From Levilactobacillus bambusae (GTDB lineage: Bacteria; Bacillota; Bacilli; Lactobacillales; Lactobacillaceae), in contig NZ_QCXQ01000005.1 in the NCBI RefSeq assembly GCF_003124125.1, positions 1 to 44,319 on the forward strand: a stretch of 44,319 nucleotides of DNA, given 5' to 3'. The notes below the pieces were generated by a model that saw only the letters and a program-made list of their open reading frames with translations, searched no databases and was not told the DNA's origin. The position numbers were made by a program, and so were the translations under genes. Of the stretch, positions 1-44,319 are shown one piece after another; the stretch's first letter is position 1, and every line of letters starts with the position of its first letter.

Positions 1-474
1 AGCTCAAGCAGTGAATCCAGCTCTAGCTCACAATCGAGTTCAAGTTCTCAATCAAGCTCGAGCTCACAATCAGATACAGGAAGTGAATCCAGTTCTAACT
101 CACAGTCGGGTACGGATAGTGAATCTGATTCAGACTCGCAATCAAGTACGAACAGTGATTCTAACTCCAGTTCAGAATCTAACTCTGCTTCAGATTCTGA
201 ATCTGGCTCCAACTCCGTAGATGATAGTGACAGTAATAATGGGGCGGGGAACCCTGGCAACCCTGGAAATGACAATAACGGATCGGGTTCTAACGATTCA
301 GCTAGTGGATCGAATGAATCAAGTCAAGCATCCGAAAATCCTTCTGATAAGGGACAATTGCCACAGACAGGCGAAGAAGCTGCTGATCCAACTGCTGAAC
401 TTACCGGTTTAGCATTATTGGGAGCCACACTTCTAGGTCTTCTGAGACGGCGTAACAAACGTAACGAAGACTAA
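1..474 (+). CDS. C-terminal part of a serine-rich-repeat LPXTG surface adhesin (5' truncated by window edge)
   Basis: Reading frame 1 is open from the first base to a TAA at 472-474. The first ~75 residues are almost entirely Ser alternating with Ser/Asn/Gln/Asp/Glu, the hallmark of serine-rich-repeat adhesins. A Gly/Asn/Pro linker follows, then an LPQTG sortase motif (bases 358-372), a hydrophobic stretch rich in Leu/Ala/Gly, and a basic RRRNKRNED tail. This is a complete cell-wall sorting signal, so the protein is exported and linked to peptidoglycan by sortase A. Such repeats are normally O-glycosylated in the cytoplasm before export by the accessory Sec (SecA2/SecY2) pathway; that is family knowledge. 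The four genes just downstream are candidate modifiers of it. The N-terminal binding region lies outside the window, so the ligand is unknown. Confidence 0.9.
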   Translation, partial: SSSSESSSSSQSSSSSQSSSSSQSDTGSESSSNSQSGTDSESDSDSQSSTNSDSNSSSESNSASDSESGSNSVDDSDSNNGAGNPGNPGNDNNGSGSNDSASGSNESSQASENPSDKGQLPQTGEEAADPTAELTGLALLGATLLGLLRRRNKRNED

Positions 475-500
475 TAATTAGTGGATTTACCACAAAAATA

Positions 501-537
501 AAGGAACCTGAGAAGTATTTTCTCGGGTTCCTTTTTT
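501..537 (+). terminator. Intrinsic terminator of the adhesin gene
   Basis: A 12-bp stem (501-512 with 522-533, one G-T pair) is followed by a T run, starting 26 bases after the adhesin stop codon. Confidence 0.85.
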
Positions 538-570
538 GTGATATCTAATGAAAGTCGAACTTAATTGTTT

Positions 571-576
571 TATAAT
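571..576 (+). promoter_or_regulatory. Probable -10 element for the 622-3879 gene cluster
   Basis: A TATAAT hexamer lies 46 bases before the first gene of the cluster and just after the adhesin terminator. No good -35 hexamer is visible at the right spacing, so this is tentative. Confidence 0.4.
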
Positions 577-621
577 ATAACTAGGTTACTAAACTAAATA
601 TTTATGAAATGGGGGAAGACT

Positions 622-1356
622 ATGGAACAACCAACCGTTCCTAAACGGATAATTTTGGCTGAATATCTAGTGGATATGTTTGATGCCCAACGACAAGATA
701 AAAAAACAGTTGAAGATATTTTACCTAAAACCGAAAAGTTGGTTGAGTCAACCAAATCCTTTAATATTCCCGTCTATGTTCTGACCAATGCGAAGATCTC
801 ATACAATACACCTGAATTGACGATACTAACGGCATCGTTGCCTCCAGAACTTAAGGACCTTTCGCTATATATGCTAAGGTGGGTCATGGCTTATCAATTC
901 GTGCTCCAGCACCCAGAAATCGAGGAATTGGTATTAGTGGACTTAGGTGATGTGGTCATGCTAAAGAATCCGTTTGGCTTGTTCGATGAACGTTACCTGT
1001 ACATGGGTGATGAATTAACCGATTTAAATATTCCGATTATTAATACGGGCTATATCCCAGATTATGGGCGTAACTTTCTGCGGGAGAATCAATTAGTTCA
1101 GGGTCTAAACCCGGGAGTAATTGGTGGGAAGCGGGCCATTGTTCTAGAATTTTTAAGTATTATGGCCAACCTTATTTGCCAAACGGAAGTGGAGCATCAA
1201 ATAGATGGCAAGCCAGCAATCCGCCCGTTTGAAATGGGGTTGATCGATTACATATTTTATCGTTACTTTGCTACTCGAATGAAACATGGGCGGCAAGTGA
1301 CAACATTATTTTACTTTAACCGGCCAGATATTCGGGCATGGTTTAAGCATAAGTAA
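622..1356 (+). CDS. Putative glycosyltransferase (GT-A-like, DxxD motif), first gene of the duplicated module
   Basis: A 244-aa cytoplasmic protein with no signal peptide or membrane segment. Around residue 107 it reads VLVDLGDVVMLKNPF. This resembles the metal-binding aspartate strand of GT-A-type nucleotide-sugar transferases (family pattern roughly DxxDVxxxxxPF). The C-terminus carries YFATRMKHGRQVTT and ends AWFKHK; the same block recurs in the proteins at 2244-2951 and 2968-3879. ATG 622 is preferred to ATG 604 because the GGGGGAAG ribosome site lies just ahead of it. It sits directly downstream of a serine-rich adhesin, so glycosylation of that adhesin is a reasonable inference, not something the sequence shows. 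It does not clearly match the known GtfA, GtfB, Gtf3 or DUF1792 enzymes of streptococcal clusters. Confidence 0.5.
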   Translation: MEQPTVPKRIILAEYLVDMFDAQRQDKKTVEDILPKTEKLVESTKSFNIPVYVLTNAKISYNTPELTILTASLPPELKDLSLYMLRWVMAYQFVLQHPEIEELVLVDLGDVVMLKNPFGLFDERYLYMGDELTDLNIPIINTGYIPDYGRNFLRENQLVQGLNPGVIGGKRAIVLEFLSIMANLICQTEVEHQIDGKPAIRPFEMGLIDYIFYRYFATRMKHGRQVTTLFYFNRPDIRAWFKHK

Positions 1357-1381
1357 GTGGCTTTAAAGGAGTTTAGTTATA

Positions 1382-2266
1382 ATGAATAAAGCGGAATTTT
1401 ATCGCAGTGTTAAGGACCACTGGTGGAAGTTCGCCATTGATGGGTGGCGGAATCTTACTTTAGAGGGTAATGACGGGACTAAAGCTCTCTTGTCCATTGA
1501 GTTTGAGGCTGACGGTGATCTTTCCTTTCCCTCTGAAATTCCCTATCTACCAACGATGCGGCACTGGGATTGGAATGAAACAACAAATACCATTCTGTTA
1601 CTGGATGGTTACTATGGGTTAGATAAAACGCTGCTACCGCCAGTCCGTGAGAATCAGGATTTAGTAATCCAAGATGCAAGGACTAAGGATCGGTGGGTGA
1701 GTGCGAATGTTTTTGAAACCATTATTCGGCATACTTGGGCGCCCGATCCGCTAATTAAAGATTTAGGGACGTTCTCTCGGTTAATGCACCCCTTTATGGT
1801 AGTGGATAAGCAGCTTCCAATTGATGAATACGAGTCATTGGTTCAAGAATTGGCCATCGCAAGTATTCAGGTTCAACGGAGTTCCTATCAATTAGGAAAT
1901 ATTCAACTGTGGGAGGAACTTCATCAAGAACTATTGGATCAGGCCGAAAAAAGTCCCATTGCGGTTCTGAATGGACGCGTTAAGATGAGGGAGCCTTTTT
2001 ATGTGAGGCTCAAGACTAATAAGTTGACCTTATTGACCTCGCAGCATGCTGAGGTGGTGGGGGTTATGGGGCACCGCTCACTAATGACAGAGTTTGTGGG
2101 CGAGCTTCTATTTGAGTGGCGCTTAAACCAGCTGAATCAGCAGTCACAATCCGTTAATAGGTTATGCTTAACCATTTTGGAACGTTATTTTAAGGGCCGT
2201 TATGTCAATCGGAAAGAAAAAGCCATTAAAGGAGAATTCAATCGTGAATCTCAATTCAATTTTTAA
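1382..2266 (+). CDS. Two-domain protein of unknown function: novel N-terminal domain plus degenerate GT-like C-terminal domain
   Basis: A 294-aa soluble protein starting at an ATG behind AAAGGAG, 25 bases after the previous stop. Residues ~1-120 form a predicted beta-rich domain with a WDWN motif and the closing motif APDPL. An equivalent domain begins the protein at 2968-3879 (WDFN and APDPL there). The rest is loosely related to the 622-1356 protein: GHRSLMTEFVGELL matches GKRAIVLEFLSIM, and REPF matches KNPF. The aspartates expected for metal and nucleotide-sugar binding are absent (LNGRV in their place). It is therefore more likely a non-catalytic partner or chaperone of a transferase, by analogy to GtfB supporting GtfA; this is inference. 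Its 3' end overlaps the next gene by 23 bases, implying translational coupling. Confidence 0.55.
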   Translation: MNKAEFYRSVKDHWWKFAIDGWRNLTLEGNDGTKALLSIEFEADGDLSFPSEIPYLPTMRHWDWNETTNTILLLDGYYGLDKTLLPPVRENQDLVIQDARTKDRWVSANVFETIIRHTWAPDPLIKDLGTFSRLMHPFMVVDKQLPIDEYESLVQELAIASIQVQRSSYQLGNIQLWEELHQELLDQAEKSPIAVLNGRVKMREPFYVRLKTNKLTLLTSQHAEVVGVMGHRSLMTEFVGELLFEWRLNQLNQQSQSVNRLCLTILERYFKGRYVNRKEKAIKGEFNRESQFNF

Positions 2267-2951
2267 GTTAGACCAGATCCCCGTTAACTTTCAGCCTCAC
2301 CAGGCCGTACAGCGGCAGATTGTGCTAGGTGAGTTAATGGGCGATAACCATGATGAAAATATCCGGGTGGGGAATCGACTAGCTGATTCGGTGAATCAAG
2401 TTATGCTGCCCCTGTATCTGCGGTCGTCAACAACGGGATTTGACGAGCGGCCAGGCTTCTACGTTATACCCAATGCGGAACCCGAAAGCTTTTGGCGTTG
2501 GGCCTTTCAGTTTGTTCTAATACACGATGAGTTGGAAGAAATGGCGCTGACGGATCCCTTTGAAGTTCAACTTCTTCATCATCCGTTTGAGGCGCTGCAG
2601 GCTAATCGCCTGTACGTGGCCGATGAATGGGGCGAACTTTCTAAAATTAATTTTAGTGAGAATAGTATTTCGGCTGTTCAAGAGTTCGGTAGGATTAATC
2701 CCCACCTCCAGCTTCTCAATGCTTCAGTCATCATGGGTGATAGAAGTCTCATATTGGAATTTTTGAGTTTAATGATCCGATATACGGAACAGTTAGAACC
2801 TGCAGAACAACAGAATTACTTTAAGGTGGACCAGATTTTTAATTTTGTTTGTTACTCTTATTTTGCTAATCGGTTAGTCCACGGCCGACAGGTTACAACA
2901 ATCTTTGGGTTTGAGCAGCAGCATAGTGAAGCCTGGTTTAAATGTCGATAG
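2244..2951 (+). CDS. GT-like paralogue of the 622-1356 protein, with catalytic motif lost
   Basis: A 235-aa soluble protein. GTG 2244 is chosen because GGAGAA lies 9 bases upstream and the frame before it is only a short overlap with the preceding gene. It parallels the 622-1356 protein along most of its length: FWRWAFQFVLIHDELEEMAL against MLRWVMAYQFVLQHPEIEELVL, then HHPF, DEWGEL, MGDRSLILEFLSLM, and the closing YFANRLVHGRQVTT with AWFKCR. The DLGD motif is replaced by TDPFEV, so metal-dependent transferase activity is doubtful. It starts the second copy of the two-gene module. Confidence 0.5.
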   Translation: MNLNSIFKLDQIPVNFQPHQAVQRQIVLGELMGDNHDENIRVGNRLADSVNQVMLPLYLRSSTTGFDERPGFYVIPNAEPESFWRWAFQFVLIHDELEEMALTDPFEVQLLHHPFEALQANRLYVADEWGELSKINFSENSISAVQEFGRINPHLQLLNASVIMGDRSLILEFLSLMIRYTEQLEPAEQQNYFKVDQIFNFVCYSYFANRLVHGRQVTTIFGFEQQHSEAWFKCR

Positions 2952-2967
2952 AAAGGCTAGATGATAT

Positions 2968-3879
2968 ATGGACAGATTAAGTGTGGTACGGCAACTGTGC
3001 GGCCATAATTGGATTTTTTTAAAGAACGGGCATAGTTTGATTAAAATGGGGGACGGTGGAATTCTGGCCCTGAAATTTTTAGAATCGGGCCGGCTGGCAT
3101 CAGAGTCTGAAATGAGTTTTTTACCTGATACCCAGACCTGGGATTTTAATAGTGATCAGCAATTGATTGAGCTGATGAACCGGAGCGGCAAGGTTGCTTT
3201 GACGCTTCGATTGCCGATTCAAGAAGGCCGGCAGGTAATTATGCGGGACGTTAATTCTAACGATCAATACAGCTATTTTAGTAACGTTGACGCCATTTTG
3301 AACTTACCATTAGCGCCGGACCCCTTGGTGATGGAAAATCCCAGCTTAGGTCGCCAACCAGTCCCAGTAGTCTTACAATTAGGTCAAAAAGAAAGCTCAC
3401 CGTTAAAACACTCCGTCCGGAAGCTAAACGTCAGGATGGAGACTTTATCCATTGATTTGACGCTGCGACAGGGCTGGGACAGTCTGTATGATTACCTGAC
3501 CCAACATCCGGAAATGGATCTAATTGCGGCTATGACGCCCGAATACCAGGTATTAAATGCCCCCTTTGATAGTCTGGTTCCTGACCTGCTATATTTAGAT
3601 GATGAGTTAGAATTTATGACGCTTCCGAATGGGCGTGGCGAAGTCATGCGGCTCAGTGGGCAGATGATGATTGGAACGAGAAGTCTACTGATTGAGTGGG
3701 TCAGTGCGATTTTGATGCAGACGGATTCTGAACGGCTCACCCCGCATACCATTAATTGGGTGGCCTATACTGACTTTGCAGATCGACTTGTCCATGGACG
3801 CCAAGTTACTCAGAAGCCTAGTATTAATTCACCCCAATCATGGATTCAGAGTCCAGATATTCGCCGAAAACGGCATTAA
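2968..3879 (+). CDS. Paralogue of the 1382-2266 protein: same N-terminal domain plus degenerate GT-like domain
   Basis: A 303-aa soluble protein, 16 bases after the previous stop, with a weak GAAAGG site. Residues ~1-115 match the N-terminal domain of the protein at 1382-2266 (FLPDTQTWDFN, then LAPDPLVM). The C-terminal half carries LYLDDELEFM, GTRSLLIEWVSAI and YTDFADRLVHGRQVT, tying it to the 622-1356 and 2244-2951 proteins. The DxxD motif is replaced by MTPEYQV. It closes the four-gene cluster. No clear terminator follows; the next promoter starts about 75 bases downstream. The function is unknown, but linkage to a serine-rich adhesin suggests a role in its modification or folding. Confidence 0.55.
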   Translation: MDRLSVVRQLCGHNWIFLKNGHSLIKMGDGGILALKFLESGRLASESEMSFLPDTQTWDFNSDQQLIELMNRSGKVALTLRLPIQEGRQVIMRDVNSNDQYSYFSNVDAILNLPLAPDPLVMENPSLGRQPVPVVLQLGQKESSPLKHSVRKLNVRMETLSIDLTLRQGWDSLYDYLTQHPEMDLIAAMTPEYQVLNAPFDSLVPDLLYLDDELEFMTLPNGRGEVMRLSGQMMIGTRSLLIEWVSAILMQTDSERLTPHTINWVAYTDFADRLVHGRQVTQKPSINSPQSWIQSPDIRRKRH

Positions 3880-3955
3880 TTTAAGGCTAAAGTTATTGAA
3901 CGCTTTAGTTTTTATCCAATTGATTTATAGTGTGAAAATAAAATACAGTAAACTA

Positions 3956-3985
3956 TTGACATATCATATAAAAATTATTTATACT
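3956..3985 (+). promoter_or_regulatory. Sigma-A-type promoter of the first Ig-like secreted protein
   Basis: TTGACA (3956-3961) and TATACT (3980-3985) are separated by 18 bases. The start codon lies 47 bases further on. Confidence 0.75.
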
Positions 3986-4031
3986 TAGTGGTGGTTAGAA
4001 AACCAAACACACTTTTTTAGGGGGAATCATT

Positions 4032-5237
4032 TTGAATATCAAGACTTCAATGGCTTGCGCCATGGTTTTAACAACTATGGGAGCCACAGCAGTTACCAGC
4101 GTAGCTGCACCCGCAACTCAAGCACAGGCAGCAACTACAACGACGGTTAACCGACGGGAAGCTGCTGCAGCGCGTTCATTAGGGGTTTACACCAAGGGAA
4201 GCTTAACCGCTAGCGGGACTGCTGTTAACGGTTTACGTCTTCAAGCGAACAATACGGTCACTACCGGTCAACTAAACCTGCAGTACAGTGCTACTTCAAT
4301 TTCAACAGCCTTATCTGAAAATTCGAAGTACGTGGTTAAAGTTCCTAAGGAATTACAGCCTTTAGTTGCTTCGAAGGACTTTAAACAATATATTTCTGGT
4401 TCATTTAAGTGTAAGGTCAAATTAGGTGGCACTGCTAAGCGTACATATACAGAAGATGATATGAGTATTGCTTCGGATGGTTCAACAATCTCATTTGATA
4501 ACCCACAAATGACGTATTTAATTGGTTCAGAATATACGATTAACGTTACCTTGGACTTAGGTCAAGCAGTAACAAACTCAGGAATTCGGATTGCTAATTC
4601 TAGTGCTGCTAATGGTTACCACTTTGATAGTGCGGTTACTCCAGCTTCTAACGCCATTAACTGGTCCGCTGTCGGTAACTATAATGCAGGTGCAACGTTG
4701 CCAACTGTTCAATTAGATCCTGGTTATGATTTACTTCATACCAAACCAACTATTGAAAAAGTTACGGATAAGAGTACGTACGTTACTGGTACTGGAACTC
4801 CAGGTGCCAAAGTAACGGTTAAAGTTGGCGACAAAGTAATCGGAACGGGTACCGTTGATGCTAATCGAGTATACGTTATCGATATTCCAAAACAGCATGC
4901 TGATGTAACGTTATCCGTTACTCAAAATACTGGAGTAGGTGAAAGTGATGCTGCAACCACGGTTGTTCAACATGAAGCCTCAGCACTTCCAGCACCCACT
5001 TTGACACCAGGCGTTTACGCTCAAGGTGCTAAAGTTACTGGGATTGGTGACACACCCGGCGATAAGATTACGGTAATGGATGCCAATCGAGGAAATGTAC
5101 TTGGAATCAGCTACGTTAATTCCGATAAGACATTTGCTGTTGGCGTTTCCAATGCAGGAAGTAATACTGTTATTTCCGTATACGAATCTAATAATGACGG
5201 CGATAAGAGCCAATCAACCTTTGGACTGATTCAATAA
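4032..5237 (+). CDS. Secreted protein with Big_6-type bacterial Ig-like domain (paralogue 1)
   Basis: A 401-aa exported protein starting at TTG 4032 behind AGGGGGAA. Residues 1-33 are a signal peptide ending near the cleavage-like AQAA. A unique ~190-residue domain follows (YTKGSLTASGTAVNGL onward). An Ig-like repeat of the Big_6 kind runs from about KPTIEKVTDKSTYVTG to TVVQH, and a second, shorter Ig-like unit reaches the C-terminus. There is no LPXTG motif, lipobox or membrane anchor, so it is released or held non-covalently at the wall. The mature protein has a single cysteine (SGSFKC), conserved in the neighbour at 5529-6776. Both genes have their own promoter and terminator. Adhesion or wall association is the likely role. 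Confidence 0.8.
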   Translation: MNIKTSMACAMVLTTMGATAVTSVAAPATQAQAATTTTVNRREAAAARSLGVYTKGSLTASGTAVNGLRLQANNTVTTGQLNLQYSATSISTALSENSKYVVKVPKELQPLVASKDFKQYISGSFKCKVKLGGTAKRTYTEDDMSIASDGSTISFDNPQMTYLIGSEYTINVTLDLGQAVTNSGIRIANSSAANGYHFDSAVTPASNAINWSAVGNYNAGATLPTVQLDPGYDLLHTKPTIEKVTDKSTYVTGTGTPGAKVTVKVGDKVIGTGTVDANRVYVIDIPKQHADVTLSVTQNTGVGESDAATTVVQHEASALPAPTLTPGVYAQGAKVTGIGDTPGDKITVMDANRGNVLGISYVNSDKTFAVGVSNAGSNTVISVYESNNDGDKSQSTFGLIQ

Positions 5238-5257
5238 ACTTAATGGTAATAACGATG

Positions 5258-5290
5258 AAAAGATGTCAATGTTATTTGACATCTTTTTTT
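5258..5290 (+). terminator. Intrinsic terminator after the first Ig-like protein
   Basis: A 12-bp perfect stem (5258-5269 with 5276-5287) has a 6-base loop and runs into a T tract. Confidence 0.9.
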
Positions 5291-5440
5291 GTCAACTAAA
5301 TTGCAAATTTATTCACAAATAGTTCATAAATATGATTTTTTTAAGAATTAAGAAATATTAAGATATCTTAAAAACGCTAATATATATGAACTAGTTAAGT
5401 ATTTCATAATTAATTCATAAAATTAAATCAAATTATAGTG

Positions 5441-5470
5441 TTGACTAACTAGATTTAGGGGTGATATTCT
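5441..5470 (+). promoter_or_regulatory. Promoter of the second Ig-like secreted protein
   Basis: TTGACT (5441-5446) and TATTCT (5465-5470) are separated by 18 bases, the same spacing as the promoter of the paralogue upstream. The ~290 bases between the two paralogues hold only this promoter, a terminator, a short palindrome and AT-rich sequence. Confidence 0.65.
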
Positions 5471-5483
5471 ATGGGTATGGAAA

Positions 5484-5498
5484 CGCTATCTGATAGCG
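5484..5498 (+). promoter_or_regulatory. Short perfect palindrome in the 5' leader
   Basis: CGCTATC-T-GATAGCG is a perfect dyad placed about 14 bases after the predicted -10 and 31 bases before the start codon. It could be a repressor site or a 5' mRNA-stabilising hairpin; nothing comparable is seen ahead of the paralogue at 4032. Confidence 0.4.
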
Positions 5499-5528
5499 GA
5501 GCCAAAAAATTTTTGGAGGGATTCATAT

Positions 5529-6776
5529 ATGGCTAATTATAAGACAGCGTTAATGAGCGCTATTGTTCTTGCTTCTTTAGGAGCTACAGCTGTTACTTCT
5601 ACTACGCAGGCGGATGCTGCTTCGTATAAGGGGCAAACAACATCGGTTGCTAAGCAAAAGGCAGCGGATAAGCAGAACTTAAAGAAGACCAAAGATGGCA
5701 AGCAAACCAGAGCATTGGACGTCTACACTAAGGGTACTTTAACTGCTAGTGGGACTGCCGCTAACGGGCTAGACTTGCAAGCTAATAACACAGTAACGAC
5801 TGGTGTGCTAAACTTAAGCTATGACGGTGAATCCGTTGGGACTGCGTTATCAGAAGATTCAAAGTATGTTGTAAAAGTGCCAAAGGAATTACAACCATTA
5901 GTTGCCTCCAAAGATTTTAAGCAGTATATATCTGGTAGCTACAAGTGTGATATCACTGGTGGGGGAACAGTAAACCATACCTACACTGAAGATGACATCA
6001 GCATTGCAACGGACGGTTCAACCATCTCCTTTGATAACCCACAGACAACGTATCTGTTGGGTGCTAACTATACCATCAATATTTCCTTAGACTTAGGTCA
6101 GGCCGTGACAGATACTGGAATTCGGATTGCTGATTCGACTGACGTCAGCAATGATTATCATTTTATATCAGCTGTAGTACCTAGTGAAGGCGCCATTGAC
6201 TGGTCCCTAGTAGGGGATTACAATGCTGGCGTAAACTTGCCAACTAATAAGTTAGATCCAGGATACGATCTGCTAAACCAAAAGCCGACGATTGAAAAGG
6301 TAACGGACAAGAGTACGCATGTTACCGGTTCAGGGGTACCTGGAGCTAAGATCACGGTTAAAGTTGGCGACAAGGTAATTGGAACGGGTACCGTTGATGA
6401 AAATGGAATTTATACGGTAGAAATTCCGACGCAAAGTGAGGGTGTGACCATCACCGTTACCCAGAATACTGGGGTCGGTGAAAGTAAGCCGGCAACAACA
6501 GTGGTTCAGCATGAAGATGCTGACATTCCTGCTCCAGTTGTGAATAATCCGATTAAAGCTGGTGAACCCCTGACAGGTTTAGGTAGTGAACCAGGTGATA
6601 AAATTACCGTGGTTTCTGCTAATGACCAAACTAAGGTGTTAGGAACGGGTTATGTTGAAGATGATTATACATTCTCCATTACCCTGAGTGATGCTCCAGC
6701 GGGTACAATCGTTGGAATTTATGAATCCAATAGCAACGGTGACAAGAGCGCATTAGCTTATGCTTTCATTAGTTAA
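5529..6776 (+). CDS. Secreted protein with Big_6-type bacterial Ig-like domain (paralogue 2)
   Basis: A 415-aa exported protein with ATG 5529 after TTGGAGGG. The architecture matches the 4032-5237 protein: signal peptide ending near QADAA, a basic Lys/Gln-rich segment (residues ~33-60), the shared ~190-residue domain (YTKGTLTASGTAANGLDLQ), a Big_6-type Ig-like repeat (PTIEKVTDKSTHVTGSG to TVVQH) and a second Ig-like unit. Identity is high along the whole length, so this is a tandem duplication. The extra basic segment after the signal peptide could aid binding to anionic wall polymers (inference). It has one cysteine in the mature part (SGSYKC) and no covalent anchor motif. Confidence 0.8.
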   Translation: MANYKTALMSAIVLASLGATAVTSTTQADAASYKGQTTSVAKQKAADKQNLKKTKDGKQTRALDVYTKGTLTASGTAANGLDLQANNTVTTGVLNLSYDGESVGTALSEDSKYVVKVPKELQPLVASKDFKQYISGSYKCDITGGGTVNHTYTEDDISIATDGSTISFDNPQTTYLLGANYTINISLDLGQAVTDTGIRIADSTDVSNDYHFISAVVPSEGAIDWSLVGDYNAGVNLPTNKLDPGYDLLNQKPTIEKVTDKSTHVTGSGVPGAKITVKVGDKVIGTGTVDENGIYTVEIPTQSEGVTITVTQNTGVGESKPATTVVQHEDADIPAPVVNNPIKAGEPLTGLGSEPGDKITVVSANDQTKVLGTGYVEDDYTFSITLSDAPAGTIVGIYESNSNGDKSALAYAFIS

Positions 6777-6805
6777 TTATTAACTTATTAAAAAGATGCT
6801 AAAAT

Positions 6806-6843
6806 AAAAGGGCGATTGGAATACTTTCCAATCACCCTTTTAT
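6806..6843 (+). terminator. Intrinsic terminator after the second Ig-like protein
   Basis: A ~15-bp stem (6806-6820 with 6827-6841, one C-A mismatch) ends in a T-rich run. It separates the Ig-like gene from the oppositely oriented tRNA. Confidence 0.75.
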
Positions 6844-6871
6844 TGAGTTATTAAGGAGTATAAATGGATAA

Positions 6872-6959
6872 CGGAGACAGAGAGATTCGAACTCTCGCGC
6901 CGGTTGCCCGACCTATACCCTTAGCAGGGGCACCTCTTCAGCCACTTGAGTATGTCTCC
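6872..6959 (-). tRNA. tRNA-Ser (anticodon GCU)
   Basis: On the minus strand, GGAGACA pairs perfectly with TGTCTCC as acceptor stem. The T arm is GAGAG-TTCGAAT-CTCTC, a long variable arm typical of serine tRNA is present, and the anticodon loop CTGCTAA carries GCU (complement of 6923-6925). CCA is not encoded. Its 3' end points left, toward the AT-rich adhesin region. Confidence 0.93.
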
Positions 6960-7073
6960 AATACCTTACCTAATAAGTATAGCGCAATTGTAATCGCCTG
7001 CCAATAGTTATCACAATTATATTTTTAATTTGTAAATTATTTCTAGTATAAACTAAAAGCGATTGACAAATTT

Positions 7074-7658
7074 CTAGTGGGAATCTTCGGAATGGTGGTA
7101 GCCCGTTGAAAACATCCGGAGGGTCATGAGAACGCTGAGAAATCCGACGATGATCAGGCTCAGCACGGGCGAGAAAAAGGCGATGCCAATACCAATACCG
7201 CTGAGATAGGTCAGGTAAATGATGCTGCGGTCAAGCGGACGGGTTGAATTATCGTGGGGAACGGTTGGGTTATCCCGAACAATCTGATGGTCCATGAGGT
7301 GGAATGCGATACTCCAAAGCAGCAGAATAAGACAGTAAAAGACTTCGGCCCACGTCGTATCGGGGTCGGTACCCACCCAGTTGGTGGCAAAGGGAACGAG
7401 CGTAAGGAAGAAGAGCCAGAGTCCGTTCAGCAAGAACGTTCGAATGGAGATGAATTGGGCCTTCTCGAATAGGTCATGGTGGGACGACCAGACCGTATAA
7501 ATCAGAATGTAGCTGATGGTATAGGCAAAAAAGACGGTTCGATCTGCCCAAAGGCCCCTAAGATTTGAGGGGTGGGGAAGGTGTAAGTCTAATACCATGA
7601 TGGTGGCTGCGATGGCAATGATTGCGTCGGTAAAGGCGACGAGCCGGTTCTTATTCAT
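7074..7658 (-). CDS. TMEM175-family (DUF1211) membrane protein, putative potassium channel
   Basis: A 194-aa polytopic membrane protein with about six hydrophobic segments. The N-terminus RLVAFTDAIIAIAATIMVL matches the conserved first helix of the TMEM175/DUF1211 family, where the (F/T)(S/T)D motif lines the pore. Bacterial members are single-domain proteins of about 200 aa acting as weakly selective potassium channels. ATG 7658 is chosen: GGAG lies 9 bases before it, whereas the in-frame TTG at 7673 would overlap that site. The gene follows the 7682-8050 gene by 23 bases on the same strand and is probably co-transcribed. No terminator is obvious after it. Confidence 0.8.
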   Translation of the reverse strand: MNKNRLVAFTDAIIAIAATIMVLDLHLPHPSNLRGLWADRTVFFAYTISYILIYTVWSSHHDLFEKAQFISIRTFLLNGLWLFFLTLVPFATNWVGTDPDTTWAEVFYCLILLLWSIAFHLMDHQIVRDNPTVPHDNSTRPLDRSIIYLTYLSGIGIGIAFFSPVLSLIIVGFLSVLMTLRMFSTGYHHSEDSH

Positions 7659-7681
7659 AGGAATGGACTCCAATCATGCGG

Positions 7682-8050
7682 CTAACCATTAACGGGTTGT
7701 AACTGAGAGATCTGATTAATCAGGGTAAGCAGCTGGTTCTTAGCCTGTTCGTATTCCGGAATCTGGTTGCCGAACTGTTCGTTGAAGCCGTCTAATCCAC
7801 CAGTTGCGTACGCATTTTCATATTGGTAGACGGCTTCGTAGGCGGCAGAGAACTGGACCAATAGTGAATGGTTTTGGTCACCTGTCATTTGTAAGGCCAT
7901 CTCAATGGTTCTAAAGTCAGTGTAAGCAAGTTCGAAGTGGATTGGAAATGCCCGGGTAAAAGGCTCCTGATTTTGAATAATTTTATAGTGATTTTCGGTA
8001 GTGGAACTCAAATTTTTGATGGATCCTTTAACATCTAACATGGTCATCAT
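7682..8050 (-). CDS. Small soluble protein of unknown function
   Basis: A 122-aa protein, predicted largely helical, with no signal peptide or membrane segment. The start has a strong TTAGGAGG site 6 bases before the first ATG; a second ATG follows at once. The sequence is rich in Gln, Asn and aromatic residues (for example EAVYQYENAYATGGLDGFN). I recognise no family. It precedes the TMEM175-like channel gene by 23 bases, suggesting an operon, but no functional link can be claimed. A TATAAT hexamer on the minus strand about 45 bases upstream could be its -10. Confidence 0.7.
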   Translation of the reverse strand: MMTMLDVKGSIKNLSSTTENHYKIIQNQEPFTRAFPIHFELAYTDFRTIEMALQMTGDQNHSLLVQFSAAYEAVYQYENAYATGGLDGFNEQFGNQIPEYEQAKNQLLTLINQISQLQPVNG

Positions 8051-8147
8051 ACTGGCCCTCCTAATTTTTAAGTTGGTAGTTTATTGATTATTATAGAAGG
8101 CTTTTTGTGAAAGAAAAGTATTTAGGCTTCGTTGCTAAATAGATTAT

Positions 8148-8186
8148 AAAAATCTCCTATGATTAAGTCAATCACGGGAGATTTTT
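8148..8186. terminator. Terminator-like hairpin between two divergent genes
   Basis: AAAATCTCC pairs with GGAGATTTT around an imperfect inner stem, with T/A runs on both sides. It lies upstream of both flanking genes, so it ends neither; see findings. Confidence 0.5.
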
Positions 8187-8242
8187 CGGATTATTAAGTA
8201 TGATAGACGAACAGAGTGCTTAATGAAGATGGGGGTGTTCGT

Positions 8243-8917
8243 GTGAAAGGATTCAAAACGCTGATGACGCTAGCCATACTCGTTGGTGGCGGCTGGTGGG
8301 TGAAGACTAACCCGCAGGTAGTCGCTAACGCCTTCAATGAGCTGACGGCCCAATTCAGTCAGATCGAGCAGTCAACGAATTCCAAGGTGGCAACGAAATC
8401 CAAGACGAAAACGACGCAGAAGAAGGAACATAGCGGATCAGAGACACCGATTGAACCGATCGTCCAAGACGTTAAGTTGAGTTCGCACTACCGGTATCGG
8501 TTTGATAAGAACGTTCCGGCGGCTGCTCGGCGTGTTTTTCTGGATGCAGTGGCGGTCTATAACCGGACTAAAATTGTGCAAATTACACCGGATGGGAACG
8601 CTAAAAATCAGATTACGTTTGCGATGTACCATAAGCAGATGAGTCAGAATACGAGCAATATTGAGCTAGGGGTTGGGGGTCCGCAGATTACGACAACGAC
8701 CAGTGTGACGGGCACCACAAGTGTCAATCATCCGACGGCCAAGCTGAACGGGGACTATGCCGATGCCTTTAGCGACTCTGTGGCAATTCATGAGTTGGGA
8801 CACGCCCTCGGCTTAGACCATAGCGACAGTCCGATGTCAGTCATGTATCCTGAAAATCAAGGTCGGACCACGTTATCCGAAGCGGATATTGCTAGCTTGA
8901 GAGAAATTTATGGGTAA
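8243..8917 (+). CDS. Matrixin-like secreted or membrane-anchored zinc metalloprotease
   Basis: A 224-aa protein. Residues ~5-22 form a single hydrophobic signal/anchor segment, followed by a Ser/Thr/Lys linker (to ~residue 75) and a catalytic domain. Residues ~183-193 read HELGHALGLDH, the zinc-binding HExxHxxGxxH motif of metzincins. SPMSVMYP after it supplies the Met-turn, as in peptidase family M10 (matrixin). It should act outside the membrane. GTG 8243 is preferred because GGGGGTG lies 6 bases upstream and it places the hydrophobic segment at the N-terminus. A GTG at 8216 would add nine residues without a ribosome site. There is no pro-domain cysteine switch. The substrate is unknown. 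Confidence 0.85.
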   Translation: MKGFKTLMTLAILVGGGWWVKTNPQVVANAFNELTAQFSQIEQSTNSKVATKSKTKTTQKKEHSGSETPIEPIVQDVKLSSHYRYRFDKNVPAAARRVFLDAVAVYNRTKIVQITPDGNAKNQITFAMYHKQMSQNTSNIELGVGGPQITTTTSVTGTTSVNHPTAKLNGDYADAFSDSVAIHELGHALGLDHSDSPMSVMYPENQGRTTLSEADIASLREIYG

Positions 8918-8945
8918 CGTTCAATATTGTAAAGCAAGCTGATGA

Positions 8946-9923
8946 TCACGCATTAAGGTTCAAATAAGCCGGGGCGTTTTCCACCGGATAAAAGACGGGA
9001 TTGGTCCAGTGCAACATTGCATCGGTTAACTGCAGCCGAACGGGTGATAAACGGTGGTAAGGTTCAAAGTAGTAGGTCCGGGATTCGCAGCAGGTCGCCG
9101 CGCGATAAACGGAATAGGTTCGGCGGTGGCTGAGGCTCTTTGGAACGGTCACGGAATCGAGCAGCCGCCACGCACTAACTAGTGCTTCTTGTTCGTTCGT
9201 CGGCTGGTCAGCCCGTTCCTTATTATAGGCGGCCCGGATAAACCGGGCACCAACGGTATAGCCTCCGCTGGGAACGGGCCCAGCGAACTGTCGGGTGGTG
9301 ACGTACGGCGTATTTAAGGGTACCGTTTGGTGAATAAAATCCGGCGTGAACGTCACGTACTTTGCTAGTTGAACCAGTTGGTGATCATAATCCCGTGAAT
9401 TGGTGACCACGCCAAGCGGGTTTTCTCGAATGACCATGGGTGATTCAGTTGGTTCAATCACGACACACCGTCCCGTTCGATCAACGGCCGCAAAGTGCAG
9501 TTCGGGATGACCGTAATCAGTCAAAGCGTGGGTCGAGGCCATGAGTTCAATCTCGGTAATGTGGTCCTCAATATCTGCGACGCTGCGATAGTGGCCTAAC
9601 ATCCAAAATGAAAATTCGAACGGAGCAAGGTGAATTTTACCTGGAGTTGGATCGTCAATACGGCGGGTGCCGTTCGAAAATGTAAGCTTTTGAACGCTTA
9701 GCCCCCATTCGTTGACGCCATCGGATAAATCAATTTCGTCATCGTGGGCCCGGCCACCACCAATAATGGCATAGGGGTTTGCGTGTTGAACGTGATCAAA
9801 AAGGCTGCGCCACTGATAATTCCGGGGGACAAAGATGGGCTGGCTCCGCATTTCGTCCCAATCCATGGTTCGCGCAAAGGTATGGGTCAAATCCTGGGCA
9901 ATTTGTAAGATACTGGTACACAT
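8946..9923 (-). CDS. Choloylglycine hydrolase / penicillin V acylase family enzyme (linear amide C-N hydrolase)
   Basis: A 325-aa cytoplasmic Ntn hydrolase. The chosen start gives MCTS at the N-terminus, so Cys2 becomes the N-terminal nucleophile after Met removal. AGGAG lies 9 bases before this ATG, whereas the upstream in-frame ATG (9932) abuts that site. Other family landmarks are FARTMDW (Arg and Asp of the active site), VVTNSRDY (Asn) and GGYTVGARFIRAAY (Arg). Members cleave conjugated bile salts or penicillin V. The loops differ enough from classic bile salt hydrolases that the substrate cannot be assigned. It converges on the matrixin gene with only 28 bases between them. Confidence 0.85.
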   Translation of the reverse strand: MCTSILQIAQDLTHTFARTMDWDEMRSQPIFVPRNYQWRSLFDHVQHANPYAIIGGGRAHDDEIDLSDGVNEWGLSVQKLTFSNGTRRIDDPTPGKIHLAPFEFSFWMLGHYRSVADIEDHITEIELMASTHALTDYGHPELHFAAVDRTGRCVVIEPTESPMVIRENPLGVVTNSRDYDHQLVQLAKYVTFTPDFIHQTVPLNTPYVTTRQFAGPVPSGGYTVGARFIRAAYNKERADQPTNEQEALVSAWRLLDSVTVPKSLSHRRTYSVYRAATCCESRTYYFEPYHRLSPVRLQLTDAMLHWTNPVFYPVENAPAYLNLNA

Positions 9924-9970
9924 AACAGCCATCTCCTAGATTATTGTTATCGGTCTATTTAGATACCCTA

Positions 9971-9999
9971 AGGATAAGGGAAACGAATAATATTGTAAA
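9971..9999 (-). promoter_or_regulatory. Probable promoter of the choloylglycine hydrolase family gene
   Basis: On the minus strand TTTACA (9994-9999) and TATCCT (9971-9976) are separated by 17 bases, about 50 bases before the start codon. Confidence 0.55.
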
Positions 10000-10042
10000 C
10001 TTGATAAAGAAACCAAACTTTAAATAATCAACGGTATAAATT

Positions 10043-10097
10043 AGAGCCTAACTAAAATCCCGGATTTTGACGAAAAATCCGGGGTCAGTTAGGCTCT
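10043..10097. other. Large two-part hairpin in a gene-free stretch
   Basis: An outer 11-bp perfect stem (10043-10053 with 10087-10097) encloses a 10-bp inner stem (10059-10068 with 10074-10083). Only weak T runs flank it. It sits in the ~600-base space between two divergent genes. The rest of that space holds AT-rich sequence, two similar dyads and a promoter, and no convincing ORF. Confidence 0.6.
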
Positions 10098-10231
10098 GTT
10101 TGTGCATATAATCGCATATTATTACATGCTAATGAATATCATTGAATGTTGATGAAAAATACCGATTAACGCTGTCGTGTCAGTACATTAAGCCGATTTT
10201 TAAAACGGGGTGATTTTCCAAGTTTGTCCTT

Positions 10232-10245
10232 ATTTTACATAAAAT
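10232..10245. promoter_or_regulatory. Operator-like dyad, copy 1
   Basis: ATTTTA-CA-TAAAAT is a perfect 6-2-6 dyad upstream of the predicted promoter for the AP2-type gene. Nearly the same element recurs at 10420-10433. Confidence 0.4.
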
Positions 10246-10364
10246 CATGCCATTTTCGATAATTTTTTCGTTAATGAGGATTTTTTTCACATACGAGCCC
10301 ATATAAATGACCCAATATGGTTAAATTATGTTCGACAATATTGTTATTGGGGTTCATTATTTAC

Positions 10365-10392
10365 TTGTTTTTATGGCGTTAAGAGATATACT
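10365..10392 (+). promoter_or_regulatory. Probable promoter of the AP2-type gene
   Basis: TTGTTT (10365-10370) and TATACT (10387-10392) are separated by 16 bases. This leaves a 5' leader of about 150 bases before the start codon at 10548. Confidence 0.6.
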
Positions 10393-10419
10393 TAATATAA
10401 ATAGTCTTGGAGCGTCCAC

Positions 10420-10433
10420 ATTTTATGTAAAAA
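10420..10433. promoter_or_regulatory. Operator-like dyad, copy 2
   Basis: ATTTTA-TG-TAAAAA matches the dyad at 10232 and falls about 20 bases after the predicted transcription start of the AP2-type gene. Confidence 0.4.
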
Positions 10434-10547
10434 AGTGCCATTCCGGTATTTAGTGTTAATAACCCACTAAATTAGGTCAATCCTTTTTTGCATAGTATAA
10501 ATCTTAAAATGCTGACGCTCAATTTTTTGCAAAAGAGGGAGACCACC

Positions 10548-11009
10548 ATGTCACGATTAATTGATTTAAAAGGTCAGCGATTTGGGCGATTAGTTGCACT
10601 GGAAATTGCCGGTCAAAAAGGGAACGGCAATAAGCTTTGGTTATGCCAGTGCGACTGCGGCAATACCTGCATTAAGGACGGATATAATTTACGTCACGGG
10701 ATAACCAAGAGTTGCGGCTGCTTAGTCAAGGACGTTGCCCGTGAAAAATTCTACCAGCAGGAGGAAACCCGCCAGCGTATGGGGAACGTTGAACAATTGG
10801 CCTCCGCTTGGCATGTTACTTATATGGATAAGGTCCGGTCGACCAATCAGAGCGGTACAACTGGGGTGAGCTATGATTCAATGCGTGACCGTTGGGTGGC
10901 CCGGTTATACTACAACCACCGGTACGTCTTAAACCGAACGTTTAAGACCAAGGAGGAAGCCGTTGAAGCTCGGGTGGAAGCGGAACGACAATATTTAAAA
11001 GTTAATTAG
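10548..11009 (+). CDS. AP2/HNH-associated-type DNA-binding protein (orphan)
   Basis: A 153-aa protein; ATG 10548 has GAGGGAG just upstream, unlike the earlier in-frame ATG at 10488. Residues ~20-60 (WLCQCDCGN...LRHGITKSCGCL) contain paired cysteines like those of phage and homing-endonuclease-associated zinc-binding modules. The C-terminal part (SGTTGVSYDSMRDRWVARLY... FKTKEEAVEAR) is an AP2-type domain as found next to HNH nucleases. No HNH catalytic motif is present, so it is either a DNA-binding protein or a remnant of a homing endonuclease. It stands alone with its own promoter and terminator. AT-rich flanks suggest it arrived by transfer. Confidence 0.75.
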   Translation: MSRLIDLKGQRFGRLVALEIAGQKGNGNKLWLCQCDCGNTCIKDGYNLRHGITKSCGCLVKDVAREKFYQQEETRQRMGNVEQLASAWHVTYMDKVRSTNQSGTTGVSYDSMRDRWVARLYYNHRYVLNRTFKTKEEAVEARVEAERQYLKVN

Positions 11010-11015
11010 ACGATT

Positions 11016-11060
11016 AACAGGTAAGCGCGGGCTGTCGGTGGCTCAAACTTACCTGTTTTC
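11016..11060 (+). terminator. Terminator after the AP2-type gene
   Basis: A 10-bp perfect stem (11016-11025 with 11048-11057) has a 22-base loop and a short T run; the loop is longer than usual. Confidence 0.6.
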
Positions 11061-11106
11061 ATTAATAAAATCATCGAATTTTGGCCAAAGCGGCGGTGTT
11101 ATTCGA

Positions 11107-11112
11107 TATACT
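11107..11112 (+). promoter_or_regulatory. Probable -10 element of the lipoprotein gene
   Basis: TATACT lies 30 bases before the start codon. The nearest -35-like hexamer (TTGGCC, 11081) is 20 bases away, so the upstream half is uncertain. Confidence 0.4.
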
Positions 11113-11142
11113 AGAGGAGGAAGATACGATATCGGGTAAGGG

Positions 11143-11895
11143 ATGAGGAAAATGAGAAGATTACTAGGTGTTAACTTGATTTTGCTTATGGCGGTGATGC
11201 TATCTGGATGCGGCAATGAGACGGCAGATGATGGTCAGGCTAAGGATGAAAAAATTAGTAGTTTGCAGCGGGCAAATAGCCAGCTAAGGGCGCAATCCGG
11301 AACTGAATCCACTGAAAATGGAACGGATTCAACGGCTGCTGTCAACGCATCAAGTAGTCCAACCACTCCGGTGCAGCTTAGCGAGGGTCAAATGACAGCT
11401 GTTAATAACGCCTTCTACAGTTGGGCAGCTGGCCGCGCCGAGGTTGGAAACATGGCGGTAACCGACTGGACATTTGAACATGGCGCTGGTGGTCGCGGTG
11501 ACTGGTACGCGGACACACCGGATGGAAAAGCCATCATGCAGGATGAAGGGCATCCGGGTAAAACGGCGTACCCGATTCAGGCTATTGGTGGCGTCACCTT
11601 TTTTACAGCGAAGGATGGTTCGGTAGGCAAGCAGGACATGAAAGATGTGAGCACTACCGCCGGTTATTCCACGGTCGCAAGGGAGGACAAACCAGTTACG
11701 AAGTACCTCTTAGGAAACAATGGGGTCGTCTACGAATTAAAGGGAACTCCTAAAACAGTGGGACTAACGACGGGCTATGGCGAAGCTGGCGATGATGGCA
11801 CCTTTGGAGCATACGAGCCTCAGAAAAAGTTCATTGTCTCACAGGATACAGCCGCACAGACGGAGTTAAACCAACTATTGGACTCCTATCGCTAA
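11143..11895 (+). CDS. Lipoprotein resembling the DUF4767 family
   Basis: A 250-aa lipoprotein. Residues 1-23 are a type II signal peptide with the lipobox LSGC, so Cys is lipidated and the protein is tethered outside the membrane. A Ser/Thr/Gln-rich linker with a short coiled-coil-like stretch (DEKISSLQRANSQLRAQ) follows, then a globular domain from about residue 80. Motifs there (DWYADTPDG, AIGGVTFF, KYLLGNNGVVYELKG) resemble DUF4767 lipoproteins of lactobacilli. The function of that family is unknown to me. The start is uncertain: ATG 11143 and ATG 11152 both precede an intact signal peptide, and 11152 is better placed behind AAGGG. It is a single-gene unit ending at a strong terminator. 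Confidence 0.75.
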   Translation: MRKMRRLLGVNLILLMAVMLSGCGNETADDGQAKDEKISSLQRANSQLRAQSGTESTENGTDSTAAVNASSSPTTPVQLSEGQMTAVNNAFYSWAAGRAEVGNMAVTDWTFEHGAGGRGDWYADTPDGKAIMQDEGHPGKTAYPIQAIGGVTFFTAKDGSVGKQDMKDVSTTAGYSTVAREDKPVTKYLLGNNGVVYELKGTPKTVGLTTGYGEAGDDGTFGAYEPQKKFIVSQDTAAQTELNQLLDSYR

Positions 11896-11927
11896 TTGGC
11901 GGGTGGTTTTCAGACATCTTTCTACAT

Positions 11928-11975
11928 AAAAACAGCGGCAGCATGACTAATTTCTGGCATGCTGCCGCTGTTTTT
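11928..11975. terminator. Bidirectional intrinsic terminator
   Basis: A 17-bp perfect stem (11928-11944 with 11959-11975) has A and T tracts at its ends. It serves the lipoprotein gene and the converging efflux gene. Confidence 0.92.
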
Positions 11976-12016
11976 GTTTCGTAACGTAACGTTAAAATGT
12001 TATGAGATCGGTTGAC

Positions 12017-13564
12017 CTAGTTGCTTGGCTTTGACCGCATTAGGAACATTGCGGCCGCTGCGCCGATTAAAATGAGGACCATTGCCGTATAGGAAGCGGC
12101 AGTTAAGCCGTGATCGTATGCGTTGATGACAGCCGTTTGAATGCTTTTGGCGAACGGCGTTGCATTTACCCGGTGGCTAAATGCGATGGCATGACCCGAG
12201 AAGGGACCGGCCTCCAAGAGGGCCTTGTGCAGCCCATCTGCCATCTGGGCTGGTAGATGAAGCCCGTTAAAGGACTTGGTAATGTGGGCTTCGTACACCT
12301 TCGTTTGACTGAGCCCAATCACAACGACCCCAAAGGTTACCCCGAATTGCCGAAAAACATTGACGATTCCGGAAGCCATTCCCATCTGTTGCTGACTAAT
12401 TCCCTCTAAGGCTGCGGCGTTCAAGGTGGGGTTAATCGTGGCGTTCCCGATCCCCATTAAAATAAGGGCCGGGAGAATTGAGATGAAGGTGGCAGTGGGA
12501 CTAATGGCCTGGTTAAAGACGAGTTGGGCGATGGCGAGGAGGAGCAAGGCACCTGTGGCAATCCACTTCTTTGAGAAACGGTTGCCCAAAATGCCAATGA
12601 AGGGCCCCAAGAAGAGGGACCAAACGGACATGGAGAGCTGCCGAAGCCCAGTCCCAAGGGCGGAGTACCCCATGTAGTTCTGCATGAGACTGGTCAGGTA
12701 GACGTTAAAGGCGAAGACTCCCGCGCCTAAGCCAAAGGCGGCCAGGACGGAGCCTAAGAAGCCGAGGTCGGTGAGCATTCTCATGTCCATCATAGGTTGG
12801 GCGAGGTGGGTTTCCACGATCACAAAGGCGACTAAGAGTCCTACCGCTAGCGCCAACCAACCGCCAACTTGCCAACTAAGCCAGGCGAGGTCGGGATTGG
12901 TCTCCTTCTGGATCAGTCCGTAAATTAAGGCGAATAAACCGCCGGCGGATAACAGCATCCCAACGAAGTCGATCTTATCGTTCTGACCGTCATGGGGCAG
13001 TTCTTTCACCGTCGTCAGGGTTAAAATCACCGCAATGATCCCCAGCGGAACATTCACAAAGAAGATGGCGGGCCAGTTAAAGTATTCCACGAGGTAACCG
13101 CCAACGAGGGGGCCGGCAGCCACGGAAAGGCCGATAACGGAACTGAGAATTCCAATGGCTAAGCCCCGTTCCTTCCCCGTAAAGTTAGTGGCAACGAGGG
13201 CCATGGAGAGGGAGCTGACGCCGGCTCCACCAATCGCTTGCAGGGCCCGGGATAGGTCTAAGAAGACGAGGTTGGGAGCAATCCCGTTCAAGAATGAAGC
13301 GGCGGTAAAGATGATGAGGCTAATGACAAACATGCGTTTTAACCCAAACATGTCTCCTAACTTGGAAACAATCAGCAGGGTCACGGCGAAGGCCAACGTA
13401 TAGGCGTTTAAAACCCATTGGAGCTGATTGAAACTCTCTCCGAAACTGCGCTGCATAGTGGGAAGGGCGACGTTCACAACGGTAACGTCAATCAGCGCCA
13501 TAAATTCGCCCAGTCCTGCGGCGGTTAAGGCGAGCCACCGCTTCATTGATTTTTGTTCTGGCAT
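12017..13564 (-). CDS. DHA2-family MFS drug:proton antiporter (EmrB/QacA type, 14 TM)
   Basis: A 515-aa integral membrane protein, the usual length for 14-helix DHA2 exporters. The N-terminal helix reads DVTVVNVALPTMQRSFG (family motif D1), followed by motif A around SKLGDMFGLKRMF and motif C GPLVGGYL in helix 5. It exports amphiphilic drugs or cationic toxicants using the proton gradient; the exact substrate cannot be read from sequence. Its ATG follows the padR stop codon by 3 bases and its ribosome site lies inside the padR 3' end, so the pair is translationally coupled. Expression should be controlled by the PadR repressor at the palindrome at 14124-14166. Confidence 0.9.
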   Translation of the reverse strand: MPEQKSMKRWLALTAAGLGEFMALIDVTVVNVALPTMQRSFGESFNQLQWVLNAYTLAFAVTLLIVSKLGDMFGLKRMFVISLIIFTAASFLNGIAPNLVFLDLSRALQAIGGAGVSSLSMALVATNFTGKERGLAIGILSSVIGLSVAAGPLVGGYLVEYFNWPAIFFVNVPLGIIAVILTLTTVKELPHDGQNDKIDFVGMLLSAGGLFALIYGLIQKETNPDLAWLSWQVGGWLALAVGLLVAFVIVETHLAQPMMDMRMLTDLGFLGSVLAAFGLGAGVFAFNVYLTSLMQNYMGYSALGTGLRQLSMSVWSLFLGPFIGILGNRFSKKWIATGALLLLAIAQLVFNQAISPTATFISILPALILMGIGNATINPTLNAAALEGISQQQMGMASGIVNVFRQFGVTFGVVVIGLSQTKVYEAHITKSFNGLHLPAQMADGLHKALLEAGPFSGHAIAFSHRVNATPFAKSIQTAVINAYDHGLTAASYTAMVLILIGAAAAMFLMRSKPSN

Positions 13565-13567
13565 AAT

Positions 13568-14110
13568 TTAATGGCTTCCTTTCATAGTAAGCTGGTGAAT
13601 TTGGTTATCAATCCACGTGAGTTTGGTAGTTGCGATATTTAAATAAAGGTCAAAGGAAGTCGCCGTCCAAGCAATTTCATCCGCCGGTTTATTGGGCAGC
13701 TTTAAGACGTGTTCTCTGTGCTCGGCATAGGCGTCGTATTCGGACTGGGTCACCGACCGAAAGTCCTGCAGAATTTGCAGCTGGACTTCGGGATCCACCT
13801 GGCGAAGTTCGGCAATCTTGAACCGGTACGTCTCGTCTCGGCGGGCATTTTCTGGAACGGGTTCCCGCATGAGCGCCTGAAAGTGTTCGGCACCTTGTGG
13901 GGTAATCTGGGCGTTCTTCTTTCCCCGGGTACTTTTGGGGTCCACCTGCCAAGTCAGGTCGCCCTCCTTGCCCAGTCTGACCAGGAGGGGATGCAAAGTC
14001 CCGTTAGAAATCTTTCGGCCGGGACCCAGAATATTATTGAGGATTAACCCTAATTTATACCCCGATTTATTGTTTTCTAGGAGTTCACCAAGAATCACTA
14101 TTTCATACAT
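13568..14110 (-). CDS. PadR-family transcriptional repressor
   Basis: A 180-aa cytoplasmic regulator. Residues ~1-80 form the PadR winged helix (MYEIVILGELLENNKSGYKL, then ISNGTLHPLLVRLGKEGDL and the wing STRGKKNAQITPQG). The rest is a helical dimerisation domain ending near residue 175. The ATG has GGAGGTG 6 bases upstream. It is first in a two-gene operon with the MFS exporter, and its promoter lies inside a long palindrome, the standard arrangement for autoregulation with relief by a toxic ligand. The inducer is unknown. Confidence 0.9.
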   Translation of the reverse strand: MYEIVILGELLENNKSGYKLGLILNNILGPGRKISNGTLHPLLVRLGKEGDLTWQVDPKSTRGKKNAQITPQGAEHFQALMREPVPENARRDETYRFKIAELRQVDPEVQLQILQDFRSVTQSEYDAYAEHREHVLKLPNKPADEIAWTATSFDLYLNIATTKLTWIDNQIHQLTMKGSH

Positions 14111-14123
14111 CAGTCACACCTCC

Positions 14124-14166
14124 ATATATCGAATCGACTTATCCAGTATAAGTCGATTCGATATAT
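14124..14166 (-). promoter_or_regulatory. 19-bp perfect inverted repeat: PadR operator
   Basis: Left arm 14124-14142 and right arm 14148-14166 are perfect reverse complements with a 5-base spacer. The dyad covers the whole core of the padR promoter between the -35 and -10, as expected for a repressor that blocks polymerase. Confidence 0.85.
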
Positions 14167-14172
14167 TGTCAA
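14145..14172 (-). promoter_or_regulatory. padR-MFS promoter
   Basis: On the minus strand TTGACA (14167-14172) and TATACT (14145-14150) are separated by 16 bases and overlap the PadR palindrome. A separate 10-bp hairpin (14171-14180 with 14189-14198) abuts the -35. Confidence 0.85.
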
Positions 14173-14212
14173 CCCAAATCCCTAAAAAGATTTGGGTTTG
14201 CGTGATTGGAGG

Positions 14213-14241
14213 TTGTCCGGGCGGCGTTTCTGTGCTAACCT
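14213..14241 (+). promoter_or_regulatory. Probable promoter of the asnS T-box transcript
   Basis: TTGTCC (14213-14218) and TAACCT (14236-14241) are separated by 17 bases, placing the start site just ahead of the T-box stem I. Confidence 0.45.
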
Positions 14242-14249
14242 TGAAACAA

Positions 14250-14512
14250 CTTAATAGTTAACGACGATAAAAAGGACGAGTACAGCTGGGAATTGCCCGT
14301 AGAGAGCTTAGGATTGGTGGAACCTAGGCGGCAATCCAGCTGGAAAAACACCGTTTTGTTTCTAACTGAAAGCAGTAGGCTTAGACGTTACCGCAACGTT
14401 ACCCGCGGAAAGTATGTTTGTACTTTTAAGCTGGCTTCGTTGAAGCAATTTGGGTGGTACCGCGGAAAGACCTTTCGTCCCTGTATAGGGGATGACGGGT
14501 CTTTTTTGTCGT
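14250..14512 (+). promoter_or_regulatory. T-box riboswitch (tRNA-Asn sensing) controlling asnS
   Basis: The leader has all main T-box parts. Stem I carries an AGTA loop-E segment (~14279), a CAGCTGG/CCAGCTG helix, an AGAGAG bulge and a GGTGGAAC apical region. The canonical T-box sequence TGGGTGGTACCGCGG is at 14451-14465. In the specifier loop the triplet AAC (14347-14349) follows the upper stem, matching asparagine. Uncharged tRNA-Asn should stabilise the antiterminator and allow read-through into asnS. Confidence 0.92.
14466..14507 (+). terminator. T-box regulatory terminator
   Basis: AAAGACC pairs with GGGTCTTT around an inner CGTCCC/GGGGATG helix, followed by TTTTT. It competes with the antiterminator containing the T-box sequence. 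Confidence 0.85.
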
Positions 14513-14543
14513 CTGGTGAAGAATTGAAGGGAGAGTGGATACA

Positions 14544-15935
14544 ATGGCAAAACAAGTAACGGTCAAAGAATTATATACCGCTGATACTGAAGTGACGGAA
14601 CCCGTTGAATTAACGGGTTGGGTCAAGACGGTGCGGGCATCAAAAAACGTGGGGTTCGTTGAATTAAACGACGGTTCCAGTTTGAAGAACGTCCAAATTG
14701 TGATGAAGAGCGACCTGCCTAACTACGAAGCGTTAGGCAAAATGCCAATCAGCACCACCATTACCGTTGAAGGAACGGTGGCCTACACGCCAAAGGCTCC
14801 GCAGCCGTTTGAAATTCACGCGGCAAGCATTAAGGAAGTGGGCCATTCCGATAACGATTACCCCCTCCAAAAGAAGAAGCATTCATACGAGTATTTACGG
14901 ACGATTGCCCACTTGCGGCCCCGGACAAACACCTTTTACTCCGTGTTTAAAATCCGGTCCCTCGCAGCCTTTGCGGTCCACCAATACTTACAGGATCGGG
15001 ACTTCGTATACGTGAACACCCCGCTAATTACCAGCAGCGACAGCGAAGGGGCCGGGGAAATGTTCCGGGTTACCACGTTGGACCTCAACAACCTGCCGAA
15101 GGATGAAGAAGGCCACGTCGATGACACCCAGGATTTCTTCAAGAAGGAAACCAACTTAACGGTGAGCGGTCAGCTTCCCGTTGAATCCTTTGCGTTGGCG
15201 CTCCGCAATGTTTATACGTTTGGGCCCACTTTCCGGGCTGAAAACTCGCACACGACCCGGCATGCTTCCGAGTTCTGGATGATTGAACCCGAAATGGCCT
15301 TTGCCGATCTTAAGGACGTCATGGATGTTTCCGAAGGCCTGTTAAAGAGCGTCATCCGGTACCTGTTCAGCCACGCCCAAGACGAATTGCAATTCTTGAA
15401 CGACAACGTTGATGACCAACTCATCGAACGGTTAACCACCACCGTCAACGAAGAGTTTGCCCGGGTAACCTATACGGACGCCATTGATATTTTGCAACAG
15501 GCCGACGTTGACTTTGAAGAACCCGTTGAATGGGGCATTGATTTAGATGCTGAACACGAACGCTACCTATCCGAACAGGTTTACAAGAAGCCCGTCTTCT
15601 TGACCGACTACCCGAAGGACATTAAGGCCTTCTACATGCGGGATAACGCCGACGAAAAAACGGTTGCTGCGGTAGACTTGCTCGTCCCTGAAATTGGGGA
15701 ACTGGTCGGTGGAAGCCAACGTGAAGAACGGGAAGCCGTCTTAGCCCAAAAGATTCAGGACTTTAACCTTTCCGAAGATGAATACCAATGGTACCTGGAC
15801 CTGCGGAAGTACGGCGAAACGGAACACTCTGGGTTCGGAATCGGGTTTGAACGCCTCGTCATGTACGTAACGGGTATCGATAACATTCGCGACGTGATCC
15901 CTTACCCAAGAACGCCAGGGAACGCTGAATTCTAA
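14544..15935 (+). CDS. asnS: Asparaginyl-tRNA synthetase (class IIb)
   Basis: A 463-aa cytoplasmic enzyme that charges tRNA-Asn with asparagine. Residues ~1-110 hold the OB-fold anticodon-binding domain ([23 protein letters not shown]). The class II catalytic core contains motif 2 ([21 protein letters not shown] region) and motif 3 ([15 protein letters not shown]). ATG 14544 is used because AAGGGAG is placed properly ahead of it; the in-frame GTG 14535 is not. The length and internal sequence ([26 protein letters not shown]) resemble the E. coli-type enzyme of about 466 aa rather than the ~430-aa Bacillus type. It could be a second asnS in the genome. It is controlled by the T-box leader. Confidence 0.95.
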
Positions 15936-15975
15936 GACGAATGTGTTAAACCGATGATACTCATACAGCAAAAGT

Positions 15976-16008
15976 AAAAGGGAGAGACGTTAGGTCTCTC
16001 CCTTTTTT
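15976..16008 (+). terminator. Intrinsic terminator of asnS
   Basis: A ~13-bp stem (15976-15988 with 15993-16006) has a 4-base loop and a T run. Confidence 0.92.
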
Positions 16009-16105
16009 GTGTGGGGTGGATTATCGAAATAAATTGTGGTAGGATGCTTTGCTTTTGTAATCGTAACCATTACCTTAACACAAGCGTTTTAATTAAAAAT
16101 CAAGG

Positions 16106-16133
16106 TTTACAAATGTAGGGAATATGGTAGGCT
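16106..16133 (+). promoter_or_regulatory. Possible promoter of the small ORF/oleate hydratase unit
   Basis: TTTACA (16106-16111) and TAGGCT (16128-16133) are separated by 16 bases, about 50 bases before the small ORF. Confidence 0.4.
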
Positions 16134-16184
16134 AAGGGTGGTTAAAGCAACGCAAATTTAGTCATGGGTAAAGGATGTGAGCAG

Positions 16185-16310
16185 ATGTCCAAAAAAGGAT
16201 GTGCCTTGATGATCTCAGCCGGTGTGACCGCTGCTGTGACAGTTTACGTGTTAAAGCAACTCGATTGGTTCCACGATGACGCAAAGGACTACGCCATTTT
16301 TGAATCGTAA
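16185..16310 (+). CDS. Small 41-aa membrane protein upstream of oleate hydratase
   Basis: ATG 16185 has AAAGGA about 9 bases upstream. The frame encodes MSKKGCALMISAGVTAAV, one hydrophobic segment (residues ~6-24), then an acidic aromatic tail (DWFHDDAKDYAIFES). The gene ends 29 bases before the oleate hydratase start, and no terminator separates the two. I know no family for it. It looks like a short single-pass membrane peptide co-transcribed with the hydratase. A ribosome site, sensible topology and position support it, but no homology evidence is available here. Confidence 0.6.
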   Translation: MSKKGCALMISAGVTAAVTVYVLKQLDWFHDDAKDYAIFES

Positions 16311-16339
16311 GGATGACGAATCAGAAGGAGGTCGGTTAG

Positions 16340-18034
16340 ATGATCAAACACAAAGCAATTATGATTGGCGCAGGGCTAGCAAACATGGCGAGCGCAGTCT
16401 ACTTGATTCAAGAGGGTCACTGGGAGGGTTCCGCCATTACCTTTTACGGGGTTGACGACCACGGGTCAAACGATGGGAGTCTCGCTTCGGAACAAGCGGA
16501 TGATTACTGGAACAAGAACCACCCGCTCGATAATACCAAGGGATACATTGCCCGTGGCGGACGGATGCTGAACTACCGAACCTACGTTGATTTAATGGAT
16601 CTGCTCTCCCGGGTGAAATCCGCGACGGAGCCAAATATGACGGCGGCAGAAGACACCCGGGACTTTGATGCCCAGCACCGGACCTTTGATAAGGCGCGGC
16701 TATTGCGGCGGGGTGAGGGCATTGTGGACGCCGGTAAATTAGGGCTGGATAACAAGGACCGGATGCTGCTCTCCCGGCTGGTAATGATGCCCGATAAAGA
16801 TGAAGAAAAGTTAGATAATATTTCCATTGCCGACTACTTTAAGGATGATCCCCACATCTTTACCACGAACTTCTGGTACATGTGGGAGACGACCTTTGCC
16901 TTCCGGACCCAGAGCTCCGTTCAAGAATTACGGCGCTATATGCACATGATGCTGTATGAATTTACCCAGATTGAACACTTAGTCGGGGTGAACCGGACCC
17001 GTTACAACCAGTTCGAAAGTATTATGCTGCCGCTGATTAACTACTTGAAGGAAGCTGGCGTACACTTCGAGTTCGGTAAAATCGTTTCCGACTGGGAATT
17101 TAAGACCAGCCCGATGCAAGATGAAATTACGGTGACGGGGCTAGAAGTGACGGATGCCAAGACGGGTCAGATAGATCATGTCACCGTCGACGATGACACG
17201 GCCGTCATCTTTACGAACGGCTCGATCACGGATTCCGCCACGATTGGCGACTACGATTCACCGGCCCCACAAGATATGGCGTACGGGCTTTCCGCCAGTC
17301 TCTGGAAGAAGGCAGCAGATAAGTTCTATAACCTAGGCACCCCGGATAAGTTTTTTGACGACCGGGACGCCTCCGAGTGGATCAGTTTTACCCTCACCAC
17401 GAAGGACCACCTGCTGTTAAACGAAATTACGCGGATTACCACTCAGGTGCCGGGTAACGCCCTCAACAGTTTTCTATCGACGGCCCCGATTACCGACTTG
17501 GGCAACCCGGACGTCAACATGTCGATCGTGGTCCATCATCAACCCCACTTCACCACGCAAAAACCGAATGAGGGTGTGATTTGGGGTTACTTCCTTTACC
17601 CCCGGCGGACGGGCGAGTTCGTGAATAAACCCTACATTGAAATGAACGGGAAGGAAATGCTGCAAGAACTCATTGGGCAGCTCAGCTTGGTTGATCCCGG
17701 CCCCGTTAACATCCGGGAAAAGGAGCAGGCTATCATGGACTCCGTGATTAACTGCATCCCCGCTTACATGCCGTACGCTTCGGCCTTGTTCAACAACCGG
17801 GCTAAAACGGATCGGCCGCTGGTGATTCCGGAACACTCAACGAACTTAGCCTTCACCGGTGAATTTGTGGAACAACCGTACCAGATGGTCTTCACGGAAC
17901 AGAGCGCCGTGCGGTCGGGTGAAATTGCCGCCTACCACTTTGCGGGGATTCCAATGAGCCGCTTAGTTAAGACACCCCGTTACGATAAAGACATTCCAAC
18001 GTTATTGCGGGCGACGAAGAAAATGTTTGAATAA
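16340..18034 (+). CDS. ohyA: Oleate hydratase (myosin-cross-reactive antigen family)
   Basis: A 564-aa FAD-dependent enzyme that adds water to cis-9 unsaturated fatty acids, giving 10-hydroxy acids, typically at the membrane surface. The N-terminal IMIGAGLANMASAVYL is the Rossmann nucleotide-binding motif of the family. Family-wide blocks such as YIARGGRMLNYRTY, FWYMWETTFAF, ELRRYMHMMLYEF and FTGEFVEQPYQMVFTEQ are intact, and the length is normal. GGAGGTCGG precedes the ATG. It probably detoxifies oleic and linoleic acid. It is the last gene of its unit, ending at a strong terminator. Confidence 0.95.
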   Translation: MIKHKAIMIGAGLANMASAVYLIQEGHWEGSAITFYGVDDHGSNDGSLASEQADDYWNKNHPLDNTKGYIARGGRMLNYRTYVDLMDLLSRVKSATEPNMTAAEDTRDFDAQHRTFDKARLLRRGEGIVDAGKLGLDNKDRMLLSRLVMMPDKDEEKLDNISIADYFKDDPHIFTTNFWYMWETTFAFRTQSSVQELRRYMHMMLYEFTQIEHLVGVNRTRYNQFESIMLPLINYLKEAGVHFEFGKIVSDWEFKTSPMQDEITVTGLEVTDAKTGQIDHVTVDDDTAVIFTNGSITDSATIGDYDSPAPQDMAYGLSASLWKKAADKFYNLGTPDKFFDDRDASEWISFTLTTKDHLLLNEITRITTQVPGNALNSFLSTAPITDLGNPDVNMSIVVHHQPHFTTQKPNEGVIWGYFLYPRRTGEFVNKPYIEMNGKEMLQELIGQLSLVDPGPVNIREKEQAIMDSVINCIPAYMPYASALFNNRAKTDRPLVIPEHSTNLAFTGEFVEQPYQMVFTEQSAVRSGEIAAYHFAGIPMSRLVKTPRYDKDIPTLLRATKKMFE

Positions 18035-18065
18035 ATAGGTTAATCAATCAAACCGGTTCCGCTAA

Positions 18066-18126
18066 AAACGGCATGATCCAAATTCGAGTGAACGCCACCC
18101 GAATTTGGATCATGCCGTTATTTGTT
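18066..18126. terminator. Bidirectional terminator after oleate hydratase
   Basis: An 18-bp perfect stem (18069-18086 with 18100-18117) has a 13-base loop, with A-rich and T-rich flanks. It also ends the converging glycosyltransferase gene. Confidence 0.85.
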
Positions 18127-18154
18127 TTGGGGGAATGAGTTGGTCGTCCGTCGG

Positions 18155-19225
18155 CTAACCATGTTCATACTTAGCGGCAATTTGACTCACCATGTCTTCC
18201 AGCCGGAATTGTTGCTGGTAGAGTGCAAAGCTGCGTTGGCTATCCTCAACGACAACAGCTTGGAGGTATTCGGTGACTAGGTGGGCGGCCGAATCAATGT
18301 GGCCCGGTGTATAAAGGTGACCGTTATGGTTAGTGACCAGGCCTTTGTGCCCGGTCACAGAACTGAGAACGACCGGGATTTGGTAGGCTAACGCATCAAT
18401 CACGGAGAAGGGCATCCCCTCATAGTGCGCCGTGGACAAGAAGACCTTGGCCTGCCGGTAATAGGGGTCAACGTCACTAATGTGGCCCACGAAGTGAACG
18501 TTGGCGCTGATCCCCAAGTTGTTGGTGATGGCCTGCATATCTGCTAATAAAACGCCGCCGCCCGCATAAATGAATTGGGCCTCCGGGACGGTTTGCAGAA
18601 CCTTGTAGGCGATTTCTACGAATTCTAAGGGGTTTTTCTGGGCGTCGCACCGGGCAATGTTGATGACTACCGGGGCGTTATCCGCGTAGTGACAGTTCTT
18701 TGGCTCGCTGACCCCGTTATTGACGACGACCGCCTTGTCCTCGGTCACGATCTTCTCCCTTAGGGCGTAAGCCTGTTCATCATCGGAAACGTGGATGACT
18801 AAGTTGGCCCGGGAAGTAATGAGTTTTTCCATCACTAAGATAATGGCCCGCTTCCACTTAGCCAGTGGCTTTTCGGAGTAGTAAGCGTGGGCGGTGTAGA
18901 AGACCTTGATTTGGTGGTTCAAAAAGAAGGTGTAGAGAAAAACGATCATGCCGGCGTACGAACTGTGGGCGTGCATAATATTAACGTCGTTTTCCCTGAC
19001 TAACCGGTGGAGCTGCCGCAATACCCGCCAAAGGTTCCAGGGTTTGTAAAACTCGGACTGGCGGTTATCGACCAGGTAGTCATCTGGAGCGGCCTCGTTG
19101 ATCCGGGTCGTTGTCACGTAGGGCATAATTTTAATGTGGTCAGTATTTAAATGGTCGTATAAGTGGTCAACGTGGCGTTTGACACCGCCACCGTAGGCTT
19201 CACAAACTTCAAGAACGGTTAACAT
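18155..19225 (-). CDS. GT4-type glycosyltransferase (exopolysaccharide)
   Basis: A 356-aa GT-B-fold transferase. The N-terminal domain starts with a Gly-rich nucleotide-sugar entry motif (EVCEAYGGGVKRHVDHL) and contains NIMHAHSSYAG. The C-terminal donor-binding domain has VINIARCDAQKNPLEFVEIA and the E-x7-E-like segment EGMPFSVIDALAYQIPVVLS. It would add a sugar to the undecaprenyl-linked repeat unit on the inner face of the membrane. ATG 19225 is chosen because GGAGGTG precedes it; an in-frame TTG at 19240 lies inside that site. It follows the priming transferase gene by 23 bases on the minus strand, so it may add the second sugar (inference). Confidence 0.88.
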   Translation of the reverse strand: MLTVLEVCEAYGGGVKRHVDHLYDHLNTDHIKIMPYVTTTRINEAAPDDYLVDNRQSEFYKPWNLWRVLRQLHRLVRENDVNIMHAHSSYAGMIVFLYTFFLNHQIKVFYTAHAYYSEKPLAKWKRAIILVMEKLITSRANLVIHVSDDEQAYALREKIVTEDKAVVVNNGVSEPKNCHYADNAPVVINIARCDAQKNPLEFVEIAYKVLQTVPEAQFIYAGGGVLLADMQAITNNLGISANVHFVGHISDVDPYYRQAKVFLSTAHYEGMPFSVIDALAYQIPVVLSSVTGHKGLVTNHNGHLYTPGHIDSAAHLVTEYLQAVVVEDSQRSFALYQQQFRLEDMVSQIAAKYEHG

Positions 19226-19248
19226 AGCGAGCACCTCCAAGGGTTGGG

Positions 19249-19923
19249 TTAGTAAGCGGCGTTGGGTTTAGCAACGATAGCTACTGTTTTGAACATGATT
19301 TTAAGATCCATTTTAATGCTAGCGGTTTCAATATAGTGTAAGTCGAGGGCCACCATTTCATCGAAGTCCGCCGCACTCCGTTTAGTTACCTGCCATAGCC
19401 CAGTACAGCCAGGCTTGACGTATAACCGCTGCTTATCGTAGCAGGTGTACTGCTGGTATTCGTTAGGCAGGGGCGGCCGGGGTCCGACGAGGGTCATCTT
19501 CCCGGCTAAAACGTTGAACAACTGAGGAAGTTCATCCAGGCTGAACTTTCGGAGGGACGCTCCAAGTGGCGTCACCCGGGGATCGTTTTTCATCTTAAAC
19601 ATGGCACCGCCAACTTCGTTTTGGTCGGCCACTTCATGAAACCGCTGTTCGGCGCCGGGGACCATCGACCGAAATTTAAACATGGTAAACGGCTGGCCGT
19701 TCTGACCGATGCGCGTTGCCCGGTAGAAAATGGGGGCCCGCCAATCTTCGTGCTTTAACCCGACTATAATAAGTAAGAATAGGGGGCTGAGCAGGAGTAG
19801 GCCGGCTAGACTAACCAGAACGTCTAACGTGCGTTTGGCAAATTGGTATCGGGGACGCCGATGAACGGTCGCGGGATTTAAGCAGATGACGGAACGCTGT
19901 GTGTTAGGCGTCGTGATTTGCAT
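19249..19923 (-). CDS. Priming undecaprenyl-phosphate sugar phosphotransferase (bacterial sugar transferase family)
   Basis: A 224-aa monotopic/bitopic membrane enzyme. Residues ~27-55 (KRTLDVLVSLAGLLLLSPLF) form the membrane element. The catalytic core contains FYRATRIGQNGQPFTMFKFRSM, FSLDELPQLFNVLAGKMTLVGPRPP and PGCTGLWQVTKRS, the conserved blocks of polyprenyl-phosphate hexose-1-phosphate transferases (PF02397). It starts the repeat unit by loading the first sugar phosphate on undecaprenyl phosphate. It is the short form, without the N-terminal multi-helix domain of WbaP. AAGGAGG lies 8 bases before the ATG. It is divergent from the main EPS operon; the ~270 bases between hold AT-rich promoter sequence and a small hairpin near 20047-20062. 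Confidence 0.92.
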   Translation of the reverse strand: MQITTPNTQRSVICLNPATVHRRPRYQFAKRTLDVLVSLAGLLLLSPLFLLIIVGLKHEDWRAPIFYRATRIGQNGQPFTMFKFRSMVPGAEQRFHEVADQNEVGGAMFKMKNDPRVTPLGASLRKFSLDELPQLFNVLAGKMTLVGPRPPLPNEYQQYTCYDKQRLYVKPGCTGLWQVTKRSAADFDEMVALDLHYIETASIKMDLKIMFKTVAIVAKPNAAY

Positions 19924-20194
19924 CGTTAAAACCTCCTTCGTGAATGTTCGAACGGGTATTACTGATTGGTATTAATGATAAATGGGGTGTAATTGACTTG
20001 CAATGGATTTTTAATGAACAGTTAGTGAATTTTAGTGTATTTACTCACGGTTTTTTCACCGTAGAAACTTAGTCTCTTCACAAAACCGGCATATTTTTCA
20101 GACATACTAGCACCATTCAAACGGACGACAACCGAAAAAAGCTTCAAGAATCAAGTGATATGCACAACCACTAAGAAAAGTGAGGCGACTGAAT

Positions 20195-21466
20195 ATGAAA
20201 AAGTACGTTATTTTCACCCACGTGATCCGCGGAACCGAAATCGGAGGCTCCCTAATTTATACCCGGAACAAGGTTAATGATGTTAAGGATCGCGGTCACG
20301 TGCCCTACGTTTACTCCCGGATGGGGGACCGTGATGATGTGATTGTCTACCCCGAACTCCTACCCTTTCGGGATCACCTCATCTATGAACTGGCTTACGC
20401 TCCCAGCCTATTCAGCCGTCAGCGGGTTCGCCGGATTCTGGACCGGTTCCTCACCGAGATTGATTACCAGGTGGGTGACGACGTAATCATCGAAAGTCAC
20501 GATATTACCGAAGCTTTATGGGCAGAACTGCTGGCTCAGGAAACGAGCGGCCAAAATTTTGTCTACCTTATTAATGAGTACACGGCCGATACTCGTTTAA
20601 AGTCCCGGGAGCGGGATTTCATCGGCTGGAAACTCTCCCACCGGCAGTTAGCAGTCCTATCACCCGTAACTTATGATTACCTCCTGCCGGGCCACCGGGT
20701 GCCCGATTACCAACGGTACCTATTGAAAGCCCCCGACAGCAACGTCGTGGCGGATACGAGCCAACCGACACCGGTCGATGACTTACCGTTAGCGGATTAC
20801 CACGTTGCTTCCATTGGGCGACTAGAAAAACCGTACGTAGCCGAGATGCTTACGGCGGTGATTGAATTTTGCGAGCGTTACAAAAAAAAGCAGGTTCACC
20901 TCACCCTCATTGGGGACACGGCTGACGAAACCGTTAAAAACCGGTTAATTGACCGGTGTGCGGCCGTCCCTAACTTAGAGTTGCTCATTACTGGTTACTT
21001 ACTGCCTATTCCAAGGCGATTTTTCCGGCAGGTGGACGTCTTTATCTCATCGGCGGGTTCCACGCTCGTCTCCCATCACGAAGGGATCCCAACCCTCGTC
21101 ATGTCGCCGGAAAGCCAGGCGTTAGGCCTGATGGGTTGGACGACCGACCAAATTCTGTTTGGTAAACCCAGCCCAGTCGGGATTACCGATTGGCTCGACC
21201 GCATTCTGGTGGGCGGCTACTGTCATACCCACCGGCCACTTTTCAAGATTTCCAAACCGGATTTTGCCCGTCAATTTGATGAACACGAACGGTTCGTTCA
21301 AAAGATGATGAAGGGGCATTATTTTCCCGCCCGAACTTTTAACGCCGATCCCCGTTGGAAGACGGAGCTGAATTGGCTGGGCGTGCGCCTGCTGGGACCG
21401 CGCAGATACGGCCATATGCGAGAAAATATTGTCCAACACGTTCGGGCAGCCGAAACGCAGGCTTAG
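20195..21466 (+). CDS. Probable GT-B glycosyltransferase, first gene of the rightward EPS operon
   Basis: A 423-aa cytoplasmic protein. The N-terminal VIFTHVIRGTEIGGSLIYTRNK resembles the acceptor-side loop of GT4-like enzymes. The C-terminal half has YHVASIGRLEKPYVAEML, HLTLIGDTADE and DVFISSAGSTLVSHHEGIPTLVM, which fit a donor-binding Rossmann domain. The match to any single GT family is loose, so the donor and acceptor are unknown. ATG 20195 is chosen because GTGAGG lies 9 bases upstream; the upstream in-frame GTG (20180) falls in that site. The next gene starts 20 bases after its stop. Confidence 0.7.
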   Translation: MKKYVIFTHVIRGTEIGGSLIYTRNKVNDVKDRGHVPYVYSRMGDRDDVIVYPELLPFRDHLIYELAYAPSLFSRQRVRRILDRFLTEIDYQVGDDVIIESHDITEALWAELLAQETSGQNFVYLINEYTADTRLKSRERDFIGWKLSHRQLAVLSPVTYDYLLPGHRVPDYQRYLLKAPDSNVVADTSQPTPVDDLPLADYHVASIGRLEKPYVAEMLTAVIEFCERYKKKQVHLTLIGDTADETVKNRLIDRCAAVPNLELLITGYLLPIPRRFFRQVDVFISSAGSTLVSHHEGIPTLVMSPESQALGLMGWTTDQILFGKPSPVGITDWLDRILVGGYCHTHRPLFKISKPDFARQFDEHERFVQKMMKGHYFPARTFNADPRWKTELNWLGVRLLGPRRYGHMRENIVQHVRAAETQA

Positions 21467-21486
21467 TTCCCTGAAAGGAGCATCCA

Positions 21487-22623
21487 ATGATGTCAAAAAA
21501 AATTATGGTAACCGAATCCACGATGCCGCCGTTTGCGGAGTATGCGAATGAAATTGCGGAACTGTGGCAAAGCAAGTGGCTCACGAATAACGGCGCAAAA
21601 ACCCAAGAACTCACACAGCAGCTGCAGGACTATCTCGGGATCGACCACTTAAGCCTCGTGACAAACGGGCACATGGCGTTGGAGCTGGCTCTGATGGCGT
21701 TGGGGGTTCAGGATGGCGAAGTAATTACCACGCCGTTTACGTTTGCCTCAACCACCCACGCCATTGTGAGAAACGGGTTAACTCCGGTGTTTGCGGACAT
21801 TGATCCCGAAACCTTTACACTTGATCCCACTAAGGTGGAAGCCCTCATTACCCCGCAAACCCGGGCGATTATGCCCGTTCACATTTATGGGAACGTGTGT
21901 GACGTGGAGGCCTTTGAACGGCTGGGGAAGAAGTACCATTTGAAGGTTATTTACGACGGGGCCCACAGCTTCGGCTGCCAATACAAAGGCAAGAGCCTCG
22001 CAAGCTACGGGGATGCCGTCACCTACAGTTTCCACGCCACGAAGCTCTTTAATACCATTGAGGGGGGCGCCGTTGTTGTGCGGGATGACGCAACGAAGAC
22101 CCGGGTCGAACAGATGAAGAACTTCGGGTTAGCCGACGGGGTACCCGTAGAGGTTGGAATAAATGGCAAACTGAATGAGTTCAGTGCCGCCATGGGAATT
22201 TGCAACTTACGCCACCTGGACGCAGCAATTGCGGCCCGTCAGACCCGGGTGAGAGCCTACCGCAAACAGCTGGGGGCGATTCCTGGCGTTCAAGTGAACC
22301 CCGTTCAAGCAGCGGCCGAACCCAATGCCGCCTACTTTCCCGTTATCTTTCATGATGTTGACGGGCGTACCCGGGATCGGGTGTTTGATCGACTGGCAGA
22401 GGAAGGAATTAACGCCCGCAAATACTTCTCGCCGTTAACCAGCGATAGTCCGGGTATCGCCTCCCGATTCACCGTGCAAATTACCCCCATTGCGGCCGAC
22501 TACGCGAACCGGGTTTTAACCCTCCCGCTCTATCCCGACCTTGCCATTAGCGACCTGCTTCGGATTACCGCAATTATCCGAGAGGTGTGCGGAGTGAAGA
22601 CTCAATCCGTTGCCAACGGTTAA
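21487..22623 (+). CDS. DegT/DnrJ/EryC1-type sugar aminotransferase
   Basis: A 378-aa PLP enzyme. Lys186 in SFHATKLFN is the Schiff-base lysine; Asp157 in YDGAHSFG should contact the pyridine nitrogen; TNGHMALELAL forms the phosphate-binding region. Such enzymes transfer an amino group from glutamate to a keto sugar nucleotide. With rmlA and rmlB in the same cluster and no rmlC/rmlD, the likely substrate is dTDP-4-keto-6-deoxyglucose, giving a dTDP-4-amino-4,6-dideoxyhexose (VioA/DesI-like). That is inference; 3-amino specificity would also need a keto-isomerase, which is not seen. AAAGGAG lies 6 bases before ATG 21487; a second ATG follows directly. Confidence 0.88.
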   Translation: MMSKKIMVTESTMPPFAEYANEIAELWQSKWLTNNGAKTQELTQQLQDYLGIDHLSLVTNGHMALELALMALGVQDGEVITTPFTFASTTHAIVRNGLTPVFADIDPETFTLDPTKVEALITPQTRAIMPVHIYGNVCDVEAFERLGKKYHLKVIYDGAHSFGCQYKGKSLASYGDAVTYSFHATKLFNTIEGGAVVVRDDATKTRVEQMKNFGLADGVPVEVGINGKLNEFSAAMGICNLRHLDAAIAARQTRVRAYRKQLGAIPGVQVNPVQAAAEPNAAYFPVIFHDVDGRTRDRVFDRLAEEGINARKYFSPLTSDSPGIASRFTVQITPIAADYANRVLTLPLYPDLAISDLLRITAIIREVCGVKTQSVANG

Positions 22624-22665
22624 TTGTAACCGATTGCAGATTATTTCACCGGAAAGGAGCCCCTC

Positions 22666-23265
22666 ATGAAAATTCAACCGAAAGCCTCAAAAACGTTAAA
22701 ACACTGGTGGTGGCTAAGCGTAGTGTTCGCCCTGATTGGCGGATTGCTAGGCTGGGGAATCGTGACCTATGCGGTGACCCCACACTACCAAGCAAAAAGC
22801 GAACTCGTCATTCAATCCAAGAAGAGCGTTACGGAAGGGATCACGGGCGATCAGCTGAATACCGCAGTGGCCGGGTACCAGGATTTGGTAACCAGTCAGG
22901 CCGTGCTGTCTAGGGCCCAGCACCATCTAAAATCAGACGGAATTGATGTGACGACGACCCAGTTGGGCAAGCAGGTCCAACTGCAGCACCAGGAGGATTC
23001 GAACCTGATTCACCTCGTGACGACGGCTAGTTCACCACAGCGGGCCCAAACCATTAACCAGGAAATTAGTGACGCCTTTACGGAGGAGGCCAACCGGCTA
23101 GGTGACCAGCTCTTGGTTAAACCAATTACCCCAACGTCCTATTCGGATAAGTCGAAGACGACCAGTACTAGTTTGGTTACCATGATTGGCGCCGTCACCG
23201 GATTTGTCTTCGGATCACTCCTAGTCCTTGGCCTGATGGTGCCGAACTTGAAGAAGGAAGGGTAA
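22666..23265 (+). CDS. Wzz/CpsC-like polysaccharide chain-length regulator
   Basis: A 199-aa membrane protein with two transmembrane helices (residues ~16-36 and ~168-188) flanking an extracytoplasmic loop, the polysaccharide co-polymerase layout. HYQAKSELVIQ and DLVTSQAVLSRAQHHL are typical Wzz-domain segments. It should set polymer length together with the Wzy polymerase. The C-terminus is short (NLKKEG) and lacks a kinase-activating or Tyr-rich extension, and no adjacent BY-kinase gene exists. AAAGGAG precedes the ATG and the next gene starts 4 bases after the stop. Confidence 0.85.
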   Translation: MKIQPKASKTLKHWWWLSVVFALIGGLLGWGIVTYAVTPHYQAKSELVIQSKKSVTEGITGDQLNTAVAGYQDLVTSQAVLSRAQHHLKSDGIDVTTTQLGKQVQLQHQEDSNLIHLVTTASSPQRAQTINQEISDAFTEEANRLGDQLLVKPITPTSYSDKSKTTSTSLVTMIGAVTGFVFGSLLVLGLMVPNLKKEG

Positions 23266-23269
23266 CGGC

Positions 23270-24388
23270 ATGAAAAGACTAAAGGTACTTTACTTTGTGG
23301 ACACACTGGCAGCGGGGGGGATTCAAACCCTGATGCAGCAGACAATTGCCCAGTTTGACCCGGCGGAAATCGAGGTTACCATCCTCACGCTGGACCAAAC
23401 GACGGATCGTGACATGGCGGATAAGTTTGGGCCGGATGTTGCCATTCACCGCTTGCCAAATCCGATGAAAACGCCGCTGGACCTGCTGAGACTTAGTCAG
23501 CAGGCCCGCCGCTACTTTAAGCAGTCAGCAGATTACGATGTCCTGCACGCCCACGCCTCCAGCAAGTGTGTGGGCGTGTTGCGGGCCGCCAAGCGGGCTG
23601 GGATTCCCGTTCGGATTATTCACGCTCATAATACGGCGTTTTTTACGGATAGTCAGATCAAACAGTGGCTGGGAACCGCAATGAAACCAGCGCTACAGCG
23701 GGTTGTGACAACCCGGTTTGCTTGCTCAAACCAGGCGGGACGGTGGCTATTTGGCACCCATGACTTTACGGTCATTCCGAATGCGATCCACCTCGACCGG
23801 TTAGAATACGCAGCCGCCACGAGAAAGCGAGTTCGGCAGGCGGAGGGGCTTGCGGATAAGACGGTGCTCGGGCACTTCGGAAGTTTTAGCCCGGCTAAGA
23901 ACCACCACCAACTACTGCAGATCTTTGCCCGGTACCACCAAAAACACGATGATGCCATTCTGATGCTGGTGGGCAGCGGTGATCTCATGCCGCAGATCAG
24001 AACTGAAATTCAGAATCTGGGGTTATCGGATGCCGTCCGGTTAATGGGGTACCGCACCGACGTTGCAGATTTACTACAGGCAACGGACGTGCTGCTATTG
24101 CCGTCACTCCATGAGGGCCTGCCAGTCGTCCTATTAGAAGCTCAGGCGGCGGGCGTGCCCTGCGTCGTCTCCACGGCGGTTGATTCAGTGGCAAAAATTA
24201 GCGATCACTACCAGGTGGTGGCTTTAGACGCTGATATGGCGGTCTGGATTAACCGGATTGAACAAGCCAGCCGAATGCCTGCCGCATCCCGGCATCAGGG
24301 CCGCTGGCAGGTTCAGCGGGCTGGATACGACGTGACTCAAGCCGCTCCCGACCTACTCGCAAGGTACCGGGAATTGTTAGCCCATTAA
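23270..24388 (+). CDS. GT4-family glycosyltransferase (EPS)
   Basis: A 372-aa GT-B enzyme. The N-terminus YFVDTLAAGGIQTLMQQTIA is the glycine-rich motif seen in EpsF-like transferases, and VLHAHASSKCVGVLRAAKRA lies in the acceptor domain. The donor domain has LGHFGSFSPAKNHHQLLQIFA, the LVGSGDL turn, and EGLPVVLLEAQAAGVPCVVS, the E-x7-E motif of retaining GT4 enzymes. It acts on the lipid-linked repeat unit. It is tightly packed between the Wzz-like gene (4 bases) and a GT2 gene (22 bases). Donor sugar unknown. Confidence 0.92.
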   Translation: MKRLKVLYFVDTLAAGGIQTLMQQTIAQFDPAEIEVTILTLDQTTDRDMADKFGPDVAIHRLPNPMKTPLDLLRLSQQARRYFKQSADYDVLHAHASSKCVGVLRAAKRAGIPVRIIHAHNTAFFTDSQIKQWLGTAMKPALQRVVTTRFACSNQAGRWLFGTHDFTVIPNAIHLDRLEYAAATRKRVRQAEGLADKTVLGHFGSFSPAKNHHQLLQIFARYHQKHDDAILMLVGSGDLMPQIRTEIQNLGLSDAVRLMGYRTDVADLLQATDVLLLPSLHEGLPVVLLEAQAAGVPCVVSTAVDSVAKISDHYQVVALDADMAVWINRIEQASRMPAASRHQGRWQVQRAGYDVTQAAPDLLARYRELLAH

Positions 24389-24410
24389 AATTAAGAGGGG
24401 AAGTGAAACC

Positions 24411-25355
24411 ATGTTCATTAGTGTGATTGTGCCGTATCAAAACGCCGCTGCTTATCTCCCACGGTTTGTGGCTGATTTGGCCGCCCAGACGTACCCGAAC
24501 TTCGACGTTATTTTTATTAATGATGGGTCGACAGATCAAGGTCCCAAAACCCTAAGCCGGGTCCTTGCTAAAACGACCCTCCAGGCGCAACAGCTATCGC
24601 AGCCGGCCCGGGGCGTTTCCACGGCCCGTAACTTAGGCCTCCGGCAGGCCAGCGGGGAATATGTTATCTTTGCGGACGCTGATGACCGGCTGAAACCGAA
24701 TTACCTAATGACCTTGGCGGAACGAGCCTTTGAAACCCATGCGGATATTGTGGGCGGCCAGGCGGTCACCAGGAATAAGCGGGGCCGGTCGGTTATCATC
24801 GGACAGGCTGGATCCTACGAGGGTTCCGAGGCCTTAATGAGCCAGTTCTTGACCGGAACCATTCCCATGAACCTGTGGACCAAACTCATTCGTCGGTCGC
24901 TAGCAACTCAGGTGACCTTTGATTCAACCCTCTGTATTAACGAAGATCGGTGGTACCTCTACCAGATTATTCAGCGGGCAACTCGGGGTCAGTTTGTGGC
25001 GACGGTCATTTATGACTACCAAGTGAACGCTAATTCTGCGTCCCGCCAACCCCGGTTTCACCCTAAGTACCTGGATATTGCAACGGTGGCCCGCCGGATT
25101 GAAGCGGGCAGCCAGCGTCAGCATCCCCGGTTAGCCCGCCAGCAGGCCTACCTGAATCAGATGGACCTGCTGCGCCGAGAAATTCGGGGGCACGCTGAAC
25201 CAAGCCGGATGAGAACCTTACGTAATGAGTTGACACGGCTGAGTCAATCGGGGCTTGGCCTCTCCCCAGTTCAGCGACTGGAGGACTTTGGCTGGCGGTA
25301 CTGCTGGCCGGTCTACCGGCGGCTAATCGGAATGGATGTGCATCTCTATGGCTAA
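24411..25355 (+). CDS. GT2-family glycosyltransferase (EPS)
   Basis: A 314-aa GT-A enzyme. SVIVPYQNAAAYLPRFV and INDGSTDQGP are the N-terminal nucleotide-binding motifs, and YVIFADADDRLKPNYL carries the DxD metal site. The C-terminal half is helical and basic. No transmembrane helices are seen, so it is a cytoplasmic, processive-independent sugar transferase for the repeat unit. Its 3' end overlaps the following polymerase gene by 8 bases (20 if the polymerase starts at 25336). Confidence 0.93.
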   Translation: MFISVIVPYQNAAAYLPRFVADLAAQTYPNFDVIFINDGSTDQGPKTLSRVLAKTTLQAQQLSQPARGVSTARNLGLRQASGEYVIFADADDRLKPNYLMTLAERAFETHADIVGGQAVTRNKRGRSVIIGQAGSYEGSEALMSQFLTGTIPMNLWTKLIRRSLATQVTFDSTLCINEDRWYLYQIIQRATRGQFVATVIYDYQVNANSASRQPRFHPKYLDIATVARRIEAGSQRQHPRLARQQAYLNQMDLLRREIRGHAEPSRMRTLRNELTRLSQSGLGLSPVQRLEDFGWRYCWPVYRRLIGMDVHLYG

Positions 25356-26670
25356 ACTAACGCATGGCATGACAACCGGATTCGCCTTTCTCTTGGGCCT
25401 GTTTGCCTGTACGGATTCTGTCTACCTGATTCTAGTTGGTCAAACCCCCATTCTGTGGGTATACGTGGTGGCCCTGATGCTGCTGCTTTGGGTGGGCATG
25501 ACGGATCGCAGCCGGCTCGTAACGGCATTGTCCCGGGTTAGCCCGTGGTACTGGGCCTTTCTCGTTGTCTGCTTCTTCTCGATTATCCCCATGACGGCGA
25601 TTTTTATTTACCAGCCCACCATTATGCGCAGCTTTTTCAACGGTCAGATTAGTCTATGGCTAGCCACCGGCGTTTACCTGGCCGTCCTTTGCCTGCCTGA
25701 TCGGCTGCCGACGATTTTTCGCGGGGTCTGGTGGGGCATTGTCATTAACGTTTTCTGGTCGGTGGGGCAGTACGTTTTTTGGCGGGGCGGGCAATTTTTC
25801 AGCCTATACACCTGGTTCCCCCAGGCCAACTACCTCGTTTCACTGCCCTGGTCTGCCCAGCAGACGCAAGACGCTGACGTGAGTTTTATCACGGCTTACC
25901 GGGCCTCCGGGCTGTTTTTGGAAACGTCCTACTACGTCGTTTTCCTGATTGCGGCCCTGGTCGTTACGTTGTACTTTCAACGCTTGACGCTTGGCAAGTG
26001 GCTGGTGATTCTGATGATGCTAAGTTTCCTCGTGATTTCTCGGTCGGCCAATACCGTGCTGCTTGTTGTTCTACTGGTGATGTACTGCTGGTTAATGTGG
26101 GATCGACGGCACGACGGGTCATCGGTTCTGCTGGCGGCCCAGCTCATTATTGTTGGGGGCTTGCTGGTAATCGGCCTCGTCATACTGGCCCCCAAAATGG
26201 GGCGGGTCATGACGGAAAACGACGTCTGGGGCGCCGTCAAAGAGTCCCTTCAGACGCTGGATTTAAGGGATCAGGGAAATCAGGAACGCTACCAAAACAT
26301 GCAGATTGCACTGGGCCAGTACCAGGACCACTGGTTTGGGGTGGGGTACAACATGCTGTCCAGCTACCTTGAGCTGAATGCCGGGCCTCAGTTGAAGACT
26401 ACTTCGGCCTTTAATTGGTTCATCAACTTATTATTGGAAGTGGGACCGTTGGGACTTCTCGTTTACGTCTGCATGATGGTGAACTGGATATGGCGGACGT
26501 GGGCAAGGGGGCGGTTAGGCAAGCTAACGAGTCTAACGCTGATTGCCATCTGTGCCGTTCAGTTTGCTAACGGCGTCAAACTCTTTCCCATCTTCATGAT
26601 TATCTTTGCCGTTGCCAGTCTGCTGGTCAAACCCGGTCGGGAACCCCTCCCGGACGTCAACCCCAGCTAA
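25348..26670 (+). CDS. Wzy-like EPS polymerase (O-antigen ligase/polymerase type membrane protein)
   Basis: A 440-aa polytopic membrane protein with about 10-12 hydrophobic helices and a larger extracytoplasmic loop (around residues 175-200 and 300-345), the layout of Wzy polymerases. Wzy proteins share little sequence, so the call rests on topology, length and cluster position between transferases and the flippase. A GLGPxG-like segment (EVGPLGLLVYV) near the C-terminus is typical of O-antigen ligase-like proteins. It would link repeat units on the outer face of the membrane. ATG 25348 has GGATGTG about 9 bases upstream; ATG 25336 in the same frame is possible. Confidence 0.82.
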   Translation: MAKLTHGMTTGFAFLLGLFACTDSVYLILVGQTPILWVYVVALMLLLWVGMTDRSRLVTALSRVSPWYWAFLVVCFFSIIPMTAIFIYQPTIMRSFFNGQISLWLATGVYLAVLCLPDRLPTIFRGVWWGIVINVFWSVGQYVFWRGGQFFSLYTWFPQANYLVSLPWSAQQTQDADVSFITAYRASGLFLETSYYVVFLIAALVVTLYFQRLTLGKWLVILMMLSFLVISRSANTVLLVVLLVMYCWLMWDRRHDGSSVLLAAQLIIVGGLLVIGLVILAPKMGRVMTENDVWGAVKESLQTLDLRDQGNQERYQNMQIALGQYQDHWFGVGYNMLSSYLELNAGPQLKTTSAFNWFINLLLEVGPLGLLVYVCMMVNWIWRTWARGRLGKLTSLTLIAICAVQFANGVKLFPIFMIIFAVASLLVKPGREPLPDVNPS

Positions 26671-26684
26671 AGGAGGTGCACCCC

Positions 26685-28160
26685 ATGGGACAACCAAATC
26701 AACTGCGCCGTCAAACTATTGCCGGTTTTCTGTTCACCGGAGTCGAACTGGTGGGAAACCAAGGCCTAAGGTTAGCCATTCAAATTTTACTGGCCCGGTT
26801 ACTGGTGCCCGCCGACTTCGGGTTGATCGGGATGCTGATGGTGTTTACCGCCCTGTCCCAGTCCCTCATTGACAGCGGCTTTCAGAACGCCTTAATTCGG
26901 GAGGACCGGGTGACCCCCGCCGCCTACGCCACCGTTTTTTGGTTCAACATTGGCTTATCGGTGGGACTCTATGCGGTCTTGTATTTAAGCGCCCCCGCCA
27001 TTGCGGGCTTCTACCGCACGCCCGACCTCGTTATGACGCTCCGGGTGATGGAGGTGATTCTCCCGATTAACGCCCTGAGCCTAATCAGCCGGACCATTTT
27101 AACCCGCCAGATGGCCTTTAAGGCCCAGATGAAGATTAACCTTGTGAGCTCGCTTATCGCTGGGATAGTGGCGGTGGGGCTGGCGCTTAACGGGTTTGGG
27201 GTCTGGAGCATGGTATGGCAAATGATTATCGGTCAGCTGCTGCAAACGGTGGGGTTTCTGAAAACCGCTCAATGGCATCCCGTGAAACAGCTGGACCTCA
27301 AGGCGTTAAGCCGGTTGTTTTCCTTTGGGTGGAAACTCACTTTAGCCGGTCTCATCAATACGTTATATAACAACTTGCTGACCATGATCATCGGTCGGTT
27401 CTACTCCGTGACCACCCTCGGGTACTTTACCAACGCCCAAAAAATTAGCCAGTCGGTGACGGATACCTCAACGATGGCCATCCAGAAGGTCAGCTACCCG
27501 GCATTCAGCCAGCAAAAGGCAGATTTGACGGCCCTGAAACACGGCTACCAGAAGGTCATTCTCCACGCCGTTTACCTGTTGTTTCCGGTCTTAGTTGGGG
27601 TGGGACTCTTAAGCGACCAGATTTTAGGCCTGGTGTTCGGACCCCAATGGCTGCCAGCCGCCCAGTACTTGATGCCGCTTTGTCTAGCCGGACTTTTCTT
27701 TCCGCTGCAGGCGCTTAACCTGAATATTCTGCAGGTGGTCGGACGTTCCGACTGGAACCTGCGGCTAGAATTTGTGGAAAAGGGTTCGGGCCTCCTGCTG
27801 TTTGGGACGGCGTTTCTTCTGCACCTGAGTCTGGCGGGATTAATGTGGCTGCTCGTAGCGCACGCCGCCTTCAGCTACCTAGTCGATGCGGCGGTGGCCG
27901 GCCGGTTTATTCAGTTCGGCGCCCTGGCCCAACTGAAATCAGGGTGGCGCATTACCCTGCTCGTAGTGGGGATGGGGATCGGCGTCAAGGGACTAACGGT
28001 GATGCTGCCCATGAGCTGGTGGGCGCTTGGAATTGAAATTCTAGTGGGAATTGGCCTTTACGTCGGCGGCAGCTGGCTGATGCGGCTTCACGAATTCCAT
28101 TCCTGCTGGCAGATGGTGAACCGATTATTGGCGAAGCGGCGTGGGTTAGCGGTGGATTAG
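26685..28160 (+). CDS. Wzx-like repeat-unit flippase (MOP/PST superfamily)
   Basis: A 491-aa integral membrane protein with about 12-14 helices. The start RRQTIAGFLFTGVELVGNQG and the following LARLLVPADFGLIGM, then GFQNALIRE, match the polysaccharide transporter (PST) group of MOP flippases, close to the WzxC/TuaB type. It flips the undecaprenyl-linked repeat unit across the membrane. AAAGGAGGTG lies 8 bases before ATG 26685; an in-frame GTG at 26676 is inside that site. A ~100-base gap then separates it from rmlA; a TATAGT at 28212 could be part of an internal promoter. Confidence 0.92.
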   Translation: MGQPNQLRRQTIAGFLFTGVELVGNQGLRLAIQILLARLLVPADFGLIGMLMVFTALSQSLIDSGFQNALIREDRVTPAAYATVFWFNIGLSVGLYAVLYLSAPAIAGFYRTPDLVMTLRVMEVILPINALSLISRTILTRQMAFKAQMKINLVSSLIAGIVAVGLALNGFGVWSMVWQMIIGQLLQTVGFLKTAQWHPVKQLDLKALSRLFSFGWKLTLAGLINTLYNNLLTMIIGRFYSVTTLGYFTNAQKISQSVTDTSTMAIQKVSYPAFSQQKADLTALKHGYQKVILHAVYLLFPVLVGVGLLSDQILGLVFGPQWLPAAQYLMPLCLAGLFFPLQALNLNILQVVGRSDWNLRLEFVEKGSGLLLFGTAFLLHLSLAGLMWLLVAHAAFSYLVDAAVAGRFIQFGALAQLKSGWRITLLVVGMGIGVKGLTVMLPMSWWALGIEILVGIGLYVGGSWLMRLHEFHSCWQMVNRLLAKRRGLAVD

Positions 28161-28264
28161 AACTTCTCAGAAACTTCACGAATTTCCCCTAAATCAACCG
28201 TACTTTTTGGGTATAGTTACACCATCGAATAACGAGTGAATCGTCAGGAAGGGAGACGTTCTCA

Positions 28265-30195
<1,931 letters not shown>

Positions 30196-30212
30196 GGTCC
30201 ATATCAGGCAAT

Positions 30213-30266
30213 TAAAAGCACCGCCGCCAAGTCCTCCCTGGGACTTTGACGGCGGTGCTTGTTTTT
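30213..30266 (+). terminator. Intrinsic terminator of the EPS operon
   Basis: A long GC-rich stem (AAGCACCGCCG with CGGCGGTGCTT plus an inner AAGTCC/GGACTT helix) is followed by GTTTTT. Confidence 0.9.
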
Positions 30267-30312
30267 CTCATAAAAATCTAATCTTTCTGACCCACCTTTC
30301 GACGGGAAGCGG

Positions 30313-30318
30313 TATAAT
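30313..30318 (+). promoter_or_regulatory. Probable -10 element of pepN
   Basis: TATAAT lies 31 bases before the pepN start codon; no strong -35 partner is visible. Confidence 0.5.
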
Positions 30319-30348
30319 AATGCTAATCTAGAATAATGGGAGGCAGTT

Positions 30349-32883
30349 ATGACAGAATCTAACCATTTATATGATGCATTTCAACCTGATCACTATGATC
30401 TTTACATTGATATTAACCGGGAAAAGAAACTCATTACCGGAACTTCAACCATTCAGGGCCACGCCTCTGACCAATCGATTGCGATTAGCCAGAAGTATTT
30501 GACGGTCAAAAACGTGACGGCGGACAGTCAGCCGGTTGCGTTCAAGCTGGATAACGATGCTGAAACCATCAACATCGAGTTGTCCCAGGCCGGTGACGTG
30601 ACCTTAGTCATCGATTACTCCGCACCTTTGACCGATACGATGATGGGCATCTACCCGTCCTACTACGAATTGAACGGGGAACGGCAGGAAATCGTCGGCA
30701 CCCAGTTCGAAACGACATCGGCCCGGCAGGCCTTTCCGTGCGTGGATGAGCCCGAAGCTAAGGCAACGTTTAGCTTAGCCATTAAGTACGATGAAAAACC
30801 GGGGGAAACCATTATTGCCAACATGCCGGAAAATCACGTGACCGATGGCGTTCACTACTTTGACACCACGCTGCGGATGTCGTCCTACCTCATTGCATTT
30901 GCCTTCGGGGACCTCCAAAGCAAGCAGACCACAACTAAGAGCGGCGTTCAAATCGGGGTTTTCACAACGAAGGCTCACGACATGAACGAACTGGACTTTC
31001 CGTTGGACATGGCAAAGCGGGCCATTGAATTCTTCGAAGACTTCTACGAGACCCCGTATCCACTGCCGCATTCCTGGCAGCTGGCCCTCCCTGACTTCTC
31101 GGCCGGGGCAATGGAGAACTGGGGCTTAGTCACTTACCGGGAATCCTACCTGCTGTTTGATCCCGAGAACGCGTCGATGCAGACCAAGCAGCACGTTGCC
31201 ACAACGGTGACCCACGAACTTGCGCACCAGTGGTTTGGGGACCTTGTGACCATGAAGTGGTGGGATGACCTCTGGTTAAACGAAAGTTTTGCCAACATGA
31301 TGGAATACGTGGCGGTTGACGCTCTTGAGCCCGACTGGCACATTTGGGAAACCTTCCAAACGCTGGAAGTTCCAAAGGCGCTTCAGCGGGATGCTACCGA
31401 TGGGGTTCAACCCGTTCACGTTCAGGTGGAAAATCCAGCTGAAATTGCGGCGCTGTTCGATAGTGCCATTGTTTACGCCAAGGGGTCCCGGATGCTCGTC
31501 ATGGTCCGGGCCTTAATCGGGGATGATGCTCTGCGGCAGGGCTTAAAGACTTACTTTGCTGCCCATCACTTTGCTAACGCCACCGGAGCTGACCTTTGGG
31601 CTGCCTTACGGGACGCTTCCGGATTAGACATCGGCGGCATTATGAATTCCTGGCTGGAACAGCCGGGCTATCCCGTTGTTAACGCAGCCGTTGTCAACGG
31701 CCAGTTGACCCTGTCGCAAAAACAGTTCTTCATTGGCGAAGGCCAGGATGAAGGCCGGCTCTGGCAGATTCCACTGAACGGCAACTATGAAGATGTGCCA
31801 ACCATTATGAAGGACCAGACGATAACGCTTGGTGATTACCAGGACCTTCGGAAAAAGGCGGGGCAGGCCTTCCGTCTGAACGTCGGAAACAACTCGCACT
31901 TTATTGTGAAGTACGATGACACCTTAATGGCTGATATCGAAGCGGAAATGGATCAGTTTGACCCCATTTCCCAACTTCAAGTTCTGCAGGACTTACGTCT
32001 GTTAGCTGAGGGTCGCCAAATTCCGTTTGCCCAAGTGGTCCCAATGCTGGAACGCTTTGCCGATAACCACTCTGCCATTGTGACGGCCGGGTTATACCGG
32101 ATAACCAGCGACCTCAAGGAATTTGTTTTGCCTGACACCGCAGAAGAAAGCCACTTGCAGACATTCTTAGGCCAATTGAGTGACCACCAAGTTGCCCGGT
32201 TAGGCTGGACGAACCAAACGGGAGACACGGAAGATGACCGAATGACGCGGCCATACATCCTTAACGCTGCACTTTATGCGGGTAACAAGGATGCCCAAGC
32301 ATCGGCCCACGCGCTCTTCTCCGACACCGCCAACCATTTGATTGATCTGCCGGCTGAGGTCCGCGCCCTCGTCTTAACGAACGAAATTAAGAACTACAAC
32401 AGCGACGACTTGTTTAACCAGTTAGTCAACGAATACAGTCAATCGAGTGATGCCAGCTACAAGGCTGACTTGCAAGCAGCCCTGGCTAGTACCCCGATCA
32501 GCAGTCAGGCCGATCAATTGATTACAGACTTCGAAAAGCCTGAAATCATTAAGCCGCAAGACTTACGGGCTTGGTTCCCTGCCGTTCTAGCTAACGATGC
32601 GGGCCAACAAGCTGCGTGGGATTGGATTCGAAACGACTGGTCGTGGATGGAAAAGACCGTGGGGGGCGACATGGAATTTACCGGATTCATTACGTCGATT
32701 GCCAACGTCTTCAAGACGCAGACCCGGCTAGATGAATTCAAGGCCTTCTTTGATCCTAAACTCAACACGCCAGGTTTGACCCGTGAAATTACGATGGACA
32801 CTAAGATCATCGAGAGTCGGGTTGACCTCATTAAGCAGGAACAGGCAGCCGTTAACGCCGCCGTATCACAATCGGTTAAATAG
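30349..32883 (+). CDS. pepN: Aminopeptidase N (family M1, zinc)
   Basis: An 844-aa cytoplasmic exopeptidase of the usual PepN length. GAMENWG (about residue 253) binds the substrate N-terminus. HELAHQWFGDL (about 289) with the downstream LNESFAN glutamate forms the HExxH-x18-E zinc site. The C-terminal ERAP1-like helical domain is complete. It releases N-terminal residues from peptides taken up by oligopeptide transport, a main source of amino acids in lactic acid bacteria. GGGAGG precedes the ATG. It is a single-gene unit with its own -10 and terminator. Confidence 0.97.
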   Translation: MTESNHLYDAFQPDHYDLYIDINREKKLITGTSTIQGHASDQSIAISQKYLTVKNVTADSQPVAFKLDNDAETINIELSQAGDVTLVIDYSAPLTDTMMGIYPSYYELNGERQEIVGTQFETTSARQAFPCVDEPEAKATFSLAIKYDEKPGETIIANMPENHVTDGVHYFDTTLRMSSYLIAFAFGDLQSKQTTTKSGVQIGVFTTKAHDMNELDFPLDMAKRAIEFFEDFYETPYPLPHSWQLALPDFSAGAMENWGLVTYRESYLLFDPENASMQTKQHVATTVTHELAHQWFGDLVTMKWWDDLWLNESFANMMEYVAVDALEPDWHIWETFQTLEVPKALQRDATDGVQPVHVQVENPAEIAALFDSAIVYAKGSRMLVMVRALIGDDALRQGLKTYFAAHHFANATGADLWAALRDASGLDIGGIMNSWLEQPGYPVVNAAVVNGQLTLSQKQFFIGEGQDEGRLWQIPLNGNYEDVPTIMKDQTITLGDYQDLRKKAGQAFRLNVGNNSHFIVKYDDTLMADIEAEMDQFDPISQLQVLQDLRLLAEGRQIPFAQVVPMLERFADNHSAIVTAGLYRITSDLKEFVLPDTAEESHLQTFLGQLSDHQVARLGWTNQTGDTEDDRMTRPYILNAALYAGNKDAQASAHALFSDTANHLIDLPAEVRALVLTNEIKNYNSDDLFNQLVNEYSQSSDASYKADLQAALASTPISSQADQLITDFEKPEIIKPQDLRAWFPAVLANDAGQQAAWDWIRNDWSWMEKTVGGDMEFTGFITSIANVFKTQTRLDEFKAFFDPKLNTPGLTREITMDTKIIESRVDLIKQEQAAVNAAVSQSVK

Positions 32884-32921
32884 GGGCTCGGTGTGAACCC
32901 TGATTAAGACGGCCGAACACC

Positions 32922-32984
32922 AAAAAGAGAGAACAGCCTAATCCGGTTAAAAGCTCATCGGATCGGGTCATTCTCTCTTTTTTG
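32922..32984 (+). terminator. Intrinsic terminator of pepN
   Basis: AAAAAGAGAGAA pairs with TTCTCTCTTTTT, with an inner partial stem (TCCG with CGGA), followed by a T run. Confidence 0.85.
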
Positions 32985-33042
32985 CTGCTGGAACACCTTG
33001 TGTTTCAGCTTGATTATTAGGGCGTCGTTGATTCACTCAGAT

Positions 33043-33085
33043 AAAGCTCATGGCTGTGGGGAAACGCGATGGTCATGAGCTTTTT
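33043..33085. terminator. Terminator-like hairpin downstream of the PNPOx-like gene
   Basis: A 10-bp perfect stem (33043-33052 with 33074-33083) lies 36 bases past the stop of the minus-strand gene; the T run is stronger on the plus strand, so it may act both ways. Confidence 0.6.
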
Positions 33086-33120
33086 GAGTTGGTGCGGACG
33101 GGAAGTAATTTCATGGACCT

Positions 33121-33522
33121 TTAGTCCGACACAAGGGTTCCCGCCTTCGGGCCAATATCCAGGAGGAAAATTTGGTCGATACGGATGACGCCAACCTGTT
33201 TTGGTGCCGGGCGGCCCGCAGCCTTTTCAAGGGCCGCTTCGGAATCGTAGAAGGGCCCACTCGAATAAATATCCGCGCGGCCCGAGAACCGGAAGCCCTT
33301 CATTGCCTGCCGGTCAACGAAAGCCACCGCCGCCTTACTCGTCTGCTGAATATTTTTAAGGGTTTGTTTGCCGGTAAATTCATTATAGATTAAGTGGGAA
33401 TCATCGTAGAGCCGCATGGTCATTTTAGGACCTACATCGGGATTCCCTGCCGTATCAGCCGTTGCAATGTACGCTAACTGTTTTTCAATCATATCTTTCA
33501 TATCCTGTGTCACAGTAACCAT
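33121..33522 (-). CDS. Pyridoxamine 5'-phosphate oxidase-like flavin-binding protein
   Basis: A 133-aa cytoplasmic protein with the split-barrel FMN-binding fold. QLAYIATADTAGNPDVGPKM is the usual first strand pair of the family, with the downstream FTGKQTLKNIQQTSKAAVAFVD. Members of this short group bind FMN or F420 and act as oxidoreductases or flavin carriers, but the substrate is unknown. ATG 33522 is chosen: GAGAGGAG lies 9 bases upstream and the longer frame to 33648 would add an untypical extension. It is a single gene with its own promoter. Confidence 0.85.
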   Translation of the reverse strand: MVTVTQDMKDMIEKQLAYIATADTAGNPDVGPKMTMRLYDDSHLIYNEFTGKQTLKNIQQTSKAAVAFVDRQAMKGFRFSGRADIYSSGPFYDSEAALEKAAGRPAPKQVGVIRIDQIFLLDIGPKAGTLVSD

Positions 33523-33565
33523 ATTAATCGACTCCTCTCGTTTCAATCCACTAGTCGTTACCTTA

Positions 33566-33593
33566 ACTGTACCAGTCTGAGGAGAAAAGACAA
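33566..33593 (-). promoter_or_regulatory. Probable promoter of the PNPOx-like gene
   Basis: On the minus strand TTGTCT (33588-33593) and TACAGT (33566-33571) are separated by 16 bases, about 45 bases before the start codon. Confidence 0.55.
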
Positions 33594-33670
33594 AGGAAGA
33601 AGCATTTTGATTTGATAATTGTGAAGCAGCCTCCGAAAATCGTTTCATTATAAGCTATTTATATTTTATT

Positions 33671-33699
33671 ACCATAATATTAAGATTATGGTTTTTTCA
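33671..33699 (+). other. Hairpin followed by T run in the leader of the sulfotransferase pair
   Basis: ACCATAAT (33671-33678) and ATTATGGT (33685-33692) form an 8-bp perfect stem followed by TTTTT. It precedes both divergent genes and may be an attenuator or an operator; see findings. Confidence 0.5.
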
Positions 33700-33816
33700 C
33701 ATAATCTTCAAAATTCAAGCCTTAAATAAATGGAGTACATGTCGAATTGCTGATGGGAGGTGTCAGCCACAAATTCGCCGGGGATGTTCAATTCATGTTC
33801 AAAGGAGTGTTTCGAA

Positions 33817-35574
33817 TTGAAGATCAAACGATCGTTTTTGGTTACATTAGGGTTGGTTGGGCTATCCGGCCTAATCCTGGCTGGATGCGGAAAGTCTGTC
33901 ATCTCCGCGTCACACGGAGTGACGACGGTTTCCAAGGCCAACCAGAAGAAGAACGGGGTCATTAGTGACGCCCAGATTAAGAAGAACCTTGGTTCCAAGC
34001 TGTCCACCACCAGACAGGATAGTCAAAAGGCGCTGGTGGCCACGTATCAAAAGGCGGCCACCAGTAACAAATATTGGTTGTCATCGCCCTACGTTAAGGT
34101 TAATCCGTACAAGCGGTCGCCGTTAACCGGACTGGTCATCTTCCAAACGTCGGAGGCCAGCAAGGTTAAGGTGACGGTACCGGGTAAAACTGCCAAAACA
34201 ACGATTTCCACGACGTATAAGTCGTATACGACCAAGCATAGTATTCCGGTAATGGGACTGTATGCGGGAAAAACCAACCGGGTCAAACTGACGGTTACCA
34301 GCAAGTCGGGCAAGGTCACGACGAAGACGGTCAATATGAAAACGGCCGCTTTGCCAAGCAACCTAGCAAAAATTAAGTTTAACGTCAAAACGGCCAAGAC
34401 GTCGAAGATGGCCCTGGGTCCGGGCAACGATAAGCTGACGTTTTTAGTTCGGACTACGCACCAACCGTTCGGGGTGGATGCCAAGGGGGACATTCGGTGG
34501 TATTCCACGGATTACAACCAACACGTGTTTAAACAGCTAAAGAACAACCATATTTTACGGTTGGCCAAGAAAAATAACGGCGCCAAAGTCTACAATGAAA
34601 TTCTGGAGGAAGACTACCTGGGCCGGGTTTATAAACAGTACGACCTGTCGACCGAAACCCATTCGGCGAACGCAGGGAATAAAAAGTACCCCGTGAAATC
34701 GGATGAATACACACTGATTCACCATGACGCGGTCCAGCTGCCAAACGGCAACTACCTGCTGACCGTTTCGGATGGGACGGAAAATATGACGTCCCGGAAG
34801 AACTCGAAGAAACGCTATTCTGAAGATACGATCGTTGAGTTAGATCATAAAACGGGAAAGATCACCCGGGTCATCGACTTTAAAAAGATTCTCCCCGCAA
34901 GTATGTATAACAACACGAAGCTAACCGGCAATTCGCGGGATTGGCTGCACATGAATTCAATCTACTACGATCAAAAGACCGGCGATATTGTGGTCTCGTC
35001 CCGGAACCAGGATATGGTGATGCGGTTGAACTACAAGACCCTGAAGTGGCGGTGGATTTACTCCAGCAAGACGAAGTCGAGTTGGCCAAAGGCATACCGG
35101 AAGTACCTGCTAACGGCGGATAAGGGGACCCCGTATACCGGTGGTCAGCACGCTGCCATATTACTGCCCAATAGCACCAGCACGAACCAGTACCTGCAGG
35201 TGTTTGATAATAACATTGCGGTGACTTACGGGGATAAAAAGACCAGCGGTAAGTATTCACAGGGAATCACGTACCGAATTAACCCGAAGACCAAGAAGGT
35301 TAAAAAGGTTCAGTCCTATGGAGCGTCCCTCGGTACCGGCAACTTTAGTCCAATTATTGGCAGCAACCGGTACCTGTATAACGGCAACTCACTGTTGGAC
35401 TTTGGGTACCTGAGCTTAGGAACGAAGAGTAATATCCGGGAGGTCACGAAGAACGGCGACCTGGTCTATAACCTCGAGATGTCGAACCTGGAAAACAAGG
35501 GCTACACGTACCGGGCCGAACGGTTCTCGCTCTATCCGGACAACGATGGCAGCCTAGCCAAAACGTATGAATAA
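33817..35574 (+). CDS. Arylsulfate sulfotransferase-family lipoprotein (copy 1)
   Basis: A 585-aa lipoprotein. The type II signal peptide ends at lipobox LAGC, so it is anchored outside the membrane. A Ser/Thr/Lys-rich N-terminal beta domain (residues ~60-190) precedes the beta-propeller catalytic domain. The ASST landmarks are present: IHHDAVQLPNGN (His ~302-303), DWLHMNSIYYD (His378, Asn380), SSRNQ and GGQHAA (His445, equivalent to the sulfated His of the E. coli enzyme). The family moves sulfate between phenols without PAPS. TTG 33817 is the start: AAAGGAG lies 9 bases upstream and it gives a clean signal peptide. It forms a two-gene operon with a paralogue. No dsbA-like partner is adjacent. 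Confidence 0.82.
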   Translation: MKIKRSFLVTLGLVGLSGLILAGCGKSVISASHGVTTVSKANQKKNGVISDAQIKKNLGSKLSTTRQDSQKALVATYQKAATSNKYWLSSPYVKVNPYKRSPLTGLVIFQTSEASKVKVTVPGKTAKTTISTTYKSYTTKHSIPVMGLYAGKTNRVKLTVTSKSGKVTTKTVNMKTAALPSNLAKIKFNVKTAKTSKMALGPGNDKLTFLVRTTHQPFGVDAKGDIRWYSTDYNQHVFKQLKNNHILRLAKKNNGAKVYNEILEEDYLGRVYKQYDLSTETHSANAGNKKYPVKSDEYTLIHHDAVQLPNGNYLLTVSDGTENMTSRKNSKKRYSEDTIVELDHKTGKITRVIDFKKILPASMYNNTKLTGNSRDWLHMNSIYYDQKTGDIVVSSRNQDMVMRLNYKTLKWRWIYSSKTKSSWPKAYRKYLLTADKGTPYTGGQHAAILLPNSTSTNQYLQVFDNNIAVTYGDKKTSGKYSQGITYRINPKTKKVKKVQSYGASLGTGNFSPIIGSNRYLYNGNSLLDFGYLSLGTKSNIREVTKNGDLVYNLEMSNLENKGYTYRAERFSLYPDNDGSLAKTYE

Positions 35575-35592
35575 TTAAAATGGGGAATGAGA

Positions 35593-37236
35593 ATGGGAAG
35601 TAAGCAGATTTGCCTGGCCGCCCTCGTAACGGTGGGGCTAGGGTCCATTTTGGCGGGATGTCATCAGTCGGATCACCAAACCGCCTCGGAAACCTTGTCC
35701 ACGGCACAGATTAAAAAGAACTTGCAGCCAACGATGAGTCAGACTCGGGTTAAGCGGGATAACCGGTTGGCTGACGGCTATCAAACGCAGGCCCACCGGA
35801 AGGCCAATACCTTAGCCAGTCCGTACGTCAAGTTGAATCCGTACCAGACTAGTCCCTTGACGGCCCTGGTGGCGTTTACCACGCCACGGGCGACTCAGGT
35901 AACGGTGAAGGTCGTTGGGACCAGTGAGAAAACGACGATTACCCATACGGTGAAGGGGTATCAGCGCCACCACCAAGTTGGGATCACGGGGTTGGCTGCC
36001 GGCAAGGCCAATCAAGTGACGCTGACCGCGAAGTCGGCGAGTGGCCGGGTGACCACTAAGACGGTAACCCTAACCACGAAGGCGGCCCCAAAAAGAATCG
36101 GGCAAAACACCGTTAAGACGTCGAAACCCCAGGTTATGGCCCTCGGCAAGGGGAACGACCAGCTGACGTTTGCGGTTTCTAGTCTAGGATTAACCTATGG
36201 CTTAGATACGGCTGGCAACGTTCGCTGGTATTCCAGCCGGCCGATTGCCCACGTCTTTAAGGTGCTGAAAAATCACCACCTGCTGGTTTTATACCAATCG
36301 AAGAACGGAAAGTATAACACCCTGGTTGAAACCGACTACTACGGCCGAATTTACCGGGAATATGATTTTAAGGGGGTCTTTCCTACCCGCAAGGACCCTC
36401 ATAAGACGAGCGCCAACACGGTGATTCACCACGATGCAATTGAGCTGCCGGATGGCAACCTGATGCTGACCGTGGATGACGGCGGTTCAAAGTACGTTGA
36501 AGATACGATGATTGAACTGAACCGGCGGACCGGAAAGATTATGCGGGTAATTGACCTAAAGAAAATTTTCCCGGCGTCGGCTTACACGACGTACACGGCG
36601 ACTAAACGGGCCGACGGGAAGGTGGATTGGTTCCACCAAAACACCATTTACTTTGATAATCGGCGCCAGCAGCTCCTTGTTTCGGGCCGGAACCAAAGTA
36701 CCGTGCTAGCGCTAGACTGGAAGACCATGAAAATTAAATGGATTTTCGGAAGCCACCAGGGCTGGCCGAAAAAGTATCAGAAGTACCTCTTAAAGCAGGT
36801 GGGAACGCCGTTTAGCTGGAACGGTGGTCAACACGCGGCGGGGCTGATTCAGACGGGTCAGTTCACGGGGAATACCGAGCGCCTGGAATTTTATAACAAT
36901 AACGTCACGGTAACCCGGGGGGCCGAAAAGACGTCCAAGCAGTACTCCAACGGAGCGATTTATGACATCAACGTAAAGAAGATGACGGTGCGCCAAAAAT
37001 GGACGTTTGGTCAGTCCCTGGGCAAGGCCAACTTTACGAACATCATCGGCAGCAGCTACCGGCTGAACGGTCAAAATTCGTTACTGAACTTTGGCTACTG
37101 TGAATCCGGGAAACGCAGTGAGTTTGTGGAAGTGAACCGAAAGACTAATCAAATCGTGTACGCCGTGAACCGGACCGATTTCCCCACGGGGGATTGGACG
37201 TACCGGGCGGAACGATTGCCAATCTACCTGGATTAA
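35593..37236 (+). CDS. Arylsulfate sulfotransferase-family lipoprotein (copy 2)
   Basis: A 547-aa lipoprotein paralogous to the 33817-35574 product. The signal peptide ends with lipobox LAGC; the N-terminal domain and propeller follow the same order. Catalytic landmarks are IHHDAIELPDGN (His279-280), DWFHQNTIYFD (His348, Asn350), SGRNQ and GGQHAA (His414). All proposed active-site residues are kept, so both copies may be active. ATG 35593 is preferred because GGGGA is spaced 6 bases ahead; ATG 35587 abuts that site. The 18-base gap to the upstream gene implies one transcript ending at the terminator at 37247. The physiological sulfate donor and acceptor are unknown. Confidence 0.82.
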   Translation: MGSKQICLAALVTVGLGSILAGCHQSDHQTASETLSTAQIKKNLQPTMSQTRVKRDNRLADGYQTQAHRKANTLASPYVKLNPYQTSPLTALVAFTTPRATQVTVKVVGTSEKTTITHTVKGYQRHHQVGITGLAAGKANQVTLTAKSASGRVTTKTVTLTTKAAPKRIGQNTVKTSKPQVMALGKGNDQLTFAVSSLGLTYGLDTAGNVRWYSSRPIAHVFKVLKNHHLLVLYQSKNGKYNTLVETDYYGRIYREYDFKGVFPTRKDPHKTSANTVIHHDAIELPDGNLMLTVDDGGSKYVEDTMIELNRRTGKIMRVIDLKKIFPASAYTTYTATKRADGKVDWFHQNTIYFDNRRQQLLVSGRNQSTVLALDWKTMKIKWIFGSHQGWPKKYQKYLLKQVGTPFSWNGGQHAAGLIQTGQFTGNTERLEFYNNNVTVTRGAEKTSKQYSNGAIYDINVKKMTVRQKWTFGQSLGKANFTNIIGSSYRLNGQNSLLNFGYCESGKRSEFVEVNRKTNQIVYAVNRTDFPTGDWTYRAERLPIYLD

Positions 37237-37246
37237 TACCAGCATA

Positions 37247-37309
37247 AAAGGTTCCGCCAGCAGCACTTGGTCCACGTCGACTAAGTCCCGCTGGCGGGCT
37301 TTTTTGTGC
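37247..37309 (+). terminator. Intrinsic terminator of the sulfotransferase pair
   Basis: CCGCCAGC pairs with GCTGGCGG around a long inner arm, followed by CTTTTTT. Confidence 0.85.
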
Positions 37310-37333
37310 CCCTCCGCTTTGGGGAGCGATTTC

Positions 37334-37339
37334 TTGACA
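37334..37339 (+). promoter_or_regulatory. -35 element of the cfa promoter
   Basis: TTGACA lies 64 bases before the start codon; at 17 bases spacing the -10 is the poor CACACT (37357-37362), so the exact -10 is uncertain. Confidence 0.4.
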
Positions 37340-37403
37340 AAGTTCGGGGGGCATTGCACACTAACTGTGTTTAGACACCGTCAAAAAGAGAGGAAGATTC
37401 AAA

Positions 37404-38597
37404 GTGTTAGAGAAGACAGTCTACAGTCAGTTAATTAGCCGGGCCTTTGATATTCCGGTTTCGGTTACCTATTGGGATGGCAAAACGGAAGTGTACGGCG
37501 ACGGGGAACCGGTGGTTAAAATTAAGTTCAACCAACAGATCCCGCTAAAGGAAATGACGAACCAGCCCACCCTGGTGTTGGGCGAGGCCTACATGAAGAA
37601 GGACATTGAGATTGAGGGCAGCATTCAGGAATTGGTGGCGTCCGCTTACCGGACCACGGACAGTTTCCTAACCAATAATCCGTTCTTAAAGCACCTGCCC
37701 AAAATTTCTCACTCAGAAAAGGCCAGCCAAAAGGACGTTCAAAGCCACTATGATATTGGTAATGACTTCTATGAAATGTGGTTAGACCCCACGTTAACGT
37801 ATTCCTGCGCCTACTTTATTAACGCCGATGATACTCTGGAACAAGCCCAGTTAAATAAGGATCGGCACATTTTAGATAAGTTAAACCCAGAGGCTGGCAA
37901 ACGGCTGTTGGATATCGGCAGCGGCTGGGGTACCCTGTTGTTCATGGCGGCCGAAGAATATGGGTTAACGGCCACCGGGGTAACATTAAGCCAGGAGCAG
38001 TACGACTACACGCAGGACCAGATCCAAAAACGGGGATTGGTAGGTCAAGTGGACGTCCAACTGTTAGACTACCGGGAAGTTCGGGGAGAATTTGACTACA
38101 TTACGTCCGTCGGGATGTTTGAACACGTGGGGAAGGAAAACCTGGAAATGTACTTTCAGAAGGTTGCCGACTTGCTGACGCCGGATGGGCGGGCCCTGAT
38201 TCATGGAATCACCGGTCAGCACGATGGGGCCGGAGAAGATCCGTTTATTGAAAAATATATTTTCCCAGGGGGCTACATTCCGAACGTTGCCGAAAACCTC
38301 AACCATATCATGGATGCAAAGTTGCAGTTTTCGGACATTGAACCCTTACGGCGCCACTACCAAAAAACGCTGGAACTGTGGACGGCAAACTACCATGCGG
38401 TCATGGAACGGGTGATTGCTAAGTACGGGGAAGAGTTCGCCCGGATGTGGGACCTCTACCTTCAGGCTTGTGCTGCTTCGTTTGAATCCGGTAACATTGA
38501 TGTGATGCAGTACCTCTTAACTAAGCAGCCAAGTAGTACCGGCCTACCCATGACGCGGGACTACATGGCCACAACGGATACTAAGATTAAAGCGTAA
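37404..38597 (+). CDS. cfa: Cyclopropane-fatty-acyl-phospholipid synthase
   Basis: A 397-aa SAM-dependent methyltransferase that turns cis double bonds of membrane phospholipid acyl chains into cyclopropane rings. The SAM-binding motif is [15 protein letters not shown] (about residue 170). [26 protein letters not shown] and FEHVGKEN are family signatures, and [10 protein letters not shown] completes the active site region. GTG is the start, with AGAGAGGA about 10 bases upstream. Known members respond to acid and stationary phase; nothing in the sequence shows this directly. It is a single-gene unit with its own terminator. Confidence 0.96.
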
Positions 38598-38609
38598 CCC
38601 GATGACAAC

Positions 38610-38664
38610 TAAAAATGATGACCCAGTTTGATTAAAGTGCAATCAAACCGGGTCATCATTTTTT
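38610..38664. terminator. Bidirectional terminator after cfa
   Basis: A 22- to 23-bp stem (38611-38633 with 38641-38663, one mismatch) has A and T tracts at its ends, shared with the converging transporter gene. Confidence 0.92.
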
Positions 38665-38674
38665 GGTAAATCAC

Positions 38675-39661
38675 TTACCCGAGTGTTTCGTGTTTCATAA
38701 TGGATTCTTGATGGTGCGCTGTGATGAGGCCCCAGACAAACCGGCTGTACTGCAGCAGAACGAAGAGGATCACACAGATGGCAAAGCCTTGTTCAACGTA
38801 GGAGAGCACCGTAAAGAATGGGGTTACCGCCGTGTATGGAAGCTTTTGGAAGAGCATGAAGAGTCCGGTGGCCGAAATCACCATTGGGAAGGTGAAGGCC
38901 GCAAAACTCGGGAAGAACTTCAGCAGGGAGTGCCGAACCGAAACGTAAATCCGAATCATCGTTAGGACGGTCGCAAAGTAGAGCAGCTGGGCTAAAATCC
39001 CCATGGCAACCGCAAAGATAATGTTGATTTGGTTAAAGGAGAAGAGGTACCCGGATAGACATAGGGAAGCGGGGGCTGCCGTAATGGTGATGAGGGGCAG
39101 GGTGCCTTCTGGCATTTCCTTGTACCGGTATAGTCGCCAAAGGACGATTGGCAGTAAAATTGCGTAGAAGATCAGCGCCACGACCAGGAGAATTCGGCCT
39201 AGTTCCGGAATGAACTGGCCCGCGGTAACGGGCGCAACCCCGATTCCAACGAAGGTCACGAACCAACTTGGGTAGACGTGTTCAATGCCGACTTCCGGCT
39301 TGATCAAATGGAAGTAGATGAACGTCCCGGTAATCATGAACTGAACCACGATGGAGACTAACCAGAGGCCGAGGCCCAAGTTATGAAGGCCCCAGCGCCC
39401 GAGGTGGGTCGCAATGACCATCATGGCCATCGTAAACGTTGGCAGCGTAGCGGCTGCCACTGGGTTTTTGATTTCCGCCCAGACGGTTTCAAACGAACTA
39501 ACGAGCTTAATGACCACGAAGAACATTAAGAAGATCGCTAGACCGCCGCAAAAGTTGGCGGGCCCGATTAATTTTTCGTTAACAAATAAATTCCCCAAGG
39601 AAGCAATCCCCAAAATCAACCCACAAATGGCCATTGGCAATTTCTTTAAGATAGATATCAT
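38675..39661 (-). CDS. TDT-family (TehA/SLAC1-type) transporter
   Basis: A 328-aa integral membrane protein with ten predicted helices. The N-terminal KLPMAICGLILGIASLGNL and the internal MITGTFIYFHL match the voltage-dependent anion channel/TDT family (PF03595), which includes TehA, Mae1 and SLAC1. Transport of C4-dicarboxylate, sulfite or another small anion is possible. AAAGGAG lies 6 bases before the ATG. A LysR-type gene is divergent, with a dyad between them, so this gene is the likely regulated target and its substrate or a metabolite the likely inducer (inference). Confidence 0.87.
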   Translation of the reverse strand: MISILKKLPMAICGLILGIASLGNLFVNEKLIGPANFCGGLAIFLMFFVVIKLVSSFETVWAEIKNPVAAATLPTFTMAMMVIATHLGRWGLHNLGLGLWLVSIVVQFMITGTFIYFHLIKPEVGIEHVYPSWFVTFVGIGVAPVTAGQFIPELGRILLVVALIFYAILLPIVLWRLYRYKEMPEGTLPLITITAAPASLCLSGYLFSFNQINIIFAVAMGILAQLLYFATVLTMIRIYVSVRHSLLKFFPSFAAFTFPMVISATGLFMLFQKLPYTAVTPFFTVLSYVEQGFAICVILFVLLQYSRFVWGLITAHHQESIMKHETLG

Positions 39662-39724
39662 GTTGTACTCCTTTTCTTCCGTAATTTATACCGTTATTTT
39701 AAAAAGTCTTAAACGATAAGTCAA

Positions 39725-39743
39725 AACAATTATTTTTATTGTT
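39725..39743. promoter_or_regulatory. LysR-type box between the transporter and its regulator
   Basis: AACAAT-N7-ATTGTT is a perfect dyad with the T-N11-A form used by LysR regulators. It abuts the TATAAT (39743-39748) of the lysR gene, so binding could both activate the transporter and repress lysR. Confidence 0.6.
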
Positions 39744-39748
39744 ATAAT
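39743..39748 (+). promoter_or_regulatory. -10 element of the lysR-type gene
   Basis: TATAAT lies 31 bases before the start codon and touches the LysR dyad; no canonical -35 is visible. Confidence 0.5.
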
Positions 39749-39778
39749 AAAAATATTCAATAGTAAGGAGTGAGTCAG

Positions 39779-40615
39779 ATGAATCAAGCGTTGGAAACCT
39801 TCATTAGTGTGTACGAAAGCCGGAGTTTTTCGATTGCGGCAAAGGAACTCTTCGTGACTCAACCCACCGTTTCCGTCCGAATTGAACAGCTCGAAAAGGA
39901 GATGGGGACCCCGTTATTTGTGCGGAAGTACCGCCAAGAAATTATTCCGACTAAGGCGGGCGACGTGCTCTACCGGCAGGCCATTCGAATGCGGCAGCTC
40001 TGGCGGGAAACCCAGGATGAAATTCGCTACGTGGACGACCATCACCGGCGGATTATTCGGCTGGGTTTTTCGCAAACTTTAGCCGTCACGACCGCCCCCC
40101 AGTTTTTAATGCGGGCCCACGAGCAGCTGGCCGACTTTGACTGGAACATCACAGCCAGCAATTCCGAAGCGATTTCCCGGCTCATTGACGGTAAAAAGCT
40201 GGATATGGGGATCGTGGAAAAACCAATGCTGACGGATACGAGTATTGTGGCCCGAAAAAACATCGCGTCCGATCAGCTGGTTCGAATTGGTACCCCGACC
40301 GGCACTTGGCTGATTCGGGAACCCGGGTCGGGAATTGAACACTACACGAACCTTTTCTTTGAGGAGTACGATGTGATTCCCGAGCACACCATCGTCCTTA
40401 ACCGAAACGACCTGATTATGACGCTCGTCCAGCAGGGGATTGGCGAAACGGTGGTGTCAAAAAGCATGTTGCCAGCGGGGATGCCCTATACTGCTTTGAA
40501 CCCTCACTTTCAGCGGACCCTATACTTTTTGTACGGGCTGGGACTGGATAAGCGCACGTTAGAAACGACCTATGACCTATTAATTAACGTTATTCAGCAG
40601 GTTTACCCGGATTAA
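39779..40615 (+). CDS. LysR-family transcriptional regulator
   Basis: A 278-aa DNA-binding protein. Residues ~1-60 form the winged helix (ALETFISVYESRSFSIAAKELFVTQPTVSVRIEQLE). The rest is the periplasmic-binding-protein-like effector domain (RIIRLGFSQTLAVTTAPQFL onward), slightly shorter than the usual ~290-300 aa. ATG 39779 is used: AAGGAG lies 8 bases upstream, while GTG 39770 overlaps it. It is divergent from the TDT transporter and probably controls it through the dyad at 39725-39743. The effector is unknown. No terminator is clear after it. Confidence 0.92.
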   Translation: MNQALETFISVYESRSFSIAAKELFVTQPTVSVRIEQLEKEMGTPLFVRKYRQEIIPTKAGDVLYRQAIRMRQLWRETQDEIRYVDDHHRRIIRLGFSQTLAVTTAPQFLMRAHEQLADFDWNITASNSEAISRLIDGKKLDMGIVEKPMLTDTSIVARKNIASDQLVRIGTPTGTWLIREPGSGIEHYTNLFFEEYDVIPEHTIVLNRNDLIMTLVQQGIGETVVSKSMLPAGMPYTALNPHFQRTLYFLYGLGLDKRTLETTYDLLINVIQQVYPD

Positions 40616-40670
40616 GGGTGATGGATAATATTTGTATAAAAATTAATTAAATGGATATTTAACGGTTGAA

Positions 40671-40762
40671 AGAACGTGGTGGTCCCGGGGAGTTGATGAA
40701 ATTGGTCTAACCGCCATCGGTAGGGAACCGACGGGGAAGGTTAAGTTGGTGAGGTCCCTTTA
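40671..40762 (+). other. Unexplained GC-rich, possibly structured stretch in the lysR-yfcC intergenic region
   Basis: The 260-base gap is AT-rich except for this stretch. It contains CGGT-AGGGA-ACCG, a flanking CTAACC/GGTTA helix, and two similar blocks (GTGGTGGTCCC and GTTGGTGAGGTCCC). No known riboswitch or gene is recognised. The rest of the gap holds a small dyad TGTCGA-CTAA-TCGACA and the yfcC promoter. Confidence 0.35.
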
Positions 40763-40801
40763 AATTCATGTATGAAATTATGTTTGTCGACTAATCGACA
40801 T

Positions 40802-40830
40802 TTGTTCAAAAACCGGGGATATGGCATAAT
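40802..40830 (+). promoter_or_regulatory. Promoter of the YfcC-family gene
   Basis: TTGTTC (40802-40807) and CATAAT (40825-40830) are separated by 17 bases. Confidence 0.6.
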
Positions 40831-40832
40831 CG

Positions 40833-40854
40833 TTTATGTAAACGGATACATAAA
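40833..40854. promoter_or_regulatory. Operator-like dyad at the predicted start site of the YfcC-family gene
   Basis: TTTATGTA-N6-TACATAAA is a perfect 8-bp inverted repeat covering the expected transcription start (~40837). Its size and form suit a TetR-family dimer; a tetR gene lies downstream at 42654. Confidence 0.6.
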
Positions 40855-40876
40855 TTTGTACTAGGAGGAAGAGTTG

Positions 40877-42493
40877 ATGGCTAAGCAGAAGTCGAAGAAA
40901 AAGTTCAAGTTGAAAATGCCGGGCGCGTTTGTCATTCTGTTCATTTTAACAATCGTCGCAGTGGGAGCAACGTGGTTAGTCCCGGCAGGATCCTATTCCA
41001 AACTGTCCTATAGTCACTCGCAGCTGCAAATTACGGACCCGCACGGAAAGGTGTCCAAGATTCCTAGCACCCAAAAGGAACTCGATAAGCTAGGGGTTAA
41101 AATCAACATTAAACAGTTCACATCGGGCGGGATTACCGCCCCCATTTCCATTCCCAATACATATGAACGACTGGAACAGAAACCCGCTGGACCGGGCGCG
41201 GTCACAACCAGCATGGTTAAAGGAACGATTGAAGCCGTTGATATTATGGTCTTCATTTTCGTTCTGGGGGGCCTGATCGGGGTGGTTAAGGCAAGCGGGG
41301 CGTTTGAATCCGGCCTAGTGGCGTTAACCAAGAAGACCAAGGGGCATGAATTTATGCTGATCTTCTTGGTGGCGGTACTCATGGTGCTCGGTGGAACCCT
41401 GTGTGGAATTGAGGAAGAAGCGGTGGCGTTCTACCCCATCTTAGTGCCGGTATTTATTGCCATGGGCTATGATTCGATCGTCTGTGTCGGGGCCATCTTC
41501 CTGGCAAGTTCGGTAGGGACCGCGTTTTCCACGATTAACCCGTTCTCCGTTGTGATTGCGTCGAATGCAGCGGGAATCAGTTTTACCGAGGGAATGGGCT
41601 GGCGGATCTTTGGCTGTATTGTCGGGGCCATCTTCGTTTTGGCCTACCTTTACTGGTACAGCAAACGGGTTAAGACCCAACCATCGTTTTCGTATTCCTA
41701 TGAAGACCATGATTCCTTCAATAAAATGTGGGCGGTTGCGCCGACTTCAACGACTGAAACGGTCGCGGTGACTGATGAAACAGCAACGGCTGATACCACC
41801 ATTACGCTAGAAAATCACGTTGGCGATGACGCTGGCAAGTCGTTTACGCTGAGAAAGAAAATCATTCTGGTTCTCTTTGTGGTGACGTTCCCCATCATGG
41901 TCTGGGGTGTCATGTCTCAGGGCTGGTGGTTCCCAACGATGGCGTCATCCTTCCTGTTTTTTGCCATTATCATTATGTTTATTACGGCAACCGGACCAAA
42001 CGGAATCGGGGAAAAGGGTGTCGTCGATGCCTTTGTGAATGGTGCCGCGAGCTTAGTCGGGGTCTCATTGATTATCGGGTTAGCCCGGGGAATTAACCTG
42101 GTGCTAAACGAGGGAATGATTTCGGATACCATGTTACAATTCTCCTCCTCGATTGTGTCGCATATGAGTGGACCAATTTTCATTCTGGTAATGCTCGTGA
42201 TCTTCTTTATTTTAGGCTTTATTGTACCGTCCTCGTCAGGTTTAGCTGTCCTTTCCATGCCAATCTTGGCACCACTAGCGGATACGGTTCACATCCCCCG
42301 CTATGCGGTAGTCACGGCCTACCAGTTTGGCCAGTACGCCATGCTGTTCCTCGCACCAACCGGTTTGGTGATGGCCACCCTGCAAATGCTTGATATGAAG
42401 TATTCCCACTGGCTCAGGTTCGTCTGGCCGGTCGTGGTCTTCCTGCTTGTCTTTGGTGGGGGATTACTAGTTGCGGAAGTCTTAGTGTACTAA
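40877..42493 (+). CDS. YfcC-family membrane carrier (DcuC/C4-dicarboxylate anaerobic carrier superfamily)
   Basis: A 538-aa integral membrane protein with about 12 helices. FKLKMPGAFVILFILTIVAV at the start, then LGGLIGVVKASGAFESG and GGTLCGIEEEAVAFYPILVPV, FLASSVGTAFSTINPFS, and FIVPSSSGLAVLSMP near the end match the YfcC family (PF03606). Related carriers move basic amino acids, peptides or C4-dicarboxylates; the substrate here is not readable. Helices 1 and 2 are separated by a long external loop (residues ~35-105). ATG 40877 sits 8 bases after AGGAGG; the TTG just before is a weaker option. Confidence 0.87.
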   Translation: MAKQKSKKKFKLKMPGAFVILFILTIVAVGATWLVPAGSYSKLSYSHSQLQITDPHGKVSKIPSTQKELDKLGVKINIKQFTSGGITAPISIPNTYERLEQKPAGPGAVTTSMVKGTIEAVDIMVFIFVLGGLIGVVKASGAFESGLVALTKKTKGHEFMLIFLVAVLMVLGGTLCGIEEEAVAFYPILVPVFIAMGYDSIVCVGAIFLASSVGTAFSTINPFSVVIASNAAGISFTEGMGWRIFGCIVGAIFVLAYLYWYSKRVKTQPSFSYSYEDHDSFNKMWAVAPTSTTETVAVTDETATADTTITLENHVGDDAGKSFTLRKKIILVLFVVTFPIMVWGVMSQGWWFPTMASSFLFFAIIIMFITATGPNGIGEKGVVDAFVNGAASLVGVSLIIGLARGINLVLNEGMISDTMLQFSSSIVSHMSGPIFILVMLVIFFILGFIVPSSSGLAVLSMPILAPLADTVHIPRYAVVTAYQFGQYAMLFLAPTGLVMATLQMLDMKYSHWLRFVWPVVVFLLVFGGGLLVAEVLVY

Positions 42494-42612
42494 TCTTATT
42501 GGCTAGACGGACGATGTTTTGGTTACGCAAAATTTGGATGATGATTGGGGCGATTTTTAATTGGCCTTGGTCACCATCCTTATTTTTTAGCGGGGTTTGG
42601 TGTGAGATGCGT

Positions 42613-42618
42613 TATAAT
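42613..42618 (+). promoter_or_regulatory. Probable -10 of the tetR/dehydrogenase operon
   Basis: TATAAT lies 36 bases before the tetR start; no clear -35 partner and no dyad like the one at 40833 is seen here. Confidence 0.45.
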
Positions 42619-42653
42619 GAAGGAAATTAGGAGTCCGATTTGGGAGGAAGAGT

Positions 42654-43283
42654 ATGACTGACAAACCAGTAAAGAAACGCACCCCACGAAAATCAAATCG
42701 GGAATTGATGCAGGCGATCTACGGCGCCGCCCTCACGATTTTAACTGAGGCGGGGTACGACCACGTCACGTTTTCTAGCGTTGCTAAACGGGCTAAGACG
42801 GCTAGGGCGGTTCTTTACCGCCGGTGGCAGAGTCCGTTTGCCTTGCTATACGATGCGGTTCAGTACTTTTCGGATGCCCAAGACGAAACCCCTGAATCGG
42901 TGGATTTAACCGCCCATTCCTTACGGGATAACCTCGTCTATGCGGTGGGCCGGCTCCGAACGTCGTTTCAGTTTTTTGGGACTGACTATCAGTTTATGCA
43001 GGCGTTTTTAGCGGAACTCAGTAGGAAAACGCCGCAAATTAACCAGATCATGGCTGATTTGCGGCGCCAAAACCTTTACTGGATGGACCGAATCTTGGCC
43101 CAGGCTGCAGCCACCGGTGAAATCAACCATCCCGTAACGGATGACGTCAAGCTAGTGCCGTTTCAGCTCATCCTATTTCAGGCCATGACGGACCCCGAAA
43201 AGATTACCGATACCTACGTGGAAAACTTGGTGGATCAGGTTGTTCTACCTGCTTTTCAGGCTTACAACGAAGGAGGAAGTTAA
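42654..43283 (+). CDS. TetR/AcrR-family transcriptional regulator
   Basis: A 209-aa protein. A basic N-terminal tail (KKRTPRKSNRE) precedes the three-helix HTH (AALTILTEAGYDHVTFSSVAKRAKTARAVLYRRW). The remainder is the helical ligand-binding and dimer domain of the type found with AcrR-like repressors. GGGAGGAAG lies a few bases before the ATG. The following dehydrogenase gene begins 2 bases after its stop, so the two share an operon. It may also act on the dyad at 40833 ahead of the YfcC carrier (inference). The ligand is unknown. Confidence 0.9.
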   Translation: MTDKPVKKRTPRKSNRELMQAIYGAALTILTEAGYDHVTFSSVAKRAKTARAVLYRRWQSPFALLYDAVQYFSDAQDETPESVDLTAHSLRDNLVYAVGRLRTSFQFFGTDYQFMQAFLAELSRKTPQINQIMADLRRQNLYWMDRILAQAAATGEINHPVTDDVKLVPFQLILFQAMTDPEKITDTYVENLVDQVVLPAFQAYNEGGS

Positions 43284-43284
43284 G

Positions 43285-44253
43285 ATGACTTCAGTATACT
43301 TATCAGCAAAGCTGCCTGCTAACGCACGTGAAATTCTAACACAGGCGGGCCTGGATATTTCCGAGTATGACGGACCGGGCCTCATTTCACACGACGAACT
43401 CTTGAATCAGATTCCTGGTAAGGACATATTAATTACGCCGCTTTCGACGATCGTTGACGATGCCGTGATGGCGGCCGATCCAGATCTCAAGCTCATTGCT
43501 AATTTTGGCGCGGGAGTCAATAATATTGATACGGAAGCGGCCGCCAACCGGCACATTCCGGTGACGAATACGCCGATGGTTTCCACGACGTCCACCGCCG
43601 AAGTAACCACCGGCCTCATTATTAGCCTGCTGCACCGAATCGTTGAAGGTGATCGGGTGATGCGGACAACTGGGTTTGACGGGTGGGCACCCCTGTACTT
43701 TTTGGGTCATGAACTATCTGGTAAAACCCTGGGAATCATCGGAATGGGACAGATAGGTCAGGCCGTAGCAAAACGGATGCATGCGTTTGACATGCCCATT
43801 CTATACAGTCAGCGGCACCCGTTAACGAAGGCCCAGGAGGTCGAACTGGGCGCGACCTTTGTTTCGCAAGCTGAACTGGTGAAGCAGGCGGATGTCATTA
43901 CCATCCACAGTCCGCTAACGCCGGAAACCCACCATATGTTAGGGGCGGCCGAGTTTAAGGCCATGAAGCCGACCGCCTACCTGATCAACGCTGCACGGGG
44001 GCCCATCATTGATGAAGCGGCGTTACTTTCAGCCCTTGAAGACCATGAACTGGCCGGGGCAGCACTGGACGTTTACGAGCACGAACCCAACGTGGATGCC
44101 GGATTTAAGGCCCTACCAAACGTCATTCTAACGCCCCACATTGGGAACGCAACGGTTGAAGCCCGTACAGCGATGGCCCAGATTGTTGCCGATAACGCCG
44201 TAAAGGTCGCCGAGGGGAAAGTCCCGGAGTATGTTGTTAATGGGGTTAAGTAA
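43285..44253 (+). CDS. D-isomer-specific 2-hydroxyacid dehydrogenase (glyoxylate/hydroxypyruvate reductase-like)
   Basis: A 322-aa cytoplasmic NAD(P)-dependent enzyme that interconverts 2-oxo and D-2-hydroxy acids. The Rossmann motif is GIIGMGQIGQAVAKRM (about residue 150). The catalytic Arg lies in INAARGPIIDE, Glu in DVYEHEP, and His in TPHIGNAT. NFGAGVNNIDT is the substrate-loop signature of the family. ATG 43285 has AAGGAGGAAG ahead of it; the longer frame from 43240 overlaps tetR and lacks a ribosome site. Substrate and cofactor choice cannot be fixed. Nothing further is identifiable in the last 66 bases of the window. Confidence 0.92.
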   Translation: MTSVYLSAKLPANAREILTQAGLDISEYDGPGLISHDELLNQIPGKDILITPLSTIVDDAVMAADPDLKLIANFGAGVNNIDTEAAANRHIPVTNTPMVSTTSTAEVTTGLIISLLHRIVEGDRVMRTTGFDGWAPLYFLGHELSGKTLGIIGMGQIGQAVAKRMHAFDMPILYSQRHPLTKAQEVELGATFVSQAELVKQADVITIHSPLTPETHHMLGAAEFKAMKPTAYLINAARGPIIDEAALLSALEDHELAGAALDVYEHEPNVDAGFKALPNVILTPHIGNATVEARTAMAQIVADNAVKVAEGKVPEYVVNGVK

Positions 44254-44319
44254 GGGTTAATTATCACTATTAGGCTATGTGGTAAGAACGAGTCTAATAA
44301 AAAGGAACGACTCCAATTT

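Follow-up and report, generated by a model that had tools for sequence, protein, structure and literature searches.

One putative glycosyltransferase and three degenerate relatives form a candidate accessory Sec glycosylation module in Levilactobacillus bambusae

The four adjacent genes g1-g4 (Table 1), found behind a serine-rich adhesin in the Levilactobacillus bambusae window (the whole stretch of 44,319 nucleotides that was analysed), are understood as paralogues in which, with moderate probability, g1 encodes a glycosyltransferase of the adhesin glycan and g2-g4 encode its pseudoenzyme partners, together a predicted glycosylation module of the accessory Sec pathway. Direct support exists for the paralogy of the genes, their recurrence in accessory Sec loci, the homology of g1 to a phage protein domain, and a group of invariant residues kept in g1 and lost from g2-g4. 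The sequence-only reading had placed the module behind a serine-rich LPXTG-type protein, and this is borne out by the upstream ORF, which is serine-rich, encodes its LPQTG at 358-372, matches PF00746 over the cut-off and is open at the contig end.

Table 1. Features at the adhesin end of the window and in the four-gene module
Feature	Position	Strand	Description	Basis
Serine-rich LPQTG cell-wall protein, C-terminal part	1..474	+	Putative substrate	35% Ser; PF00746 E=4.5e-7, over cut-off
Terminator-like hairpin	500..534	+	16-pair stem and T tail; between adhesin and g1	Consensus match only
Promoter-like site	548..576	+	Upstream of g1	10/12 consensus bases; consensus match only
g1	622..1356	+	Putative catalytic glycosyltransferase	phrog_1579 C-terminal half, E=4.4e-21; 11 invariant residues
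g2	1382..2266	+	N-terminal domain and strongly degenerate g1-type domain; putative partner	Profile link to g1, E=1.4e-16
g3	2244..2951	+	g1 paralogue; putative pseudoenzyme	D110 replaced by Glu, H243 absent
g4	2968..3879	+	g2 paralogue, N-terminal domain and degenerate g1-type domain; putative pseudoenzyme	

In the window each of the four ORFs is intact. An in-frame ATG at 604 offers an alternative start for g1, and the position of GGGGGAAG (611-618, ending 3 bases 5' of the ATG at 622) weakly favours the start at 622; the start of g3 is better placed at the GTG at 2244 in view of an AAAGGAG at 2228-2234, and this start gives a 23-base overlap with the end of g2. Because a hairpin and a promoter-like site lie between the adhesin and g1, the four genes may constitute a transcription unit of their own, bearing in mind that 5 terminator-like sites were found against 2.9 in shuffles, and 12 promoter-like sites against 7.9.

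Two alternating architectures are confirmed, with the domain alone in g1 and g3 and the same domain behind a common N-terminal domain in g2 and g4. Common descent of the genes, pairing g1 with g3 and g2 with g4, stands well above chance. BLASTP among 12 proteins relates the window pairs g1-g3 (E=1.5e-29), g2-g4 (1.8e-17), g3-g4 (9e-14), g1-g4 (1e-9) and g1-g2 (0.02); comparison of profiles with 3 sequences per side gives 1.7e-37 for g1-g3, 2.1e-27 across 264 columns for g2-g4, 6.3e-20 for g3-g4, 6.5e-16 for g1-g4 and only 0.014 for g1-g2. Larger profiles (32 g1 rows compared with 34 rows of g2/g4 type) connect the two architectures at E=1.4e-16 and a probability of 98.8. The duplication is neither local nor recent: g1, g2, g3 and g4 each form a clade of their own, and all four clades include sequences from a second genus. 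A g2-type partner lies at most 900 bases downstream of g1 in 28 of the 32 distinct g1 genes. The N-terminal half of a 464-residue protein in stretch L027 resembles the N-terminal domain of g2/g4 at E=5e-4 and a probability of 30 in one segment and at E=0.04 and a probability of 1 in the other, and since the likeness is weak, this protein was not used as proof of a fusion.

Eleven positions are invariant among 27 aligned rows of g1 and phage proteins: R86, D107, D110, E131, N163, G165, G169, M205, G223, H243 and K244. The D107/D110 pair is present in all 32 g1 rows and all 8 phage rows. Among the four g3 rows, D110 and H243 occur in none and G165 and M205 are likewise absent throughout; D107 persists in three and N163 in two, and Glu takes the place of D110 in two, so that weak activity may be left in g3. 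Degeneracy is greater in g4 and g2: both the DxxDV pattern and the C-terminal HK are missing from all 8 aligned sequences, and a shorter loop precedes the N-x-G motif. The earlier description of four glycosyltransferase-like genes calls for correction: given that g1 alone keeps the invariant residues, one putative enzyme with three degenerate relatives is more likely than four glycosyltransferases. That all four proteins would act as glycosyltransferases in sequence, each with a different sugar, might be argued from ORFs intact in all four of the four-gene loci, from each gene forming its own clade, from the residues retained in g3, and from accessory Sec clusters reported to have two to ten glycosyltransferases (PMC6973325); in view of the residues lost from every g3 row and of the state of g4 and g2, we consider it quite unlikely.

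The phage homology concerns the C-terminal half of phrog_1579, a family mostly of mycobacteriophages annotated as 'glycosyltransferase'. g1 aligns with positions 254-482 of its 482 (E=4.4e-21) and has the invariant residues in common with it; the g1 copies in locus C10 of the same genome and in stretch L023 match at 3e-38 and 4.9e-40, and C10 g3 matches over part at 1.6e-14, whereas a Gtf3-like control protein gave no match to phrog_1579. g1 accordingly belongs to the C-terminal domain family and, devoid of the N-terminal GT2-like half, not to phrog_1579 as a whole. Both the phrog_1579 profile and the phage proteins run whole in Pfam possess that half: the GT2 model lies in front in all 4 phage proteins so analysed (over the cut-off in 2), and most of the phage copies examined have the GT2-like half ahead of the g1 domain. 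The PHROG name may derive from the GT2-like half. A phage search with g4 gave no match at E<=1, and a plasmid search returned 2 weak matches among 72,556 records.

In phages, GT2 and GT25 domains and, weakly (E=0.043), GT8-like ones occur in the same proteins or gene runs as the g1 domain, and one phage copy that stands on its own (L029) has a GT25-like gene (phrog_2835) nearby. In both stretches examined (Ramsey and L028), the phage g1-domain gene is close to a homologue of Che8 gp110, which is reported to act in capsid glycosylation (PMC12363180); in Ramsey one small gene separates the g1-domain gene, gp106, from the gp110-like GT25 gene. Che8 gp110 itself belongs to a family other than that of g1, and the three glycosyltransferases Che8 gp108-110, considered as direct relatives of g1, were rejected, none having a g1 domain.

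The g1-g4 proteins gave no credible match in Pfam or NCBIfam. The expectation that they differ from GtfA, GtfB, Gtf3 and DUF1792 is upheld: the GtfA/GtfB models TIGR02918 and TIGR02919 did not match at E<=1, no family match to Gtf3/GtfC or DUF1792 (GT-D) was obtained in Pfam/NCBIfam, and genes of those kinds adjoin as separate genes. Below the cut-offs of Pfam, 27 family members gave DUF6734 once (3.9e-4) and DUF7780 twice (best 0.016); a DUF6734 search in 101 family genomes gave no signal, its controls being likewise silent. In g1, a hydrophobic strand followed by the acidic pair, the N-x-G motif and the C-terminal His presumably recall the logic of GT-A enzymes, with DxxD instead of the DxD of the GT-A fold families GT8 and GT32. 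Local profile comparison of g1 with GT8 (E=0.39) and GT32 (E=0.13) was not better than with unrelated or column-shuffled controls (0.05-0.7) and so lends no support to homology with either; a sequence search of solved structures (one sequence, three profiles) found no relative. We thus infer, rather than observe, the glycosyltransferase fold of g1.

The insignificant GT8/GT32 link and the scattered, sub-threshold Pfam matches could suit an enzyme of another class, modifying glycans or protein, with the phage family named after the fused GT2-like half; considering the GT2, GT25 and GT8-like company of the phage domains and the free-standing copy, we find this very improbable. Quite improbable, too, is a non-enzymatic g1-g4 set serving the adhesin as chaperones or export adaptors in a GtfB- or Asp-like role. 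It would agree with the location among Asp and GtfB-like genes and with the degeneracy of three of the four, but a catalysis-free g1 is hard to reconcile with eleven positions, several of them polar, that are invariant jointly with phage proteins carrying GT2-like halves.

The preferred reading, of one enzyme with partners in adhesin glycosylation, draws on genomic context. The source genome has three copies of the four-gene set. Two of these (C10, C21) lie inside accessory Sec loci, flanked by GtfB-like genes and by genes we take to be Gtf3, whose NCBIfam matches are PRK09814-type sugar transferases under cut-offs; each locus unites SecA2, SecY2, Asp1-3, GtfA/B and a serine-rich protein of KxYKxGKxW type. 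The window copy shows only the adhesin end of such a setting; the serine-rich-repeat protein of C21 is an open N-terminal part, which may belong to one gene with the C-terminal part on this contig. The gene order GtfA-GtfB-g1-g2-g3-g4-Gtf3 is found again in L. selangorensis, whose accessory Sec cluster is present without a serine-rich-repeat protein within the stretch fetched. Three of the four sets seen are within accessory Sec gene runs, the fourth being that of the window. The SecA2, Asp1, Asp2 and Asp3 models passed wherever tested; the SecY2 and GtfA of L. selangorensis match under cut-offs and its GtfB at E=2.9e-7 only, and the C21 GtfB-like gene beside g1 matched no GtfB model. A third SecA2 candidate, on C36, scores under the cut-off.

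Asp1 passes the cut-off in 9 of 12 genomes with g1 compared to 66 of 289 others (Fisher p=2.8e-4, uncorrected for relatedness). The proposed co-occurrence with serine-rich genes holds for the most part: an accessory Sec or serine-rich/KxYKxGKxW gene lies in the fetched stretch of g1 in 9 of the 12 genomes, two of which have many further g1 copies elsewhere, and none was seen near g1 in the other three (G018, G165 with its 8.7-kb contig, and G295). In G129 and G153, 11 of 16 distinct g1 copies lie in two stretches (L016, L019) where DUF285 proteins are encoded and accessory Sec genes are absent. The latter two observations might point to a glycosyltransferase acting chiefly on something other than the adhesin, such as a cell-envelope polymer or the BspA-like (DUF285) surface proteins. 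We regard this as unlikely, considering the nine genomes, the sets within accessory Sec runs, and the serine-rich or KxYKxGKxW protein adjoining g1 in the window, L023 and L027. The g1 family occurs in 1 of 36 genomes of the window's genus and so is dispensable there; a scan of contigs from named genomes found one locus only, a result of the two peptide patterns used, both strict. The idea of an adhesin-modification system is retained as to its recurrence in the serine-rich-adhesin/accessory Sec loci examined and revised as to autonomy, for the module adds to the known export and glycosylation pathway and does not stand alone.

Since loci for adhesin export contain this set again, the module probably helps to put sugar on the adhesin. 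From the collective evidence we infer glycosyltransferase activity, metal, sugar, acceptor, order of steps and complex formation as follows. g1-g4 would supplement the glycosylation of serine-rich-repeat adhesins in the accessory Sec (SecA2/SecY2) pathway, with g1 as a metal-dependent glycosyltransferase adding one or more sugars to the adhesin O-glycans in the cytoplasm, after priming by GtfA/GtfB and perhaps after Gtf3-type extension. g2, g3 and g4, built on the same ancestral domain and having lost the putative active site, would be non-catalytic partners of g1 in acceptor recognition or complex assembly, comparable to GtfB for GtfA. The active/inactive logic of the GtfA/GtfB pair, in which GtfB is described as chaperone (PMC6973325), resembles that of g1 with g2-g4. 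Known accessory Sec glycosylation loci share their location and likely substrate with g1-g4, which lie outside the GtfA, GtfB, Gtf3/GtfC and DUF1792 families and are additional to them. One genome with two accessory Sec clusters and an L. reuteri cluster with eight predicted glycosyltransferases have been reported (PMC6973325), as has a cluster of L. casei in which GT4 and GT8 genes accompany a single gene of unknown function (PMC5566788); in the portions of the literature consulted, no description of the g1-g4 set was found.

Lastly, we tentatively entertain, as possible more than probable, a heteromeric glycosyltransferase of one catalytic subunit and three dead paralogues, from an unnamed family that has passed between phages and the accessory Sec loci of bacteria and made one enzyme domain common to phage virion and adhesin glycosylation. 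Adhesins of the accessory Sec pathway receive their sugars from locus-specific sets of glycosyltransferases, and any added family would alter the surface glycan. If true, an unnamed family tied to phage genes near a reported capsid-glycosylation gene would join the accessory Sec loci, and one active enzyme kept together with three degraded copies would offer a clean case in which to study how dead enzymes steer glycosylation.

The four adjacent open reading frames, g1 to g4, that the sequence-only reading described are all intact and lie where it had placed them, and its finding is real and its interpretation mostly sound. Pairwise and profile comparison pairs g1 with g3 and g2 with g4 and finds one domain in all four, bearing out the two alternating architectures and the common descent that had been proposed. 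The motifs said to be shared (PF, R-S-L/I and HGRQVT) are seen in the domain alignment, with HGRQVT complete in the window's g1, g3 and g4 and not in g2. As claimed, a serine-rich protein lies upstream; the frame seen there is its anchor end, truncated where the contig stops.

Features of the window and of stretches fetched round g1 or its phage copies
Stretch	Positions	Strand	Feature
Window	1-474		C-terminal part of the upstream serine-rich LPQTG cell-wall protein
Window	622-1356	+	g1, domain alone
Window	1382-2266	+	g2, N-terminal domain plus that domain
Window	2244-2951	+	g3, domain alone
Window	2968-3879	+	g4, N-terminal domain plus that domain
Window	4032-5237		Big_6 paralogue in tandem with the next, immediately downstream of the module; signal-like N-terminus by eye; LPXTG looked for, none found
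Window	5529-6776		Second Big_6 paralogue; signal-like N-terminus by eye; LPXTG looked for, none found
Window	8216-8917		Matrixin-like metallopeptidase (PF00413, E=5.4e-12)
L011 (L. selangorensis)	3808-5388		Asp1 as two ORFs; the corresponding site in genome G010 has one TAG
L011 (L. selangorensis)	14130-17776		Two Gtf3-DUF1792 (GT-D) fusion proteins in tandem, inside the accessory Sec locus
L027 (g1 stretch)	862-2256		Protein of 464 aa whose g1 domain is intact and phage-like; N-terminal half weakly like the partner domain; adjoins a KxYKxGKxW protein
L032 (phage)	1210-3489		760-aa protein: weakly GT8-like stretch (E=0.043), GT2 domain and g1 domain

In the assembly (1.97 Mb, 39 contigs) g1 matches nine places at E≤1, which together with the ORF lists give three four-gene sets (g1-g2-g3-g4). 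On contig C10 the gene order is serine-rich protein, Gtf3-like, SecA2, SecY2, Asp1, Asp2, Asp3, GtfA-like, GtfB-like, g1, g2, g3, g4 and Gtf3-like; on C21 it is GtfB-like, g1-g4, Gtf3-like, SecA2, SecY2, Asp1, Asp2, Asp3, GtfA-like, GtfB-like, a 320-aa gene for which NCBIfam gives nothing at E≤1e-10, and lastly a serine-rich KxYKxGKxW protein, cut off by the contig's left end. The serine-rich protein of C10 (1860 aa, 39% Ser) carries LPQTG and a KxYKxGKxW-type signal (TIGR03715). SecA2, Asp1 and the L. selangorensis relatives take these labels from NCBIfam, and the other genes are labelled by small profiles built from those proteins; Gtf3 is the name we presume for neighbour genes with PRK09814-type matches below their cut-offs. 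Both SecA2 genes score above the family cut-off, and a third candidate, on C36, was rejected as falling below it. Because the window (contig C35) starts inside a serine-rich protein, in its C-terminal part, and does so in an orientation that fits the C21 locus, C35 may continue that locus. Searched against the assembly, the first 330 window bases find no match besides themselves, and the repeat patterns differ between the C21 and C35 ends. This 1.97-Mb genome thus has, on C10 and C21 (stretches L086-L089), two accessory Sec loci and four proteins whose KxYKxGKxW signal is above cut-off, one of which also has DUF285-like repeats, by eye.

Among the genomes of the family sample, 12/301 contain g1 at E≤1e-10 (8/40 genera). 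The phylum sample gives 1/398 at E≤1e-8 and the genus sample 1/36 at E≤1e-6, each time the own genome of L. bambusae, which is the only member of its family among the phylum-sample rows listed. Of these 301 genomes, 75 have Asp1 above cut-off, including nine of the 12 with g1 (Fisher p=2.8e-4, kinship of genomes ignored); the g1 genomes without it are G018, G189 and G230, and in G230 a SecA2 above its cut-off adjoins g1. Stretches round g1 were examined in all 12 genomes, with a further G153 stretch (L020) covered in part. In nine (G000, the genome of the window, G010, G024, G098, G129, G153, G185, G189 and G230) a stretch with g1 also contains either genes of the accessory Sec system or a protein of the serine-rich/KxYKxGKxW kind; neither was seen round g1 in the remaining three, G018, G165 (8.7-kb contig) and G295. 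In L. selangorensis (L011) the order is SecA2, SecY2, split Asp1, Asp2, Asp3, GtfA, GtfB, g1, g2, g3, g4, Gtf3, two Gtf3-DUF1792 fusions and a second g1-g2 pair, the same as on contig C30 of G010. In G129 and G153, 11 of the 16 distinct g1 copies lie in stretches L016 and L019, both with DUF285 proteins (one protein from each run against Pfam). Long arrays of g1-g2 pairs and surplus partner copies occur in L016, L018 and L019 near DUF285 (BspA-like) proteins, which also match metallopeptidase weakly.

The association of g1 with a downstream partner of the g2/g4 type is close: 29/34 g1 rows have one within 900 bases, as do 28/32 distinct g1 genes once the cut copies L018_13078 and L019_3_557, of genes counted elsewhere, are removed (L012, on the same contig as L011, is omitted throughout). 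Three partners stand 146 to 498 bases from g1, the others within about 25 bases or overlapping; those counted include a short one in L021 (143 aa) and L018_11272, split over two ORFs. The rows lacking a partner are L014_5676, L017_13073, the short copy L019_15639 and the L027 protein. In the domain tree (44 rows) the four g3 sequences form one branch (100/100), as do the four g1 sequences of four-gene sets (98/94); in the partner tree (34 rows) the four g2 and the four g4 sequences of these sets each form one branch (99/96), with weak support for the deepest forks (70/59). Given this separate branching of g1, g2, g3 and g4, the duplication predates the split of this genome from L. selangorensis, unless the block was transferred between them. 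Eight phage rows and L027 make up one side of a branch in the domain tree (100/97), the phage rows alone reaching 95/56; L027 has a long branch, and the roots serve as a drawing aid only.

Residues invariant in 27 g1 and phage sequences, of 40 at hand, are R86, D107, D110, E131, N163, G165, G169, M205, G223, H243 and K244. R86, D107, D110, N163, G165 and G169 are kept in 32/32 g1 and 8/8 phage sequences, H243 and K244 in 31/32 (one row gapped there) and 8/8, and E131 in 31/32 (one Gln) and 8/8. The four g3 sequences each lack D110, G165, M205 and H243 and each keep W240, F241, G223 and V226, although the loss is not clean: D107 persists in three and N163 in two, and D110 is Glu in two. The DxxDV pattern and the C-terminal HK occur in none of the four g4 and four g2 sequences aligned, in which the loop ahead of the N-x-G motif is also shorter. 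The simplest reading is that these are degenerate paralogues of g1, in which catalysis would be lost and the fold retained. By GT-A logic, D107/D110 and H243 could act as metal or donor binders.

No Pfam or NCBIfam match to g1 is found at E≤1. The C-terminal half of phrog_1579, a phage family named 'glycosyltransferase', is matched by the window g1 at E=4.4e-21 and by other copies at up to 3e-38 and 4.9e-40. With g1 as tblastn query (E≤1e-3), 348/50,697 phage records match; 330 of them are named Mycobacterium phages, and in 82 the match spans 80% of the query or more. A search started from a phage copy (E≤1e-4) gives 372 records, among them phages of Escherichia, Cronobacter and Klebsiella. 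Eleven viral-contig loci supplied the eight rows used, L031, L035 and L038 being dropped as repeats or near-copies. A GT2 model lies ahead of the g1 domain in 4/4 phage proteins run whole against Pfam, above cut-off in L028 and L032 and below it in L030 and Ramsey gp106, which matches phrog_1579 end to end. In L029 a free-standing g1 domain is near a GT25-like gene (phrog_2835) and, by eye only, near genes resembling those of sialic-acid synthesis. A homologue of Che8 gp110 (phrog_854, GT25) stands close downstream of the g1-domain gene in Ramsey and L028; a 2025 mSystems paper (PMC12363180) describes two genes, gp110 of Che8 and gp38 of Corndog, as essential to the glycosylation of capsids. 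The Che8 glycosyltransferases gp108-110 were considered as carriers of the g1 domain, which is absent from all three, and the link of the domain to virion glycosylation is therefore by gene neighbourhood.

When profiles of the g1 family were compared with those of GT8 (E=0.39) and GT32 (E=0.13), the scores fell inside the range of controls, and no solved structure proved related in sequence. The putative glycosyltransferase identity of g1 therefore rests on phage-domain homology, invariant residues and locus setting: the homologous phage domain accompanies glycosyltransferase domains, and g1 sits in loci devoted to adhesin glycosylation and export. The module is best described as a variation on accessory Sec adhesin glycosylation loci, in which an unnamed glycosyltransferase-like family that phages also carry stands alongside degenerate paralogues.
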